Translations under genes and position numbers: made by a program
Shown: piece after piece, positions 1-64,000 of the stretch
Layout: each line of letters starts with the position of its first letter
Numbering within the stretch: position 1 is the stretch's first letter
Source: Arbacia lixula
Lineage: Eukaryota; Echinodermata; Echinoidea; Arbacioida; Arbaciidae
NCBI GenBank assembly: GCA_963669155.1
Contig: OZ022589.1
Location: 13,952,741-14,016,740, forward strand
Reading direction: 5' to 3'
DNA: 64,000 nt
Notes under the pieces: model-generated
Databases searched by the model: none
The model's input: the letters and a program-made list of their open reading frames with translations, nothing else
Told to the model about the DNA's origin: nothing

Positions 1-78
1 GCTCCTCCCTTCATCACTTTCCTCTTCCCCTTCCTCTAGAAAGTCCTCGAAATCCATAAAAAGATCGTTCTGTTCCAT
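1..78 (-). CDS. Acidic N-terminus of transposon-borne ORF, cut by window edge
   Basis: This is a 26-codon open start running off the left edge of the window. It begins at the ATG at 78-76 on the minus strand, and the same frame has a TAA about 60 bases upstream, so this ATG is the first available. The residues EQNDLFMDFEDFLEE closely match EQNDLYMDFEDFMED in the 152-residue ORF at 46168-46626, and both are followed by a Glu/Asp-rich tract. The two ORFs also lie at similar distances from matching TTAA-type terminal repeats (844 here, 45423 there), so both belong to one mobile element family. Function is unknown. The acidic, low-complexity start is not diagnostic of any domain. Confidence 0.6.
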   Translation of the reverse strand, partial: MEQNDLFMDFEDFLEEGEEESDEGRS

Positions 79-844
79 TCTTGATGATTGATCGAGGGCA
101 GTTTCGGAAAGCGAGTCAAGATCGAATGCGTGTTATACGTGAATGTAATGTTAAAAAGTCGCCAAATATAACAAAAACTAGCCCAATCGGAACTACCGCG
201 AAGGTGAACTATTGGCAATGGAATTAGCAAGTAGCGCAAAAGTAGTGCAATCTGGCGCCTAAATCGCAGCTGTGACAACACTGAACGTGAAGAAAAGACG
301 ATGTATAAAGACTCGCACGCACACACGCGCACACGTGAGACGTGTGGGGCCGGACAAAACGGATGACCGGATCTACTTTCACAGTCAGCTGGCGACCAAG
401 GCACACACATAAAATAAAAAATAGTGATAAAAATGTGAAATAAAGCATTGGCTCCTCAAAAATTTCGAAATGTTTAGCCTTTCGATTATTATTTATAATA
501 TTTTATATATATATAAGGTAAAGAAATATACACACAACCATTACTTACATGAGATTTTAACCTTAGAAAAAATTTCTCTGGAGCTCTGTATACGATTCTC
601 TGTGTAACATCCGGGGCCGTGAAGAGAGAATAGCCATTACGTGACGTCGTGCGCACTGAGTCGGATTTCGTGACTGGTTTTCAGGCTCTGAGCAGAGGCT
701 ATTTTTTGGGTACTTCAGTTGAGGATATCAAGAGGCGAGACGGTTTTTGTGATGTCATATGTGGATAAACATGTTGTAAATGGCATATGTTCTCATTAGA
801 TACCAAATTCATGGATATTTATTTTCCTCTTATATCAACTTTAA
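1..844 (-). mobile_element. Truncated copy of the TTAA-flanked 1.6-kb transposon family
   Basis: Read on the minus strand, the element starts at TTAA (841-844). Its terminal sequence AGTTGATATAAGAGG differs only slightly from AGTTGAATTAAGAAG at the end of the full copy (45423-47009). An inner GACGTCAC word at 637-646 sits about 565 bases upstream of the ORF start, and in the full copy it sits about 545 bases upstream. A CA/CG-alternating patch at 300-345 also has a counterpart there. The element continues beyond the window to the left. It lies just upstream of the IGF2BP micro-exon, so it is an intronic or upstream insertion. Confidence 0.65.
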
Positions 845-1034
845 CTTGCATAAAACTTAGTTTTCTGACTAAAACGTTTTACAGGTTATGCTTCAATTTA
901 AAAAAAAATCCCATCTGTGTAAATCCACACATTGTACATCGTACAAGTGTAAATTCTTCAAGCGTATATATACATGTACATGTACATAAAGGGCATACCA
1001 TTATGCAATTATATCATGTATGCTTTTCCAACAG
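845..1034. other. Short non-coding interval before the micro-exon
   Basis: No coding signal. Contains a TATATACATGTACATGTACAT palindrome-rich patch (about 965-987) and ends in an acceptable 3' splice site, TTTTCCAACAG. Confidence 0.4.
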
Positions 1035-1067
1035 TCCAATGGAGAACGGAACACCACGAAGCTCAGG
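1035..1067 (+). CDS. igf2bp: IGF2BP/Imp micro-exon, RRM1-RRM2 linker (predicted)
   Basis: This is a 33-nt candidate exon between the acceptor TTTTCCAACAG and the donor GTATGT. It reads PMENGTPRSSG, and its last two bases (GG) complete a Gly codon with the first base of the next exon, giving RSSG-NRLKIII. That joins the chain exactly where vertebrate IGF2BPs have the short basic linker between RRM1 and RRM2. The call rests on phase agreement, splice sites and position, because the peptide itself is not conserved enough to identify. It contains an ATG with G at +4, so an alternative transcript could start translation here and lack RRM1. It could also be a chance open segment. Confidence 0.55.
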
Positions 1068-4000
1068 GTATGTTTTTTTAAAACTCATTATGCAATGTTA
1101 TCTACCCAATGATTATCCTTCCCAAGTTTTCATACACAAATTGTAGAAATATTTGTACGTTGTAGAAGTAGCTTTCTTTTGCTGTTGCTTTGCAGTGTTT
1201 TTTTCCTGTGTCCTTTCCTCAACCAAACTACTGTACTAACTGTTTTCTGTGTGCTGTTTTGCATTTTGTTGGGATATTGTTGGATTTTAGTTAACCTTTT
1301 AGAATTTTACTGTTCCCCTTCCCTCATATACTTTTCCTTACTGTTGTGTGGTTTGTTTTGGTTTATTGTTTCATTATTTTGTTGGGGTCTTTTGGGAGTA
1401 TATTTTGATCTTGTACAGGGTGTACAATTTTTTTCACCACCAGGGCATTTTTAGAACAAAATAGTCATTTAAATTTGAAATTTACAACACATCCATGGTA
1501 AATTGAAATAACATCAACAAGTTTTGGGCAATAACTGTCACTTTTAACAGCAAAAGTAGGATGAAAGGATATCCAGCATGTCTCAATCATTGCACCTTTA
1601 TTTTGCTTTCTAAAAATAATTTTAAAGGAGGAGATGAAATTTATGCTCAGGGGTTATTTATCTCTGAAATTTATGCTCATTTCATTTGATCCAACTTTTA
1701 AAGCTAGTATACACTATCAAATGTTACAGACCCAAAGCACCTAATAATGGTGCTTGGTCCTGTATAGGATAACTGATTGAACTGCATACTTTTAATTTGT
1801 TAGTGGTGATGTCTCAAGTCTCATTACTCTGGAAAAAGAAGAATTATGCTCATTGCTCACTATATAAACATTTGATCCTGATAAATAGGATGGAAACAAC
1901 AGCAAATACAGCAGTCTTGCATTGCAGAAATATTACCAGCTCTGAGGCTATAGTTGAACTATTTCCTGAATGCCAGAGCAGTCTGCATGTCTCTTTTATA
2001 TTATTATTTGTCAATATATTCCTCAGTTATTATGTAGTATGTTGGTGAGGAACTGAATTTGATAAAGTGCCGTTTCTTAGACAGGGGTTGGATCTGTCCA
2101 GAAAGTCATAAATGATTTTTCTTCAAATTTTTACTGAAGTTTCTTCTCAATGTTTGTGTTGCTCTTAAATTGAGATTGTACTGCTCCACAGATTTTCAGA
2201 AACTCCCTTCTTATTACTTCGGTGAAATTTCAGTGTGATAGGGGTTTTAATTTCATAGTTCTTATTATAAAAAAGTATTGGATGGCATTTTAACATCAAC
2301 ATGTACTGTATATTGGAGAAATATATCAAGAAATAGATATTTATGTCACATAACATAGAGGTTAGACATCTTTATTAACTTGTTGAGACAATAAATGGAC
2401 TTTGTGTACACCATGGGCTCCCTGCCACTCCCATTCAAGTTACATTTAGAAACGGGTGCAACTGTACGATAAGTACAGAAATAAGTACTTGTTTTGTCTC
2501 TAGACATTCATAAGGATCAGATTTAGTCATTTGAGACAAATACACATTGCAACTGAACATGTGTGAACTAATTTTGGAAATCATTACAGGTAGGATCTCC
2601 CTTGTGTTCACAAACCTATATAGTAAGTGCGGTAACTACTGTTACTATTTCTAATCGGTTTGTTTACTTGTACAGATACAATGTACTAGTACAGTCCTAC
2701 AGGTACCTTTTCCGCCAAACTTTGGGGTTCATATTTTTAGATTGATGCATATGTGGTAAAGCCGAATGAGCAAAACTTCAATTGCATCAAACACATTTTT
2801 CTGTCAAATATGTGGTGTCAAATGTATTTTGGTAAGCATGTGTGCGTCCATTTTGGCTTTCCGTACATTCAAACGCACCTTTCAACACATTTGTGTGATT
2901 ACATGGTGATTTACCCTTCTTTTTTTCTCACTCTGCTTGTACTGTCTAGTGTTTAAAAGAAAGCAAGTTCAGAAGTTGAAACACATAGAAGGAAAATATA
3001 TCTATTTTACATGCTCATTGAAACTTTGCTTGGTTCCTGACAAAAATAAATGTACTGCTTGTCTTTATGTTTGTTGTGCTGCTTGCAAATATTTTCCCAA
3101 GTGGAGAGTAGAATTTCATGTTTCATGTCCCGAATTTCTGTACACGTACATGTGATTGGCAATGTTAGCATTGGTTAGCTTCTGTTGTTCCAGGGATTGC
3201 GCAATTTGTATGTCCTCTAAGTGCTCGTGTGCCAATTTCTCTGATGCTGTGACGAGTATGCCTTTGCAAAATGACATCAGATATTTAGATTGCAGTGGGC
3301 AGTGGCTCCCTAACATACACATGTATGTACAACTGTTAGTTTATATGTTACTGTACAGGTAGTTTAGATATATGCATTTTTTTAACAGCCTTAGATTTAA
3401 ATGTACGCACATACATATATGTTGTAGGCTGGAAGTACCATATGCACTCACATTTTACAACACACATAGTGTCTACATGGATATGTAGAAGGATCTACAT
3501 GTAACTCACAAATAGCAAACTTTGCACTCTGGAGGAGAAGTATACATGTATGCATTGCCCAAGTACAAGAGGGGAAGGAGGGACAGAAAGTGGACTGATT
3601 TCTGAATGACTGGGTGGTTCATAAAATGGTCAACATCAAACGTGAGATTGTGTTTTTGAAACAGACGTATATGGACATGGTGAATGTTAGTATGTACAAA
3701 ACACTCTCACCATGGAAACATTCAAAAACGTTTTGATATACTATACATAAATTTATTGTCCGAATAGAGGGATAACTGTGATGTTTTCAATTCCTTCTTT
3801 GCTCAGTTACCTTTATATGTTCTTTTCGTAGTAAAGCTTGAAGTTTTCATATTTACACTACTTTGTTTGTGTTAAAAAAGTGGTTTGCGTACAAAATGTT
3901 TTGATATATTCCAATAGAACAGAGCAGGGGGCCATATTCATAGAACCGTACTACATGTAGCTCATTCACATGTACATTGTTACATTACAAAGTGTATAAA

Positions 4001-5042
4001 GCTGAATGCTTTTCAGTAACTGCCTAGGCTTAGTGACTTCGTGAATATGACCCAGATGGATTCAAGAAGTTGGGAATGGAGAAAAAATAATGTTTCTGTT
4101 GTCTGGCTTCTACTCCATTACAAAATCATTGTTTGGTACATTGTGTGCTGCGTGTACCAGGGGTTGTATTCATGAAACCTTAGTGTATTATACTGGTTGG
4201 TTACTCAAAACGCATGTAGCTGAATGCACCTTACTACTGTAGGCTTAGTAAGATTTCGCAAATTTGGCTTCAGGTGTATTACATGTATATTGGTAACATG
4301 CATGTTTTTCTACAGTGTTCATTCAATACCTTTGACATTTCAATTTTAGAATAAGACACACATTCTGATATCTGACTTATATACAGGTAGATAATTTTGC
4401 TGTAGAAAAATTCATATTGATACAGTACATGCAGGCTCTCATCAAAAGTGGTTTGTGACACAGTTTCTTATTTGAGTAAATTAGTACTGCCACACCCATC
4501 CAACAATGAGATATAAGGATTACTTGTGGGCGTATAGTTTTCATTTGCTTATTTTGCACTTAAACGGAAAGGATTTCAGAGTATCTTTGTGTGGTTTTTG
4601 AAAGGGCACTATGGCCCGAAAGCTAGTGTTCTTATCAAGACATTTGTTTGGTGGGAGTGACTTGTTCTTATACGCATACTTCGAAGCATAGACTGGTATT
4701 TAAGCTGAAGAATAAGGAGTTTGATTGTTATGTTTCTTTACAATTATCCATCCATAATACGGTTATATTTATTTGCCCTTTTTTTAAATACAAATGTATG
4801 GTACATGGTTATTGTATTCTAGCAATGGTTAGAGTATTTTGTGACATCTTTTTGGAATTGTTTGTCATTGCCCTGTATTAGTTTACACGGGAAAAAGTAT
4901 GTTTCACAGATAAAGAAAGAGTGGGGGATAAATACACAGCACCTTTATATAAAGAATACTAACATGAAAGATACGGTATGATTTTTGTAATATTTTGTGT
5001 TTATTTGTATTTATTTTGTGTTCTATATTTGTTGTTTTGCAG
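1068..5042 (+). other. IGF2BP intron (about 4 kb)
   Basis: AT-rich intronic sequence with no supported exon on either strand. It is T-rich around 1180-1450, where an open frame of 91 Leu/Phe/Cys residues is compositional. It holds two small palindromic repeats (3929-4053, 4155-4268) and many TACATGTA words. The rest shows nothing recognisable. Confidence 0.5.
3929..4268. repeat. Two adjacent short palindromic repeats (GGCCATATTCAT... type)
   Basis: The unit at 3929-4053 opens with GGCCATATTCATAGAAC and closes with CTTCGTGAATATGACCC, so the ends are imperfect inverted repeats. The unit at 4155-4268 (GGGGTTGTATTCATGAAACC ... AAGATTTCGCAAATTTGGC) has the same layout, including TAAAGCTGAATGC/GTAGCTGAATGC and TAGGCTTAGT in the middle. 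They are two diverged copies of one non-coding element about 120 bp long. Confidence 0.5.
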
Positions 5043-5146
5043 CAACCGTCTGAAGATCATCATCATGAATGTGCCAACCAAAGTGGAATACAAGGAGATT
5101 GAAAAGCTGGCCACAACCTTCGGGACCGTCACAGAGTGTGAAGCCT
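5043..5146 (+). CDS. igf2bp: IGF2BP/Imp exon: first half of RRM2
   Basis: A 104-nt exon with acceptor TTGTTTTGCAG and donor GTGAGT. It encodes NRLKIIIMNVPTKVEYKEI followed by EKLATTFGTVTECEA. This aligns with the start of RRM2 in vertebrate IGF2BP1-3 (known pattern: SRKIQIRNIPPQL, then LLAQYGTVENCEQ). LKIIIMNVP is beta-1 with RNP2; KEIEKLATTFG is helix 1. The protein family binds mRNAs in the cytoplasm and controls their localisation, stability and translation, and RRM1-RRM2 pack as a unit beside the four KH domains. Phase is 2 at entry and 1 at exit, matching the flanking exons. Confidence 0.85.
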
Positions 5147-5289
5147 GTGAGTAGAGTGATACATGTGTGAACCTCAATCAAAACCAGGGCAAACAATACT
5201 AACTCATTTTCAGAGGATGCTTTTTGAGCTTGATGTGGCAAAAAGAACACATTGAACTGTGCTTTTTAAGAAGATAAGTCATAAGTGGT

Positions 5290-5445
5290 AATATTATTTA
5301 TTGTATTTTTATTTTTGTATCATTTTTTTTAAAATCTATTTTTTATTTATTTTTATTTATTTATTTATCTATTTTTTTAAATTTTATTTATTATTTTTTT
5401 TTTTGGGGGGGGGGGCTTGTTTTTTTTTTTTTAATGCAGGTGCAA
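5290..5445. repeat. T-rich low-complexity tract with G-run
   Basis: Nearly pure T/A/G sequence with TTTA repeats, then a T run, G11 and another T12. Confidence 0.8.
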
Positions 5446-7149
5446 AAGCACCTGTGTTTCTTTTTCACTGCATGACAGGTCCATCTCCTTCTTTTTCCAT
5501 TAGTTGTGCATGTGACTTAATGCTTCCCAAATTACAGGGAGGTTGGATCGAAGAATCCAAGCAAAGTAAAAACATTTCATCCTGGTTCTACTTTTCAAGC
5601 CTAATGTCTTGAACAAAAGACTTGAGCAAAGTACAAATGATCATTCTTTTTTTTTTCAGCTAAATGGAAATAATAACGAGAATGCATTCTTGCTTTGTAC
5701 ATTTGGACATTACGTAAACCAAGAAATCGTGTGTCCACGTTGGAAATCTGTTTGTTGAAAATGGTGCCCCATGCTGTGCAGTATCACATAGCCTGCCTCC
5801 CACACACTGTCCCTGCATCGTTTATACATGTCCGTATGTGTGTATAGCGATGTTGCTAGGATGGACATGAATAGAGCAGCTTACTCCATCGTAAGAAACA
5901 GGATTTTTGTCCTCCTTGAAATGAATGGGGAGACTCGAGAAGTAGAAAAACAGATATTATCATCAGTGCGTCGGCGTAGAAAATAGGCAGCTCCTTTTGA
6001 GAAAATGCTGATGATTGTAATGATGTCATTGTTACCATGGTAAAGACAGGGTTGCCCTCCCTTCAGAACGTTGACGAATGGACTTCCTCGTCGTCGTTTT
6101 CTCTTTTTTTTTGCGGGCAGCGTGTCCTTGTTGGAGCGTTTGTGTATACATGCATTCAGTAGCTCGGGGACTTGTCCCATGCACATTCTATGGCCATACG
6201 CCCGTCCCCGCGAATTCGGAGGGGGGAGAGAGCGAAAGCGTAGCGGAGATTTGCCTGCATGTTGCACGCACTGCGGCCCTAGCGGGCTGCAACCTGCAAG
6301 AGAAATCTAGATGTTATTCGTATCCTGAACTTGCGGTGAACCTCTCTCTCCCGAGCGATGTCTCCTGCGCAGTCGATCGCGGCCCAAAGTACAGCGTGCC
6401 GGAGTCTCTGACTCTCCTGCTTCATCAAAGTGTAATTGGCCGCCGTGGATGTATGGTGGCCCTTTGTGGTGGCTGCTTGCTGGAAGAATACATGAAAAAA
6501 ACATCTGCTTGTCATGGTGAATAGATCCAATCAACATATGTTATCTGGTATCCTGGAGGTGATTGCACAGAATACATGTATCATTTTCTTGAGAAGCTTG
6601 TCATCTTTTCACCGCTTTAAAGTGCAGAATGCTTACATACATGGATTCTGCCCCCCAAATTAATTAAGGAGCATTAGTTTGGGGATTAATCATTAATTGA
6701 TTTTAAGAGTGTGGATTTGAATGGGAAAGCTGAATATTTACACACTTTCTGAAGATTACTAGTACATGCATTTACAATGCATATTCCCTTCCCCCAAACC
6801 AGCAAGAGTTTTTGATGCTTTTTTGCTCTCCTTGAATGAGAGGGAAGATATTTTTGTTATTGTCTTCTTCGGAGGCATGATGAAGGCTCCCCCTTCTGTT
6901 CCTCTTTTGTTTGCAAACTCTATTAGATATGTAAGTGCTCCCAGCTTCAGTAGATCTAAACCAAGGAAGAATCAAAACCACTTTTCACAAGCCTGCCTTT
7001 CTTTCATTCATTGCTGCTGTGAATGTTTCCCTACTCATTTCGACGACGACAAGGGAATGGAAAACCCCTCCAGCAATGCAATTCCCATGTGTAATCATGT
7101 ATATGAGGGTGAGGCAAGTTCACTGGCCTTGTAAACTGCTTTCTTCTCT

Positions 7150-7640
7150 CGGCCCCGCACTTAACTAAGATTCCATACCGGCTTCCCTGCAATCAGGGAG
7201 AGAGAGAAAGAGAGAGAAGGGGAGAGGGGGAGCTCATAAATACAATACAATAACTGTGGTCTAATGGGCTGATGCCTGCTGAGTCTCTGCTGAACAAAGA
7301 GCAGCTAAACCCACAGTGCCGCTAGATGCAGGGTCATGCTTACAAAAGGACAAGAAAATCTCAAGATGATTGAGAACCCCCCACAGACCAGATGACACAT
7401 AATGACACACCACACTGGTGGAGGAGTACATGAATATTCATGAACTAACTGAGTACTGGTAGCAGGTGCATGAATATTCATATGACCGACTACCTTGAGA
7501 AGAGCAGCAGCAGTGAGCTGGATAAGGAATGGAGAGCTTGAATATTTATGAAACTTCTGACTTTGGTATAAACAGCAGCAGTGGTTATAACACAGGGAAA
7601 GTTAATGAATATTTATTAGGGTAACTAATTACCATGGTTG
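7150..7640. promoter_or_regulatory. Candidate intronic enhancer with repeated ATGAATATTCAT sites
   Basis: Four variants of one palindromic word are spaced 40-70 bp apart: CATGAATATTCATGAA (about 7429), GCATGAATATTCATATG (about 7469), TTGAATATTTATGAAA (about 7539) and TTAATGAATATTTATTA (about 7602). The perfect forms resemble palindromic POU-dimer sites (ATGMATATKCAT). They alternate with AGCAGCAGTG words (7502-7515, 7573-7582). A TGCTGAGTC and an AACAAAG (Sox-like) lie just upstream (7275-7300). The block is non-coding and more complex than its surroundings. Enhancer function is inference. Confidence 0.4.
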
Positions 7641-7864
7641 AGTGCGGCGCTTTGAAAGGGGGTAGTATGTTGGTTTGTGTAATTGAAAGTATGGATACAG
7701 CAATAAACCATTTTCGCTATGTCCACATATGCAAATTTTATTCATGTCATTTAAACAATGCATTACTAATGCAAAAGTTGCAAAATAGTTGAATCCGCAT
7801 AGAATGCTTATTACTCTTATTTGATCCCTAATTTATAAATGTTTTGTTTTTATTATTGTTACAG

Positions 7865-7983
7865 CGCCCTCTAAGAATGACAATGGGCAGTACTCCATCG
7901 TGGTGACCTATGAGCTCCCTGAGCAGGCAGAACAGGCCATCAGACAGCTCAATGGCTACGAATACCAGGACTCCAAACTCAGG
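7865..7983 (+). CDS. igf2bp: IGF2BP/Imp exon: second half of RRM2
   Basis: A 119-nt exon with acceptor TATTGTTACAG and donor GTAAGT. The codon split with the previous exon gives Ser. The exon then encodes PSKNDNGQYSIVVTYELP and EQAEQAIRQLNGYEYQDSKLR. YSIVVTY is the RNP1-containing beta-3 strand, EQAEQAIRQLNG is helix 2, and YQDSKLR is beta-4. The vertebrate counterpart reads TAVVNVTYSNREQ, then TRQAIMKLNGHQLENHALK. The match in order, spacing and the LNG motif makes the IGF2BP assignment secure. It exits in phase 0. Confidence 0.88.
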
Positions 7984-10456
7984 GTAAGTCACCATGGCGA
8001 CCATTCTCCCAAATATGTTTATCGTGAATATAAGTGATGGGTATGCACATACATGTAACTGGCTTTAATTGTACGCTGTATTTGTGTAATGGACCATTTT
8101 TGTTATGTATGCAAATTTTATTTACATTGTTCAATCAATATGTTGCTAATGGTAAACCTTGTTAGAGGTTTGTCTGTGTAGCAACAAGGTATATCTTCAG
8201 ATTGCATTCCATCGATTGAAACTGAATTATGGAATACAGTTGAATGTAAAAGCGTGTTACTACAGTTGGGGGAGTTGTGAATACATTATTAAAACATCTT
8301 ATTATGTAGTACACTAATAAACAGACATACACCCCTTTCAGTTGGTCAGACTGTCTGAATCCAGAGACTAACTCTCATTGTTATAAATGCCTCCTCATAT
8401 GAGCAAGTTGCAGAAACGACTGATTCTAAACTAAGAGGGAAGATCGAACAGCAGTGATCATAGCGGGGATTCTCATTGGGAGTGCCCGACACTAGCCCAC
8501 TAGACAATGCTCGGAACAGTGAAGTTATGTTGTTTAGAACCTGAAGCCGGCGTGACAATGGGTATGATGACACTACTTCGGTACTATATGTGCTTGCATT
8601 TGTTACAGACTTGGTTTTTTAATGTGGCTCAATCGAATATGTGCCTGTGGACAAATAATGTACAGTGTAGCCTATTCATTCAGAGTAATCATATTCATTT
8701 AAACAAACTTCACTAGTTTGCATTAGAAATGCCTAACAGCCTTGAAATCATGGATAATAATCCATTTTCATAATGTATTCACAACTTTCCCCTAAACTGC
8801 ATAGTAACGAGTTATGACATTACCTATATTTCATTATTCAGTTTCGATGGGTGGAATGCACTCTGATTCTATTAGTTGTTGCTACTCGGACAAACCTCAG
8901 ACAAGGTTTAGTCTACAGTTTATAGCAATTCAATGTACATACGTGTACCCTCAATGTGTTAGTGCGTGGAGGTAGCATGTACTAGAGTGCATGCAGTGTA
9001 CTGGGTGACTGGGATGTGAGTCACGGTACAGTGATAAGATAGAGAGCATGCTGGTACGGGTCTTAACATGGCTAAAGCCTCAAAGGAAATCCTGGTATGA
9101 TGTAACCAGTGCACAGGTTAGACATAGTATCCAACTTAGCGGGCGATAAAAGGGAAAGGTATAGCCTGGCTCTCAGGCTATTCACAATTTCTAATCCACA
9201 CTTAAAATTCATTTTTTAAATTAAATCCATTTTCATCAAAGTAAAAACATACAAATACGAAGTAATGCATTTGAGAAAAATCAAAGATGACAGAGATCTC
9301 AAAAAAAAACAACACAATGCTTGAATGAGCAGGAGGTACCTTTAACCAACATTATAAACATCTAATACATTTAAACATGTAATGATATTTGTAGAGTTAA
9401 TATTCATTAAAAAAAAAAAAGACTGTGAGCCAGGCTTGCAAGGGAAGGTAGTAAGACTGGGCTTCAGATCATGAGGAGGAAATGAGATGATATGGCTAGC
9501 ATTTACGCTGTCTATCAATAAGATAGGACTGAGGAGGGAATTTGATTACATTGTGTGGTAACTGTTTTGTTTGATATGGTTTGTTGTATAGAAGGTTCCT
9601 ATTTTCAAAAGCTACATAGTGTAGATGATATGAATGAAATGAAATGAATTTGTTGACAGCATTGTGAATATTAAATTGATAATGCCCATTGACACGCATG
9701 GAGGCAAGATTCATGCAAGGCCATATTTTATGCATGGAAAACTTGCTTTGTATCAAGGCAGTCGACCTTGAACACTACACAGAACAAACGTGTGTTAAAA
9801 TGTAGAGAATACTAATATATAGAACAGAATTGGTCTGCATTTCAGCCTGCTTGACCTCATTATTTGTAGTAGCCTGCTGAAAGTATGTGTATAGCATGAT
9901 TGTTTGAATTAGAGCATCACATTAAATTACTGATTAAAAACTTGCCCTTAGCATGAATGGTCCTTAAACAACCATTGGGAGATATTTGACATCTTCACAA
10001 TTAAAATGTTGCACAATGCAACTTTGGTTCTAGTTAGGTTGTTGACTAGTATTGGGGGAAATATTTTTAGAAAGATGATTTTTTTTCATGGGAATACTGC
10101 ATTATAACATTTCAATCCAAGATTTAAAATTTGAATTGCCAACTGCATGTCCATCTTCATGTTTTTCAACTTTCAACGTCTTTTTTACTCCTTTTGTGCA
10201 CTTCATAGCACTGATAAACTGCACCAATAATGAGTATATGTAGATCCCCTAAATCACCTTATCCACACACTAAAAAATTATGCATGAAGAGTTCTTAGCC
10301 TAGGGGGCGTAGACGGATTAAGTGACTTTATGTTCTTGCCTCTGATGGCAAGCTTAAATTTCATGAAATTTCATCCAGTGAACAATCATATGAGTGAATG
10401 TGCGATCTGATGTTTTTGTATTTTCTAATGGTTCTTTTGAATGTCTCCCTCTCTAG
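7984..10456 (+). other. IGF2BP intron (2.5 kb)
   Basis: No exon seen. It carries inverted copies of one repeat at about 8160-8300 and 8762-8915, an A12 run near 9410, and otherwise AT-rich sequence with nothing identifiable. Confidence 0.5.
8160..8915. repeat. Inverted pair of a dispersed repeat (CTACTCGGACAAACCTC type)
   Basis: The right arm (8762-8915: AATGTATTCACAACTTTCC ... GTTGCTACTCGGACAAACC) is the reverse complement of the left arm (8160-8300) at low divergence. The roughly 460-bp spacer has no supported gene. A third copy lies at 24425-24565. This is probably a fold-back or MITE-like element. Confidence 0.6.
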
Positions 10457-10572
10457 GTGAAGTTCAAGAATGGTGGTCGTCCAGGCGGTCGCTTCAGGCC
10501 CAACCAGGGAGGCCCAGGGGGCATGTACAACCACCAACAGAATGTCCCAGATACCTCAAACTTCCCCGTCAG
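10457..10572 (+). CDS. igf2bp: IGF2BP/Imp exon: RRM2 end and Gly/Arg-rich linker
   Basis: A 116-nt exon with acceptor CCCTCTCTAG and donor GTAAGA. It encodes VKFKNGGRPGGRFRPNQGG, then a Gly/Met/Gln/Asn-rich stretch ending TSNFPVR. VKFK matches the last RRM2 strand (VSYI in vertebrates). GGRPGGRFRPNQGG is the counterpart of the RRGGFGSRGQPRQ segment. The final FPVR corresponds to DIPLR just before KH1. The linker is flexible, RGG-like RNA-binding sequence, and here it is slightly shorter than in vertebrates. The last codon is split AG/G and continues cleanly into the next exon. Confidence 0.85.
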
Positions 10573-11610
10573 GTAAGATTCAAAAGACGTCCCAAACTTA
10601 TAAGGCAGAGGAAAATAGTAGTACGGTGAAACTTTCTTTAAACCAAGTGTGAAATTTTAAGGTCAGAGGTACTATAACTCCTGTAGAATAAATGAAAATC
10701 TAACTAGTTTTTGCTGAGATATGACTCTTTTCGTGGTACGAAAAAAGAAAGCTTGATTAATTATCAAAGATTATTTCCTCAAAGCCGAATATTATGCTTT
10801 GTCGATTCCAGGGAAAGGTTATAAAGCCACTCTCTCTCAAATGATGAAAAAGTCAGGGGACTTTCAGAATTATGTCTGCCACCACCTGTTCAGAAAGACC
10901 ACCTGCCTATAGAGACCATATTTTGTTTCCTCTTAACGTTTTTCATTGAATCCTTAGTAACCTGTACAGTAAAAGACCACCTTTCTTGTTTCCTGTGAGT
11001 GGTCTTTCTGTACAGGGCTACTCTGTCTATAAAGTAAATGAGTAGACTTGGGCAATGTTTGCATTAACAACACACACAAATGGTATTGAGCAGCATTTTG
11101 TTGACCAATACAATGACATCTTGTCCATCATAGCACATTCACGAGTATTGCAGAGAGGGAAAAAGGAAGAAGAAAAATCATAGGAAATGAAGATAGTCCC
11201 CACCCGTCTCTCACAATTTCCTTCCAAAATTGCAGACATGAGCAAAACTATTAAAGATATACGATATATCTTTGCCAACTTGTGAAGGAATTATATGAAT
11301 TAAGGTATGTTATGTAAAACAACCTATTTATTACCAAAGGATATTTTTATTCTTTCAAGCTTTGGCGTTTTAAAGAAATATCTTGTTACCTTTACCTTTA
11401 TAGTTTTGTTTATATCTGATATTTTATTGATTAAATATTGAAGAATATGGTAGTGTGTTAGTGTGACATGGAAACGAACGGCACAAGATAGATCAAGATG
11501 GAAAAATGATGAGGAGGCCTTCCTTCAGCAGTGGAGAGAAATAGGCTAAATAGAAATAGAATAGAATTGAAGTGAATTGAATTGAAGAATTTTTGTCTCC
11601 CCATTTCCAG
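10573..11610 (+). other. IGF2BP intron (1.0 kb) with AAGACCACCT repeat
   Basis: At 10870-11035 there are repeated AAAGACCACCTG / GAGTGGTCTTTCTGTACAGG words in both orientations. The same motif occurs inverted at 51600-51930 (GGTCTTTATACACAGGTGG). No exon was seen in the remainder. Confidence 0.5.
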
Positions 11611-11697
11611 GATACTTGTAAGGAGCGAGTTTGTCGGAGCCATCATTGGAAAGGGTGGTAACAACATCCGTGCCATCACCAATGAGACGAAATGCAA
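11611..11697 (+). CDS. igf2bp: IGF2BP/Imp exon: first half of KH1
   Basis: An 87-nt exon with acceptor CCCCATTTCCAG and donor GTAAGT. It encodes ILVRSEFVGAIIGKGG and NNIRAITNETKCK. This is beta-1, helix 1, the GXXG nucleic-acid-binding loop (GKGG) and helix 2 of a KH domain. It corresponds to LLVPTQYVGAIIGKEG, then ATIRNITKQTQSK in vertebrate IGF2BPs. The loop here is the canonical GKGG, where vertebrate KH1 has GKEG. The Arg codon at the start and the Lys codon at the end are both split across introns. Confidence 0.92.
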
Positions 11698-12456
11698 GTA
11701 AGTATTCATGCAGAGTAACATATATTAAAGTCCAGTGCACTTTCTTCAGATGTATTGTGATGGTGTGGTATGCTGGTGAGTGAGTATTATTTTGGCGGAT
11801 GTAAATCAATACCCCATTTTTTCCTACCTGAATGGTCACCATGTTGCAATTGATATGAAGTAATTGCAAGCCTAATCTCCTATCTCTAATAGACAGGGTT
11901 ATGATTGATATGAATCGCAAGTCAAGTTGAGATCAATCATTATTCTTTATAAGACGGGAACAAGATGTTTTTTTTTAAGTTTTGTCTCATCTAGGTTTCT
12001 TCATTCTACGTGCTGCAAAAATAACGAGACGTCTGGATCTATACACTCGTCTTTATTCTCTCTAGTTGTGTTATTTCACAAAAATATGTTGCTGAAGTAA
12101 AAGTCTATGTGGGTTGATTTTTTTTTTTGCCGCAATAGTTTGCATATGACGTTCATACCACATGAAGTCAACACAGGTGAAGGCCCGATGATACATGCAT
12201 TCAGATTGAATGTGAAGTAGGAACACATTAGATTGGCTTTCTTCCTGTGAGAAGTCAACAGCTTCATGCAGTGTCAACCCTCAATGAGAGGGGGTCATGC
12301 AAAGCACTTTGCCTCTGTATAAATTATCTGCACTGAAAGCTGAGCAAGTGGGTTTAGTTTTCATCTGTCTGCATTCAGCTAACTGTTCAAATTATTTGAC
12401 ACACCTATATAACTATAAGACCTATAACTCCTCTTCCCTTCTACAGGACATTTAAA

Positions 12457-12478
12457 GAGAGAGAGAGGGGGGGGGGGG

Positions 12479-12533
<55 letters not shown>

Positions 12534-12549
12534 GGAGAGAGAGAGAGAA
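12457..12549. repeat. GA microsatellite with G12 run
   Basis: An uninterrupted GA dinucleotide array follows a run of about 12 G. The Ser/Leu open frames opposite it are compositional. Confidence 0.95.
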
Positions 12550-12666
12550 TGCGAGGGATATATAGACAGGTGCAGTGAGATATATAAGGACCACTAAAGC
12601 CTTCAGACTGAATTATTGTTTTAGTTGGGGGGTTCCTAGAGCCTTGTAGCGAGGGTGACTGTATAG

Positions 12667-13122
12667 CCCCGTTCATATACCATATACCGCTATTATTACC
12701 GATGCACATCGGTAAGCAAGTTTCCAGCGAGCCGCAAAAGCACCGTTCATATACACCCCCAAAAGCCGTAATGTTGCGGTGTTTTGGACAGCTGGACTCT
12801 CTCCAAACCAATGGTGACATGCTCCGCTCAGCCATACGAGCGGTAGGATTAGCGACCAACAGGCCAGAGCGCGATGCTAAAGGCGCAACATTTACGCCTA
12901 TTTTGCGGACGCAGTTTATAAGATTCGCTTACCGCAATATTGCGGTATTATTACTAGGTCTCGATCCGCGAAAAAGCCGCAAAATAAGCGCAAAAAAGGA
13001 GGAAGCAAATACCGCATTATTTGAGCGATTCCCGTTCATATACGCAGCTATCGGTAATGCATCGGCAAAATTGCCGCAAATGTTGCGCCTTTTTCGCGGA
13101 TAGGCGGTGTATATGAACGGGG
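12667..13122. mobile_element. CG-rich MITE with CCCCGTTCATATAC terminal inverted repeats
   Basis: The left end CCCCGTTCATATAC (12667-12680) is exactly mirrored by GTATATGAACGGGG (13109-13122). The 456-bp interior is richer in CG than its surroundings, with many CCGC/GCGG/ATTGCGGT words that also pair across the element (TTGCCGCAAA, TTGCGGT). It is non-coding. A 133-residue open frame across it follows from the CG-rich composition. The target-site duplication is not clear. Confidence 0.7.
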
Positions 13123-13654
13123 TTTATGTTTGTGAGGGAGAGGGAGAGGGAAAAAATGTTGCTTGAATGGTTTACAAATTCCACACAGGAGCGTTGGGTC
13201 AGGTCAGGGGCAATGGTCATGGGTACGCGGCCCAGGATGATGACAGGTGACCAGATGGTAGAATAGGGGTTTGACCGAGTTCAAGAGACTAGAGAGTAGT
13301 GTCCATATTATTGGGATAGGAAGCTTTGAACAGGATAAGATAACAAACCCCTCCACCCCCTTTTCCAACCTTGAAATGCAAGTATCCAGAGTGACAAGAC
13401 AGGGAGGGTAATATTGATATCTTTAGGATAGGAGTCTTTGGAAAGGATAAGATAACAAGTCTTGTTCTCCAACTTTGGAATGTCCATTAACCTGCTTGTA
13501 AGATGTGGGACATGACCATTGAATAGTATGTGGTAGTGATGCATTGGGATAGTATTGTTGTTTGTTGTTGATATGCTAGGCTTGAAAAAAAAGCTAGATA
13601 GGTGGTTATGCCTGCAGTCCCTCTACGAAAAGTCCTAGATAGGCTAATCATAGC

Positions 13655-13880
13655 AATACACACATATACATATAACTCTCACACACTCTCAATCATGCAC
13701 ACACACAGAATAAAAAACATACACACGAATACTCTCACCTACATGATACACTCACACACTCTCTTAAACACACACACATACACACACATGACCATGCTCA
13801 CACACTCTCATGCACACATACTCTCACGCACACACACACACACACACATACATACACACACACACACACACACACGCATA
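13655..13880. repeat. CA-rich microsatellite
   Basis: Interrupted ACAC and ACTCTCACAC arrays. The His/Thr-rich open frames here are artefacts. Confidence 0.9.
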
Positions 13881-14039
13881 CAGACTGTTTCCACTTCAGC
13901 CTTCTTCACATAAGGTTGATCCCATCTCTCCCTCCCCAGTCAAAAATAGATTTATTTCGAGTATGATTTGTCTTAGGTCTGTCACATGTAAACTTGCCGG
14001 CGACACTATTTGATATATGGTGTCTGACCGTAATCAGCC

Positions 14040-14580
14040 TAGCCAATAAGTCACTTTGAAGAGCGTGGTGCCTGTAGCATGGGCGCTACGAAATGTGAAA
14101 TTAAAAATACTTTCCCTTTCCGCTGCTAAGATCTATAAATAGGCAGGTGCTTGTAAGAATTTTGAAATTGGGATTCTCTTCACATGTGCAGTTAATGCCA
14201 TGAAAGAGTTTTGTGTGCATGTGACACGACCCATGAGGCGATATCCCCAGATGGCCTCCACTTTCCCATGTAATTATGAAATAGTGTATAAATGATTTGA
14301 GAGAAACTAGAGATTGAGAACCAAAATCGTCATGAATATGAAAATGGGGAGGCTGGCAAAGGCATGTCCCGGAATGCCCATGCATAATGAATCTTTCCAG
14401 TTGACGTACGCTGCAAAGTGATATTTATCGAGATTAGGTGCTCTTTTCTGCTAAGACGATGCAAGTTTTGTTGCCATGACGACGGGAGACTTTCCCCCCA
14501 TTCTGCTCAAGATAAAGTCTGCGCATTGACGCAACTGCGATATCATCGCCGGGCTAATCCAGGATGATTATTGTGTGTGC
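14040..14580. promoter_or_regulatory. Candidate intronic cis-regulatory block
   Basis: Low-repeat, higher-complexity sequence with several words matching known binding preferences. These are TTATCGAGATTAGG (GATA/Otx-like, about 14428), GGGAGACTTTCCCCCC (NF-kB-like, about 14484), AGATAAAG (about 14509) and GGGCTAATCCAGGATGATTA (two Otx/Gsc-like TAATCC/GATTA cores, about 14550). It is non-coding by frame. Regulatory function is inference from motif clustering only. Confidence 0.3.
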
Positions 14581-15236
14581 CTGGGCGTTGCACAAATGCA
14601 TCGCATGGGCTTGTACTTTATCTTTCATGGTGGCTTCTCAGAAATTAGACCCATTTTATTTCATAGAAAAAAGACGAGAGACTTTAGAAGGTGTGTTTCA
14701 TTTGATGTCAGGTGGAGTTTGCCCCGCCCCTCCATGCTTTCCTAGTATGGTCGAACCAAGCTTTTTTTTTTCTGATGTCAGTATTACTTTATCATGCACA
14801 AACATATACAGTAAGAAATTGTAGCCTATCATGGAAACTATCATGTTCACATGGAGTTTGCTTTCTTTATAAATTGCATTTCCTTGACAGTTTTTAGAGG
14901 TTAGTTATCACAAAATAGAATTGACAGAAGAGCTGAATATTAAATGTTATCATCCTAGTTGATGGCATTTCTATCTTAGATCGAAATTAAAGAAATAAAC
15001 AGAATCTGGGTGGAACCTTGTAATGGCTAGCTACAGTGTATGTACAACTGCTTCCACTACCCCTCCCCCCCCCTCCCAAATCACCACTTCCACCTTTTGT
15101 TTTCTTGCTGTACATTTCTGTTTGCAAGTATGGAAGGTGATGTCTACGCATATGTGCATGTTTATATATTTGTATGGACATCTATGTCTATGCATGTTTA
15201 TGCGTCCGTGTCTCTGTTTGTGCCTGGCGAATGGTC

Positions 15237-15266
15237 TGTGTGTATGCTTGTGTGTGTGTGTGTGTC
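15237..15266. repeat. TG microsatellite
   Basis: Short (TG)n array. Confidence 0.8.
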
Positions 15267-16382
15267 TTGGAGTGACTCAAAAGCCAGATTAGGTGAGTAA
15301 GTAGGTTCTCCTAGGAGCCCATACCATGTGTTGCTGCAATCCCATGTGGTCATTCACACAGCCTTGCCCTCCCATGCCTATACATGGCATAACCTGCCAT
15401 GGGACCCTAATTCTCATGGATGTGGGAATGCCCCTTCACTCATATTTTTAACGGCCATTTGCTTCTGCACACAACTACATGTAAGTCTGTTTGGGTCTCC
15501 TTGGTGGTCATTCACACGGCCTTACTTTCCCATGCCTGTTTTGGGGTTAGACAGCAATGTGAACCAAATTCTCATGGCTCCTTTCACACACATCTTTAGT
15601 GGCCATATGCTCCTGCACATACATGTAGCTCATTCTGATTGCATCTTCATGTGAACGTGAATGTAGGGGCCATGGAAACACGTTTTCAAATGTTGACATT
15701 ACACATACATCTGATACCCCTACATCATTTATCTGCTTTATCTACAGGATTGACTGAACAAATGGTACACACTAAATGTGTTTTCTTTAATGTGCTTAGT
15801 GTAATGTGTGGAGATCATACATGTTTAGCAATTATAGGAAGAATTGAAATGGTGTATGTAAGAGGTTTATTGTGTCTAAAGTAAACAAAAGGAAATGGAA
15901 TGATGTAAAATGGAATATTTGCAAAAAGTAATGGTGCACATACTGTAGCATACTAGGTTTTATGGGAAGATTGTCATGTATGTTCATTTACTTCATTTAC
16001 TAAATACACAATTAAAAATGGTAGATAGAATAGTTCCATTATGTTTCCTGGTGCTATCTCGTCATGTCAAACCCATGCTGAAGACTGATTTTGATGACTG
16101 CAAATTGAGTTGTTGTTTTTTATGTATGGGGTGGGCTATCTTTCAGGTCCACTATCTTGAAAGAAAATGTTTACATCATAGCATGTGTGAAAAATACAAA
16201 TCACATGGGGTCTTTTTTGCATGACAAGGGCTTGAATGTTTTGAGCACCCATGTTACTTTTTGACTGAATATGAAATGTTCTAGTTCAATGTGTTATGCA
16301 TGTTTTATCATTGTTTTATCATTGCTCATTGTTCATAACAAGGGGTCTTTTCTTTTCTTCTCTTTGCCTTTCTTTCTTGCAG

Positions 16383-16425
16383 GGTCGATATCCACCGCCG
16401 TGACAATATCGGATCTTCAGAGAAG
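16383..16425 (+). CDS. igf2bp: IGF2BP/Imp exon: KH1 beta-2/variable-loop segment
   Basis: A 43-nt exon with acceptor CTTTCTTGCAG and donor GTACAG. With the split Lys codon from the previous exon it reads KVDIHRRDNIGSSEK, almost the same as KIDVHRKENAGAAEK in vertebrate IGF2BPs. This is the beta-2 strand and following loop of KH1. It ends in phase 0, so the next exon should start with the beta-3 strand (AI-x-HGTPEG type). I found no such exon in the rest of the window. Confidence 0.9.
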
Positions 16426-16808
16426 GTACAGGTCAATAAGTGAACCATTTTCTTCTGTTTTTCCCCTTCTATACACTCACAAAGAGAACATTCACAACCG
16501 TTTGTAGCAATCACTTGCTCACAAATACAATACTAAGCTGACAACTCTTTCAATTTTCCAGAATGCATTTTGCAAGCATCTCAATCTGAGCCGAAAGACC
16601 ATCCCCATCTTTCCGTTTCCTGTCATCTGTTCTTGAATCCCTGTTTTACGTTCTATGCTACTGTTGTGTGCACTCTCAATGGAATGAAGACTGGTCATGT
16701 TATTGATGTTACGGTTATAATTTTGCTTGTTGAAAATGAAATAGCCTGAATTGTTCAATAAGTCTGCCTATGTTATTATGTTGTAGGGTGTCACAGCAAC
16801 AAACATGA

Positions 16809-16940
16809 GTGCCATTCTCATCGGTCTTAAAAAATTGCGAAGTTAGGGTGAAAGTTGCCTAGCAATTGTACAAAAGCCGAATGATCCTATTGTCCCTGTC
16901 CCCTAACTTCGCGATTTTTTAAGCCCAATGAGAAGGGCAC
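16809..16940. mobile_element. Short palindromic MITE (GTGCC-TTCTCAT ... AGTTAG)
   Basis: The left arm GTGCCATTCTCATCGGTCTT and AATTGCGAAGTTAGGG are mirrored by CCTAACTTCGCGATT and AAGCCCAATGAGAAGGGCAC. A second copy is at 39856-40024. The arms can form a long hairpin with a loop of about 40 bases. Confidence 0.75.
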
Positions 16941-17003
16941 TATCGTTCCTATTTGGTTTCACAAAGATTACACACAGCTTGAAGCAGGAAGACATGTCTA
17001 GAC

Positions 17004-17070
17004 TTGTCTGGAGGAGAGAGAGGGGAGGGAGAGGGGCAGGGAGAGGGAGAGGGAGAGGGAGGGAGAGGAG
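17004..17070. repeat. Purine (GGGAGA) tract bordering gap
   Basis: GA/GGGAGA-rich simple repeat, probably the cause of the adjacent gap. Confidence 0.8.
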
Positions 17071-17270
17071 NNNNNNNNNNNNNNNNNNNNNNNNNNNNNN
17101 NNNNNNNNNNNNNNNNNNNNNNNNNNNNNNNNNNNNNNNNNNNNNNNNNNNNNNNNNNNNNNNNNNNNNNNNNNNNNNNNNNNNNNNNNNNNNNNNNNNN
17201 NNNNNNNNNNNNNNNNNNNNNNNNNNNNNNNNNNNNNNNNNNNNNNNNNNNNNNNNNNNNNNNNNNNNNN
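17071..17270. other. Assembly gap (200 N)
   Basis: Exactly 200 N, the same size as the other gap, so this is likely a fixed placeholder and the true length is unknown. Missing IGF2BP exons could in principle lie here. Confidence 0.95.
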
Positions 17271-18430
17271 AAATGCCCAACAGCCTGGAACCAGGCTAAC
17301 CAGTATCCTACGAGCAGTTGTTTTGAAAGTGTAAAATGTTAGTCATTTGTAACGTGGAATTCATTTCCTTACCCCACTCAACATCTTCCATAAATTACAT
17401 CAGGATAGTTTCTCTCCTTATTACTAGTACTACAGTACGTCAGCATCCAATTATTGTGTTCTACATAAGGATAAGATTGAAACAAATAATGGAACTCATC
17501 GCAGTAGATATAATCATTCACTTCCCCAAACATATCCCAATGAATTTAATTTCAACAAAGGCCCCACGCAGTACAAGAACAGTTTTGCTACGGGCAAGTT
17601 AACACTCTAATCCAGTGCATGTACTGTATACAAATACTCAATACAGAATATTTAGAAAAGAGTAAAACTTTTGGTAACATCATGTGATGTCTTTTTGGAA
17701 AATATTCGACCCACTTATAGAGTGGTGAAAAGATAAGAAAGGGTGACAAGAGGAAAGATGAAATTTTATTGATTTTCAGCTTTAGTTTGGGGGCTTAACT
17801 CTCTCTAACCAATCCACAAAAATGCCATTCAGTTTGCACACATTTGTTTGTCATATTTAATGCGAGGGTTCAACTGAAAATAAATGAGATGAAAAGAAAA
17901 TAGAAAAGGATGGTGATGGGAGTTGTGAACTAGTCACAAAGAAGTTATACAGAAAAAGATAAAAAAGAGAGAGGAAGAATCTGCTGAAAATATGTAAAGT
18001 TTTGCAGCGAACGATAGGTTTCTTTCAAAAATCAGTCTCAATGAATATCAGTCTCAATGTTTAAGGCAGTGTCCATTATCCAGAGAACAACTCATGAATA
18101 TATTATAGGAAATAAATTGTGACTGCTCTGATGTACAGACCTGAACAAATTCCATGATTCCTTGGCTAGTGCTTTGGGATAATAGCAGGGTTTCGTACAT
18201 ACAGTTTTAACCTCTCAGAACAGTCAGTATTTGGTAGTGTATTCAACCAAATTAACTAGCCTATGAAGACATACAGGATTATGATAGCAATACTATTAAT
18301 GATATCTAACTTTCATAACATCCTTGAAATTTCTCAAATTTTCACTCAAACCTTTGGAAATTAAATCGCTTCTCCAGTGTTTTTACTTGTGCTCTGATAA
18401 TCTTGTCTTGTCTTGTCTTGTAGCAACACA
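17271..18430. other. Unassigned AT-rich sequence
   Basis: It begins with AAATGCCCAACAGCCTGGAA, a word block that recurs at 34738, 43628 and (diverged) 8727. Otherwise no gene, repeat family or motif recognised. Confidence 0.4.
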
Positions 18431-19275
18431 ATGACAACCATGTGAACACAGCAAAAACGATTAATGAAACGCTCTCCCAGATGAATGGTAACGCACATGT
18501 ATGAATTAACAAATCAGTGGCTCTCAAAGCCTCATCAAACAGGTTGGATTTCAGAGTACCCTTAGTGTAAGATATACACTGTGAAATCCATTTCAACACG
18601 TTAAAACACGTTAAGACGCTTAATGTAATGCCCTCCCAGATGAATGTTAACTCACCTAAAACTAAAACCACCAATCAAAGTGGGGTTGGATTACAGAGTG
18701 CCAATAGTAAAAGATAAACCCTGTGAATAACGCTTCAAAATAATTAAACGCTTTATGAAACGCTGTCCATGATGAATGCCAACGCACCTATAACTACCAA
18801 TCATTGGTCTGCGAGGTGGGGTTAGATGAAAGAGAGACGATATTTTAAGATAAACCCTGTGAGATCCATTTTAACACAATAAAACACTTTATGAAATGCT
18901 CTCCCAGATGAGTGTCAACGCACCTAAACTCATCTAAAACTAAAACTGCCGTTCAAGGTGGGGTTGGGGAGAGCCAATATTTTAAGATAAACCCTGTGAG
19001 ATCCATTTTAACACAATAAAACACTTTATGAAACGCTCTCCCAGATGAGTGTCAACGCACCTAAACTCATCTAAAACTAAAACTGCCAATCAAGGTGGGG
19101 TTGGGGAGAGCCAATATTTTAAGATAAACCCCTGTGAAATCCATTTTAACACAATAAAACACTTTATGAAACGCTCTCCCAGATGAGTGGCAACACACCT
19201 AAAACTACCAATCACTGGCTCTGGAAGGTGGGGTCGGGTTACAGAGAGCCAATAGTGAAAGATAAACCCTCCAAC
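18430..19275. repeat. Tandem satellite, about 137-bp unit, 6 copies
   Basis: The word AAGATAAACCCTGTGAGATC (with variants) starts at 18569, 18711, 18847, 18984, 19121 and 19259, spacings of 142, 136, 137, 137 and 138. Each unit also carries GAAACGCTCTCCCAGATGA, CAACGCACCTAAA and AAGGTGGGGTTGG. The central two units are nearly identical, while the outer ones are diverged. It is preceded by a (CTTGT)4 run at about 18402-18420. Non-coding. Confidence 0.9.
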
Positions 19276-19637
19276 TACACACACTACACGCATATTTCCA
19301 CCCCAGAATAGTGGAATAGACCAAAATCTCACCAAAAATACTACCCTGGATCCTGGAATGCCAGTTTGTGTGCAAGATATGCATGTATTGTGTACAGTCA
19401 TCCATCATAGTGGTTTATGTGTGTCTAGACTTTGAATCATACCACAGGTTTTGATATTGTACAACATACAGTTAGCGAAAGGGTGTATTGTGATCACTAT
19501 ATGATCACAGTTATGAGATTTTGAACTGTAAATTTGCATCATGCAGTAGTAATCTAAATGTTGTTGAATATTAACACTTTCACAACCAGATACAATGGTG
19601 TTCTATGTGATTTGTGTGCATTACTGGTGAAAAAAAC

Positions 19638-19753
19638 ACCTGTAAATACACCTGTAAATACAACTGTAAATACACATGTAAATACACCTGGAAATACACC
19701 TGTAAATACACCTGTAAATACACCTGTAAATACACCTGTAAATACACCTGTAA
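19638..19753. repeat. 12-bp minisatellite ACACCTGTAAAT
   Basis: About ten near-perfect head-to-tail units. The unit is a multiple of three, so it opens frames of repeated Asn-Thr-Pro-Val (+) and Gln-Val-Tyr-Leu (-), which are compositional. Confidence 0.95.
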
Positions 19754-19794
19754 TACATCAACGCTTGTATTCACAACAGTGGTTTAACACAGAA

Positions 19795-20010
19795 TCAATC
19801 ATGTGATGATGTTACCGCATCATTGATTTTTGTCACAGAATCACGACAGTGGACGATTTCAATCATTCGCTGTAATCATTATGTGGACAAACATAATGAT
19901 ATTGAATCAATAATATTGTATGATGTTGTTTTATTTGCTGTCCGATACAGTTGGTCCAGGTGTAGTACATGTGTGTCAAAGTTAAAATATATGCCAAAGT
20001 TAACCAAATG
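19795..20010. repeat. Copy of a dispersed palindromic repeat (ATTCGCTGTAAT... family)
   Basis: It shares blocks such as GATTTCAATCATTCGCTGTA, TTATGTGGACAAAC and GATGTTGTTTTATTTG with copies at 40978-41280 (same orientation) and 55352-55634 (inverted). Confidence 0.65.
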
Positions 20011-21223
20011 AAACTTCATCCATTCACTGCTACATGTTCATGTCATACAGGATGATTTGAATGAGAATAGAAAGTATTTTTTTCAATTCCAATTCCAAAA
20101 CTTGTTGAAAAGCTGGCAAGATATTTGTGGGCATTTTTGTCATCATGGTTGTAAACTAAAATGTACCAATCTCCTTGTATCTTTCAAAAGCATACTTTTT
20201 TTTTCTTTACATCTCTTATGAGAAACACATGCACAAATCCGATAGAGATGGTGATATTTTTTTTTAAACGAAGAGGGGGGAAACCCACTTCAGCCAATGG
20301 CTGTTTTTCAACAGGGTCCTCACATACAAATGGTTCAATAAAAAAACAATAAAAATACATTAAAAATATACAAAAATGAAAAAGTTATCTTTTTAATAAA
20401 GAACGTTTATATGACAATAAAAACAAATAAAAGGGAAAGGATATGGCATTTTGAAGATGGTGAAAAGGGAGAAAAAACATTCAACTGTGTAATGTGGCAT
20501 GTAGTATAATGTTTAGTATAGTATGTAGTTTTAAAAAGTTACGTTCATTGAGTGGGGAGAAAGTTATGTAATTATCTCATTATTTTTCCTTACATTTATG
20601 AGTTATTACAACAAATATTTAAAAAAAATACTATAAAATTTTAAAGATTCTTGACTGTATCTTTAAAAATAATTGTAACTATTTATTCTATATTTTTTCT
20701 ATAACTTTATTTGTTCTCATGTCAATATATAAATAAAAACATGGGTGGAGTGGTGTACATCTTCCTTTCTTTCTTTCTCTCCTTCTCTCTGTCTCCCTTT
20801 CTATTACTTACTCTATTTTGTATAAAATGTAAAATGTTAAAGTTTTCCAAACTCTCCAAGCTTTCTCCAAACTATCATGATATTTGTCCATGGTTCTGTA
20901 TGTTTTTGCAATCTCTTTCCCACTTAAATTGCTTTTCAGTCTGTCAATAACATGCTGTTTATTTGGTATTGTAAGATAATTTTTTGATGCAATTATAATA
21001 TGTTGATTACTGAAGATGCATTGCAGAATCCAATCAACAGAATAAATAAAATAAATAAAAACTGCAGTCTGCCATTCTGCATTGGTTTGCACATATTTCA
21101 GTAAACCTTGAATCTGTTACACACATCATTATGTACGACTGCTTTCACGAAATGACGCTTCATCTGAATTTTCACCATAACAATTACAATTGTGTTAACA
21201 TTCATAACTGGTGAGGGGATCAA
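20011..21223. other. AT-rich unassigned sequence
   Basis: Many A- and T-runs and a short TTTC tract near 20765. No gene or repeat family was recognised. Confidence 0.4.
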
Positions 21224-21345
21224 TTAAAGGGATAGTCCACCCTGAAGTAAAGTTGGTTTCAATAAAAGCAGATATATGGAAGAAGCAAAATAGCGAAAGT
21301 TTGATGAAAATCCATCAAAGGATAATAAAGTTGCAGAGGCACAAA
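21224..21345. mobile_element. Family A MITE, 5' end only
   Basis: Starts TTAA-AGGGATAGTCCACCCTGAA and continues through GTTGGTTTCAATAAAAGCAG and TTTGATGAAAATCCATCAAA. It is then lost, with no mirrored 3' end nearby, so it is a truncated copy. Confidence 0.75.
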
Positions 21346-22066
21346 AAGAGTGCCCTCAAATCATCATCATGGTTTCCCTATTGCAGATCATGTGCAGCCA
21401 TTATTCAATATTGATTTTCTTTGGGTATAATGCAAAACCTAGTTTCAGGACATAAGGCTTGAAAAAAAAAACACCCACAAATTATTTTCATTATCCTTCC
21501 TAGTGCAATTCATGTGTAGTCACTGTTCCGGAAATGTGTTTTGTACCTGGGAATATTGAAACAGGATGAAACTCTACGTACTAAAACTTGGGAGTTTCAC
21601 TGTGATCATAAAATGTTTGTGGGGTCTGATGGAGCATAGCATGTGACAAGAATTTTGAAAAAAGTACGTACTACAAATCCAATGAATTTGGTTACTGCAG
21701 TTCCAGGGCATATCTTTACATCCTAACTCAACCATTGTTCACGAGGCCTGAAATTCTAACCTTGAGCAATGTGTTAACTTATTCTTATCATCTCTATCTC
21801 ATGGATATGATTGCCCTGTTAAAAAATTGTCATGAAAACAGTTGAAATTTTTCATCCCTCAAAAATTCCCAAATTCCACTTCATATGACATCACAGAATC
21901 AAGGAGGATTGCTGGTTACCTTTCATTATGCTACCTGAGGTACCACTCACTATGCTCTTTCAAATCATGTATAACATAAGGGGTTACGGCTTTTTGACAG
22001 AATTGAATGAATCAAAATGTACCAATTTTCAAAAGTATACTACTGATTGAAAACGGAGCCATATTA

Positions 22067-22440
22067 ATATTTTTTACCATTTCACTTTTAGAAAAGTTGA
22101 GGGCAATTATTTGTGCACATGCCCATCTTTCCTTTACCCCCTTCCCTCCCACACACACACACACACACACACAAACAAACACAAACAGGCCCCACCTTTA
22201 ATATAAAACTGCTGACTGCTCAAAAGTGGTAAAAGATGTTATAAATATTTTTTACCATTTCACTTTAAGGATGGCTTAGGGCAATTATTCTTGCACATGC
22301 CCATCTTTCCTTCACCCCCCGGCCCCACCCCCCGACCCCATCCCCCGGCCCCACCCCCACCTCACACACACACACACTCAAACAGGTCCCTCCTTTAATA
22401 TAAAACCACTGATTGCTTAAAAGTGGTAAAAGATGTTTCA
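22067..22440. repeat. Tandem duplication (about 180-200 bp, two units) with variable CA tracts
   Basis: TATTTTTTACCATTTCACTT at 22068 recurs at 22246. Both units continue with GGGCAATTATT, GCACATGCCCATCTTTCCTT, a C-rich/CA array, CCTTTAATATAAAAC and AAAAGTGGTAAAAGATGTT. The CA/CCCC portion differs in length between the units. Confidence 0.85.
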
Positions 22441-22674
22441 AGCAATGAGAGTGCTGGCTAGCTGTCAGTCAAACATTATTGCGAGCTCGATATACGGTAG
22501 AAAGTGCAGGTACCACTGCAGTTGCATACTCTCAGACATGAGCGCATGAGGGCTCTTCTTCTTAACAAGTGACAATCTTCTTTAATTTGCACACTGCACA
22601 TCCAAGCAGCAAGTTCAGAGGCACACTTGACTATCGCTGGTGATTTGCTTAATCGGAATTGAAGAATGGCTCAG

Positions 22675-23020
22675 AAGCAGGGTAGGCCATGTGCAAAAGT
22701 CATGAAATTCAGCAGGAATTAGCAGAAAAACATAATGTATGAAATCACATGGTCATAGCTTCATGAAGCTTTACAGAAAAAGTGAAAAACCATCCTTGTT
22801 TAAGTTTGAAACATAACAACCTTAGTCTACTTTCATATACCATATTGCAGTGGACAGCGGCACTGCGCTGCCATTGCACACACTGCTCACATCACCACGG
22901 ACAGTGTGGTGTGGAGAGCCACAATGTGTTCTCATCGCAGTCTCTGTCTCTAGACTACAGGTAAAGCAGAGGTCTAGGATGACCCGCCCAACCTACTCAA
23001 AATCTAGCGATTAATATAAT
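22675..23020. repeat. Dispersed repeat R, copy 1
   Basis: It shares the order GCAAAAGTCATGAAA, TGTATGAAATC, AAAAA-TGAAAA, TTTGAAAC, TAGTCTAC, GTCTCTAG-CTA-AG and GACCCGCCC with copies at 27930-28230, 36160-36340, 40150-40320 and an inverted copy at about 48480-48740. Non-coding. Confidence 0.6.
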
Positions 23021-23038
23021 CCCACTCAAAGTCATCTT

Positions 23039-23426
23039 GCAAAGTTATGATTTTTAAAGTTTTGATTTTGTGACGTCACGTGTGAGGTGCTTTCCCATTA
23101 TGTTGTGTGCTGTCGGCTTGTATAAATTGTTATTTTTTCTGTTTTTGACACCAGGATAACACAATTTTTAGGTGTGTAAAAATGTATTTCGAATTATGTT
23201 CCAAATGCACAGGGAGAATGATGCAAATGGACATTTTCAAAACAACTGTACACGACACACATGTATGGGAGAGCACCTCCCATGTGATGTCACAAACTCA
23301 AAACTTTAAAAGATCATTACTTTCTTATCCTTTGACAGATTTTCATCAAACCTTCACTTATATGTTTCTTTCATATTTCTGCTTTCATTGATAAAAACTT
23401 AATTTCTTGGTGGACTTTCCCTTTGA
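23039..23426. mobile_element. Family A MITE, copy lacking its 5' end
   Basis: It holds both inner arms (TTTTGTGACGTCACGTGTGA ... GATGTCACAAACTCAAAAC) and the 3' arm through TCCTTTGACAGATTTTCATC to GGTGGACTTTCCCTTTGAAA. The outer 5' part is replaced by repeat R. Confidence 0.8.
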
Positions 23427-23604
23427 AACCTGACATGCATGAAATGTAGAATAAGTCAATGGGGTTTCCCTGACTTGACACTGTCAGAGTGTAAGTCTTT
23501 CTCTGTAGGTCTAGGCACTGTAGATATTTGCCATGTGTACAGTTTCTGAGTCACAAACTGACACAAGGCGACTGCCATTATCATTCTAAAAAACGGATGA
23601 CTTT

Positions 23605-24040
23605 ATGTACAATGTAGGCTTGTAGTCAAGTACATGCAAAAGTGGGATGTCACTGCAAATCAGATGCATGGACATGTATTGAAACGGGGGATGGGACGTT
23701 TATTTTTCTTCTTAACTTTATCTACCACCTTTTTTTATCACTTTACGTTTTTACAATGTCGATTTGGAGTCATGTCACTAAAAATCCAATATCAAAAGAA
23801 GTGGTGCGACATCCATAATTTTTCCTTTTTTCCCTCTTTATCAACAGTGTTATACTGTGTAACATAGGTTTGAAGTAAATAAAATCAGATCATCGACTCT
23901 GAAGGGGGGTGGGGAGATGGGGGGATGGGGGGTGGGGTGTCTTCCTCTTTTTCTTTTGATCGTCCAAAGTTTTCCTATGTACAATGTAGGTTTGGAGCCG
24001 TGTACATGCGCGGGGGACTGTCACTGCAAAATCAGTAGCT
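23605..24040. repeat. Degenerate tandem repeat, about 120-140-bp unit, 3-4 copies
   Basis: TACAATGTAGGCTTGTAGTC (about 23609), TACAATGTCGATTTGGAGTC (about 23752), TAACATAGGTTTGAAG (about 23860) and TACAATGTAGGTTTGGAGCC (about 23980) begin successive units. The units share TTTTTCTT-rich tails and GTCACTGCAAATCAG. Confidence 0.65.
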
Positions 24041-25610
24041 TCCTCTCAGTCACAGATGGCAACCGGATTTCCTGAATTCATGACCAGGCTCCGAACGCAC
24101 CACGTTCCCACTCCCCCTCAACATGACGTTTCCCTCGACGCTTTGAATCATCACCACAGCAACTAGAAGAACACTAAATAAAAATGGCTTTAATGTTACG
24201 ATACAAGCAATGGATGAAACAGGGGTAGGAATCACCACAACAAGAAAAAACGCTACACAAAACTGGCTTTTACATTACAGGCAATGGATGAAATGGGGAT
24301 AGGATGAGGGGAACTACATGTACATGACCCGTATTTACTTTTGCTGGTAGTTCTGTGACCAGAACGTATACCAAATCAGCGAGATTCAACATTCCAATAC
24401 TATGATCTGTACATAAGTTGTTCTTGTAATGTATTCATGACTATCCGCTTAACTGCGTAGTTACATATAATTACATTCACCTGTATATTGATTCAGTTTC
24501 AATAGGTGAAATGCACACTGAATCTAGTTGTTGTTGCTACTCGGACAAACCTCGGACAAGCATTGGTGTGACCATTGGTAACAAATTGTTTGTAAGATGT
24601 ACATAAACAATATTTATTGTCTGATTCTAATAAAAATCACTCAATGCATACTACAAAGTTGTAAGTACCACACAATTATTCTTTGGGGCTTCCTCCCTGC
24701 CCTGCCCCCCCCCCCCCCTCTCCCCCTCACAAAATAAACAGCGTAAAATAAAAATTAACAATCAGCCCCTACAGTGCTCAACGAGCTGCCTTACATGTAA
24801 ATTTGCATCGTTCATAAAAGTCTTCGTCAGGAAAAAATAACCATGAAATTATTTTCTAAGGGTAGAAAATGGCAAGAGGGGGACGTGTGTCCTTCAGAAA
24901 GATACTAAAGTCTCATTGCTGCTCTTTACCCAGGAGTATAAATGGACACCTGATACGAGGTGGTCGAATATTTTAATAAATGAAGATGTTACGCATAACT
25001 ATGTGTGCATAATACATTGAATCCAGCAACCAGGGCTATAATTGTAACATCCCTCTCAACTCAGTCTATGAATTAGGACAGACTCTCTACACCATTTTAA
25101 AAAGAAGAAAAAGCTTTATCTTAAGGACAAACACTTGCAAAGGCTTTCGATTCGCAATCCACAATATACATGTACTTGCTGTGTTTCATTCGAGCTACTG
25201 GGAAAGCGGAAATCTTTCATTTTATCTATTCTTGGCAAAGTTGCACAATGAGAGAAGAGAAAGACTGACTAATACCCAAGGAGATTTCAAATTAATATTT
25301 AGCTTCTCCTTTCTTTTTGTTGCCTTGCTAAGGTTAGCCGCTAGACACAAGGACAAAATGATTAATGTTTGATCTCTACCACCCGAGGGAGAACGACGTG
25401 ACATGGCGATGTGAACACAGTTTTCAATGAAAGAAATTGATATGAGTTTGACAGCTCCATGGACTTGAAGGAGTAAGGGTAGCTGGAAAAGAGGAAAGAG
25501 TCATTGTCAAATTGTCACTTCCCTTCTTTTTACTTTTCTATTTCACTGACCTCATCCCCTTAACCAGAATCTACCCAATTCAATCTCTCCCTACTCCCTC
25601 TCGGTCCCTC
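24041..25610. other. Unassigned sequence with one repeat copy
   Basis: It contains an approximate 82-bp duplication (ATGGCTTTAATGTTACGATA / CTGGCTTTTACATTACAGGC at 24184 and 24266) and a third copy of the CTACTCGGACAAACCTC repeat at 24425-24565. A C14 run lies near 24704. No gene was recognised. Confidence 0.45.
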
Positions 25611-25639
25611 CTTCTTGCTTCATCTTACATGTTCTCTTT

Positions 25640-26270
25640 TCATCTTTCTACCTATTAGTCCGTCTCTGGTCCTTCTTCTTTTCATTTATCTTCTCATGCA
25701 CCCTCCTCCCCTTGCCCCCTTTCTATCTCTCATTCGCTCCCTCTCACTCTCTCCTTCTCTCTCCCTCTCCCTCTCCCCCTCCCTCTCCCCCTCCTATCTT
25801 TCTCTTTCCCCTCTCTCTCTCTTTCTCTCTCTCCCTCTCCCTCTCCCCCTCCCTCTCCCCCTCCTATCTTTCTCTTTCCCCTCTCTCTCTCTTTCTCTCT
25901 CTCTCTCTCTTCCTCTCTCCCTCTCCCTCTCCCTCTCCCCCTCCCTCTCCCCCTCCTATCTTTCTCTTTCCCCCTCTCTCTCCCTCTCCCCCTCTCTCTC
26001 TCTCTCCCTCTCCCCCTCCCTCTCCCCCTCCTATCTTTCTCTTTCCCCCTCTCTCTCTTTCTCTCCCTCTCTCCCTCTCTCTCTTTCTCTCCCTCTCTCC
26101 CTCTCTCTCTCTCTCTTCATCCTTCCCCTACAACCTCTCATTTGCTCCCTCTCTATCTACCAAACACTGTTTCTCTCTCTTATCTGTCCTCTATTCATGT
26201 TTGTCTTTCTTCCTTTTTTGCCCCCATTTCATCTCTCATTCGCTCCCTCTCCCTCTACCCCGCCTCTTCC

Positions 26271-26337
<67 letters not shown>

Positions 26338-26450
26338 CATCCTGCCCCTACAACCTCTCTATCTAGCAAACTCTGTTTCTTTCTATCATATCCCCCTCCC
26401 TATCTCTCTCTGTCTTTTCGTCTCTCGATTTCTCTATCCTCGTTCTTGCC
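25640..26450. repeat. Pyrimidine (CT) low-complexity region with imperfect tandem units
   Basis: About 0.8 kb of CT/CCT-rich DNA, with CCTATCTTTCTCTTTCCCC recurring at 25793, 25863, 25955 and 26030 as the anchor of irregular 70-92-bp units. The Ser/Leu/Pro open frames of 258 and 280 residues across it are artefacts. Confidence 0.95.
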
Positions 26451-27462
26451 AATTTGATCATTTCCTGTTACCTGAAGAAGAAGAATAAAATATATTAGCA
26501 GATCTATCCTGTATTTGAGATGAGCAGGCAACAAACAACACTTATTGATGAGAAAGACACATCATATTTTGTAAGTCTGTTCCCAGCAACAGAGCTTTAA
26601 ACAAAGCTTCACAACCCCGCCCACCTACACATATGCGTACCTCGTCACTTTCCAGCTCCCCCACCCCCTGCCCCATCCCCACCCTCCATATATCAGAGGC
26701 CCCTCAAATCATTAAACTGAGGCAAAGAAACATTGATTTGAGTATTCTCACTTTCATTTTTTGCAGCCAGCCAGCCAGCCAGCCACAGGAAGGAGCAGCC
26801 TTGTTGCTCTGCAAGCAGTGAACAGATGATTTCTGCACGACGCAACCTTGACCTAGCCCTGGCTAATACCGGAGATTAAATTGTGACAACTGTGCTCATT
26901 TTTTTTTCTCCCTTTCCTTTTTGTTCAAGGCATGGGAAGTTCCACACACACAAAAAAAATAATATATATCCAGCAAAAGTTTAAACATGTGTCTACATGC
27001 TGATATATATGAGCAGGAATATAGGTCATTCATTAGAGCATAGTTTACAATTTTGATAATTTTCAGAGACTGAAACATCACTGGTACCACCACACTTTGT
27101 GCTGAATGATTAATGGTCTGTAGGAAATAATGATCTTAAAAAGACATTTGCTTATTATGATCAATAACGATTTTTGAATGATTAGCAGATTAAAAATTAC
27201 AAAATTGTTTATTCGACAAATGTTGTTATATCTGATCTCATACAGAAGGCTTATACTAGGCATATTTGATATATATTATTGATTATAACTCAAAAGTTCA
27301 AGTTACAATCAAGCAGAAATCAACACATTGTGATATTGAGGGATGTCAATTCGTTTTGTGATATTGCAATCATATCCTTGAAATAATTTGTTAATTTTTT
27401 TGACAAATCATGACCAAGGAGGGTAGGAGCAGGGGGTGGGGCAAATGGGAAGGGGTGGCAGT
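26451..27462. other. Unassigned intergenic/intronic sequence
   Basis: It includes a short (CCAG)n run at 26766-26786 within a GC-richer block (26760-26880). The rest is AT-rich. No gene seen. Confidence 0.4.
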
Positions 27463-27715
27463 AGAAGAGAGAGAGAGAGAGAGAGAGAGAGCAAGAGCAA
27501 AGACTGAGAGAAAGGCAAGAGAGAGAGAAAGCAAAGAGAGAGAGCAAAGAGAGAGAGAAGAAAGAAAGAGGGGTAAGACAGAGATCAAAATAAGAGAAAG
27601 AGGGAGAAGAGAGGGAGAATAAAGAGGGGGAAGAGAGAGCGAAGACAGAGAGGGGGAGCGAAGGGAGAGAGAGAGAATGAAGAAAGAGGAGGAAGAGAGA
27701 GAGAGATTGAAGAGA
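27463..27715. repeat. GA-rich purine tract
   Basis: About 250 bp of GAGA/GAAAG/GGGGA. Opposite-strand Ser/Leu frames are compositional. Confidence 0.95.
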
Positions 27716-27759
27716 GACCGAGGGGTGATGATATGAGCAGGCCAACTGCTGAGGAGCAC

Positions 27760-27910
27760 AAAAAGTGGGTCAACCTAGTTCATTGCTAAGGGGTCAAAGG
27801 TCGCATTCATACCCAGGTAACCCGGAATGCTCCCTCTGTCAGCCACATCCAGCCAGCAGGCCCAGCCTGACAGAACAAAGTCAAAGGTCAATGCCACTTT
27901 CTGGGGCCTC
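27760..27910. promoter_or_regulatory. Candidate regulatory block with two DR1 nuclear-receptor sites
   Basis: GGGGTCAAAGGTC at 27790-27802 and AAGTCAAAGGTCA at 27878-27890 are both direct repeats of AGGTCA-like half-sites spaced by one base (DR1, the arrangement preferred by HNF4/COUP-TF/RXR receptors). The block lies between simple repeats yet is itself complex sequence. Function is inference. Confidence 0.4.
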
Positions 27911-27929
27911 AGGCAATAACTGCGTCTTC

Positions 27930-28230
27930 AATACTAGCATATCCGATATACAGTACAGACATACGAATGATAACGTGTATGAAATCTCAGTCAATTCACG
28001 GAACATTTTCAGAAAAATGAAAACACTATCTTTGTTTCTGTTTGAAATGCACCAACCATAGTCTACATTCATAATCGTATTGTCACTGTCCCATCAGCAC
28101 GCTCCCATTGAATTCATGCACATTGGAGCGGATGGTGTGGACCATAGCGCAAAGTGGCCTCCGGTCTCTAGGCTATACAGTAGGTTTTCGACGACCCGCC
28201 CCAAAACCTCCTGAAAATCTAGAAATCGCT
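27930..28230. repeat. Dispersed repeat R, copy 2
   Basis: Matches copy 1 from GTGTATGAAATCTCAGTCA through TTTGAAATGCACCAACCATA, GGTCTCTAGGCTATACAG and GACGACCCGCCCC. Confidence 0.6.
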
Positions 28231-28399
28231 ATAATTTTGCTAAAAGACATTTTCCAATTCCATTATTGAGAGGAAAGTTCTGATACAGTATATTGTTCCA
28301 TTTTCTTTGTTTTTTACATTTTTTGACCTGCAAAAGGCACGCCCTACTACATGTGTACTTCTAGTTACAATTCTACTACATGTACTGATACTACTTCTC

Positions 28400-28479
28400 C
28401 TTGACTATTTCTACAATACAATTACTGTTACTACTACTACTGTTACTACAACTTCTACTACTATTACTACTACTACTAT

Positions 28480-28523
<44 letters not shown>

Positions 28524-28524
28524 T

Positions 28525-28559
<35 letters not shown>

Positions 28560-28560
28560 A

Positions 28561-28596
<36 letters not shown>

Positions 28597-28690
28597 ATGT
28601 AGTTCTACTATTGATATTACTACTATTCCTACTAATACACGTACTTCAACTATTACTATTACTGCTACTACTTCTACTGCTGCTTATACT
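28400..28690. repeat. ACT trinucleotide array
   Basis: Long (ACT)n with ATT/AAT interruptions. Reads as poly-Leu or poly-Thr in forward frames, with no sign of real coding. Confidence 0.95.
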
Positions 28691-29250
28691 ACTACATCTC
28701 TGTTACTTCTCCTCAACTGCACATCCACATTCTTTTCTTCAAATACTCTCAAGACATTTATGCAATAGTTTTGGAATGAAATCAGTTCTACAAACTGATA
28801 AACTCTGATGACTTGAAAGAACGATAATCAAGCAACACCCCTTCCACCTCACACAAATGCTCTTTTCTCTGAAAAAACTCCCATTCATATGGTATGCTAA
28901 TAACTCCCCCCCCAAAAAAAAAAAAAAAATATATATATATGCAATTGTTGGTGTCAATGGAAAAGTGCTGAGAATGGCAAACTGGGTGACATTCAATTCA
29001 TACTAAACCTGCTCTGAGTTGGTAAGTTGCCAATTGTCCAAGATGTGGAAATATAACATGTTAACATGAAAGGGGGGATAACATTCAAATCACACATTAC
29101 CAGTACTGGTAGGTGCATAATGTACAAAGTTCAGATTTCATAGTACCTACACATTGCGAGAACGGAACCATTGCGTATTACATCAGATACATCACTTAGA
29201 TTATACCCCTAGCAGAGTAGAGATGGTGCACATATGATGTATCCTGCACT
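28691..29250. other. Unassigned sequence
   Basis: It contains a C9-A17-(TA)n junction at 28907-28940. No gene was recognised. Confidence 0.4.
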
Positions 29251-29744
29251 TTAAAGGGATAGTCCACCCTGAAATGGAGTTGGTTTTCAATAAAAGCAGA
29301 AACATGAAAGAAATATATAAGTGAAAGTTTGATGAAAATCCGTCAAAGGTTAAGTAAGTTGTGAGCTTTTAAAGTTTTGATTTTGTTACATCCCATGCAA
29401 GGTGCTCTCCAATATTGTGTTGTGTACATTTTTTTTTTTGAATGCACATTTTCTCAAAAAGATATGCATCATTTTACTTGTGTATTTGATACTTCATTAG
29501 AAGCATGTTTTTATACACATACCTCTTTGAAAAATCAGAAACAGAAATAGAGCCATTTATGTTATTATACAGCACACAGCATATGGGAGAGCACCTCGCA
29601 CATGACGTTACAAAATTGACATTTTGAAAGACCATAACTTTCTTATCCTTTGACAGATTTTTGTTAAACCTGCACTAACATGTTTCTTTCATATTTCTGC
29701 TTTGATTGCAACAAACTTAGCTTCATGCTGAGCTATCCCTTTAA
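29251..29744. mobile_element. Family A palindromic MITE, full length (494 bp)
   Basis: The left end is TTAA-AGGGATAGTCCACCCTGAA and the right end is GCTGAGCTATCCCT-TTAA, with extensive pairing between the arms (AGCAGAAACATGAAAGAAA vs TTTCTTTCATATTTCTGC; CCGTCAAAGGTTAAG vs CTTATCCTTTGACAG; TGCAAGGTGCTCTCC vs GGGAGAGCACCTCGCA). TTAA target duplications and AGGG/CCCT ends resemble the T2/Kolobok group known from Xenopus (TTAAAGGRR ends). No ORF. Confidence 0.88.
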
Positions 29745-30187
29745 GATCATGAAGGGAAGACTGATGGGGTGACCTTTTCAGTGCAATGGTCTTTCTATAC
29801 AAGTAAGACTGCACAATGAATCTTTTCAGGAGTCAGATGTTGTGGACTTTATACATGCAGTATATGTGTGCACGCCAAGTTGCAAGAGAAAATAAACCAT
29901 CATTGTCAAAAAAATTACTTCAATAATCATGTTGCCATTATCATATTTGCCAATATTTTGTTTCTCCTTATCTTTCCATCTCAATTTCTGCCTCCTTATC
30001 GTATTATATGTTTCACCCTTTCTCTCTCTCTCTCTCTCTCTCTCTTGGTTTATGTCTTTACATACTTATTTTCCCAGCTGAGGCCCAATTTGATTCAATT
30101 CTCTCACAATATTTCCTATTCAGACACCTGCTCACTTCTCCAGATTCACAATGATTAGCCTTCATAATCCAGGGCACTTCACACACA
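29745..30187. other. Unassigned, with short TC array
   Basis: A (TC)n array sits at 30018-30045. Nothing else identified. Confidence 0.4.
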
Positions 30188-30800
30188 CACACACCTATGT
30201 AAGGTGTTTGCCCCCTTCTCTCCCACATCTCTTGCCTTTACCTCCTACGTACATGTAGATCACCCCCCCCCCCCCCCTTTTCCACACATGCATCTTCATC
30301 TTACGCTTTCCCACCTTTAAGTGACTCTCCCACCCCCTCTTTTTTTCTCTCTCCCTGTCTGTCTCTCTCTCTCCCCCCCCCCCCTCTTTATTTCTCATTT
30401 TCTATCACTCTATCCCCCAGCTCTCTCACTCACTCTCTTCTCAATCTTCACCCCACATCTCACTAATACTGTCTGTCCATTGTTTTGCATCTCTTCCATC
30501 CTATTTCCATTTTCACTGCCATGTTCATTCCTATTTTCCTCCTTCCCTATTCAATCACTTTCTATACCCCCCTCTCTCTCTTGCTTCTCCTTTCTATTTC
30601 TCTCTCTCTTCCTTTTTTTCTCATTGTGCATCTCCGTGCTATTTTATCTTATTCCATCCCTCTCTCCCAAACACCCTTCTTGTTCCCTTCCACCCCTCCA
30701 CCCCTCCCATCTTCTCATACCTTTCCCATCACCCCCCTTCCATTCCCTTCATACACACCCCCCCCCCCCCCTCCCTCCCCTTCCCATCCACCCCCACCCC
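30188..30800. repeat. Pyrimidine-rich low-complexity region
   Basis: C/T-rich DNA with C-runs (e.g. near 30264-30280, 30373-30383, 30759-30770). Open Pro/Ser/Leu frames are compositional. Confidence 0.9.
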
Positions 30801-30814
30801 AACCCACAACACCT

Positions 30815-31070
30815 CCTCTCCAGCCAGCGAGCCAGCCAGATTGGAGCCGGATGTGAAAGGTGTTAACAGGTGGCCTGGCCCTGGCCAGCGCTGTGCAGCC
30901 CTGACCTTGAGACGTCAAGTTCAATCCCAACTCCAGACCAATCACACCCGTAGTGCAAAGGGGGTCAGCGGGGCGTACATAACCAATTAATTGCCGCTGC
31001 TCCTGAAATTCCCTGCAAATGTGGCAACAAGTTGTGTGTTAGAGATAATGGGTTGTGGTGGCTAATGACT
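30815..31070. promoter_or_regulatory. Complex non-coding block with E-box, CCAAT and homeodomain-like words
   Basis: CCAGCCAGCGAGCCAGCCAG, GTTAACAGGTGG (E-box CAGGTG), GACGTCAAG, AGACCAATCACAC (CCAAT) and AACCAATTAATTGC (TAATTA) lie within 190 bp. The sequence is not repetitive. This is a weak regulatory candidate, by motif reading only. Confidence 0.25.
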
Positions 31071-31575
31071 ATAGGCCGTAAGCATGCCAAAATCCTTTAT
31101 ACTAGTCATCATTGGGTCCGGATTTGATTAGAAAATCTATTATGAATTATATAAATTAGTGTAAAACATTACAAAACACCAAATAAATGTACTCTCTGAA
31201 ATATAACATTATGCCATATTTTGAGTGGGAAAAATGTGACAAATACGGGACAAAAAAACAAACAATGGTTGGCATCTTCGTTGGCAATTTAGCACTCTGA
31301 TCTGTTTTGCATTTTACCTTGTGAGTGGAAAAACAAATGACAGGGGCTCTTTAGCTAATAATGGGGGCACTTTATTGCCTTGTGAGTTCTTTGTGAATTG
31401 CCCTGGGCCTTGTGTAAAACTTTCACTGAACTTGACCAAGGGGAAAATAAAAAAATCAATTTAGGCTATTTTCCAAGCCTGATTGCATGAAATGAACACC
31501 CAGACATGTGTGTTGCACTTAACCCTATCAGAGAAATTTTCTCACAGGTGATCTTCTACCATGTCTACTATTTCC
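31071..31575. other. Unassigned AT-rich sequence
   Basis: No gene or repeat family recognised. Confidence 0.4.
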
Positions 31576-31700
31576 ATTGGGGATGGGTGGGGATGGGTGG
31601 GGATGGGTGGGGATGGGTGGGGATGGGTGGGGATGGGTAGGGGTGGGTGGGGGTGGTGGAGGTGGGGGACGGGGGGTGGTGGAGGTGGGGGACGGGGGGC
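31576..31700. repeat. G-rich minisatellite (GGGGATGGGT)n, G-quadruplex potential
   Basis: Five to six perfect 10-bp units followed by GGGGTGGGTGGGGGTGGTGG and two copies of GTGGTGGAGGTGGGGGACGG. Many G-runs of three or more lie in close succession on the + strand. Confidence 0.9.
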
Positions 31701-31756
31701 ACTCGTTTTGCTTGATGGCAGCTAAATCACCCTTGATAGTGCATTACATGTTTAAA

Positions 31757-32223
31757 CTACACCAAAGTATTGGAGGTACCGTGAGAAGACACATGAGTGA
31801 AGGTTTGATGGAAAATCCATCAAAAAAGAAAGTTGTGATGTTTTAAAACTTTTGAATTTGTGGCGTCACGTGTAAGGTGCTAGCTCTCCCATATGTTGTT
31901 TAATTGTCAATCTTCTCAGAAAGATATGCATCCTTTTACCAGCGCATTTGATACATCATTAGAAACACATTTTTACACACATACCTCTATGAAAAATATA
32001 AATTTATTCCATTGTCAAAAACAGAAAAAGAGCAATTTATGGAGTCATACAGCACACAACATATGGGAGAACACCTCGCATGTGACATCACAAAATTAAG
32101 ATTTCAAAAGATAGTCACTTTTTAATCCTTTGATGAATTTTCGTCAAACCTTCACTTGTATGTTTCTTTAACACTTCTGCTTTTATTTAAACCAATTCAT
32201 CTTCAGGTTAACTATCCCTTTAA
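31757..32223. mobile_element. Family A MITE, degraded 5' end
   Basis: The inner arms (GGCGTCACGTGTAAGGTGCT ... GAACACCTCGCATGTGACAT) and the 3' end (CTTCAGGTTAACTATCCCT-TTAA) are intact. The first ~40 bases are unrecognisable. Confidence 0.8.
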
Positions 32224-32529
32224 ACGTGGGTGGTGTATCTCTTTTTCACGTGGGTAAAGACAATGATGAATAGCTCTTTTCAGAATTTCCCTCAGAAAAA
32301 AAGAACTGAAAACTTAGCTTTAATGATAGTAACTTTCATATTTCAAATGGTTTTATTGATGAGTTAGTCATCTAAAAATCTAGTCCACTGTCTGCCAACC
32401 TTTGTCCTAACAACTGCATTTGGACACAAGGATTTCACTGACTTAATCAGATTAATGCTGTTAAACAGAAACATTTTTATTAGCTTTGCGATAAATATAG
32501 AATTATGTCATATCATTCTGGACTACAAC
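32224..32529. other. Unassigned spacer between MITEs
   Basis: No recognisable feature. Confidence 0.4.
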
Positions 32530-32903
32530 TTAAAGGAAATATACTGTACTGGGAAGACAAAAAGGCCTTTAAATGGTGATCGTGAGCAATCTTCTTTCCA
32601 ATGGTCTCAAATTAAGGTATTGTCCATTTTAGAAACTTGCTGGAAAGTTATTTGCCCTGAAATGATCCACATTTGGAGTAATTAGTGATTAAATCACAAA
32701 TCCTCTGAGTGTTCAGGCCGAGCATTTTGAATGTTTGTGATTTAATCACTAATTATTCCAAATGTTGATCATTTGAGGGCAAATAACTTTCAGCAGGTTT
32801 CTAAAATGGACAATACATTAATTTAAGACCATTGGCAAGAAGATTGCTCACGATCACCTGTTTGAAGTTTTTTTGTTTTTCCAGTACAGTATATGCCCTT
32901 TAA
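32530..32903. mobile_element. Family B palindromic MITE, copy 1 (374 bp)
   Basis: The left TTAA-AGGAAATATACTGTACTGG is mirrored by CCAGTACAGTATATGCCCT-TTAA. The arms are nearly complementary throughout (ACAATACATTAATTTAAGACC vs its reverse complement; AAAGTTATTTGCCCT vs AGGGCAAATAACTTT). The loop is near GTTCAGGCCGAGCATT. No ORF. TTAA duplications suggest a Kolobok/T2-like or piggyBac-like mobiliser. Confidence 0.88.
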
Positions 32904-33344
32904 GTTTACTTTTTATATAAAAAAAAAGGTAAGGTTAAGATGCAAACTATATTTATGCTTCACTGTTAATAAAGCATATTTCAGCAACTGGGTTGCAATG
33001 CACTGCAATGTTTTACAGAATTTGCTAAGGAAATACATCACCTTTAAACGATACTAAACTTGAACTTTGTTTACACTCCACATTCCTAATTTCATTTCCA
33101 TTATTGCGCATAGGTTGGGAGGTGGCACAAAGTTCATGCATTGTGCCCAAGGGAATCACATTGATCTTCGGTGAATAGATGGGCATTTATAACGGTTAAA
33201 TTTTCATGGTTATTTGCATAAAGGGAAAAAGTACATTCAACTCTCAAAAGACAATCACAATTTTGGAAATGAAAATAGCATATAGACCATCATGCATGAT
33301 TTCTAAAGTAACATTACATGTAGGTGTGGTTTGGGGGGTAATTT
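32904..33344. other. Unassigned AT-rich sequence
   Basis: No gene or repeat family recognised. Confidence 0.4.
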
Positions 33345-33428
33345 AAAGCATTTTTCCATATCTCATTTAGTAACCATTTCTTATTTTCTTCCTCATGCTA
33401 CAAAGTTCATCCAGGTATTAAAACCTGG
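33345..33428. repeat. Partial copy of the small MITE at 34117-34245
   Basis: CATTTTTCCATATCTCATTT through CTACAAAGTTCATCCAGGTA recurs at 34144-34220 with very few differences. It stops where the family A element begins. Confidence 0.75.
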
Positions 33429-33790
33429 TTTTGATTTTGTGACATCACATGCAAGGTGCTCTCCCATATGCCATGTACAAAAATGTGCATTTCCTAAATA
33501 CAATATGCATCCTTTTACCTGTGCATTTGATACATCATTAGACATCTTTAGACACATACCTGTACGAAAAAAACAAACTCTGTTGTCAAAAAAAAGGAAG
33601 AGAGCAAATTTATGGAATTATTCTGTACACAACATATGGGATCGCACATGGTGTCACAAAATTTAAGTTTCAAAAGATCGTAACTCTCTTATCCATTGAT
33701 GGATTTTCATCAAACCTCCACTAATATGTTTCTTTCACGTTTCTGCTTTTATTGAAATCAACTTTACTTCAGGGTGAACAATCCCTTTAA
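33403..33790. mobile_element. Family A MITE, 5' end replaced
   Basis: Starts inside the element at TTTTGATTTTGTGACATCAC, next to the partial small repeat, and runs to AGGGTGAACAATCCCT-TTAA. The inner arm, inner mirror and 3' arm are all present. Confidence 0.8.
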
Positions 33791-34116
33791 GCTAGTCAAA
33801 GAAGAATTGATGAGTGGTAACTAGTCTGCCACTATACCTGTTTAGGGTTTAAGGTTTTAATAAGAAATGCTCAAGGCCCTGAAAGCCACGCCCAATCGAG
33901 ATATTTTCCAACTTATGGCTGTGAGAATCCCTTTGTGACATTAAGCATACTGGCACAAACGATTATGATGCACATTCCACCAAGTTCAGAATGTATTCAA
34001 ATTCATTCAATTGACACAAAAATGATCTATTTATAGTGACAGTAACACAAAGTTATGTCATGGGACAAGGGTTCAATTGCACAGAGTCTTTCAAAGGGAA
34101 CCAATTTATTCACATG

Positions 34117-34245
34117 TGAAAGATACTCCATGTGGAAAAAAGCATTTTTTCCATATCTCATTTAGTAACCAGTTCTTATTTTCTTCCTCATGCTACAAAG
34201 TTCATCCAGGTATTTAAACCTTTTCCTCATGGAGTATCTTTCAGC
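34117..34245. mobile_element. Small palindromic element (125 bp)
   Basis: The ends GTGAAAGATACTCCATG and CATGGAGTATCTTTC are inverted repeats around a body found a second time at 33345-33428. Confidence 0.6.
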
Positions 34246-35531
34246 AGGATATTGTAATATCAGAGTTAACAGAAACAGCCACAGTACTATCAAACATCAA
34301 GAAAAGTTGGACTCGAATTTAACTAGTTTCGACCTAAACCCGACTCATACAATCATAAACGGAACTTAGACACAACGACTTAGACACAACGACGGGTTTA
34401 AGTCCAGACTAACTTAACTTGAGTATAGTCTTCCTACAGGTGGTCACTAGGGTAGGGTTCAATGTATTAGAAATAGGAACGATGATATCATAGGGATACC
34501 ACTTATAACAGCTCTTCCACCATCAAGGTGATGGTCATCTACGTGTAGAATCTCACTTCTAAGCTGTCAAGCATTTCTTATCCGAACTATCCAATTAACA
34601 GGTCCAACTGCAGTAAAATACTAATTCTTGAGTTCTTTACGCCCCTCTGGCATGGACACACTGAAAAAAAAAAGAGGACTGAAAAAAGGAATGGTCTTGT
34701 AAGAACTACTATTTTACAATCTGTGTTAAAAAAAAAATGTTCAACAGCCTGGAATCCAGGCTACCATATTGTACATAACTTTTTTTTTTAATGTGCTGGT
34801 GATAGCACTAAAATAAGGTCTGGAAATTATGAATGCCTCACATAAAATTATTGATGTAACTCTTCCCGGAATCACGTTTGAAAAGTAATTCAAACTCACC
34901 TTTTTTGCCTGTTTCTAAAAACACACTTACACTTACAGTGTACATGTAGGTCTATAATAAACATGGACATTTGCCAGAAATCACTTTTGAAAATGGTTAG
35001 TTACCCTTCGCAGAAAAAAAAAATGTATAACCTTGCCCTGAGTCTTGGGAAACTTTCAAACACTATGAAGTTTTGATTTTTAAAATATGTCACGGCACTG
35101 AGGCTAGCATTCCTTCGCGAAGAACTCACGAAAAAACTCTACATTTTTGTGGCTTTCGAGGGTTGGTTTTCCTTTCTTTTCGTGCTGGGATCGTAGTGTA
35201 AGGTCAACTGCTCTAGGCCAATTAAGCTATTGTTGAGGTCACAGACTTGAACTACTCAAAGAAATGGGGTACAAAGACGAGAGGAAGAGCAAAAAAGAAA
35301 AGAAAAAAGAGTTAACCGCAAAATGCAAACTTCCGATTTGTCAAGATCTTGCATGGCGGAGTTTAGTCAGTGGAAACATAAAAAGTGACGTCCATCAATC
35401 TGTGCAACATGATGATAGGAAATGTTTGATAAACAGGATTTGTGGGTTAAAGTTAATTTAATACTTAACATTTATTTATCGCAATATCACTTTATAAGAA
35501 CTGACATATTGTAAATATCTTTTGGGTGGTG
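34246..35531. other. Unassigned sequence
   Basis: A 14-bp direct duplication (ACTTAGACACAACG) lies at about 34365-34392. A 65-codon Lys-rich open frame (35264-35461) starts KDERKSKKEKKKE but has no splice context or recognisable domain, so it is not called as a gene. Confidence 0.4.
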
Positions 35532-36155
35532 TTAAAATGGATAGTTCACCCTTAAATTAAGTTGGTTTCAATAAAAGCAGAAATATTAAAGAAACCTCCT
35601 GTATTAGTTAAGGTTTGATGAAAATTTGTAAAAGATAAGAATTAAAAAATATGCTCTTTTAAAATTTTGTTTCATCATGTGCGAAGTGCTCTCCTATATG
35701 TTTTGTGCTGTTGTGAGCACTTTGCATGCATGTTTAATATCATAAAAATCAAAACTTTAAAAAATTACAAATTTTTTATTCTTTGACAGAATTTCATCAA
35801 ACCTTCACTAATGTCTACATGTTGTTGTTGCTGTTGCTGGTTGATTTTAGGTGCATTTTCAATCACACCCGATTATGTACACGCTGGCATAATGTGGGTC
35901 GAATGGCTAGCACGTCACTGAGGAGGTGGCTGGCTCTCCGGAAAGGAGTCTACAACCCCGTGCACATTTAGTTTGTTTGTTTAGTATACTGGTTAGAGGT
36001 CATATTGTTAATAATTTTTGTTAGAGGTGCATTTAAGTTCATGAGAAGCTTATTGTTAATTTTCCTTTTATCTTTGACAATTCATTTCACCCTTTTTCTC
36101 TCACGTGTCTGCTTTTATTGAAAAAAATAAATTTCAGGTTGAACTATCCCTTTAA
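35532..36155. mobile_element. Family A MITE interrupted by about 0.25-kb unrelated DNA
   Basis: The left TTAA-AATGGATAGTTCACCC and right GGTTGAACTATCCCT-TTAA define the ends. Between TTTCATCAAACCTTCACTAA (about 35790) and CGTGTCTGCTTTTATTGAAA (about 36104) lies foreign sequence (35820-36095) absent from the other copies. Confidence 0.75.
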
Positions 36156-36159
36156 AGAT

Positions 36160-36340
36160 AGGGAAGCCCTTTTACAAAAGTCATGAAGCTCAGCATGGAT
36201 CAGCATTTATTCAGCAGTATACCCTAACAATATCGTGTACAATGTCAAATCTCAGTCAAGGCTCTGCAAACTTTTTGAGGAAGCAACAAAAATATCCTTT
36301 ATATTTGAAACACCCTAGCTATATAGCTGTTTCATAGCAA
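36160..36340. repeat. Dispersed repeat R, copy 3 (partial)
   Basis: AAAAGTCATGAAGCTCAGCA, GTCAAATCTCAGTCAAGG and TATTTGAAACACC match copies 1 and 2. Confidence 0.5.
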
Positions 36341-38275
36341 ACATAATCTATACAGCCATTATTTTGTGTGTTATTTAATTATAGTATTTGTGGGTAACTG
36401 TTATTTCATACTGATCATTTTCGTTATCACAATGTCACTTTACAGAAACTGACATACTGTAAATAACTTTGGTTGATGTTTAAATGTCACCAGACAACAC
36501 ACTAAAAAGTCAAATCACATGAAATGCATTTCTGATGCAATTTTTCTATTCTCACCTCACCCCTTCCCTACTCCCAACATGTTAGTTTCACACACATTCT
36601 CCAATTTGTTTACATATTCCAAGAAAACAAATCCTGTTAATCTTTTCCACATATGGTTATCAATTTAAAAAAAACAGATGCATACATGCTTTGTATGTTT
36701 AGCTGGGTTTTCTAGACAGTGATTTGAAAAGCAGTTCCACATTCATGACAGGACACCCTTTACATGTACTTTAAGAAGGTGTGAATTTCAAAAAGTGATG
36801 AATTCTTAAATATCATACTGCATGAGCCAATATTTTCTCTTTTGATGGCATCAAAGACTTTTGATTCTCACAAGATTTTCTAATCACAAATGACACCCTG
36901 GCAACTTCTTTCTTCATTGCCCATATGTGCCCGCTACTTAACTGATTAGAACTAGTATTAACACGTGATAAGACTTGGAGAGTTCCCCTGCAAATGCATT
37001 TATTATTTTGCAAAATTTGCGGCAAGATTTTTTTGTGTTTTATAAGTCGCAAACTTACTTTACAGTAATTCAAGAAAGTTGCAAAAATAAAATCCTCACA
37101 AAACCAAAAGCTTATGTAATAATCAGTACATTGGGTTGGAAATGAATATTTTGTTTCAATCCATAAAACTGCACATTCTAATAATGACTAAATTCTGGCT
37201 AAATTGAGCTACACAAATCAAATTCCTTCTCTTTTTTTTCTAGACACCCTGTGCGACAGCTAATCAGACGTGACTCACAAGATTTGTCAAAAGCCCTCTT
37301 CTTCACATATCCTTTGCATTAAGCATTCTATTTGGTAAACTTGCAATTCCATTTGGGGGTTAGACTGACAACTCAGTCCCACACATACATGCAGTACATA
37401 CACCATACTACACATTAACATGCATCATGGATCACTGTCACTCACTCCATCTAAAGAAAACCTTTCCTACAAGTATACTTTCCTCTGCACATTTCATGTA
37501 CATGTAACTCCAAGCGGTGCAGAAAAAGCTTGATATGCAAATACTGGTTCTATCATACATTTTGGCAAAACATGGAGTAACAAGTTGCTTGCTACACAAC
37601 CTTACAAACTACATACATGTACTGCACTCTAAGCACAGGAAAGATAAGCCCATGCCATGCAAAAGAGGGCCCCCCCCCCCCCCCCCCCCCCGCAAAAGAT
37701 AAAAGAGCCCCTGTGCAAACAAAATCCTCATAAGATGTACCTGTATAATGTAACACATAGTTCAGGATGTTTGTTTCATGAAATCAACTGTGAAAAGTAG
37801 CCCTTGCAAATACATTCTGTTTCCCTTGCTACATGTACATGTACATTGTACAAGTTTTTATGCATGCAAAGTTTTCTTCACATACAGTAGTGCAAGTACA
37901 GAGATATGCAGTATGGCAGCTCACAGTCTCAAATTCACACAGTAAGCGCCATACCATCATTATACCCTTTGAGTCCTCTCTGTAGAGAAGTACATGCAGA
38001 TGTACAGGTTTATAAACCATATTTTGAGTCTACAGCATATATCGAAATCAACTTTTGATGGGATTTGGACCCGCATGGTAAAGCGAAGGTCAACTCAAGG
38101 CTTATGAAGCATGAATCATAACTGTTTATCTCCCTGTAGAATCTGTTGTGTCTATACGCTCCCCGGGGAATCAGATCTCAACTTCCTCTCCCTCGTTTAT
38201 ATTTCAGTGTCAGGGCCCCGTTCACATGAGCCTGTAGTTAGTAGGCTGTGGAATGCATGGTCACAACCGAATCTG
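36341..38275. other. Unassigned sequence with C22 homopolymer
   Basis: No gene supported. A CAG-less candidate acceptor (TTTTTTTTCTAG at about 37243) is followed by a frame that stops too early to continue KH1. Poly-C occupies 37670-37691. TACATGTACATGTACAT lies near 37830-37845. Confidence 0.4.
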
Positions 38276-38777
38276 TTAAAGGGATAGTCCACCCTGAAGT
38301 TAATTAGTTTAAATAGAAGCAGAAATCTGAAAGAAACATATTAGTGGAATTTTGATGAAAATCCGTCAAAGGATAAGAAAGTTATAATGATCTTTTAAAG
38401 TTTTGATTTTGTGACATCACATACAAGGTGATCTCCCATATGTTGTGTTTATTTATTTATTTTATTTTATTTGAAGGTGTGAATTTTCTCAAAAAGACAC
38501 ACCTTTCACTTGTGCATTTGGTACATCATTAGAAACATGTTTATGAAAAAAAAAATGTTGTCAAGAACAGAAAAAAGAGAAATTTATGGAATTATTTTGT
38601 ACACAACATATTGGAGGGCACCTCACATGTGACAACACAAAATTGAAATTTCCAATGTTCATACATTTGTAACTTCCTTATCCTTTGACAGATTTTCGTC
38701 AATCCTTCACTTATGTTTCTTTCATGTTTCTGCTTTTACTGAAACCAACTTATTTTCAGGGTGAACTATTGCTTTGA
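38276..38777. mobile_element. Family A palindromic MITE, full length (about 502 bp)
   Basis: TTAA-AGGGATAGTCCACCCTGAA to CAGGGTGAACTATTGCTTTGA. All inner blocks are present. The right TTAA has decayed to TTGA. Confidence 0.85.
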
Positions 38778-39855
38778 GGGATTGTTCAAATGGGATTGGA
38801 GCATACTTTTGTCCAACATGGAAATTTTTCCTGGTTTAACACATTGTACAGTACATAGTATGTATGAATGAGACAAGGACATTTGCATGATTGTGCATAG
38901 ATGCACATGTACAGGGTTGTAGCATTGATCTTCAATTGACTGGCATACTACCGGGTCCACATCACAATTTGTATCGAGTATCGAGCCCCTTTCACACTCT
39001 TTAGGGTATATTACAGACATTTGAGTCTAATAATTATTGACTGTAAAACATACATGTACTGCACACCCACACTCACACAAGCATGTACTTGAAGATATCA
39101 GTTGTTAATTTGCAAGTGGATTTTGGGATAATGTTCAAGTCAACTACCTCGCTAGCCATGTTCTCAGTAATTCTTACAAGTACAGCATGCCATACATGAA
39201 GCCCTCCTTTGGAAATTAATATAATGTTCACAGTATGTAAATTCAACTCAGCACACTTCTCAAACCTAAATAAAATATACTTTATATCTATTTCTATTTC
39301 AATTTCAAAATTATGGATTGTAGTACAGAACCGTCAACCACTACTACAGTATTTCCTTCAACATCAATAACCTTCTATTGTAAATCAAAGATGCATGATG
39401 CAGTATTTGTCATACATGTACATATGATATTTGGGATGTTTGCAACAATATTAATTCAAGTACAAGGGTATATAAAAAAAATATCAATACACATAAAAGT
39501 GTTTATACAAAATAATTACCTTCAATATCATTAACCTACACTGTAAATGAAATGTGCAATGTACAATACAGCATTTGTCATGTTATGTGTGATGTGGATA
39601 GTCAATAACAACACACGTGCAGGTGACAATAAAAAAGCATTCTGCTGGCAATATATCCTTGCACATTGGCTATTATCACATTTTTCAATATTTGTATTTA
39701 GTGAGCAGGATCATATCAAAGTATATTTCCATATCCAAAGCCAATGTGCTTTTACACACTCCATATATTTTCCATATAGCCAAATCAAGACATCTCTACA
39801 ATGCATTTAACAAAGCATCGACTCATGACATTTTATAACTATTTATGACTTTGTA
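38778..39855. other. Unassigned AT-rich sequence
   Basis: Direct repeats with TCAATATCATTAACCTACACTGTAAAT-like words at about 39357 and 39520. No gene recognised. Confidence 0.35.
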
Positions 39856-40024
39856 GAGCCATTCTCATTGGGCTAAAATAAATCGTGAAATTAGAAAAAT
39901 CGCGAAGTTAGGGTGAAAGTTGACCAGCATAAGTATCAAAAGCCAAATGGTCCTGTTATCCCTGTCTCCTAATTTCATGATTTTTCTAACTTCGCGATGT
40001 TTTAAGCCCAATGAGAATGGCACT
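39856..40024. mobile_element. Second copy of the TTCTCATTGGGCT MITE
   Basis: AGCCATTCTCATTGGGCTAA ... CGCGAAGTTAGGGTGAAAG mirrored by CTAACTTCGCGATG ... AAGCCCAATGAGAATGGC. Same family as 16809-16940 but 35-40 bp longer. Confidence 0.75.
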
Positions 40025-40149
40025 TGTAACTCAAGTTTTATTTACAGCCTTTTTGACATTCCAGCACAATAGCATGGTCTATTTCATATTTTACTGGTAG
40101 TTTACTTATACTCATACTGCTCCATGATAATTCCAAAGCTTTATTCAAA

Positions 40150-40320
40150 GACAGGGTATCCCATGTTGCAAAAGTCATGAAACCCTGCAAGTATCTGCAG
40201 TGTACAACATACTGTATGAAATCTCGTAGTCATTCTGTAGCTTCACAGCAACCCCTATCAGGAAAACTGAAAAAACACACCTGGAGTTTCATATTTCCCA
40301 AACTGGACCTGTATAATGTA
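40150..40320. repeat. Dispersed repeat R, copy 4 (partial)
   Basis: TGCAAAAGTCATGAAACCC, TGTATGAAATCTCGTAGTCA and AGCTTCACAG match copy 1. Confidence 0.5.
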
Positions 40321-40977
40321 CATGTACAGTACGTTTATGTTGTAATTGTGGTTGGGAGAATGTTTCATACACATGTAGAATTATACTGTATACGCCACAC
40401 ATGTATTTAGCAAGCTTAATTTTTGGTGGATCGGGACTTTGCAACAATTTCGCAAGTGGTAAAATTTGCGATCGTAAGAGTACTAGTATTAGTACATGTA
40501 GTACATGTGCGCGTACATATCATATTCATGTCGGGATCAAAGTTAATATTTTTTTGTCTTTTAAAATTGGCGCATAGCGCCCAACTCGCAAAACTCAAGA
40601 AAATGAAAACCCGCAAAATATATGGCATATAAAGTATTTTATCTGTAAAAAGGACACATTACATGTAAAGTCTAGTAGGCCTACACCTGTAGCACTCATT
40701 TTCCTAGCACTGTGTAGTTCAACCATCATACAACTGTGCCAAAGAAAATTGAGGATCAAGTACACTTCTTGGCAAGAACGGTGGGGTTACTGGTCAATTT
40801 GGCATCTTGCTTACGATGTGAAAAATGGGACGCTTGCCAAAGAGAGATACATGTAGGATGTGTGATAGATTAAACTGTGTAATATACCTGTACTTACTGT
40901 ATGAATCTATAGTATAGCTTTTCAGATGATACTTACTTTACAACTTGTCATGATCATTGTGTAGTATGAACACATGT
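40321..40977. other. Unassigned sequence
   Basis: TACATGTA words (40319, 40493-40509, 40659) and no supported gene. Confidence 0.4.
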
Positions 40978-41280
40978 GGCCCGTATTCACAAGCACGGTT
41001 TAACTTACATGCAGACCGCGTACTAAACTTCACGGGGCACTAGATAAATCACCTGATGCTGTCACAAAATCATTGATTTTCATCACTGATGGGTGATGGG
41101 TGATTTCAATTACTCGCTGTAGTTATTCTGTGGACAAACTAAAGATACCATAGTGATTCCAAGGACAAAATCAATGATATTTAATCAACAATAATGTTTC
41201 ATGTTGTTTTATTTGGCATCCCACGAAGGAAGTCCAGGTTTAGTACACATATTAAGTTAAAACACCATTGTGAATAAAGC
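40978..41280. mobile_element. Palindromic repeat starting GGCCCGTATTCACAAGC
   Basis: About 300 bp. The outer ends GGCCCGTATTCACAAGCACG and AACACCATTGTGAATAAAG are imperfect inverted repeats. The centre shares GATTTCAATTACTCGCTGTA and AAATCAATGATATT with copies at 19795 and (inverted) 55352. Confidence 0.65.
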
Positions 41281-41979
41281 TGTTATGTGTACTGTTATTG
41301 CATATACAAGCATGAGCTAATATTCAAGTTTAAAGGTATTAATGGGAATGACTATGAGCCATGATGATGGCAAAGTTGTTCTGCCATCATCACTTAAATA
41401 CCCTCACTTTAAGCAATTCAAGTAATTCTCTAAAACCATTGCACACACAAAAATTGAGAAAAAAACAGCCCTCTTCAAGAAAGTCAGTTTCTTTGAAGAA
41501 ATGTACATGGTATAAACATCATTGACAGTGAGAAGTGGACTGTAAAATCACTGTAAACACAAATAAACATGGAAATCTCAAAAAGTAATAACAACACAGT
41601 TTATGTGAAAAGCCTGCCATTTCTGTTTATTTGCAAGTAGCTCTCTTTCAATTGATGCAGTTACGTGTACCTCATAAAATTGTTTTGCGCACTTGCGATC
41701 CTTTGTTTCTGGAACTATTCTCACCCAGAGAACAAATAAATATCCAATTCACGTCTAGATGTACGTATGTATTAATAACATTCCACATCAATTCTGAGAG
41801 AAGGGATCCGGAGATGCACAGACAGATGTCTGAAGCCAGGCTACGGTTTCAAGATCAGATAGATTTTACAGAGAATGAAAAAGTTGGAAAAGGGGAAAAG
41901 GAGGGGAATTTTTCAAATTGGACAAAATGTGGTAGGGACAGAAAAAGAGAGAGAGTGAGGGTACTATTATAATGGCCAT

Positions 41980-41980
<1 letters not shown>
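41281..41980. other. Unassigned sequence
   Basis: A 113-codon open frame at 41631-41972 has no recognisable domain and ends in GA repeat. Not called. Confidence 0.4.
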
Positions 41981-42046
<66 letters not shown>

Positions 42047-42124
42047 AAGTGAAAGAGAGAGAAAGAAATAAAGAGAAGGGAAAGAAAGAGAAAGAGAGAA
42101 ATAGAAAGAAAGAGAAAGAGAGAA

Positions 42125-42155
<31 letters not shown>

Positions 42156-42345
42156 AAGGGTGAAGAAGGAGGAGGGAGAAGGAGGAGGGAGAAGGAGAAG
42201 GGAGAAGGAGGGGGAGAAAATAGAGAAGGGGGGATAGGGGGAGGGGAAGAATAGAGAGGGAGAGGGAGAGGGGGGAGAGAGGGGGGAGAGAGGGGGGAGA
42301 AAGAGGAAGAATGACAGAGTGGGTAGAAAGGAGAGAGGAAAAAGC
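41980..42345. repeat. GA/GGAGAA purine microsatellite region
   Basis: A long (GA)n array followed by GAAA and GGGAGAAGGAGGA-type repeats. Confidence 0.95.
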
Positions 42346-42417
42346 AGTCTTAATTAACCAGGAAAAAACTTAGAGGAAAATACAGACTTGGAAACAGAGA
42401 GGGAGAAGGAGAAACAC

Positions 42418-42472
42418 ACGAACACAAACACAAACATACACACACAAATACAAACACACACACACACACAGA
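42418..42472. repeat. CA microsatellite
   Basis: ACACAAACAC to (AC)n array. Confidence 0.85.
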
Positions 42473-42867
42473 CAGACCTGTGAGGATCAAGGTCAGTCAT
42501 AATGAGACAATTATCATTTCATGTAGGGTCCATGGTTATATATAAACCTTAGCAAATATGTCTTCCCCCTTTAAGGATCCAGGTAAGTCCAAATGAGAGG
42601 ATTGTCATGTAAACCTTATCAAACCGTGGCTTCCCCCTTTAAGTCCAGGTCCCCCCCCCCCCCTCCAGGGGCTCCAATTTAAAGCTCTGCCCCTGCAGAA
42701 ATTGGAACTAATCCTAGTTTACCCTCTAAGCATCCTCTTCACCAAGGTCAGGTTTGAAGAGGCATTTGAGGCCACTCAACAACTGTTTCTTTCTCTGTCC
42801 CTCTAGCCTAGCTTCCACACTCTCAGACATTTCTCATTTCTCATCCCAAAACTGAAAGATAAGAGAC
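42473..42867. other. Unassigned sequence
   Basis: Contains a duplicated AAGG-TCCAGGT-AGTCC-AATGAGA block (42487, 42576) and a C14 run near 42650. No gene. Confidence 0.4.
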
Positions 42868-43523
42868 TTAAAGAGATAATTTACTCTTGAGAAAAGTTGG
42901 TTTCAATGAAAGCAGACACATGAAATTAACATATTAGTGAAGCGGTGAAGGTTTGACAGAAATCCGTCAAAGGATAAGAAAGTTATGACCTTTAAAAATG
43001 TTGATTTTGTGAGGTCACATTTGAGGTGTTCTCCCATATTTTTTGTACAATCTTTTTCGGAAATGTGCATTTCCTGAAACACATGAAATTAACATATTAG
43101 TGAAGTGGTGAAGGTTTGACAGAAATCCGTCAAAGGATAAGAAAGTTATGATCTTTAAAAATGTTGATTTTGTGAGGTCACATTTGAGGTGTTCTCCCAT
43201 ATTTTGTGTACAATCTTTTTCGGAAATGTGCATTTCCTGAAACCTGTGCATTTGATTCATCATTAGAAATACATCTTTACACACATACCAGTATGAAGAA
43301 AAAATCATTCCGTTGTCGAAAACAAAAAAAGAGCAATTTATGGAATTATTCTGTACACCATATATGGGAGAGCACCTCGCACATGAGGTCATAAAATTGA
43401 AAATTTCAAAAGATTGATCTCTTGACAAATTTTTGTTAAACCTTCACTAATATGTTTCTTTCATGTTTTTTTCTTTTATTAAAACCAACTTATCTTCAGG
43501 GTAAACTTCATGTATCCCTTTAA
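42868..43523. mobile_element. Family A MITE with 163-bp internal tandem duplication
   Basis: The ends are TTAA-AGAGATAATTTACTC and CATGTATCCCT-TTAA. The block starting ACACATGAAATTAACATATT at 42916 is repeated at 43079 almost without change (one AGCGG/AGTGG difference seen early on). This is a recent local duplication of the left arm; the right arm is single. Confidence 0.85.
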
Positions 43524-43764
43524 TATTCTGTATCTTTCTCCTCTTTTCTCCAGGGAAGCCGGAGATGAAATTGAGAATGCCTAGTCCATTGCAGCCAGAC
43601 CTCTTTATCAAATAGTTTGTTTTAGAAATGCCTAACAAGCTGGAAGCAAGACTACTCTCCCTCATTCCTTCCTATCTCTCTTCTACATGCACCAAACAAA
43701 CTTCAAAAGACAGTCTGCTCCTGCTGTACTGGCTCAAGCTGAGTCTTTGCCTATAGGCTATGGG
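43524..43764. other. Spacer between MITEs
   Basis: Contains AGAAATGCCTAACAAGCTGG, a word block shared with 17271, 34738 and 8727. No gene. Confidence 0.4.
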
Positions 43765-44131
43765 TTAAAGGGCATATATACTGTACTGGGAAGGCAAAAA
43801 AGCCTTCAAAATGTAATTATTACTTGCCAATGGTCTTACATTCATGTATTGTCCATTTTAGAAGCTTGCTGAAGGTTATTTGCCCTCAAATTATCTAAAT
43901 TTGGAGTAATGAGTGATTAAATCACAAATCCTCAAAGTGTTCGGCCCGAACATTTTGAGGATTTAATCATTAATCATTAATTACTCCATATGTGGATCAT
44001 TTGAGGGCAAATAACTTTCAGCAAGCTTCTAAAATGGACAATACATGAATTTAAGACCATTGGCAAGAAGATTCCTAATAATTACATTTTGAAGGCTTTT
44101 TTGCCTTCCCAGTACAGTATATGCCCTTTAA
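43765..44131. mobile_element. Family B palindromic MITE, copy 2 (367 bp)
   Basis: TTAA-AGGGCATATATACTGTACT mirrored by AGTACAGTATATGCCCT-TTAA, pairing across the full length. The central loop is at GTGTTCGGCCCGAACAT. Confidence 0.9.
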
Positions 44132-44279
44132 AGTATACATGTTTCAAGGGAGGGTGTTCAATGTACTGGGTTAGATGAAACCATTCCATTTTTATGCATG
44201 CATTTACATGTACAGTAGGGTTTTTCAAGTGATTCAAATTTGACATTGTCACAATGATGATGATGATCATCATCATCAT

Positions 44280-44434
44280 GGCCATGTTGCCGATAGTTTT
44301 TCAATTATTGTAACTTACCGTCAATGGTAACTACCATGACAACAGCCATTGAGCTCTCATTATTGCACTTGTTGCCATGATAGTTACCATTGATGGTAAG
44401 TTACAATAATTGAAAACCTATTTGCAACATGGCC
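44280..44434. mobile_element. Palindromic element GGCCATGTTGC ... GCAACATGGCC
   Basis: The left arm (TTTTCAATTATTGTAACTTA, then ATGGTAACTACCATGACAAC) is the reverse complement of the right arm (GTTGCCATGATAGTTACCAT, then TAAGTTACAATAATTGAAAA). The hairpin is 155 bp with a short loop. Confidence 0.85.
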
Positions 44435-45422
44435 CAGGTGGTGCAACAGAGTGCTGATGTGGTCTTCACAAGAGCATGCCATTCAACTCCGTTCTCTGTT
44501 AAGTGGGTTGCAATGATAATGATGTATGTATGTACCTGAAATTGTTGGAGAAAAAGCTAAATACATGTAATCATGCACGTCTGCTCATGAGGACATACAT
44601 TGTATAGGTTTTCTCTTTATTTGATTTGATTTATTTTATTCATTTACAGTTTGTGTTCTTTACTTTTTGAAAAAAAAAAATATAAATTTGGTCAATTAAT
44701 GAGCTATACACTAGCTCCCACATATAAATGTAACTAAATTGTAACTCAAAGTTATAAGTCAATTTTCACTAAAACATTGTAACTCAAAGTTTAACTCAAT
44801 TGTAACTCAAAAATTGTAACTCAAAGTCTATGTAATACAGTTACAGGTGTATGATGTGTGTATGTAGCACATACCCCACAGCTCATGAGTTTTCAACACG
44901 AACAGGATACGACGCTAATGTTACAATCAACAAGTCCATAACGAGCCCCGATCGTATCGCACTTGCGAGACATGATAAATTGTACCAGACCTACAGTGTA
45001 CATGTCTATAATACATGCACATGAGGGCCTTCCCATCATGCAATGGGCATGTACTTGTCGAGAGAGAGTTTTTTAATCACGATGTGGAGCGGAAATCAGA
45101 AACTGCCTCCTTCCCCGAGGCAGTCACATGACCAATAGTTTAGAAGCCCTTTTTTTCTCTTTGCTCGATCGACATACAGTGATGTGATGTCACTGAATTA
45201 CATGTTTGGTACAAACAAAAAGCGCTGGAACACATGTATCGCATAGTCTGAGTCTTCATTAAACAGGAGGATTTGCTTACTGCCATCTTAAACTTTCTGT
45301 GGCATAAAAAAAAAGAATGCATGTCCTAAAAAAGGAAAAATATTCAATCTATCTCAACTCTTGCCAATCCATTTCTCTGCATTTCTACATTGATTTGATT
45401 CCACTTAGAGTTGCACTACAGC
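44435..45422. other. Unassigned sequence
   Basis: Short tandem TTGTAACTCAAAG words (44735-44830). No gene recognised. Confidence 0.4.
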
Positions 45423-47009
45423 TTAAAGTTGAATTAAGAAGGGCGCGAATTCCCGTAAATTTTGGTTATACACACTTTATATAGTTCATATAGGCTGTTC
45501 AAACAGAGAGCATATCAGAAAACTCATTTGAACGCTCAATATTCTGGTTTGAAAGTCGATATAAATTAGCCTGTTTAGAGTCCCCGATAAGCCTTGGACG
45601 CATAGGTACACGCTGAGCGTGACGTCACGGACGGGATTTGGGTAATATCCAGTGTCTGGTATCAATACAAAAATCAGTGCAGAAAGAGAGAGAAGATTTT
45701 ACCAATGTTTTTCAAAGGAAGCCATATCAAGCAATTACAAATCATATATACAAATCTTTACTCTCCCTATGTAGAAAAAAGTATAAATAACGGTTTTCAA
45801 GTCTTAAATTGTGAAGTAAGATTGCAAACGATGAGTTATTAGTCAATATTTTCACTTGATTTTCTTATTTTCTACAACTTGAGAATACTAGCGTAAAGTA
45901 GATCCGGCCATCGCCACCCAGCTCATACACACTTGAGCGCGCTGCTTGCTTGAACTTGTCCAGTATACTGCATGCTATGCGTATGGGCGCTCGTGTGTGT
46001 GTGTGTGTGCATGCTTGCAGCCAGCGCACGTGTACTCTATATTTATGTTGTGACGTGATCGCGAGAAACTTGTGCATGTTGGCTTTCTTTAGCTTTGACT
46101 TTCGTTGTGCATAATTAGCTTTCTTTCGATCTCGATCTCGCTGTTGACAAAAAAATAGTACCCAATAATGGAGCCATTTAGTGTAGAGTTGGAGCAAAAT
46201 GACCTTTATATGGACTTTGAAGACTTTATGGAAGATGATGAAGCTGAAGGAGGTGATGAAGGAGAAGAAAGCACGAACGAAGATGATGATGAAAGCTGGG
46301 AAGATGTCTCTTCAACAAGTGACGATGATGGGGAAATTGGAGAGCAAGGGGTGGTCGATCCAGTTGAAGTTCCCCCTGCTGCAGGCGGGGAAGTAAACGA
46401 AGAACCGGTAGCACCTGGGGTCCCACAGCCATACCTTCACGAGCATTTTCTATTTCACAAGTTCTCGCACACATATAATCACCAACTGATTGCCAGATGC
46501 ACTGATTATTACATTGAATTTACAATTTTATCTCTCATCCGCGGTGTTGAAGTCGAAAGACAAGGCAGTAAAATCGCTTCAAATGAGAAATATTGGAACA
46601 CTAGAGACACATCATTGACTATATGACATTGCTTAATTCTCATTTATTTTTAAAAATCATTCACTTAAAACCATAACAATAGAAGAAAAGTTCTGACGTG
46701 AAAGTAAATTCATTCATAATTGTACTAGCGTGTATGTCTATGCACACAATATACTGCACTGCTCGCTTTGTTTACTTTCTCACTGTGACCCAAATCCCGT
46801 CCGTGACGTCACAGTGCTCGAACAATAGTCTCGAGTACTCATCGCCGGAGCGATCAGAGAAAATATGGTGAGGGATAAATCGTCTAAATTTAATATTCTA
46901 AGCTTATTTTAGGGGGTTAAAAGGTCTCTCATAGGTAAGCTAGTGTCATAAGGATGATATTAATGCAAATATCTCATTATTTGGGATCGTCTTCTTAATT
47001 CAACTTTAA
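45423..47009 (+). mobile_element. TTAA-flanked 1.59-kb DNA transposon with bipartite inverted repeats
   Basis: The outer 19 bp (TTAAAGTTGAATTAAGAAG, 45423-45441) are a perfect inverted match of 46991-47009. If TTAA is the target duplication, the terminal repeat is AGTTGAATTAAGAAG. A second perfect 25-bp inverted pair lies at 45619-45643 and 46788-46812, containing TGACGTCA then CGGACGGGATTTGGGT, about 195 bp from each end. The DNA between outer and inner repeats is not conserved between ends, though its length is. Inside is one ORF (46168-46626), preceded by a CpG- and TG-rich stretch. TTAA targets suggest a Kolobok- or piggyBac-type mobiliser; no transposase is encoded. A truncated relative is at 1-844. 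Confidence 0.8.
46168..46626 (+). CDS. Acidic 152-residue ORF inside the TTAA transposon
   Basis: It starts at ATG 46168 and ends at TGA 46624-46626. Residues about 9-22 read EQNDLYMDFEDFMED and are conserved in the second element copy (1-78, minus strand), which argues for past protein-level selection. Residues 20-60 are very acidic (Glu/Asp with Ser), 61-90 are Pro/Val/Glu-rich, and the last 60 include PYLHEHFLFHKF and then IARCTDYYIEFTILSLIRGVE. No DDE transposase, THAP or HTH motif is visible. It may be an N-terminal exon of a larger lost protein, with the C-terminal part read-through into non-coding DNA. An acidic start followed by a PY-x-x-EP-like motif occurs in invertebrate proteins with the P2X7-cytoplasmic-type Cys-rich domain, but that domain is absent, so this remains speculation. 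Function is unknown. Confidence 0.5.
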   Translation: MEPFSVELEQNDLYMDFEDFMEDDEAEGGDEGEESTNEDDDESWEDVSSTSDDDGEIGEQGVVDPVEVPPAAGGEVNEEPVAPGVPQPYLHEHFLFHKFSHTYNHQLIARCTDYYIEFTILSLIRGVEVERQGSKIASNEKYWNTRDTSLTI

Positions 47010-47622
47010 AGAGAAACTGCAGTCCAGAATTAAAAAAGCTAACGATAGAAGTAGAAAAATCTGAGAAGCCGAGCAAAAAAAAGTTTGAGGATAATCGGAC
47101 AACTAATAAGAAAGTTATGAATGTTTGACATACATTGCACGCAAATTGACAGGTTGAGAGCATACTATCACTAAAAATATAACCATACATTGTATAAGGC
47201 AATGCAGCTTCTTACAGAACTGAAAATGATATTGATATCATTAAAGCAAAGCACGTAAATTAAAAGCAGGACAGTGCGCCTATGACATTAGAGTCTTATG
47301 AATAAGTTGCCAATTTACCTCCCCAAATGTCACTCTTTGTATCATTAAAATGCATGAATGCATAATTTGGCATATCGTTCATGAGGCTATGATGTCAAAG
47401 ACACACTTTCATGCCCTTACTTTGCATGCTTTAAAAATATAAATTCTGTCAGAAAATGATCCCCATTTTAAGTGCTACCAAAATGTCAATGTTTGCATCA
47501 TCAAAACATTCTTTACTTTGATAGTAGTTAACCGATTTTCCTCAAACAGGCTTTGCTCTACTTCTCAGCTTTTTCTGCTTCTATTGTAAAGAATTTATTT
47601 CTAGACTGGAATTCCTCTTTAA
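47006..47622. mobile_element. TTAA MITE, 617 bp, abutting the 1.59-kb transposon
   Basis: The left end TTAA-AGAGAAACTGCAGTCCAGAA is mirrored by TCTAGACTGGAATTCCTCT-TTAA. Inner arms also pair (GCTGAGAAGTAGAGC vs AGTAGAAAAATCTGAGAAG, diverged; ACTTTCTTATTA-type words). Its left TTAA (47006-47009) is also the right TTAA of the neighbouring transposon. No ORF. Confidence 0.75.
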
Positions 47623-47743
47623 AGATGTTTGAAAGTTTTATTCAATAGCCCTGAACCATGCTTGAAGTGTACTGGTCCATTAGAAATATGTGTACAAACA
47701 TGCTAAATATGCTAAAATTTACTTTAAAAACAAAACAAAAATG

Positions 47744-48119
47744 TGAAAGGGAATATATACTGTGCTGGGAAGACAAAAAGTCTTCAAAAGGGTGATCATG
47801 AGCAATCTTCTTACAACTGGTCTTAAATTCATGTATTGTCCATTTTAGAACCTTGCTGAAAGTTATTTACCCTCAAATGATCCACATTTGGAAAAATTAT
47901 TGATTAAATCACAAATCCTCAAATTGTCCGGCTCGAACATTTTCAGGACTTGTGATTTAATCACCAATGACAGTAATTGTGGATCATTTGAGGGCAAATA
48001 ACTTTCAGCAAGGTTCTAAGATGGACAATACATGAATTTAAGACCATTGGCAAGAAGATTGCTCACGATCACCTTTTTGAAGGCTTTTTGTCATTCCCAG
48101 TACGGTATATTCCCTTTAA
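47744..48119. mobile_element. Family B palindromic MITE, copy 3 (376 bp)
   Basis: GTGAAAGGGAATATATACTG mirrored by CAGTACGGTATATTCCCT-TTAA. The left TTAA has decayed. The inner arms match copies 1 and 2. Confidence 0.85.
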
Positions 48120-48289
48120 CTATACAGTACAAATCCTAGGAGTTAGAGCATGCATGGATATCGCTCCTCTTTAATCAAAATCGCCAAGGCAACACACGCT
48201 CTACTTGAGATACAATGTAATTTGTGAAAATCCAAAGGCCATTACTAGATCAGACAAACTGGACCATCTGCTGTCTTGATGTTCACTGA

Positions 48290-48356
48290 CATGGCCTTGA
48301 ACCCCTGCCCTTCGTAATTAAGCGTCTGTCATCGACCACTGAACCACATGCAGGTT
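48290..48356 (-). repeat. tRNA-derived (SINE-like) remnant
   Basis: On the minus strand, TGTGGTTCAGTGGTCGATGA resembles a D-arm/A box, GACGCTTAATTACGAAGG an anticodon arm, and GCAGGGGTTCAAGGCC a T-arm/B box (GGTTCAANNCC). Order and spacing fit a tRNA-like head. The 5' acceptor stem does not pair well, so this is more likely a SINE head or tRNA pseudogene than a working tRNA. Confidence 0.5.
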
Positions 48357-48479
48357 CAGTGCGAGAAAATGTCAGGGTTCAATTTTCAGCTGATCCTGTT
48401 CAAACAAGGAATGCCCATTGAGTCAACACACATCTTCACCATACATGTATGTCTGTGTACGTAGTCAGAACTCTGAGGC

Positions 48480-48740
48480 TGGGTGAGGCCTCATGTTTGT
48501 GCATACTGCAAAGTTTAAAGACAGGATTGCCCGTTTGCAGGCAAATCAATAACATTTTCTTAAAGATCATAGAAAATGCAAGGAAATACTGTACAAGAAC
48601 TTCCCATGCAATATTAGAGGAGGACACTGACTTTGAGCTTTCATGTATTTGATGTTTACACTGTGAGTAGGTTTTGGGCGGGTTGTCCAATATCTCTAGA
48701 GTTCCTTTAGCCTAGAGACAGAGACCACATATCCTGGAAT
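48480..48740 (-). repeat. Dispersed repeat R, inverted partial copy
   Basis: GTAGGTTTTGGGCGGGTTGTC and TTAGCCTAGAGACAGAGAC are reverse complements of the GACCCGCCC and GTCTCTAG blocks of copies 1 and 2. Confidence 0.5.
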
Positions 48741-48750
48741 CATCTCCAAA

Positions 48751-49181
48751 GGTGCGTCTTCATTAACCCGATCAGACGAAATAGCGAGCTATTTTTCCTG
48801 ATCCGGGGAACTAGCCTGAAGTTGCAATCGCGTCTTCATTAGCTCGAAACTCGGGATACGTAAGCTCGAGCTCGGGTTGCATAAATTATCCTGAGTTTCA
48901 CACATACCAGCAGTGTGCGACGGGAATAGGCCATGACTGCATGGCTTTGCTTGTGAGCTTGCATTCATGCACGTGTAAAAACCTATTACGTAAACAATGC
49001 CTCGTGGGCACTGATGCATGCCGGGATCGAGAAATTTTCAGGCTAATGAAGACGCTCCGGTTCATAGCTCGAGCTATTTCGCGAACTACATGTAGCTCGA
49101 GCTAGCTCCATCTAGCCCAAGATTTCTTGGAAAATTTTCTCGACCAAATAGCTCGCTATTTTGCCTGATCTGGCGAATGAA
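48751..49181. mobile_element. MITE with GTCTTCATTAGC ends, copy 1
   Basis: The left end GGTGCGTCTTCATTAACCCG and inner AGGCTAATGAAGACGCTCC, GCGAATGAAGATATAT give inverted terminal motifs. The body is rich in AGCTCGAGCT. Homologous over its length to 54414-54958 (shared GCAATATCATCTTCATTAGC / GCAATCGCGTCTTCATTAGC and GATGCATGC-GGGATCGAGAAA). Confidence 0.75.
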
Positions 49182-49531
49182 GATATATCGACCAAAAATC
49201 TCATTTATCACATTACTACTGTACACATATCGTCAGCATTTTTATGAAAATTCAATCATTTGTGCTGTGTGCTGTACGGATTTGATAGTTCGTAAAAATG
49301 CTTATGATATGTACCTTAAAAACGCTCTGCAAAATGCTCATTGTAAACACGCACAGTTATGGGAACATCATCACACATATGAACTGTAGGGGATTCATGG
49401 TAAACATGACAACACAGGTCACCACAATAGCACGTGACAACCTTGGACTTAAAAGGGGAACAATACTGGAGCTCAGATAGGAAAAGTGTCCCCCTCCACC
49501 CCTCTTGGCAAAGTAATCAAGCATCACCTAC

Positions 49532-50114
49532 CTCTAGTTTCCGGGGCCTTTCCGGTTCATAGCCGAGGTCTGGGCCCATGGGCATCTGCCCCCGGTCGGG
49601 CGAAAGCGCCCCTCCATTATGCCTCACCATGTCTGGCGGGGGTAGCTCCCCCACCCCACCTACCACCACTCCACCCCCGCCCCCACCACCTCCACCACCT
49701 CCAATGCCCGCCCCTGGAGGGGGTTTCCCCACCCCATCGGGGGCGGGGGAGCTGGTAGGGGGTGGGGCGTGGGGGGAGTGGGGATGCTGGTGGGGGGTAG
49801 CTAACTGTGGTGGCGGCTGGTTACTCATGTTTTTTATCGCTCCTGCGTTCGTGCCGTCACAACTTCAATCAAAGTTCCAATCGTTTACAAATCTCGCACA
49901 CCACGACTAGAGGTGGACAAAGCCTATCCCTGCGTACACAACGGCTAAGAATCAGCAGTGAAACATTACCAGGGGCCTCCACACAAAGTTGTTGGTAAAG
50001 GCATATTTCAGTCCCATTTGATTCCGATGACCAGAGCGTGCTTCTTGTCACTGGAGGCCCTCAACTTGAACGGGTGGAATTATAATCCAGTATATCCTTA
50101 GGACTGGCATGGAT
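49532..50114 (-). CDS. First coding exon of an unidentified - strand gene (Pro/Gly-rich N-terminus)
   Basis: The exon is bounded by a strong acceptor (minus-strand TTTTCCCCCTTTTTAG before 50114) and a donor GTAGGT after 49532. It holds a 5' UTR and then an ORF from ATG 49828 to 49532: 99 codons, MSNQPPPQLATPHQHPHSPH..., a Pro/Ser tract, a Gly run of about 11 residues, then LPPPDMVRHNGGALSP and GYEPERPRKLE at the donor in phase 0. Codons are GC-rich, unlike the surrounding DNA, and the frame stays open through the whole exon. The basic PERPRKLE could be part of a nuclear signal. Such low-complexity N-termini occur in many nuclear and RNA-binding proteins, so I do not name it. The next exon, leftward, was not found in the window. 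Confidence 0.6.
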
Positions 50115-51599
50115 CTAAAAAGGGGGAAAATGCAGAAAATTGATTAACAGAAGATACATAAAAATACAGGCTGTAATCAGACCCTTTGTTTTCTTCAACA
50201 TTCCTTTGCCTTTGTCAATTTAACCTTCTTCTCTTTTAATCTTTTCTCCTGTTCTCCTCCGTTTTATATTCACCTTTCTTACACTCTCCACTTCCCCTGC
50301 TTCTTTCTATTTTCCTTTCCTTTTTATTATTTCCTCCCTTCCCCTCTTCCTATCCTTTGATTGTTTCTCCTGTTCTTTAAGATTTGTTCCCTTCATCTTC
50401 TCCTCCTTTCCCATCTCTTCCCTTGCTAACATTTACAAGTATGTAACATTAAATTGAGTAAATGCATACAACAACAAAGGTATCACTATCAAAATAAAAG
50501 TCATGAATCTTGTGACTTTAGGGTGCACTCTTTAAATTGACTTTAAAGACATGTCGGAGCATGAACGGTTCATTAGAGAAGTAATTATTTTATGCACTGG
50601 TATGGGATATCAATTGCCTTTGTTTGCGACAATAAAGACAGAATTCAAAGTTCATTTGTGTTCTGTTGTCATTCATAGAATAAGGTCACCACTGATCAAG
50701 TTGAATTTTGACTCGACTCACATGGAATAGCTTTATCTGTCTTAGTTGGGATGACTGTCAACAAAGCAGAACAATCAATATTCAATGTTAAATATACATG
50801 TAGGTGCAAAGTACAATTTCAGTGTATGACAGGGAGTTCACAATGGACATGTTGTTATGCTACCACCACACCCACTAAAGGATAACTAAGCACCATCATC
50901 AGCGCAGTGAAAAGCACATTTTCCTGATCCCTGAACGGAAGTGAGCATGAGCAGAGAGAAGCTGGCTCTTTGGATAATGAAGAGAGGAGAAATATTCAAA
51001 ATGCTCCAAAAATACATGTACACTGTATCTTTGCTTATTTCACAAATCTTTATCTGCTCAAAAGCACTCCAAAAAATTGCATAAGTGCAGTCAAAAAGGG
51101 ACTCCCCTCCCCCTCCCCCTTCATCCTCAAAACATACACCCCCTCTTTCCACCACCACCACCCCCTCCATAAGGTAACAAATGGTCCACTTACGCTACAT
51201 AAAAAAATATATCTGTAAATACTTAAACAAAAAAAAACAAAAGCAGCATAAGAATCAGTTTCAATTGGTCCTTTCAAATATTCAGCATATGAAGTCTTAA
51301 ACATACAGAATAAATGAAAAACTAACCACTTTTAATCACGGAAGAGGTTTAAGGTACAGTGTACATCATGTGTAAAGTCCTGGAAGGACTGAGATCAGAA
51401 AAAGTGGATAGAATTGGAGTGAATTGAATAGGCGAGAAAGTGTAGATTTGAAAGAAGTAATCTTTTGAATCTTTTTAATAAAGACAGAATTCTTAGATGT
51501 GCTTCCCTCTTTCTTCTCATATTCATTGAAATTGACCCATCCTTATGGGTTTAATGGTGATAAGTGATCATTGATGAGTATTTAGTCCTCTTTGTGACC
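50115..51599 (-). other. Putative intron of the - strand gene, with pyrimidine tract
   Basis: The 50200-50425 stretch is C/T-rich low complexity. C/CT-rich CCACCACCACCCCCT lies at about 51151. No exon recognised. Confidence 0.4.
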
Positions 51600-51930
51600 T
51601 AGAGGGACGATTCCCAGTCAAACCTGCCTGTAAAGACTACCCTACGGGAAAAAGAAGAAAGGACCTTTATGAAAAGGTGATCTTTTGACATAAAAAGTGC
51701 AAAATGTATACTTTTGTGCAAACTGTTTGATATTTGAAGCAATAGTCCCTGTTGCAGCTTGCACAAATACATGTAGCTAGACTGGAATGGACAGCTCATG
51801 CAAGATTCAAGTTGAGTATATGGTCTTTATACACAGGTGGTCTCTATATAGAGGTGGTTTATTGTAGACACGTAGTCCTTATAATATGCAAATGATCTTT
51901 ACGGTGAAGTAGACTTTGTAGACAGGTTTG
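51600..51930. repeat. GGTCTTTA-CAGGTGG repeat, inverted relative of 10870-11035
   Basis: Words such as GGTCTTTATACACAGGTGG, TCTCTATATAGAGGTGG and TAGACAGGTTTGCCTGTACA match (inverted) the AAAGACCACCTG words in the IGF2BP intron. Confidence 0.45.
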
Positions 51931-52411
51931 CCTGTACAGTATATCACTATAAAAAGGCCTATTCAGTGCGCTAAAGATACATGTACACCCGCCCACCTAG
52001 CCACACCCACTTTTGCAAAGACAGACAGGTACCTGTTTAAATCCCCCAGACCTTTGCATTGTACTCAGTCACACTACTCTTCAATTCCCCTTTCTCTTGC
52101 TCTCTATAAGGTAACCCCCACTCCCCCCCTCCTTTGAAAGGCCTCTGCAAATAAGTCAATAGAAAAGGGTAGGGATTAGCCCCCATTGTAGAAGAGGGGG
52201 GATCTCCTATTGTAGCTATTGATTAACACTTAAGGTCAGTCAGCTCTTCAAAGGGTTTTGGGAGCTTAATTCGCCAGCTCGGAACAATAGAGACAAAGGC
52301 GTCGGCCTTGAGAGAGGAAATATTCCACATACCTGGAGTTTTTATGCAGAATATGTGGAGCGTGAGCTGACCAAATTTAGCAGAATAATTTCAATATCTA
52401 GGATGACTGAA
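51931..52411. other. Unassigned sequence
   Basis: No gene or repeat family recognised. Confidence 0.4.
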
Positions 52412-53075
52412 GGTGCTCTGAGCTTACGATGTAGTATCTATATGATCCAAGCGGCTACTATACTGTACACTTGAGTTGCCCAAACCAGGCACATACTCTT
52501 TTGTTAGCCCCTCCCCCGCCCCTTCCTCTCCACTCCTGGGTTTGTCATAACTCTACTAACATTAGTTTAAAGCTTACTTCTTCTACAAATACAAAGTTAA
52601 AGCTATAAACCAAAGCCCAAACCCATTTGATTTCAAATACAGATTTGGTGCTCCGAGTTTACAATGTAGAAAATCCAAGGGGCTAACAGATTCACCCAAA
52701 CCACCTATTTGTCACTTCTCCACTTACATTAGGTTACAGATCATTTCTTCAACAAAAACAAAGTCAAAACTACAGTTACAGTTTCTGAAAAAAAAAACAT
52801 TAAAAAAAAACCCAAACCCATCTGATGTAGAAAATCCAAGGGGCTTAAATACACTAGAGTCACCCAAAACCAGGCACATAAATGTACACTGTGCACTTTC
52901 ATCAGCTCCCCCCCCCCCCCCTCACCCCACCCCTATCCTCTTCTTTCACGGTGGGTTTGTCAAGATTTATTCCACTAACATTAGTTTAAGTCTCACTCCT
53001 CTGCAGATGAAAAGTCAAAACTACAGTTACAGTATTTATAAAGAAAATGACCCAAAGGCCAAACCCTAATACTGA
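52412..53075. repeat. Imperfect tandem repeat, three units of about 160-235 bp
   Basis: Units start near GATGTAGTATCTATATGATCC (52428), AATGTAGAAAATCCAAGG (52663) and GATGTAGAAAATCCAAGG (52824). Shared later blocks are CACCCAAAACCAGGCACATA, a C-rich run, GGGTTTGTCA, CTAACATTAGTTTAA and AAAGTCAAAACTACAGTTAC. C-runs vary between units. Confidence 0.75.
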
Positions 53076-53794
53076 CCTTGATCATAGAGGTGTGTATTTC
53101 CTTATAAGTTTTCACAGCGTAACTCTTGCAAAGAAACTATTGATGCATTTTAGTTTTATATTGTACAGTCGTTGTTTTTTATTGCTTAAAGACTATCCAA
53201 ATGAGAAAAAAAAAGTGTGAGAGGTACATGTACTGTAGGAATGTATGAGGACATGGGACAGGTTAACAAGTAGCAACCAAGCATTTAAAAAGAAGCAATA
53301 GCGTTGATATGAGAGGGGAACTATTTCATGCTCCCCCCCCCCCTCCCCGACCCCACCCCACCCTCCCTGTCCTCCATTTTCAAAACTTCCAAGTTTTTTT
53401 TTCAACTTTCAGGTTTGGGTTTTCTTTTTCATTACTGATCATACTGTACCTGGTTGATACCTTTCACATGCAATCTACATGTATATCTAGTCTGCAAGCA
53501 CAGACACTGTTGTGACAGCACCTCGCAACATGTGAGATACATGTAAGACGACAGCCTGACTTGCTGATTGTGGCTACTTCTGGGGAAGGAAGGGGGGATC
53601 TGCATTCAAAATGATAGCTAGACTATTTTCAGACTCATTAATTCAAGCTCACCAATTGACAAGGGTAGGACATACAAGGGTATGTATATGTAGACTAGTA
53701 CAGTGTACATGTTATTCTAAGAGCACACACATGGAACATACTGTGCACGTATCAAATCACATCATGTTCAATTGGTACAGCACATCCATGTCCA
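53076..53794. other. Unassigned sequence before the gap
   Basis: A C-run lies at about 53333-53342. No gene supported. Confidence 0.4.
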
Positions 53795-53994
53795 NNNNNN
53801 NNNNNNNNNNNNNNNNNNNNNNNNNNNNNNNNNNNNNNNNNNNNNNNNNNNNNNNNNNNNNNNNNNNNNNNNNNNNNNNNNNNNNNNNNNNNNNNNNNNN
53901 NNNNNNNNNNNNNNNNNNNNNNNNNNNNNNNNNNNNNNNNNNNNNNNNNNNNNNNNNNNNNNNNNNNNNNNNNNNNNNNNNNNNNNNNNNNNNN
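53795..53994. other. Assembly gap (200 N)
   Basis: Exactly 200 N. True size unknown. Confidence 0.95.
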
Positions 53995-54413
53995 GTCTGC
54001 CACAATATGGCAAGGAGGTAACCAGCCTCGGCTTCAGGCTGTGGGCTTCTTTTTCTGCTGCTGCTACATGTATGCTGCAATTACAACTACATACATGTAG
54101 TATGTACATGTATGTCTGAACATGTAGACTAGAGTTCAGTGTCTCTGTCTCAGGGTATGAGGTGTCATGAAAAGGGGAAGGGGGGTTGAGGGGGGTTGAG
54201 GGGGGTAGCAGGAAGGGTGCATATCCTACGGTCCAGATTTACATGTCGTTGTGATTGATTACTCTATGTAATGGAGAAGAAGGAAAAAAAGCCATAGCCT
54301 TGATCCTAGGCTAACTATAACTTGACATGATTTGATAAGTATACTACTTGAAGCATACAACGTACAATGTACACAGACACACATAAATAAGTGTAAAAGT
54401 CTTTTAACATGTA
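53995..54413. other. Unassigned sequence after the gap
   Basis: TACATGTA words at 54065-54125 and a (GGGGGGTTGA)n-like run at about 54180-54207. No gene. Confidence 0.4.
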
Positions 54414-54958
54414 GTGGCGTCTTCATTAGCCTGATCAAACAAAATTGAGAGCTAGTTTGCTGATACCGGGACTGGCCTGAAGTTGCAATATCATCTTCAT
54501 TAGCTCAAAACTTGGATATGTACAGTGTATGCTCGAGCTTGGATGCAATAAATTTATCCTGATATTCGCACATGCGCAGTGTGCAATGGAAATAGGCCAA
54601 TAACGCATGGATACAGTTGTGAGCATGCATTCACGTGAGCATGCACGTTAAAATGTAACGTAAACAATGCATCAGTGCGTGCTGATGCATGCTGGGATCG
54701 AGAAAATTTTCAGGCTAATGAAGATGCTCCACGAAACAGCAAGCTAGCTCAAGCTACTGTACATGTACATGTACGTAGTTCGCGAGCTAGCTCGTTATTT
54801 GGCCATCTAGCCCAAGATTTCTTCAGAAATTTTCTCGACCAAATAGTTCCTGATCTGGCTAATGAAGACACAAACAGCTCTATTTCGTGATCTAGCGTGG
54901 CTATCCCGATCAGAACGAGCTAGCTATTTCGCAACATCAGGCTAATGAAGACACCCCT
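54414..54958. mobile_element. MITE with GTCTTCATTAGCCTGATC ends, copy 2 (545 bp)
   Basis: The left GCGTCTTCATTAGCCTGATC is mirrored by AACATCAGGCTAATGAAGACAC on the right. Additional inner CTGGCTAATGAAGACAC copies mean the right arm is partly duplicated relative to 48751-49181. AGCTAGCTCG-rich. Non-coding. Confidence 0.8.
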
Positions 54959-55351
54959 TATGAGGTATAATTCAACACACTCACTAATCTACATACATGT
55001 ATTGTACATGTACTTCATGTCACATAGCAATCTTCTCAGTTCTAGGTAACTCTCCCTTCCTGTCTTAAAGCTACAGACTGAAGCTATCTTCTTACATTTA
55101 TTGATGCCATATATTCTGAACATATGATTATGGATTGAAACATTATATGATCATATCATACATATTTGATGTAGAAATATGATCATTATCATGATATCAT
55201 GTCAATGTTGTACAGTAAGCCTAACTTTTTTAGCTGGGGCTGCTGATCAGATTTTATATATATATTTGAATAAATTCAAAGACCAAATACGAGCTATATT
55301 GATTGTGTACAAAAACAGATTGCCCACTGCCCACTCCAGCCAACTGCATAT
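54959..55351. other. Unassigned sequence
   Basis: Tandem ATCATATG/ATGATCAT words (55120-55200). No gene. Confidence 0.4.
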
Positions 55352-55634
55352 ATGGGCCCGTAACTAAACCTGGAGCAACTTTATGGGACAAATTACAAAA
55401 CGACATAAAACGCTACTATTGATTCAAGATAATTGATTTTGTCCTCGGAATAACGATGGTTTATTGAGTTTGTCGACGTAATAATTACAGCAAATAATTG
55501 AAATTCACCCACTGTTGTGATTCTGTGATGAAAATCAATTACTTTGTAACAGCATGGGATGATTTATTTGCACCCCATGAAGTGTCTATGTTTAGTATGC
55601 AGTTTAAGTTCAACCATCATTATAAGGAAGGCCC
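55352..55634. mobile_element. Inverted copy of the GGCCCGTATTCAC repeat
   Basis: GGCCCGTAACTAAACCTGGA and ATTGATTTTGTCCTCGGAAT are reverse complements of blocks in 40978-41280. It ends AAGGAAGGCCC. Confidence 0.65.
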
Positions 55635-55643
55635 ATAGCAGAC

Positions 55644-55890
55644 TGCCCTACTCTGACAAAAGGAAGCAACATACAAAAGATACTTTTCTTGTAAATGAGC
55701 AAAATGGGTCTTTCACTTGCATAGGCATTAGTGCAACACCATATCATACTAGATTGAATATCTCGCAGCGAGATGAATATTTCTTGTCCAGATTTTGGCC
55801 GTATGTAGGGAATGCTGGGTACAATCTAAGAATACCAATAACCCAAATTTAAGTGATTTGTCACTTGCTTCCTTTTGTCAGAGTAGGGCA
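55644..55890. mobile_element. MITE with 26-bp ends TGCCCTACTCTGACAAAAGG...
   Basis: The 26 bases from 55644 are the exact reverse complement of those ending 55890 (CTTCCTTTTGTCAGAGTAGG plus flanks). It is 247 bp, ends at once after the preceding repeat, and its open frame of 97 codons is not convincing. Confidence 0.8.
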
Positions 55891-57108
55891 GCATACACCT
55901 CATTGTTATGAAACCTACATGTACTTTTAGTCTTATAATCTTACCCTTCCTGTGTCATCAAAATGCTGCTCAATGAGATACAATGTCATTCGCAATGTGT
56001 CAATGACAAACATAATTGCATTAAGCAATCATTATCTTACCCCCATCCCCCCCCCCTAAACCCCTCACCTCCCCCCCCCCCTCTACTCCCTGCCCCCCCC
56101 CCTTTCCCCCTCCCTTCCCCCACCCCCCTCCCCCAATGCGCATGTAACACACATGAACCTACATGTAACATCCATGTGACCCACTTGAGCATATAGATCC
56201 GTGGTGTGCATGTGAATTGGAAGCCTGCAAGCCAGTCAAACATGCCTGTATTAATGTTGCCTGGCTAACGGTGCACGCTTGTACACTGCATATGTGCATG
56301 TTCCCACTAGAACATTGTACACTCAGTATGTTCAGCATACATACAGTTCATGGATGTGACCTTCATCCACTTACATAATGATATATTAATCATATTCCCT
56401 GGTTTAGCATTTAACCCTTGCAGTGGCAGATTTTGAGACTGCTCTATGGGATTTGTGTGTGTTGGTGGTGCCGAAAATGTGACCGAGGTGCGTAGAGACT
56501 TAATCAGCTTGTTATCAGCTCGACTCTACAGATATATATAGGGGTCCCCTGCAATATTGGATCATTAAGATATCTGTATGGTGTGTGGGCCAGTGTGGGT
56601 AAGATACTAGGCTGGTGTCAGCAGCAGTATTAGTATGTAAGGAGCAGACTGGCTAGCATGGAAAAGGTCAATTATGGGGCATGTTCTTGAGGGTACATGC
56701 ACTATACACACTATCTATGGGACAGCCTTCTACTAAACTGTGCAAACATTCAGCATGGGACACATCTCAGCTGATACTACATGTAATGCACTAGTGCATA
56801 GTGTGCTGGAGTGTCAGTGCCTCAATCGCTTCATATAAATTCAACATGAACAGGTGATAGCGTATAATGTGTATGCCTGTTATGCCTTCTTCGGATTATA
56901 AATTAGACATGAAGGTCTACAGCATAGCTGACTTAGATGCATAGCTCCAGCAATATAATCAGGCCAAAGAAAAATTCTTTATTCATGTTGTCTCCCCCCA
57001 CCCCCACTTCCTTATACACACACCACCACATTGCTTAGAATGGTTAACCAATAGTCATATCAACCTAATATTGTTTTTTTTTTTATAGTTTTTCTTTGGA
57101 AATACTTT

Positions 57109-57110
<2 letters not shown>
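55891..57110. other. Unassigned sequence with C-rich stretch
   Basis: 56040-56135 is C-rich (several C9-C11 runs). The remainder is complex but unrecognised. Confidence 0.4.
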
Positions 57111-57146
<36 letters not shown>

Positions 57147-57164
57147 GGGGGGGGGGGGGGGGGG
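57111..57164. repeat. T35-G19 homopolymer junction
   Basis: Thirty-five T followed directly by nineteen G. A smaller T/G11 junction is at 5390-5416. Confidence 0.9.
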
Positions 57165-58579
57165 CAGGAAATAGGGGAGATATCCCTAATCAACATTTTA
57201 TGCCCCTGCCCCCACCAAATCTATTTGGTAGACTGCTGGTAACGGCATAATAATTTGTGTGCATCTCTGCGGAACAATGTATGTGTAGATATCTAGTATC
57301 ATAGATACTAGATAAATAGCAAACGTAATTATCTATAAATTACTGGGCAATCAGTTACATGTAGATCTGAATTACCATTCAAGCACAAGTACAGAAATAC
57401 TCCCTATCTATTTATCCAACATGCTAACCACCAACGTACTAGCCTGAAAAAGCAACTACATGTATATTGTAATGCCATATGAATTGCCCCAATATACACT
57501 TTGAAATAAAGACATGCAAAGTAAACGGTATGTTCAATAGTGAAAAACAGTTATAATTTTCACAAGTTTTTAGTATTAATGGTAACTTCATTCTTCATTC
57601 ATTTCATTCTTCATTGCTTGTCAAAGTGCATGTTTCAGGCCTACTTTACATAGCCTAAGTCTACAAGCACATAAACTTGAGATTATTTTAGATGTAGCTG
57701 TATGATAAAATCATGCATATGTTCACTAGCAGGTGTACTTTATTATCTATGTCTTGCGGATATACATTTTTAAGTGACAATTTTTATGACATATGTGTAC
57801 ATCAAAGAAGATTGTATGCACAGCCCTTAGGCAGGAGCTGTTTTTGGAACTAAGAAGTTGAAATTCTTGTTTGTTTCATGGGATGCAATTATATTGAAAT
57901 CTACATCAACCCTTTCCATGCCAGAAAAACTTAGTCTCTATGGGATTTATGTGCATTAATGGTCACAAAATACACACATGGCTCAAAGGGAGTTAACACA
58001 TTGGTCTTCATTCTCTGTACAGGAGGAATGGAGAAGGATGGGCACTTAGTCTGTGTGTCTATCAAGAAATTTTGAATTTGGTATTCCTTCAAAATATTAA
58101 AAAGGGTATTTCATGTTTTTAACAGAACTTGCATTGGCAATGATGGCAAGGTTCATTTATAACAATATAATACAATAGTTGTGGAATGTATTGTCGATCC
58201 ACTACCATCTTAAAACAACCTCAAAGAGGAGGTTTATCATGCATGTGGGGCACTTGTATTCTTTACAATCAACATTTTCTACCCTACCTCACCCTCTCTA
58301 ATCCCTTCTTCCCTTACAACATAATTTTATGAAATGCACACACTGATTTCACAAATAGATTTCAAAGAAAAATTGAAGACTCAAGAAAATCTTTGCCTAC
58401 TTGCTCCGTCTTGTGACAAAAGTCTATTATGGGGACAACAGAGCATTAGAGGATGTCTGCAGTTGCACATAACCAAAATGATGTTGTCTGCTGCTGAAGT
58501 TTATCAAAAGCCAAGGCAAGACCCTTCACTGTGTACTGGCATAAAGTAGCTTAAAACAGATCTATTGGTCTATTGTGGT
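57165..58579. other. Unassigned sequence
   Basis: No supported gene. A 71-codon open frame (58334-58549) has no recognisable domain and may be part of the adjacent degraded retroelement. Confidence 0.4.
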
Positions 58580-59014
58580 CTAATCAATTTTTTCGTTCCT
58601 CTTTTCCCAGAATGATTTATCAAGGATTTGGATGGAACACCAGTCTTTTCCTGGACTAACATAAATGATTGAAGACACCATGAAGTCAGATCTTGACATT
58701 AATCCTGGCTGATAATCCTTAGCCACATTGCATAGTGAGCGATTCCTTAAATTTGTATGATGTACTGTAAGTTGGTGAATAAAAGGAGGTGTCTCATAAG
58801 TTGGGTACCTAAACAGAGAGAGAGGAATAACATCTCCAAAACTCCAATGTTTGGGAGCTATATTTATAACCTGGTCCAGACTGGAAGAGGAAAATCCAGG
58901 TTGTAGAATGTTGTGGCAAAGTTGTACATGATTTAACCAGTGAACTAGTCTAGGTAGGTGCCTGAGCCAAAAAGGCCAAGGCAAGCCACCGCCCACTTTT
59001 TTTCCTCTAAAGAT
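58580..59014 (-). pseudogene. Probable LINE reverse-transcriptase C-terminal fragment
   Basis: The minus-strand frame is open for 138 codons from 58996, and upstream in-frame codons read FRGKKV. GGGLPWPFWLRHLPRLVHWL resembles the GGLGLP-x-x-x-x-Y-x-x-A-x-x-L-x-x-x-x-x-W pattern just after the catalytic domain of L1/Tx1-type reverse transcriptases. Later IPLSLFRYPTYETPPFI and W-rich residues fit the same region loosely. No catalytic FADD box or endonuclease is seen, so this is a 3'-end fragment. Moderate-to-low certainty. Confidence 0.4.
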
Positions 59015-59139
59015 TGACCTAAATTTAGTTTATCCCATGTCATTCATGTCATTATCATGTGATATCTCTGTCATGATCAGCTTGTTGAAATCATCCACGT
59101 ATACAAGAGAATATTGTAGATAGCTTACAGAACATGGCG

Positions 59140-59640
59140 TTTGTTAAGTTTGTGTAGTTTAATGTTACGGCGACTGACTGGAGAGGAAGGTTCCACGCGT
59201 CACGCGCATGCAGTGTGTGCTGTACCAGCATACAGGCAGCACGACGACAGCGAGGCAACCCGACCAGGCCAGGCCAGCCAGCCCGCTAGGCCAGGGGCCG
59301 TGGGAAACTCGCTGTCACCCCGACCGACATATAAAACAAATCAAAGTAAAGAAAAACTTACCAAACTAAATGCAGACGATATAACACCAGCTTTGCACGA
59401 TTGATTCGCCGTGATATAAGTCCGAGTAAGTCCACAGAGTCACTCAAGGCGCTAATAATGTAACGGGATCTGACTGGCAGTTGCAAACATGTATAAATTC
59501 CCTACAAATACATATAAGATTGGTTTAAAGGGACTAAAAAGATAATTGATCGGGGTACCGGTACCGTGTACGTACCCGGCTAGTCGCGCGTGAAATGATA
59601 ACATTGTCTCACTTGTAACTAGAGGGGGCGCTTGTACAAT
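59140..59640 (-). promoter_or_regulatory. Candidate promoter and non-coding first exon of the - strand gene
   Basis: GC- and CpG-richer block in an AT-rich region. On the minus strand a consensus donor G-GTAAGT follows position 59362, so a non-coding exon could run from about 59470 to 59362, with the GC-rich block (59160-59330) in the start of the intron. Splicing to 50114 would give a 9.2-kb intron. A plus-strand TATAAA at 59330 offers the opposite reading. Start sites are inference. Confidence 0.3.
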
Positions 59641-59710
59641 TTTCGTTTTTGCGCACAGGATCTTCGTCAAAATTAGTCATACCCATCAAAAGTAATGTTT
59701 CAAATCTTCG

Positions 59711-59880
59711 AAAGCTTTTCTGGTGGTAATGTCACTTTACTCGATAACATGTAGTTATATGTTGGCTCAGTATAATTTGCATAGCAAGCCCACACTAACA
59801 AAAGCTTTTCTGGTGGAAATGTCACTTTACTCAAGAACATATGTTTAGATGTTGGCTCAGTATAATTTGCATAGCAGAAG
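59711..59880. repeat. 90-bp tandem duplication
   Basis: AAAGCTTTTCTGGTGG-AATGTC at 59711 and 59801, through GATGTTGGCTCAGTATAATT and GCATAGCA, with few differences. Confidence 0.85.
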
Positions 59881-60696
59881 ATATGAGAGGAGTTGTTGTT
59901 TGTACCTTTTCAAAACTAGTCATGTCCTATAAAAAAAAAATGTACCATTTGAGCACAGTATTAAGGGGGAAGATGACCTCAAGGCATGTTTCCTCTTCTT
60001 CTATAATCTTCAAAGGGGTATAATGTAGCCTATCTCAAAGATGAACATAACTTAAGTACACAATATAAGGAGGAGTGTGGGCCTAATGCAAACATGTTGA
60101 TTCATAGTGGTTTGTTACAAGATCTTTGAATTGATCAAGTGAGACTGCATTAACCACTGTGCTATGAAGTTTATTCCATTCTGGTAGTCCATTGAGCGAA
60201 TGCAAATTTGTCAATATTGCTCCTTGGATGGTACGTTTGGAAGCACATGTTGTGATTTTTCCTACTTCAATTGTGAATTCTATACTCCAGTGTTATGATA
60301 TCCTTTTTTTTTATCTTCTAATTATTTTGATCCATGTTGTATTTCCTTGCACTTCATTCTAATTATTATTTTGACATGCAAATATCAGTGTAATGTAATT
60401 TTTTTCCCAGATTACCTGAGAGCTAGACCACCACGTTCGGATAACGTGAAATGAGACCTAGATAGATGTAGAATTATCCCTTCTTTAAAATCTCACAACT
60501 AACACATTCTTTGACCTCTTCATCCCTGCCTTCTGCCCCCCCCCCTCCCCCCCCCCCCCCCTCTGCACAATGACAGATGATTTATTCTATTGTCATCCAA
60601 TTAATTGCATGTGTAAAGATATGTTATCTTTTATCTTTTATTTATATTTGTGTTTTTTTTTATTTGTATTTTACTTTCATTATCATCACATACTTA

Positions 60697-60732
<36 letters not shown>

Positions 60733-61340
60733 ATAATTTTGTGCTCACAGGTAACCTCTCTTTCTCTTCCATTTTTGTTGCAATTTGTTTATTTATCTAT
60801 CATGTTTACCTCTGACAAAAGTCATTGTCTATACTACCGCAAATGCTTTCAATCATGGGGAATATGTAAATATTTGACTACTTCTATTCTCTCTCTAGCT
60901 CACAAGAAGAATTCAGAAAAAAAAAAAACATGCATATACTCCAGCACACACACTGACACTATCACACACAGACACACAGACACACACACACTATCACACT
61001 CACAAACACACACACATACAAACACACACTGACTCTTCTAGTACAACATTCAAATAATTGATCAAAAGAAATAACATCAAACATGACCAGAAAACAAGTG
61101 CATTTCTAACTTGAATAATTTATTCCCGAGGTTCGGAAACAACTGGAAAAAAAATGTGGTAAATGAACAAATGGCAACGGGCGGTAAAGAATGTTTAAAC
61201 TACATAACCATCTTTTCTTCCTTCAAAAAATGATTATACAATGTTTACATCTGCTTAATGGACATGTAACAGAAGCAAAACCCAGATTTTGTTATATGTA
61301 TCCATACTCCTGAAGTCCTGGCTAACAATAATGAGTTTTC
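59881..61340. other. Unassigned sequence with simple repeats
   Basis: A C-run pair lies at 60536-60561, a (TC)n array at 60701-60729 and a CA-rich array at 60945-61030. No gene. Confidence 0.45.
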
Positions 61341-64000
61341 AATCTTTACAGGTCCACAGCGGAAGTTATAGAGCTCGATCTAGCTTATGCGCAACAAAAA
61401 TGGTGGTGGCTTCATGGTGAATGTTGCATATCGTTTCCTCTCGGCAACCTCCACAAGATGTGGAGCAACATGTTGCAGCCTCGTTACTGCATTCATTGAG
61501 GCTGGATCAACACCAACGATCTTAACAGACAAGAATAGAGATATGTGCGAGTGCTTCTGGTTCGCTTGGGTTTAAGTAGTGGGTGTTCTTGTGAGGATTT
61601 CGCTCTGTGTGTGACTGTGTGTGATGTTCTTTTTTTTTTTGAAGTGTGTAATAGCCAAAGAGATGTGAAATAATAAAACAGACACCAACGCTTCTTCGTC
61701 TACGCCTTTAGGACAATCAATGAACCAACGTGCTTTTATCACTTTAGCTTTCGACGGTATAGCACAGCTGCAGCACTTCAGTGTATACACAACCACATTC
61801 AAATACTCCTCCATAGAAAACAATCATGGCAAACACCATTATGATCAAGATTTCTTCATAAACATACCGGTAACGATACGTTGTGTAAGTGATCATACGA
61901 AAGCAGCAGTCGATTTCAAATAGTTAGAAAATAAATATACCCACACACACACACATACGTCTCGAGCTTCTGAAAGATGGAATGTCACACCAGTGTAAAT
62001 TTCACGCATCTTTCAAAGGCTAGAGTGCGTTATGTAACTCTGTACATACACAAGGTTGTGAGAACAGTTCACCTTCAGAGTTCGTATAAATTTCTTTTCG
62101 TCCATCGCAAGAGTATTTGTAAGACACATTCAAGATTCCTAAACAGAAACCAGTTTTGTTGAACCATGGCAGCTGGTGCTCATGGAATATTGTGAGAATT
62201 TGTATGATGCTGTTGATATCTATTCGCAACACCTTCGATGCCAATAACCATCAGCCAGGGAGAAGGGGAGAAAGATGCAAGACTAGCACCACCTCCTTTC
62301 ACACGCTGGAAATATATATATATCTTAACACCCGTTTTATTCACCAGTGTGCGGCCGCAGGCACTGAATGCCTGCATCTCTCTCCCCTTCCTCCTATGCT
62401 CCATTTCAGATATGACGGTCATGCATGAAGGCTGTATTTATACCGAGAAATAAAAAAAGATAGGTCCCAACTCCATCTCGTAATAGAGTTTTGAAGAGGT
62501 AGTGTGTGTCCATGCATGTGTGTTTCGACTCCCAAATACCCGAAGCATATATGTTTCAACGTATGGCATCACACCGGTTTCACAGTAAGTATAGATATAT
62601 AATCTTATGTTTTTGAGATACCGTTATCGCACAGAGTTCACAATCAATCGTCAACAAAAATGATAAACATGCTAGATCGGTTCTATAAATGAACTGTGAA
62701 GAAATTTCACTGCGGTTGATGCACAAAATGTCACAAGTGGAGTGAGCCCGACTGCATAAAGAATGACTATAAACGATTGTAAAATGGTGCAAACGTCAAA
62801 TCTAACTACTAAAATGTACATTCAGTTAAAGAGATAATAAAAGTAAGATCAAAAATATTCCATTGAAAATTCCTTCTCCAATTTCTTTTCCAATTACAAG
62901 TACATAATGCAAATGAGAATTCCGAACACTGTACAATTGGGTTAGGCCCCGTTCCGGCACAGCCGAGAAGTGACCTTCAAACCACCAACAATGCTATGAA
63001 TCTGAGAGAAAAAACGTGTGACATTGATTCAAACAAACTTCATACCATTTCGAAGAAAAGCATCAAGATTTAATCAACATTAACAAGAAAAAATATATCC
63101 TGCACGGATGATGTGTGTATTTGTGCATGTACAGATATTTACTATTCACTGATCATACCATTAACTCATGCACACGACTATTAACAAGTTCCCAATCATA
63201 AGTCTGGTATAATTTCACGTCCTGTTTGTTAAGCATACCTCAAATTCACTTTCTATGTGCATGTCAATCTGGGCGACTACCATAACTTGATTGCCCTGAA
63301 AATAAAATGTGTACAACATCTACTACGTTTAGTTTGACATGACCGATGTGATGGAACCATTCTGTAACAGCAAAAAAACAATGACAGTTTTTTTCTCTTT
63401 CCTTCCAATTACAGCTTAACCTTACAAATATGAACACTCTGTGAAAGGAGCGTGACTTATTTCCAGCGTACAATATATATAGATATATAAAAGGAAAAGA
63501 AGAATCTACAGAAAATGCAACCTTATGAACCATACATATATAATGTGATCCTTACAATCTAGCATGCAATTGAACATACCCTACGAAGATGCAATGAAAC
63601 AGGTTTTATTACGTTTGATACCATTGTAATGTAGCAATACCAGATGAACAAATGTGCCATGGGAGTGGCGGACCACATATGATGCCACAGCGAGTTGCCG
63701 TTAGCGATGGCCAGACCCAAAGAGCAGACTCCATAACAAATTGCTTCAATATGTGCATTTTCCGTCGACTATATTACTTAATGAATGGGGAATAGAAGCT
63801 GGTTATTTCATTTCCAAACTACACAAGAGGATGACGAGTGTTTTGAATGTGACAACACGGTCTTGTCGTCTACAGTAGCCAAATGTTACATTTCTCTTTC
63901 AAGACAAGAGAAAAAAGGAAGATTTTTCACTCATGGTCTTGGCAGTCACCGGAAGAACGAAACAACCACCTCCACATCCCCACTTAATCCACTACGGTAA
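61341..64000. other. Low-repeat terminal region, no gene recognised
   Basis: This stretch has far fewer simple repeats and MITEs than the rest. A possible acceptor (TCAATCTTTACAG, about 61351) is followed by 49 open codons containing ELDLAYAQQKWWWLHGECC, with no known domain. AATAAA signals occur on + at about 61671, 62449 and 62834. An open frame reaches the right edge (63785-64000). It could be a long untranslated region or unique intron. I cannot decide. Confidence 0.35.

Follow-up and report, generated by a model that had tools for sequence, protein, structure and literature searches.

Kolobok transposons are characterised, in the accessible parts of two accounts of the group (PMC6004289, PMC9587614), by TTAA target sites, RR termini, a THAP domain and a DDE motif, and their Kol0 lineage by KolX, a second, P2X7-like protein. 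The RR termini are the stated difference of Kolobok from piggyBac in the available part of the latter account (PMC9587614). The same excerpts give coding loci of about 2.3-2.5 kb in Xenopus for the Kol0 lineage of the Kolobok-1_XT type and mention neither a subterminal CRE nor bipartite ends (PMC9587614, PMC6004289). The T2-MITEs of Xenopus, presumed Kolobok derivatives, are described in the accessible part of PMC6004289 as short, non-autonomous elements with TTAA and AG termini. The P element and the zebrafish element Pdre2 have, according to the available sections of their descriptions (PMC7776569, PMC10983969), a THAP transposase, internally deleted copies, 8-bp target-site duplications and, apart from the terminal inverted repeat, a separate subterminal one (11 bp about 100 bp in and 12 bp about 400 bp in, respectively), which in the Pdre2 description is not a CRE (PMC10983969).

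The element described here lies in a window, that is, the whole stretch of 64,000 nucleotides of Arbacia lixula DNA that was analysed, and belongs to a family (family 1) that is a young Kolobok, probably of the Kol0 type. It resembles the T2-MITEs in being short and non-autonomous with TTAA and AG termini; in contrast to them, the copies of family 1 are recent internal deletions with long arms, 1.15-7.3 kb in size among the 49 listed elements whose two ends are exact. Unlike at the Xenopus Kol0 loci, the transposase is spread over many exons. Its ends are bipartite, with a putative subterminal CRE. As in the P element and Pdre2, a THAP transposase is accompanied by internally deleted copies and separate subterminal repeats, whereas the 8-bp target-site duplication of those elements is absent and TTAA is duplicated here. 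Among the titles and abstract openings of the matches listed in full-text searches, we found no published subterminal CRE in Kolobok.

To our knowledge, end recognition and the host factors of Kolobok-group TTAA transposons have hardly been studied, and a near-fixed short box common to diverged families offers a concrete and testable site. If this box is a CREB/ATF site, the many copies of such elements would also bring ready-made CREs into host DNA.

Architecture of the element in the window

An earlier note, made from the sequence of the window, had described the element as a TTAA transposon whose outer (19 bp) and inner (25 bp) inverted repeats are perfect, and this core observation is confirmed, as the arms of both pairs are 100% complementary over 19 and 25 nt and TGACGTCA lies inside the inner pair (Table 1). 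TGACGTCA is presumably a CRE, a name that we give it from its sequence. Since TTAA is counted within the 19-bp outer arm, the terminal repeat proper is of 15 bp, and two weaker imperfect inverted pairs are also present in the element. Outside the outer and inner repeats, there is no other long match between the left arm, on the KolX side, and the right arm, on the transposase side. The spacers between the two repeats had been regarded as DNA that drifted apart around an inner motif held constant; they are instead two different arms, each kept from copy to copy and never alike, so that the argument for selection from their drift fails.

The element was also said to encode a short acidic protein and no transposase, which is correct, as the open reading frame at 46168-46626 (152 aa) is its longest and the list of reading frames holds none of transposase length. 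The frame consists of 91 codons of the first exon of a KolX-like gene followed by 61 codons of right-arm DNA, and we rejected the acidic protein as a separate gene, since it represents the first KolX exon truncated by the deletion. In Pfam the whole frame yielded only a match to Nop14 at E 0.3, and its first 91 codons alone yielded nothing. About 15.6 kb present in the full-length type of element is absent at the deletion junction of the window copy.

Table 1. Position of the features of the element and of its sister element in the window
Feature	Position	Strand	Remarks
Non-autonomous Kolobok element, both TTAA included, 1,587 bp	45423..47009	.	internal-deletion derivative of the 17-kb element
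KolX-side end: TTAA target site and 15-bp terminal inverted repeat AGTTGAATTAAGAAG	45423..45441	+	
Transposase-side end: 15-bp terminal repeat AGTTGAATTAAGAAG, then TTAA	46991..47009	-	
Inner 25-bp repeat, CRE TGACGTCA at 45620-45627	45619..45643	+	CRE start 198 bp from the KolX-side terminus
Inner 25-bp repeat, CRE TGACGTCA at 46804-46811	46788..46812	-	CRE start 199 bp from the transposase-side terminus
TATAAATAA, 9-bp block common to family 1 and the sister family	45782..45790	+	probable TATA box of KolX
Acidic first exon of the KolX-like gene, 5' part, codons 1-91	46168..46440	+	
Deletion junction	46441..46444	.	4-bp overlap (GAGC, microhomology) of the two arm alignments to the C21 copy
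Remaining reading frame, right-arm DNA, accidental read-through	46445..46626	+	without tblastx counterpart in the sister family
Sister-family 19.5-kb Kolobok element, KolX-side end	1..844	-	whole element C14:13934081-13953584, begins about 18.7 kb before the window

The source element and its superfamily

Longer copies carrying a transposase between the same ends, for which the earlier note had advised a search, do exist. A protein search with the reading frame of a 3.4-kb copy (L010) identified the C21 copy (C21:702667-719813), in which the same outer ends enclose 17,147 bp with a multi-exon transposase of presumed THAP/DDE type. One strand of this copy carries a THAP exon and exons with GGDGRADSPGH, LVTDRHAQ...DVWH and SSVESFH (motifs read by eye, exons open), and the other strand exons of acidic and of Cys-rich type together with one that matches the C-terminal domain of P2X7. 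The two genes are convergent and each end of the element lies upstream of one of them. The reading frame of L010, which has the ends of the family, matched the THAP domain in Pfam (PF05485, E 1.6e-10, 42.1 bits against a cut-off of 23.9), and its THAP exon is also present in C21. In Pfam, one DDE exon showed a weak match to Mutator (PF20700, 24.9 bits, below the cut-off of 26.5), and the main DDE exon gave nothing significant in PDB (one match, E 0.48); the putative DDE motifs, with the C/DxxH that Kolobok has between the second D and E, were read by eye in exons common to C21 and the sister family. One KolX exon matched P2RX7_C below the cut-off (PF20478, E 0.0014, 19 bits against 23.5), the Cys-rich and acidic KolX exons had no match in Pfam, and the KolX exons are kept in the sister family.

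The superfamily had looked undescribed at first; by its TTAA duplication, AG termini (AGTTG...CAACT inside TTAA, of the RR...YY type), THAP exon and putative DDE and KolX-like exons the element is almost certainly a Kolobok. TTAA duplication would also fit piggyBac, the other main TTAA superfamily, and piggyBac too has subterminal repeats. We rejected piggyBac as a negligible possibility on the basis of the RR termini, which in the accessible part of PMC9587614 set Kolobok apart from it, and of the coding content, as coding copies that share these ends have a THAP/DDE-type transposase together with a KolX-like gene, and neither the THAP nor the DDE exons matched a piggyBac domain in Pfam.

Both arms of the C21 copy were present in all 21 sequenced short copies, 18 of which are single internal deletions, often with an overlap of a few bases at the junction, while in the other three, L009, L010 and L011, the arms are separated by DNA that is unmatched or duplicated. 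Breakpoints are common to L014 and L019, to L015 and L025 (and nearly to L018), and to L021 and L024. As these three deletion classes each occur at more than one locus, the shortened copies have probably moved on after their deletion, and the recurrence of one deletion at several of the sampled loci suggests that the window copy was mobilised in trans by a transposase of the C21 type.

Copies of the family in the host genome

The 25-bp inner repeat, with up to 3 mismatches, was found at 154+155 places in the 607-Mb host genome and its reversed pattern at 0+0, which shows that the repeat is not a chance word; among the 100 places listed, the matches are mostly inward-facing pairs. These 309 inner motifs correspond to about 155 copies of the family, so the element is by no means single, a point that the earlier note had left to a genome search. 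For the 19-bp end, with 2 mismatches allowed at most, the genome-wide count was 208+203 against 29+24 for its reversed pattern.

Twenty copies (L009-L028), all picked from perfect inner matches, were sequenced and make 21 with the window copy. Exact 19-bp ends were present in 20 of 20 and in the window copy, the arms are about 98-99.9% identical to those of the window copy, and TTAA stands at both ends of all 21, in differing flanks. One copy, L017, is inserted in another repeat, and when its flanks were rejoined at one TTAA, 81 matches were obtained, with 40 scored among 182 candidates. All 40 long matches span the junction with 95-99% identity over 130-144 of 144 bases, and the other 41 are short. 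The rejoined site of this one copy shows that TTAA is the duplicated target site and thereby bears out the assignment as a TTAA transposon. Two copies at C10:21805569 and C10:21811294 (L034 and L035) lie 5.7 kb apart with equal match scores and possibly represent a local duplication of host DNA that includes the element.

Variation of the inner repeat within the family

The earlier note had proposed comparing the 25-bp repeat with its flanks across copies, for which 13 KolX-side and 12 transposase-side arms not selected by the motif were available. Differences were found at 6 of 625 inner sites against 24 of 10,599 other arm sites, the latter count leaving out two sites that are peculiar to the window copy and account for 23 differences. 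Four of the six inner differences fall at two positions, 197 and 216, where the C21 copy and contig C453 have the same variant. In the full-length C21 copy both boxes are variant and the transposase-side CRE is broken (CACACGTCA). The exact 25-mer was present at +196 or +197 in 94 of the 100 exact outer ends listed, and by our arithmetic about 94% exact 25-mers are to be expected when 0.23% of sites differ. On these counts we rejected a stronger conservation of the inner repeat than of its flanks within the family, where it varies as freely as they do, in a comparison that is low in power because the family is young. The proposal that the inner motif is under selection thus stands on the comparison between families, while its two other supports, spacer drift and variation within the family, fall away. 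The 25-bp extent of the repeat is itself peculiar to family 1, as the other families have only ACGTCA or GACGTCA in common. An element at C6:13371489-13372768 with exact outer ends has the 25-mer starting 149 bp, and not about 197 bp, from one terminus and lacks the exact 25-mer at its other end.

Position of the CRE in diverged families

The sister family (family 2; C7 and C14), whose ends were located by comparison of its two copies, has matched transposase exons of about 48-88% identity, and its C14 copy reaches into the window with a CRE half-site at 642-647, 198 bp from the terminus. The half-sites of family 2 lie at 198 on the KolX side and at 198 and 205 on the transposase side, and in L047, a remoter relative, at 201. 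Family 3 (L049/L050/L052), with a THAP exon 38-39% identical, has the full TGACGTCA at 205 (offsets 205-207) from an end that was fixed by comparing two copies without use of the CRE, and no other half-site occurs in the first 2.6 kb of either copy read. Family 4 (L054), with a THAP exon 45% identical, has ACGTCA at 200 from an end found with the CRE in the scan rule. It is an older non-autonomous family whose ends start TTAAAGTAGAACTCC and TTAAAGTAGAACACC, its other end being known from the genome-wide pattern listing. Families 3 and 4 are each represented by the THAP exon and one end. With offsets of 198-202 in family 1, the half-site or full TGACGTCA lies about 198-207 bp from the terminus across the ends compared. 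Among further loci scanned, which showed weaker pairs or none, L050 and L055 gave no pair, L053 has a half-site at 158, and in L056 one lies at 197 but on the opposite strand; of the ends at these four loci, that of family 3 was later verified (in L049/L052).

The sequence around the box has diverged widely. At the transposase side, identity among the ends of families 1-4 is 38-48%, and TTAAAGT is the only invariant run of at least 5 bases. At the KolX side, families 1 and 2 reach 54% identity, and the longest invariant runs besides the terminus are 9 bp at the CRE (GACGTCACG, at 199) and the 9-bp TATAAATAA (at 360). Because MAFFT left the CREs of the four transposase-side ends unaligned to each other, the claim of conservation refers to distance from the terminus and not to alignment. 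Independent families are few and the half-site is short, with two families compared at both ends and two at the transposase side. On this comparative evidence the CRE core (TGACGTCA or its half ACGTCA) is very probably under selection.

Possible role of the inner repeat

The box probably serves the element in some way, and we considered how. With fair confidence we regard the window element as a non-autonomous Kol0-type copy whose inner repeat would be a subterminal cis element of CREB/ATF type kept at about 200 bp from the terminus.

The box could serve only in the promoters of the two convergent genes, with no part in mobility. That each end lies upstream of one gene and that, apart from the terminus, no invariant block on the KolX side is longer than the CRE and TATAAATAA would suit such a role, which as the sole explanation we hold to be possible rather than probable; against it, the spacing between box and terminus hardly changes in ends that can scarcely be aligned, and no conserved TATA-like block was seen by eye at the transposase side, where the terminus holds the only invariant run of at least 5 bases.

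It is somewhat unlikely that the repeat is a binding or synapsis site of the transposase, comparable to the subterminal repeats of the P element and Pdre2, with an incidental likeness to a CRE. Such a site would agree with a repeat that in family 1 is identical and inverted at the two ends, lies almost equally far from each terminus and is exact in 94 of the 100 outer ends listed, in elements of which the shortest of the 49 with both ends exact measures 1,151 bp. The available parts of the literature also provide precedents, as P-type THAP transposons have subterminal repeats of 11-12 bp (PMC7776569, PMC10983969) and the THAP domain of Galileo binds about 70 bp from the ends and again further inside (PMC3688188). 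Against it, the ACGTCA core is kept in families whose THAP exons are only 38-50% identical while the surrounding bases have changed. The arms kept in the 21 sequenced copies, all chosen by having the motif, extend for at least 468 and at least 437 bp, well beyond it, so that their retention is not specific to the motif.

Plain inheritance or chance, by which four related families would merely have retained a short word, is improbable. The families have a common ancestor and the chance of a half-site in a given 16-bp slot is about 0.0045, so a single case could be luck; nothing else has been retained alike in the diverged transposase-side ends except TTAAAGT (runs of at least 5 bases), and family 3 was inspected after the position had already been seen in other families.

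For the reading that we favour, a CREB/ATF-type element kept near each terminus, proteins of the CREB/ATF-type bZIP class are the obvious binders of a CRE motif. We refer to the box as a putative conserved subterminal bZIP-type site. As the core is constant while the transposases diverge, a conserved host bZIP protein is likelier to bind it than a family-specific transposase, and on sequence grounds such a protein is a reasonably good candidate. When bound, it might switch on the two convergent genes from one promoter at each end, with the conserved TATA-like block TATAAATAA serving the KolX-side promoter. A promoter role, to which a box upstream of one gene at each end with a TATA-like block on the KolX side is suited, appears rather plausible. 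The near-constant distance between box and terminus suggests that the box may also help to bring together or mark the ends for transposition; such a direct role is conceivable and somewhat doubtful, and it is compatible with that of a promoter, as the two are not exclusive. In the P element, which has terminal and subterminal repeats, the host proteins IRBP18 and Xrp1 take part in the repair of element breaks. The two reportedly bind P-element DNA as a bZIP heterodimer. More speculatively, and we think it unlikely in this full form, a Kolobok lineage might have locked a docking site for host CREB/ATF (bZIP) proteins about 200 bp, or roughly the length of one nucleosome, from each end, where the factor would turn the genes on and mark or pair the ends and so tie transposition in certain tissues, for instance the germ line, to signalling by cAMP or stress.

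Spacing of terminus and half-site across the genome

The shared position offers a simple rule for finding ends, TTAARR with a CRE half-site about 200 bp in. In the 64-kb window, the rule with the half-site 185-225 bp in found the two ends of the element at 45423-47009 and the sister end at 844 only, two extra rows being TTAAGA words inside ends already found. Genome-wide, the pattern TTAAAGTAGA-N178-208-ACGTCA occurred 106+107 = 213 times against 21+16 = 37 for the reversed control, and with the gap shifted to 78-108 it occurred 8+13 = 21 times against 13+22 = 35 reversed. Family 1, whose ends read TTAAAGTTGA, lies outside these TTAAAGTAGA counts, and the 213 matches represent copies of few families, with a few ends counted twice and some chance matches, rather than independent events. 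By eye, the first 100 places listed contain 17 facing pairs of the two different ends of family 4 about 1.3-2.3 kb apart, and in copies of this family the ACGTCA starts at about 189-204 among the places listed, a distance that is not exact to the base.

With the shifted gap, 13 of the 21 places have a match length of 102-104, and 3 of the 5 places with letters shown are copies of a single repeat in which ACGTCA stands slightly less than 100 bp in. Other spacings therefore exist, and a distance of about 200 bp is not universal. This repeat, starting TTAAAGTAGAAACATGAAAG or similarly, is seen for example at C1:19104329, C3:5681922 and C4:17248394, and by eye it resembles a 163-bp tandem repeat at 42916-43243 of the window. 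The window also contains, at 17071-17270 and 53795-53994, runs of exactly 200 N, which are assembly gaps or masked stretches.
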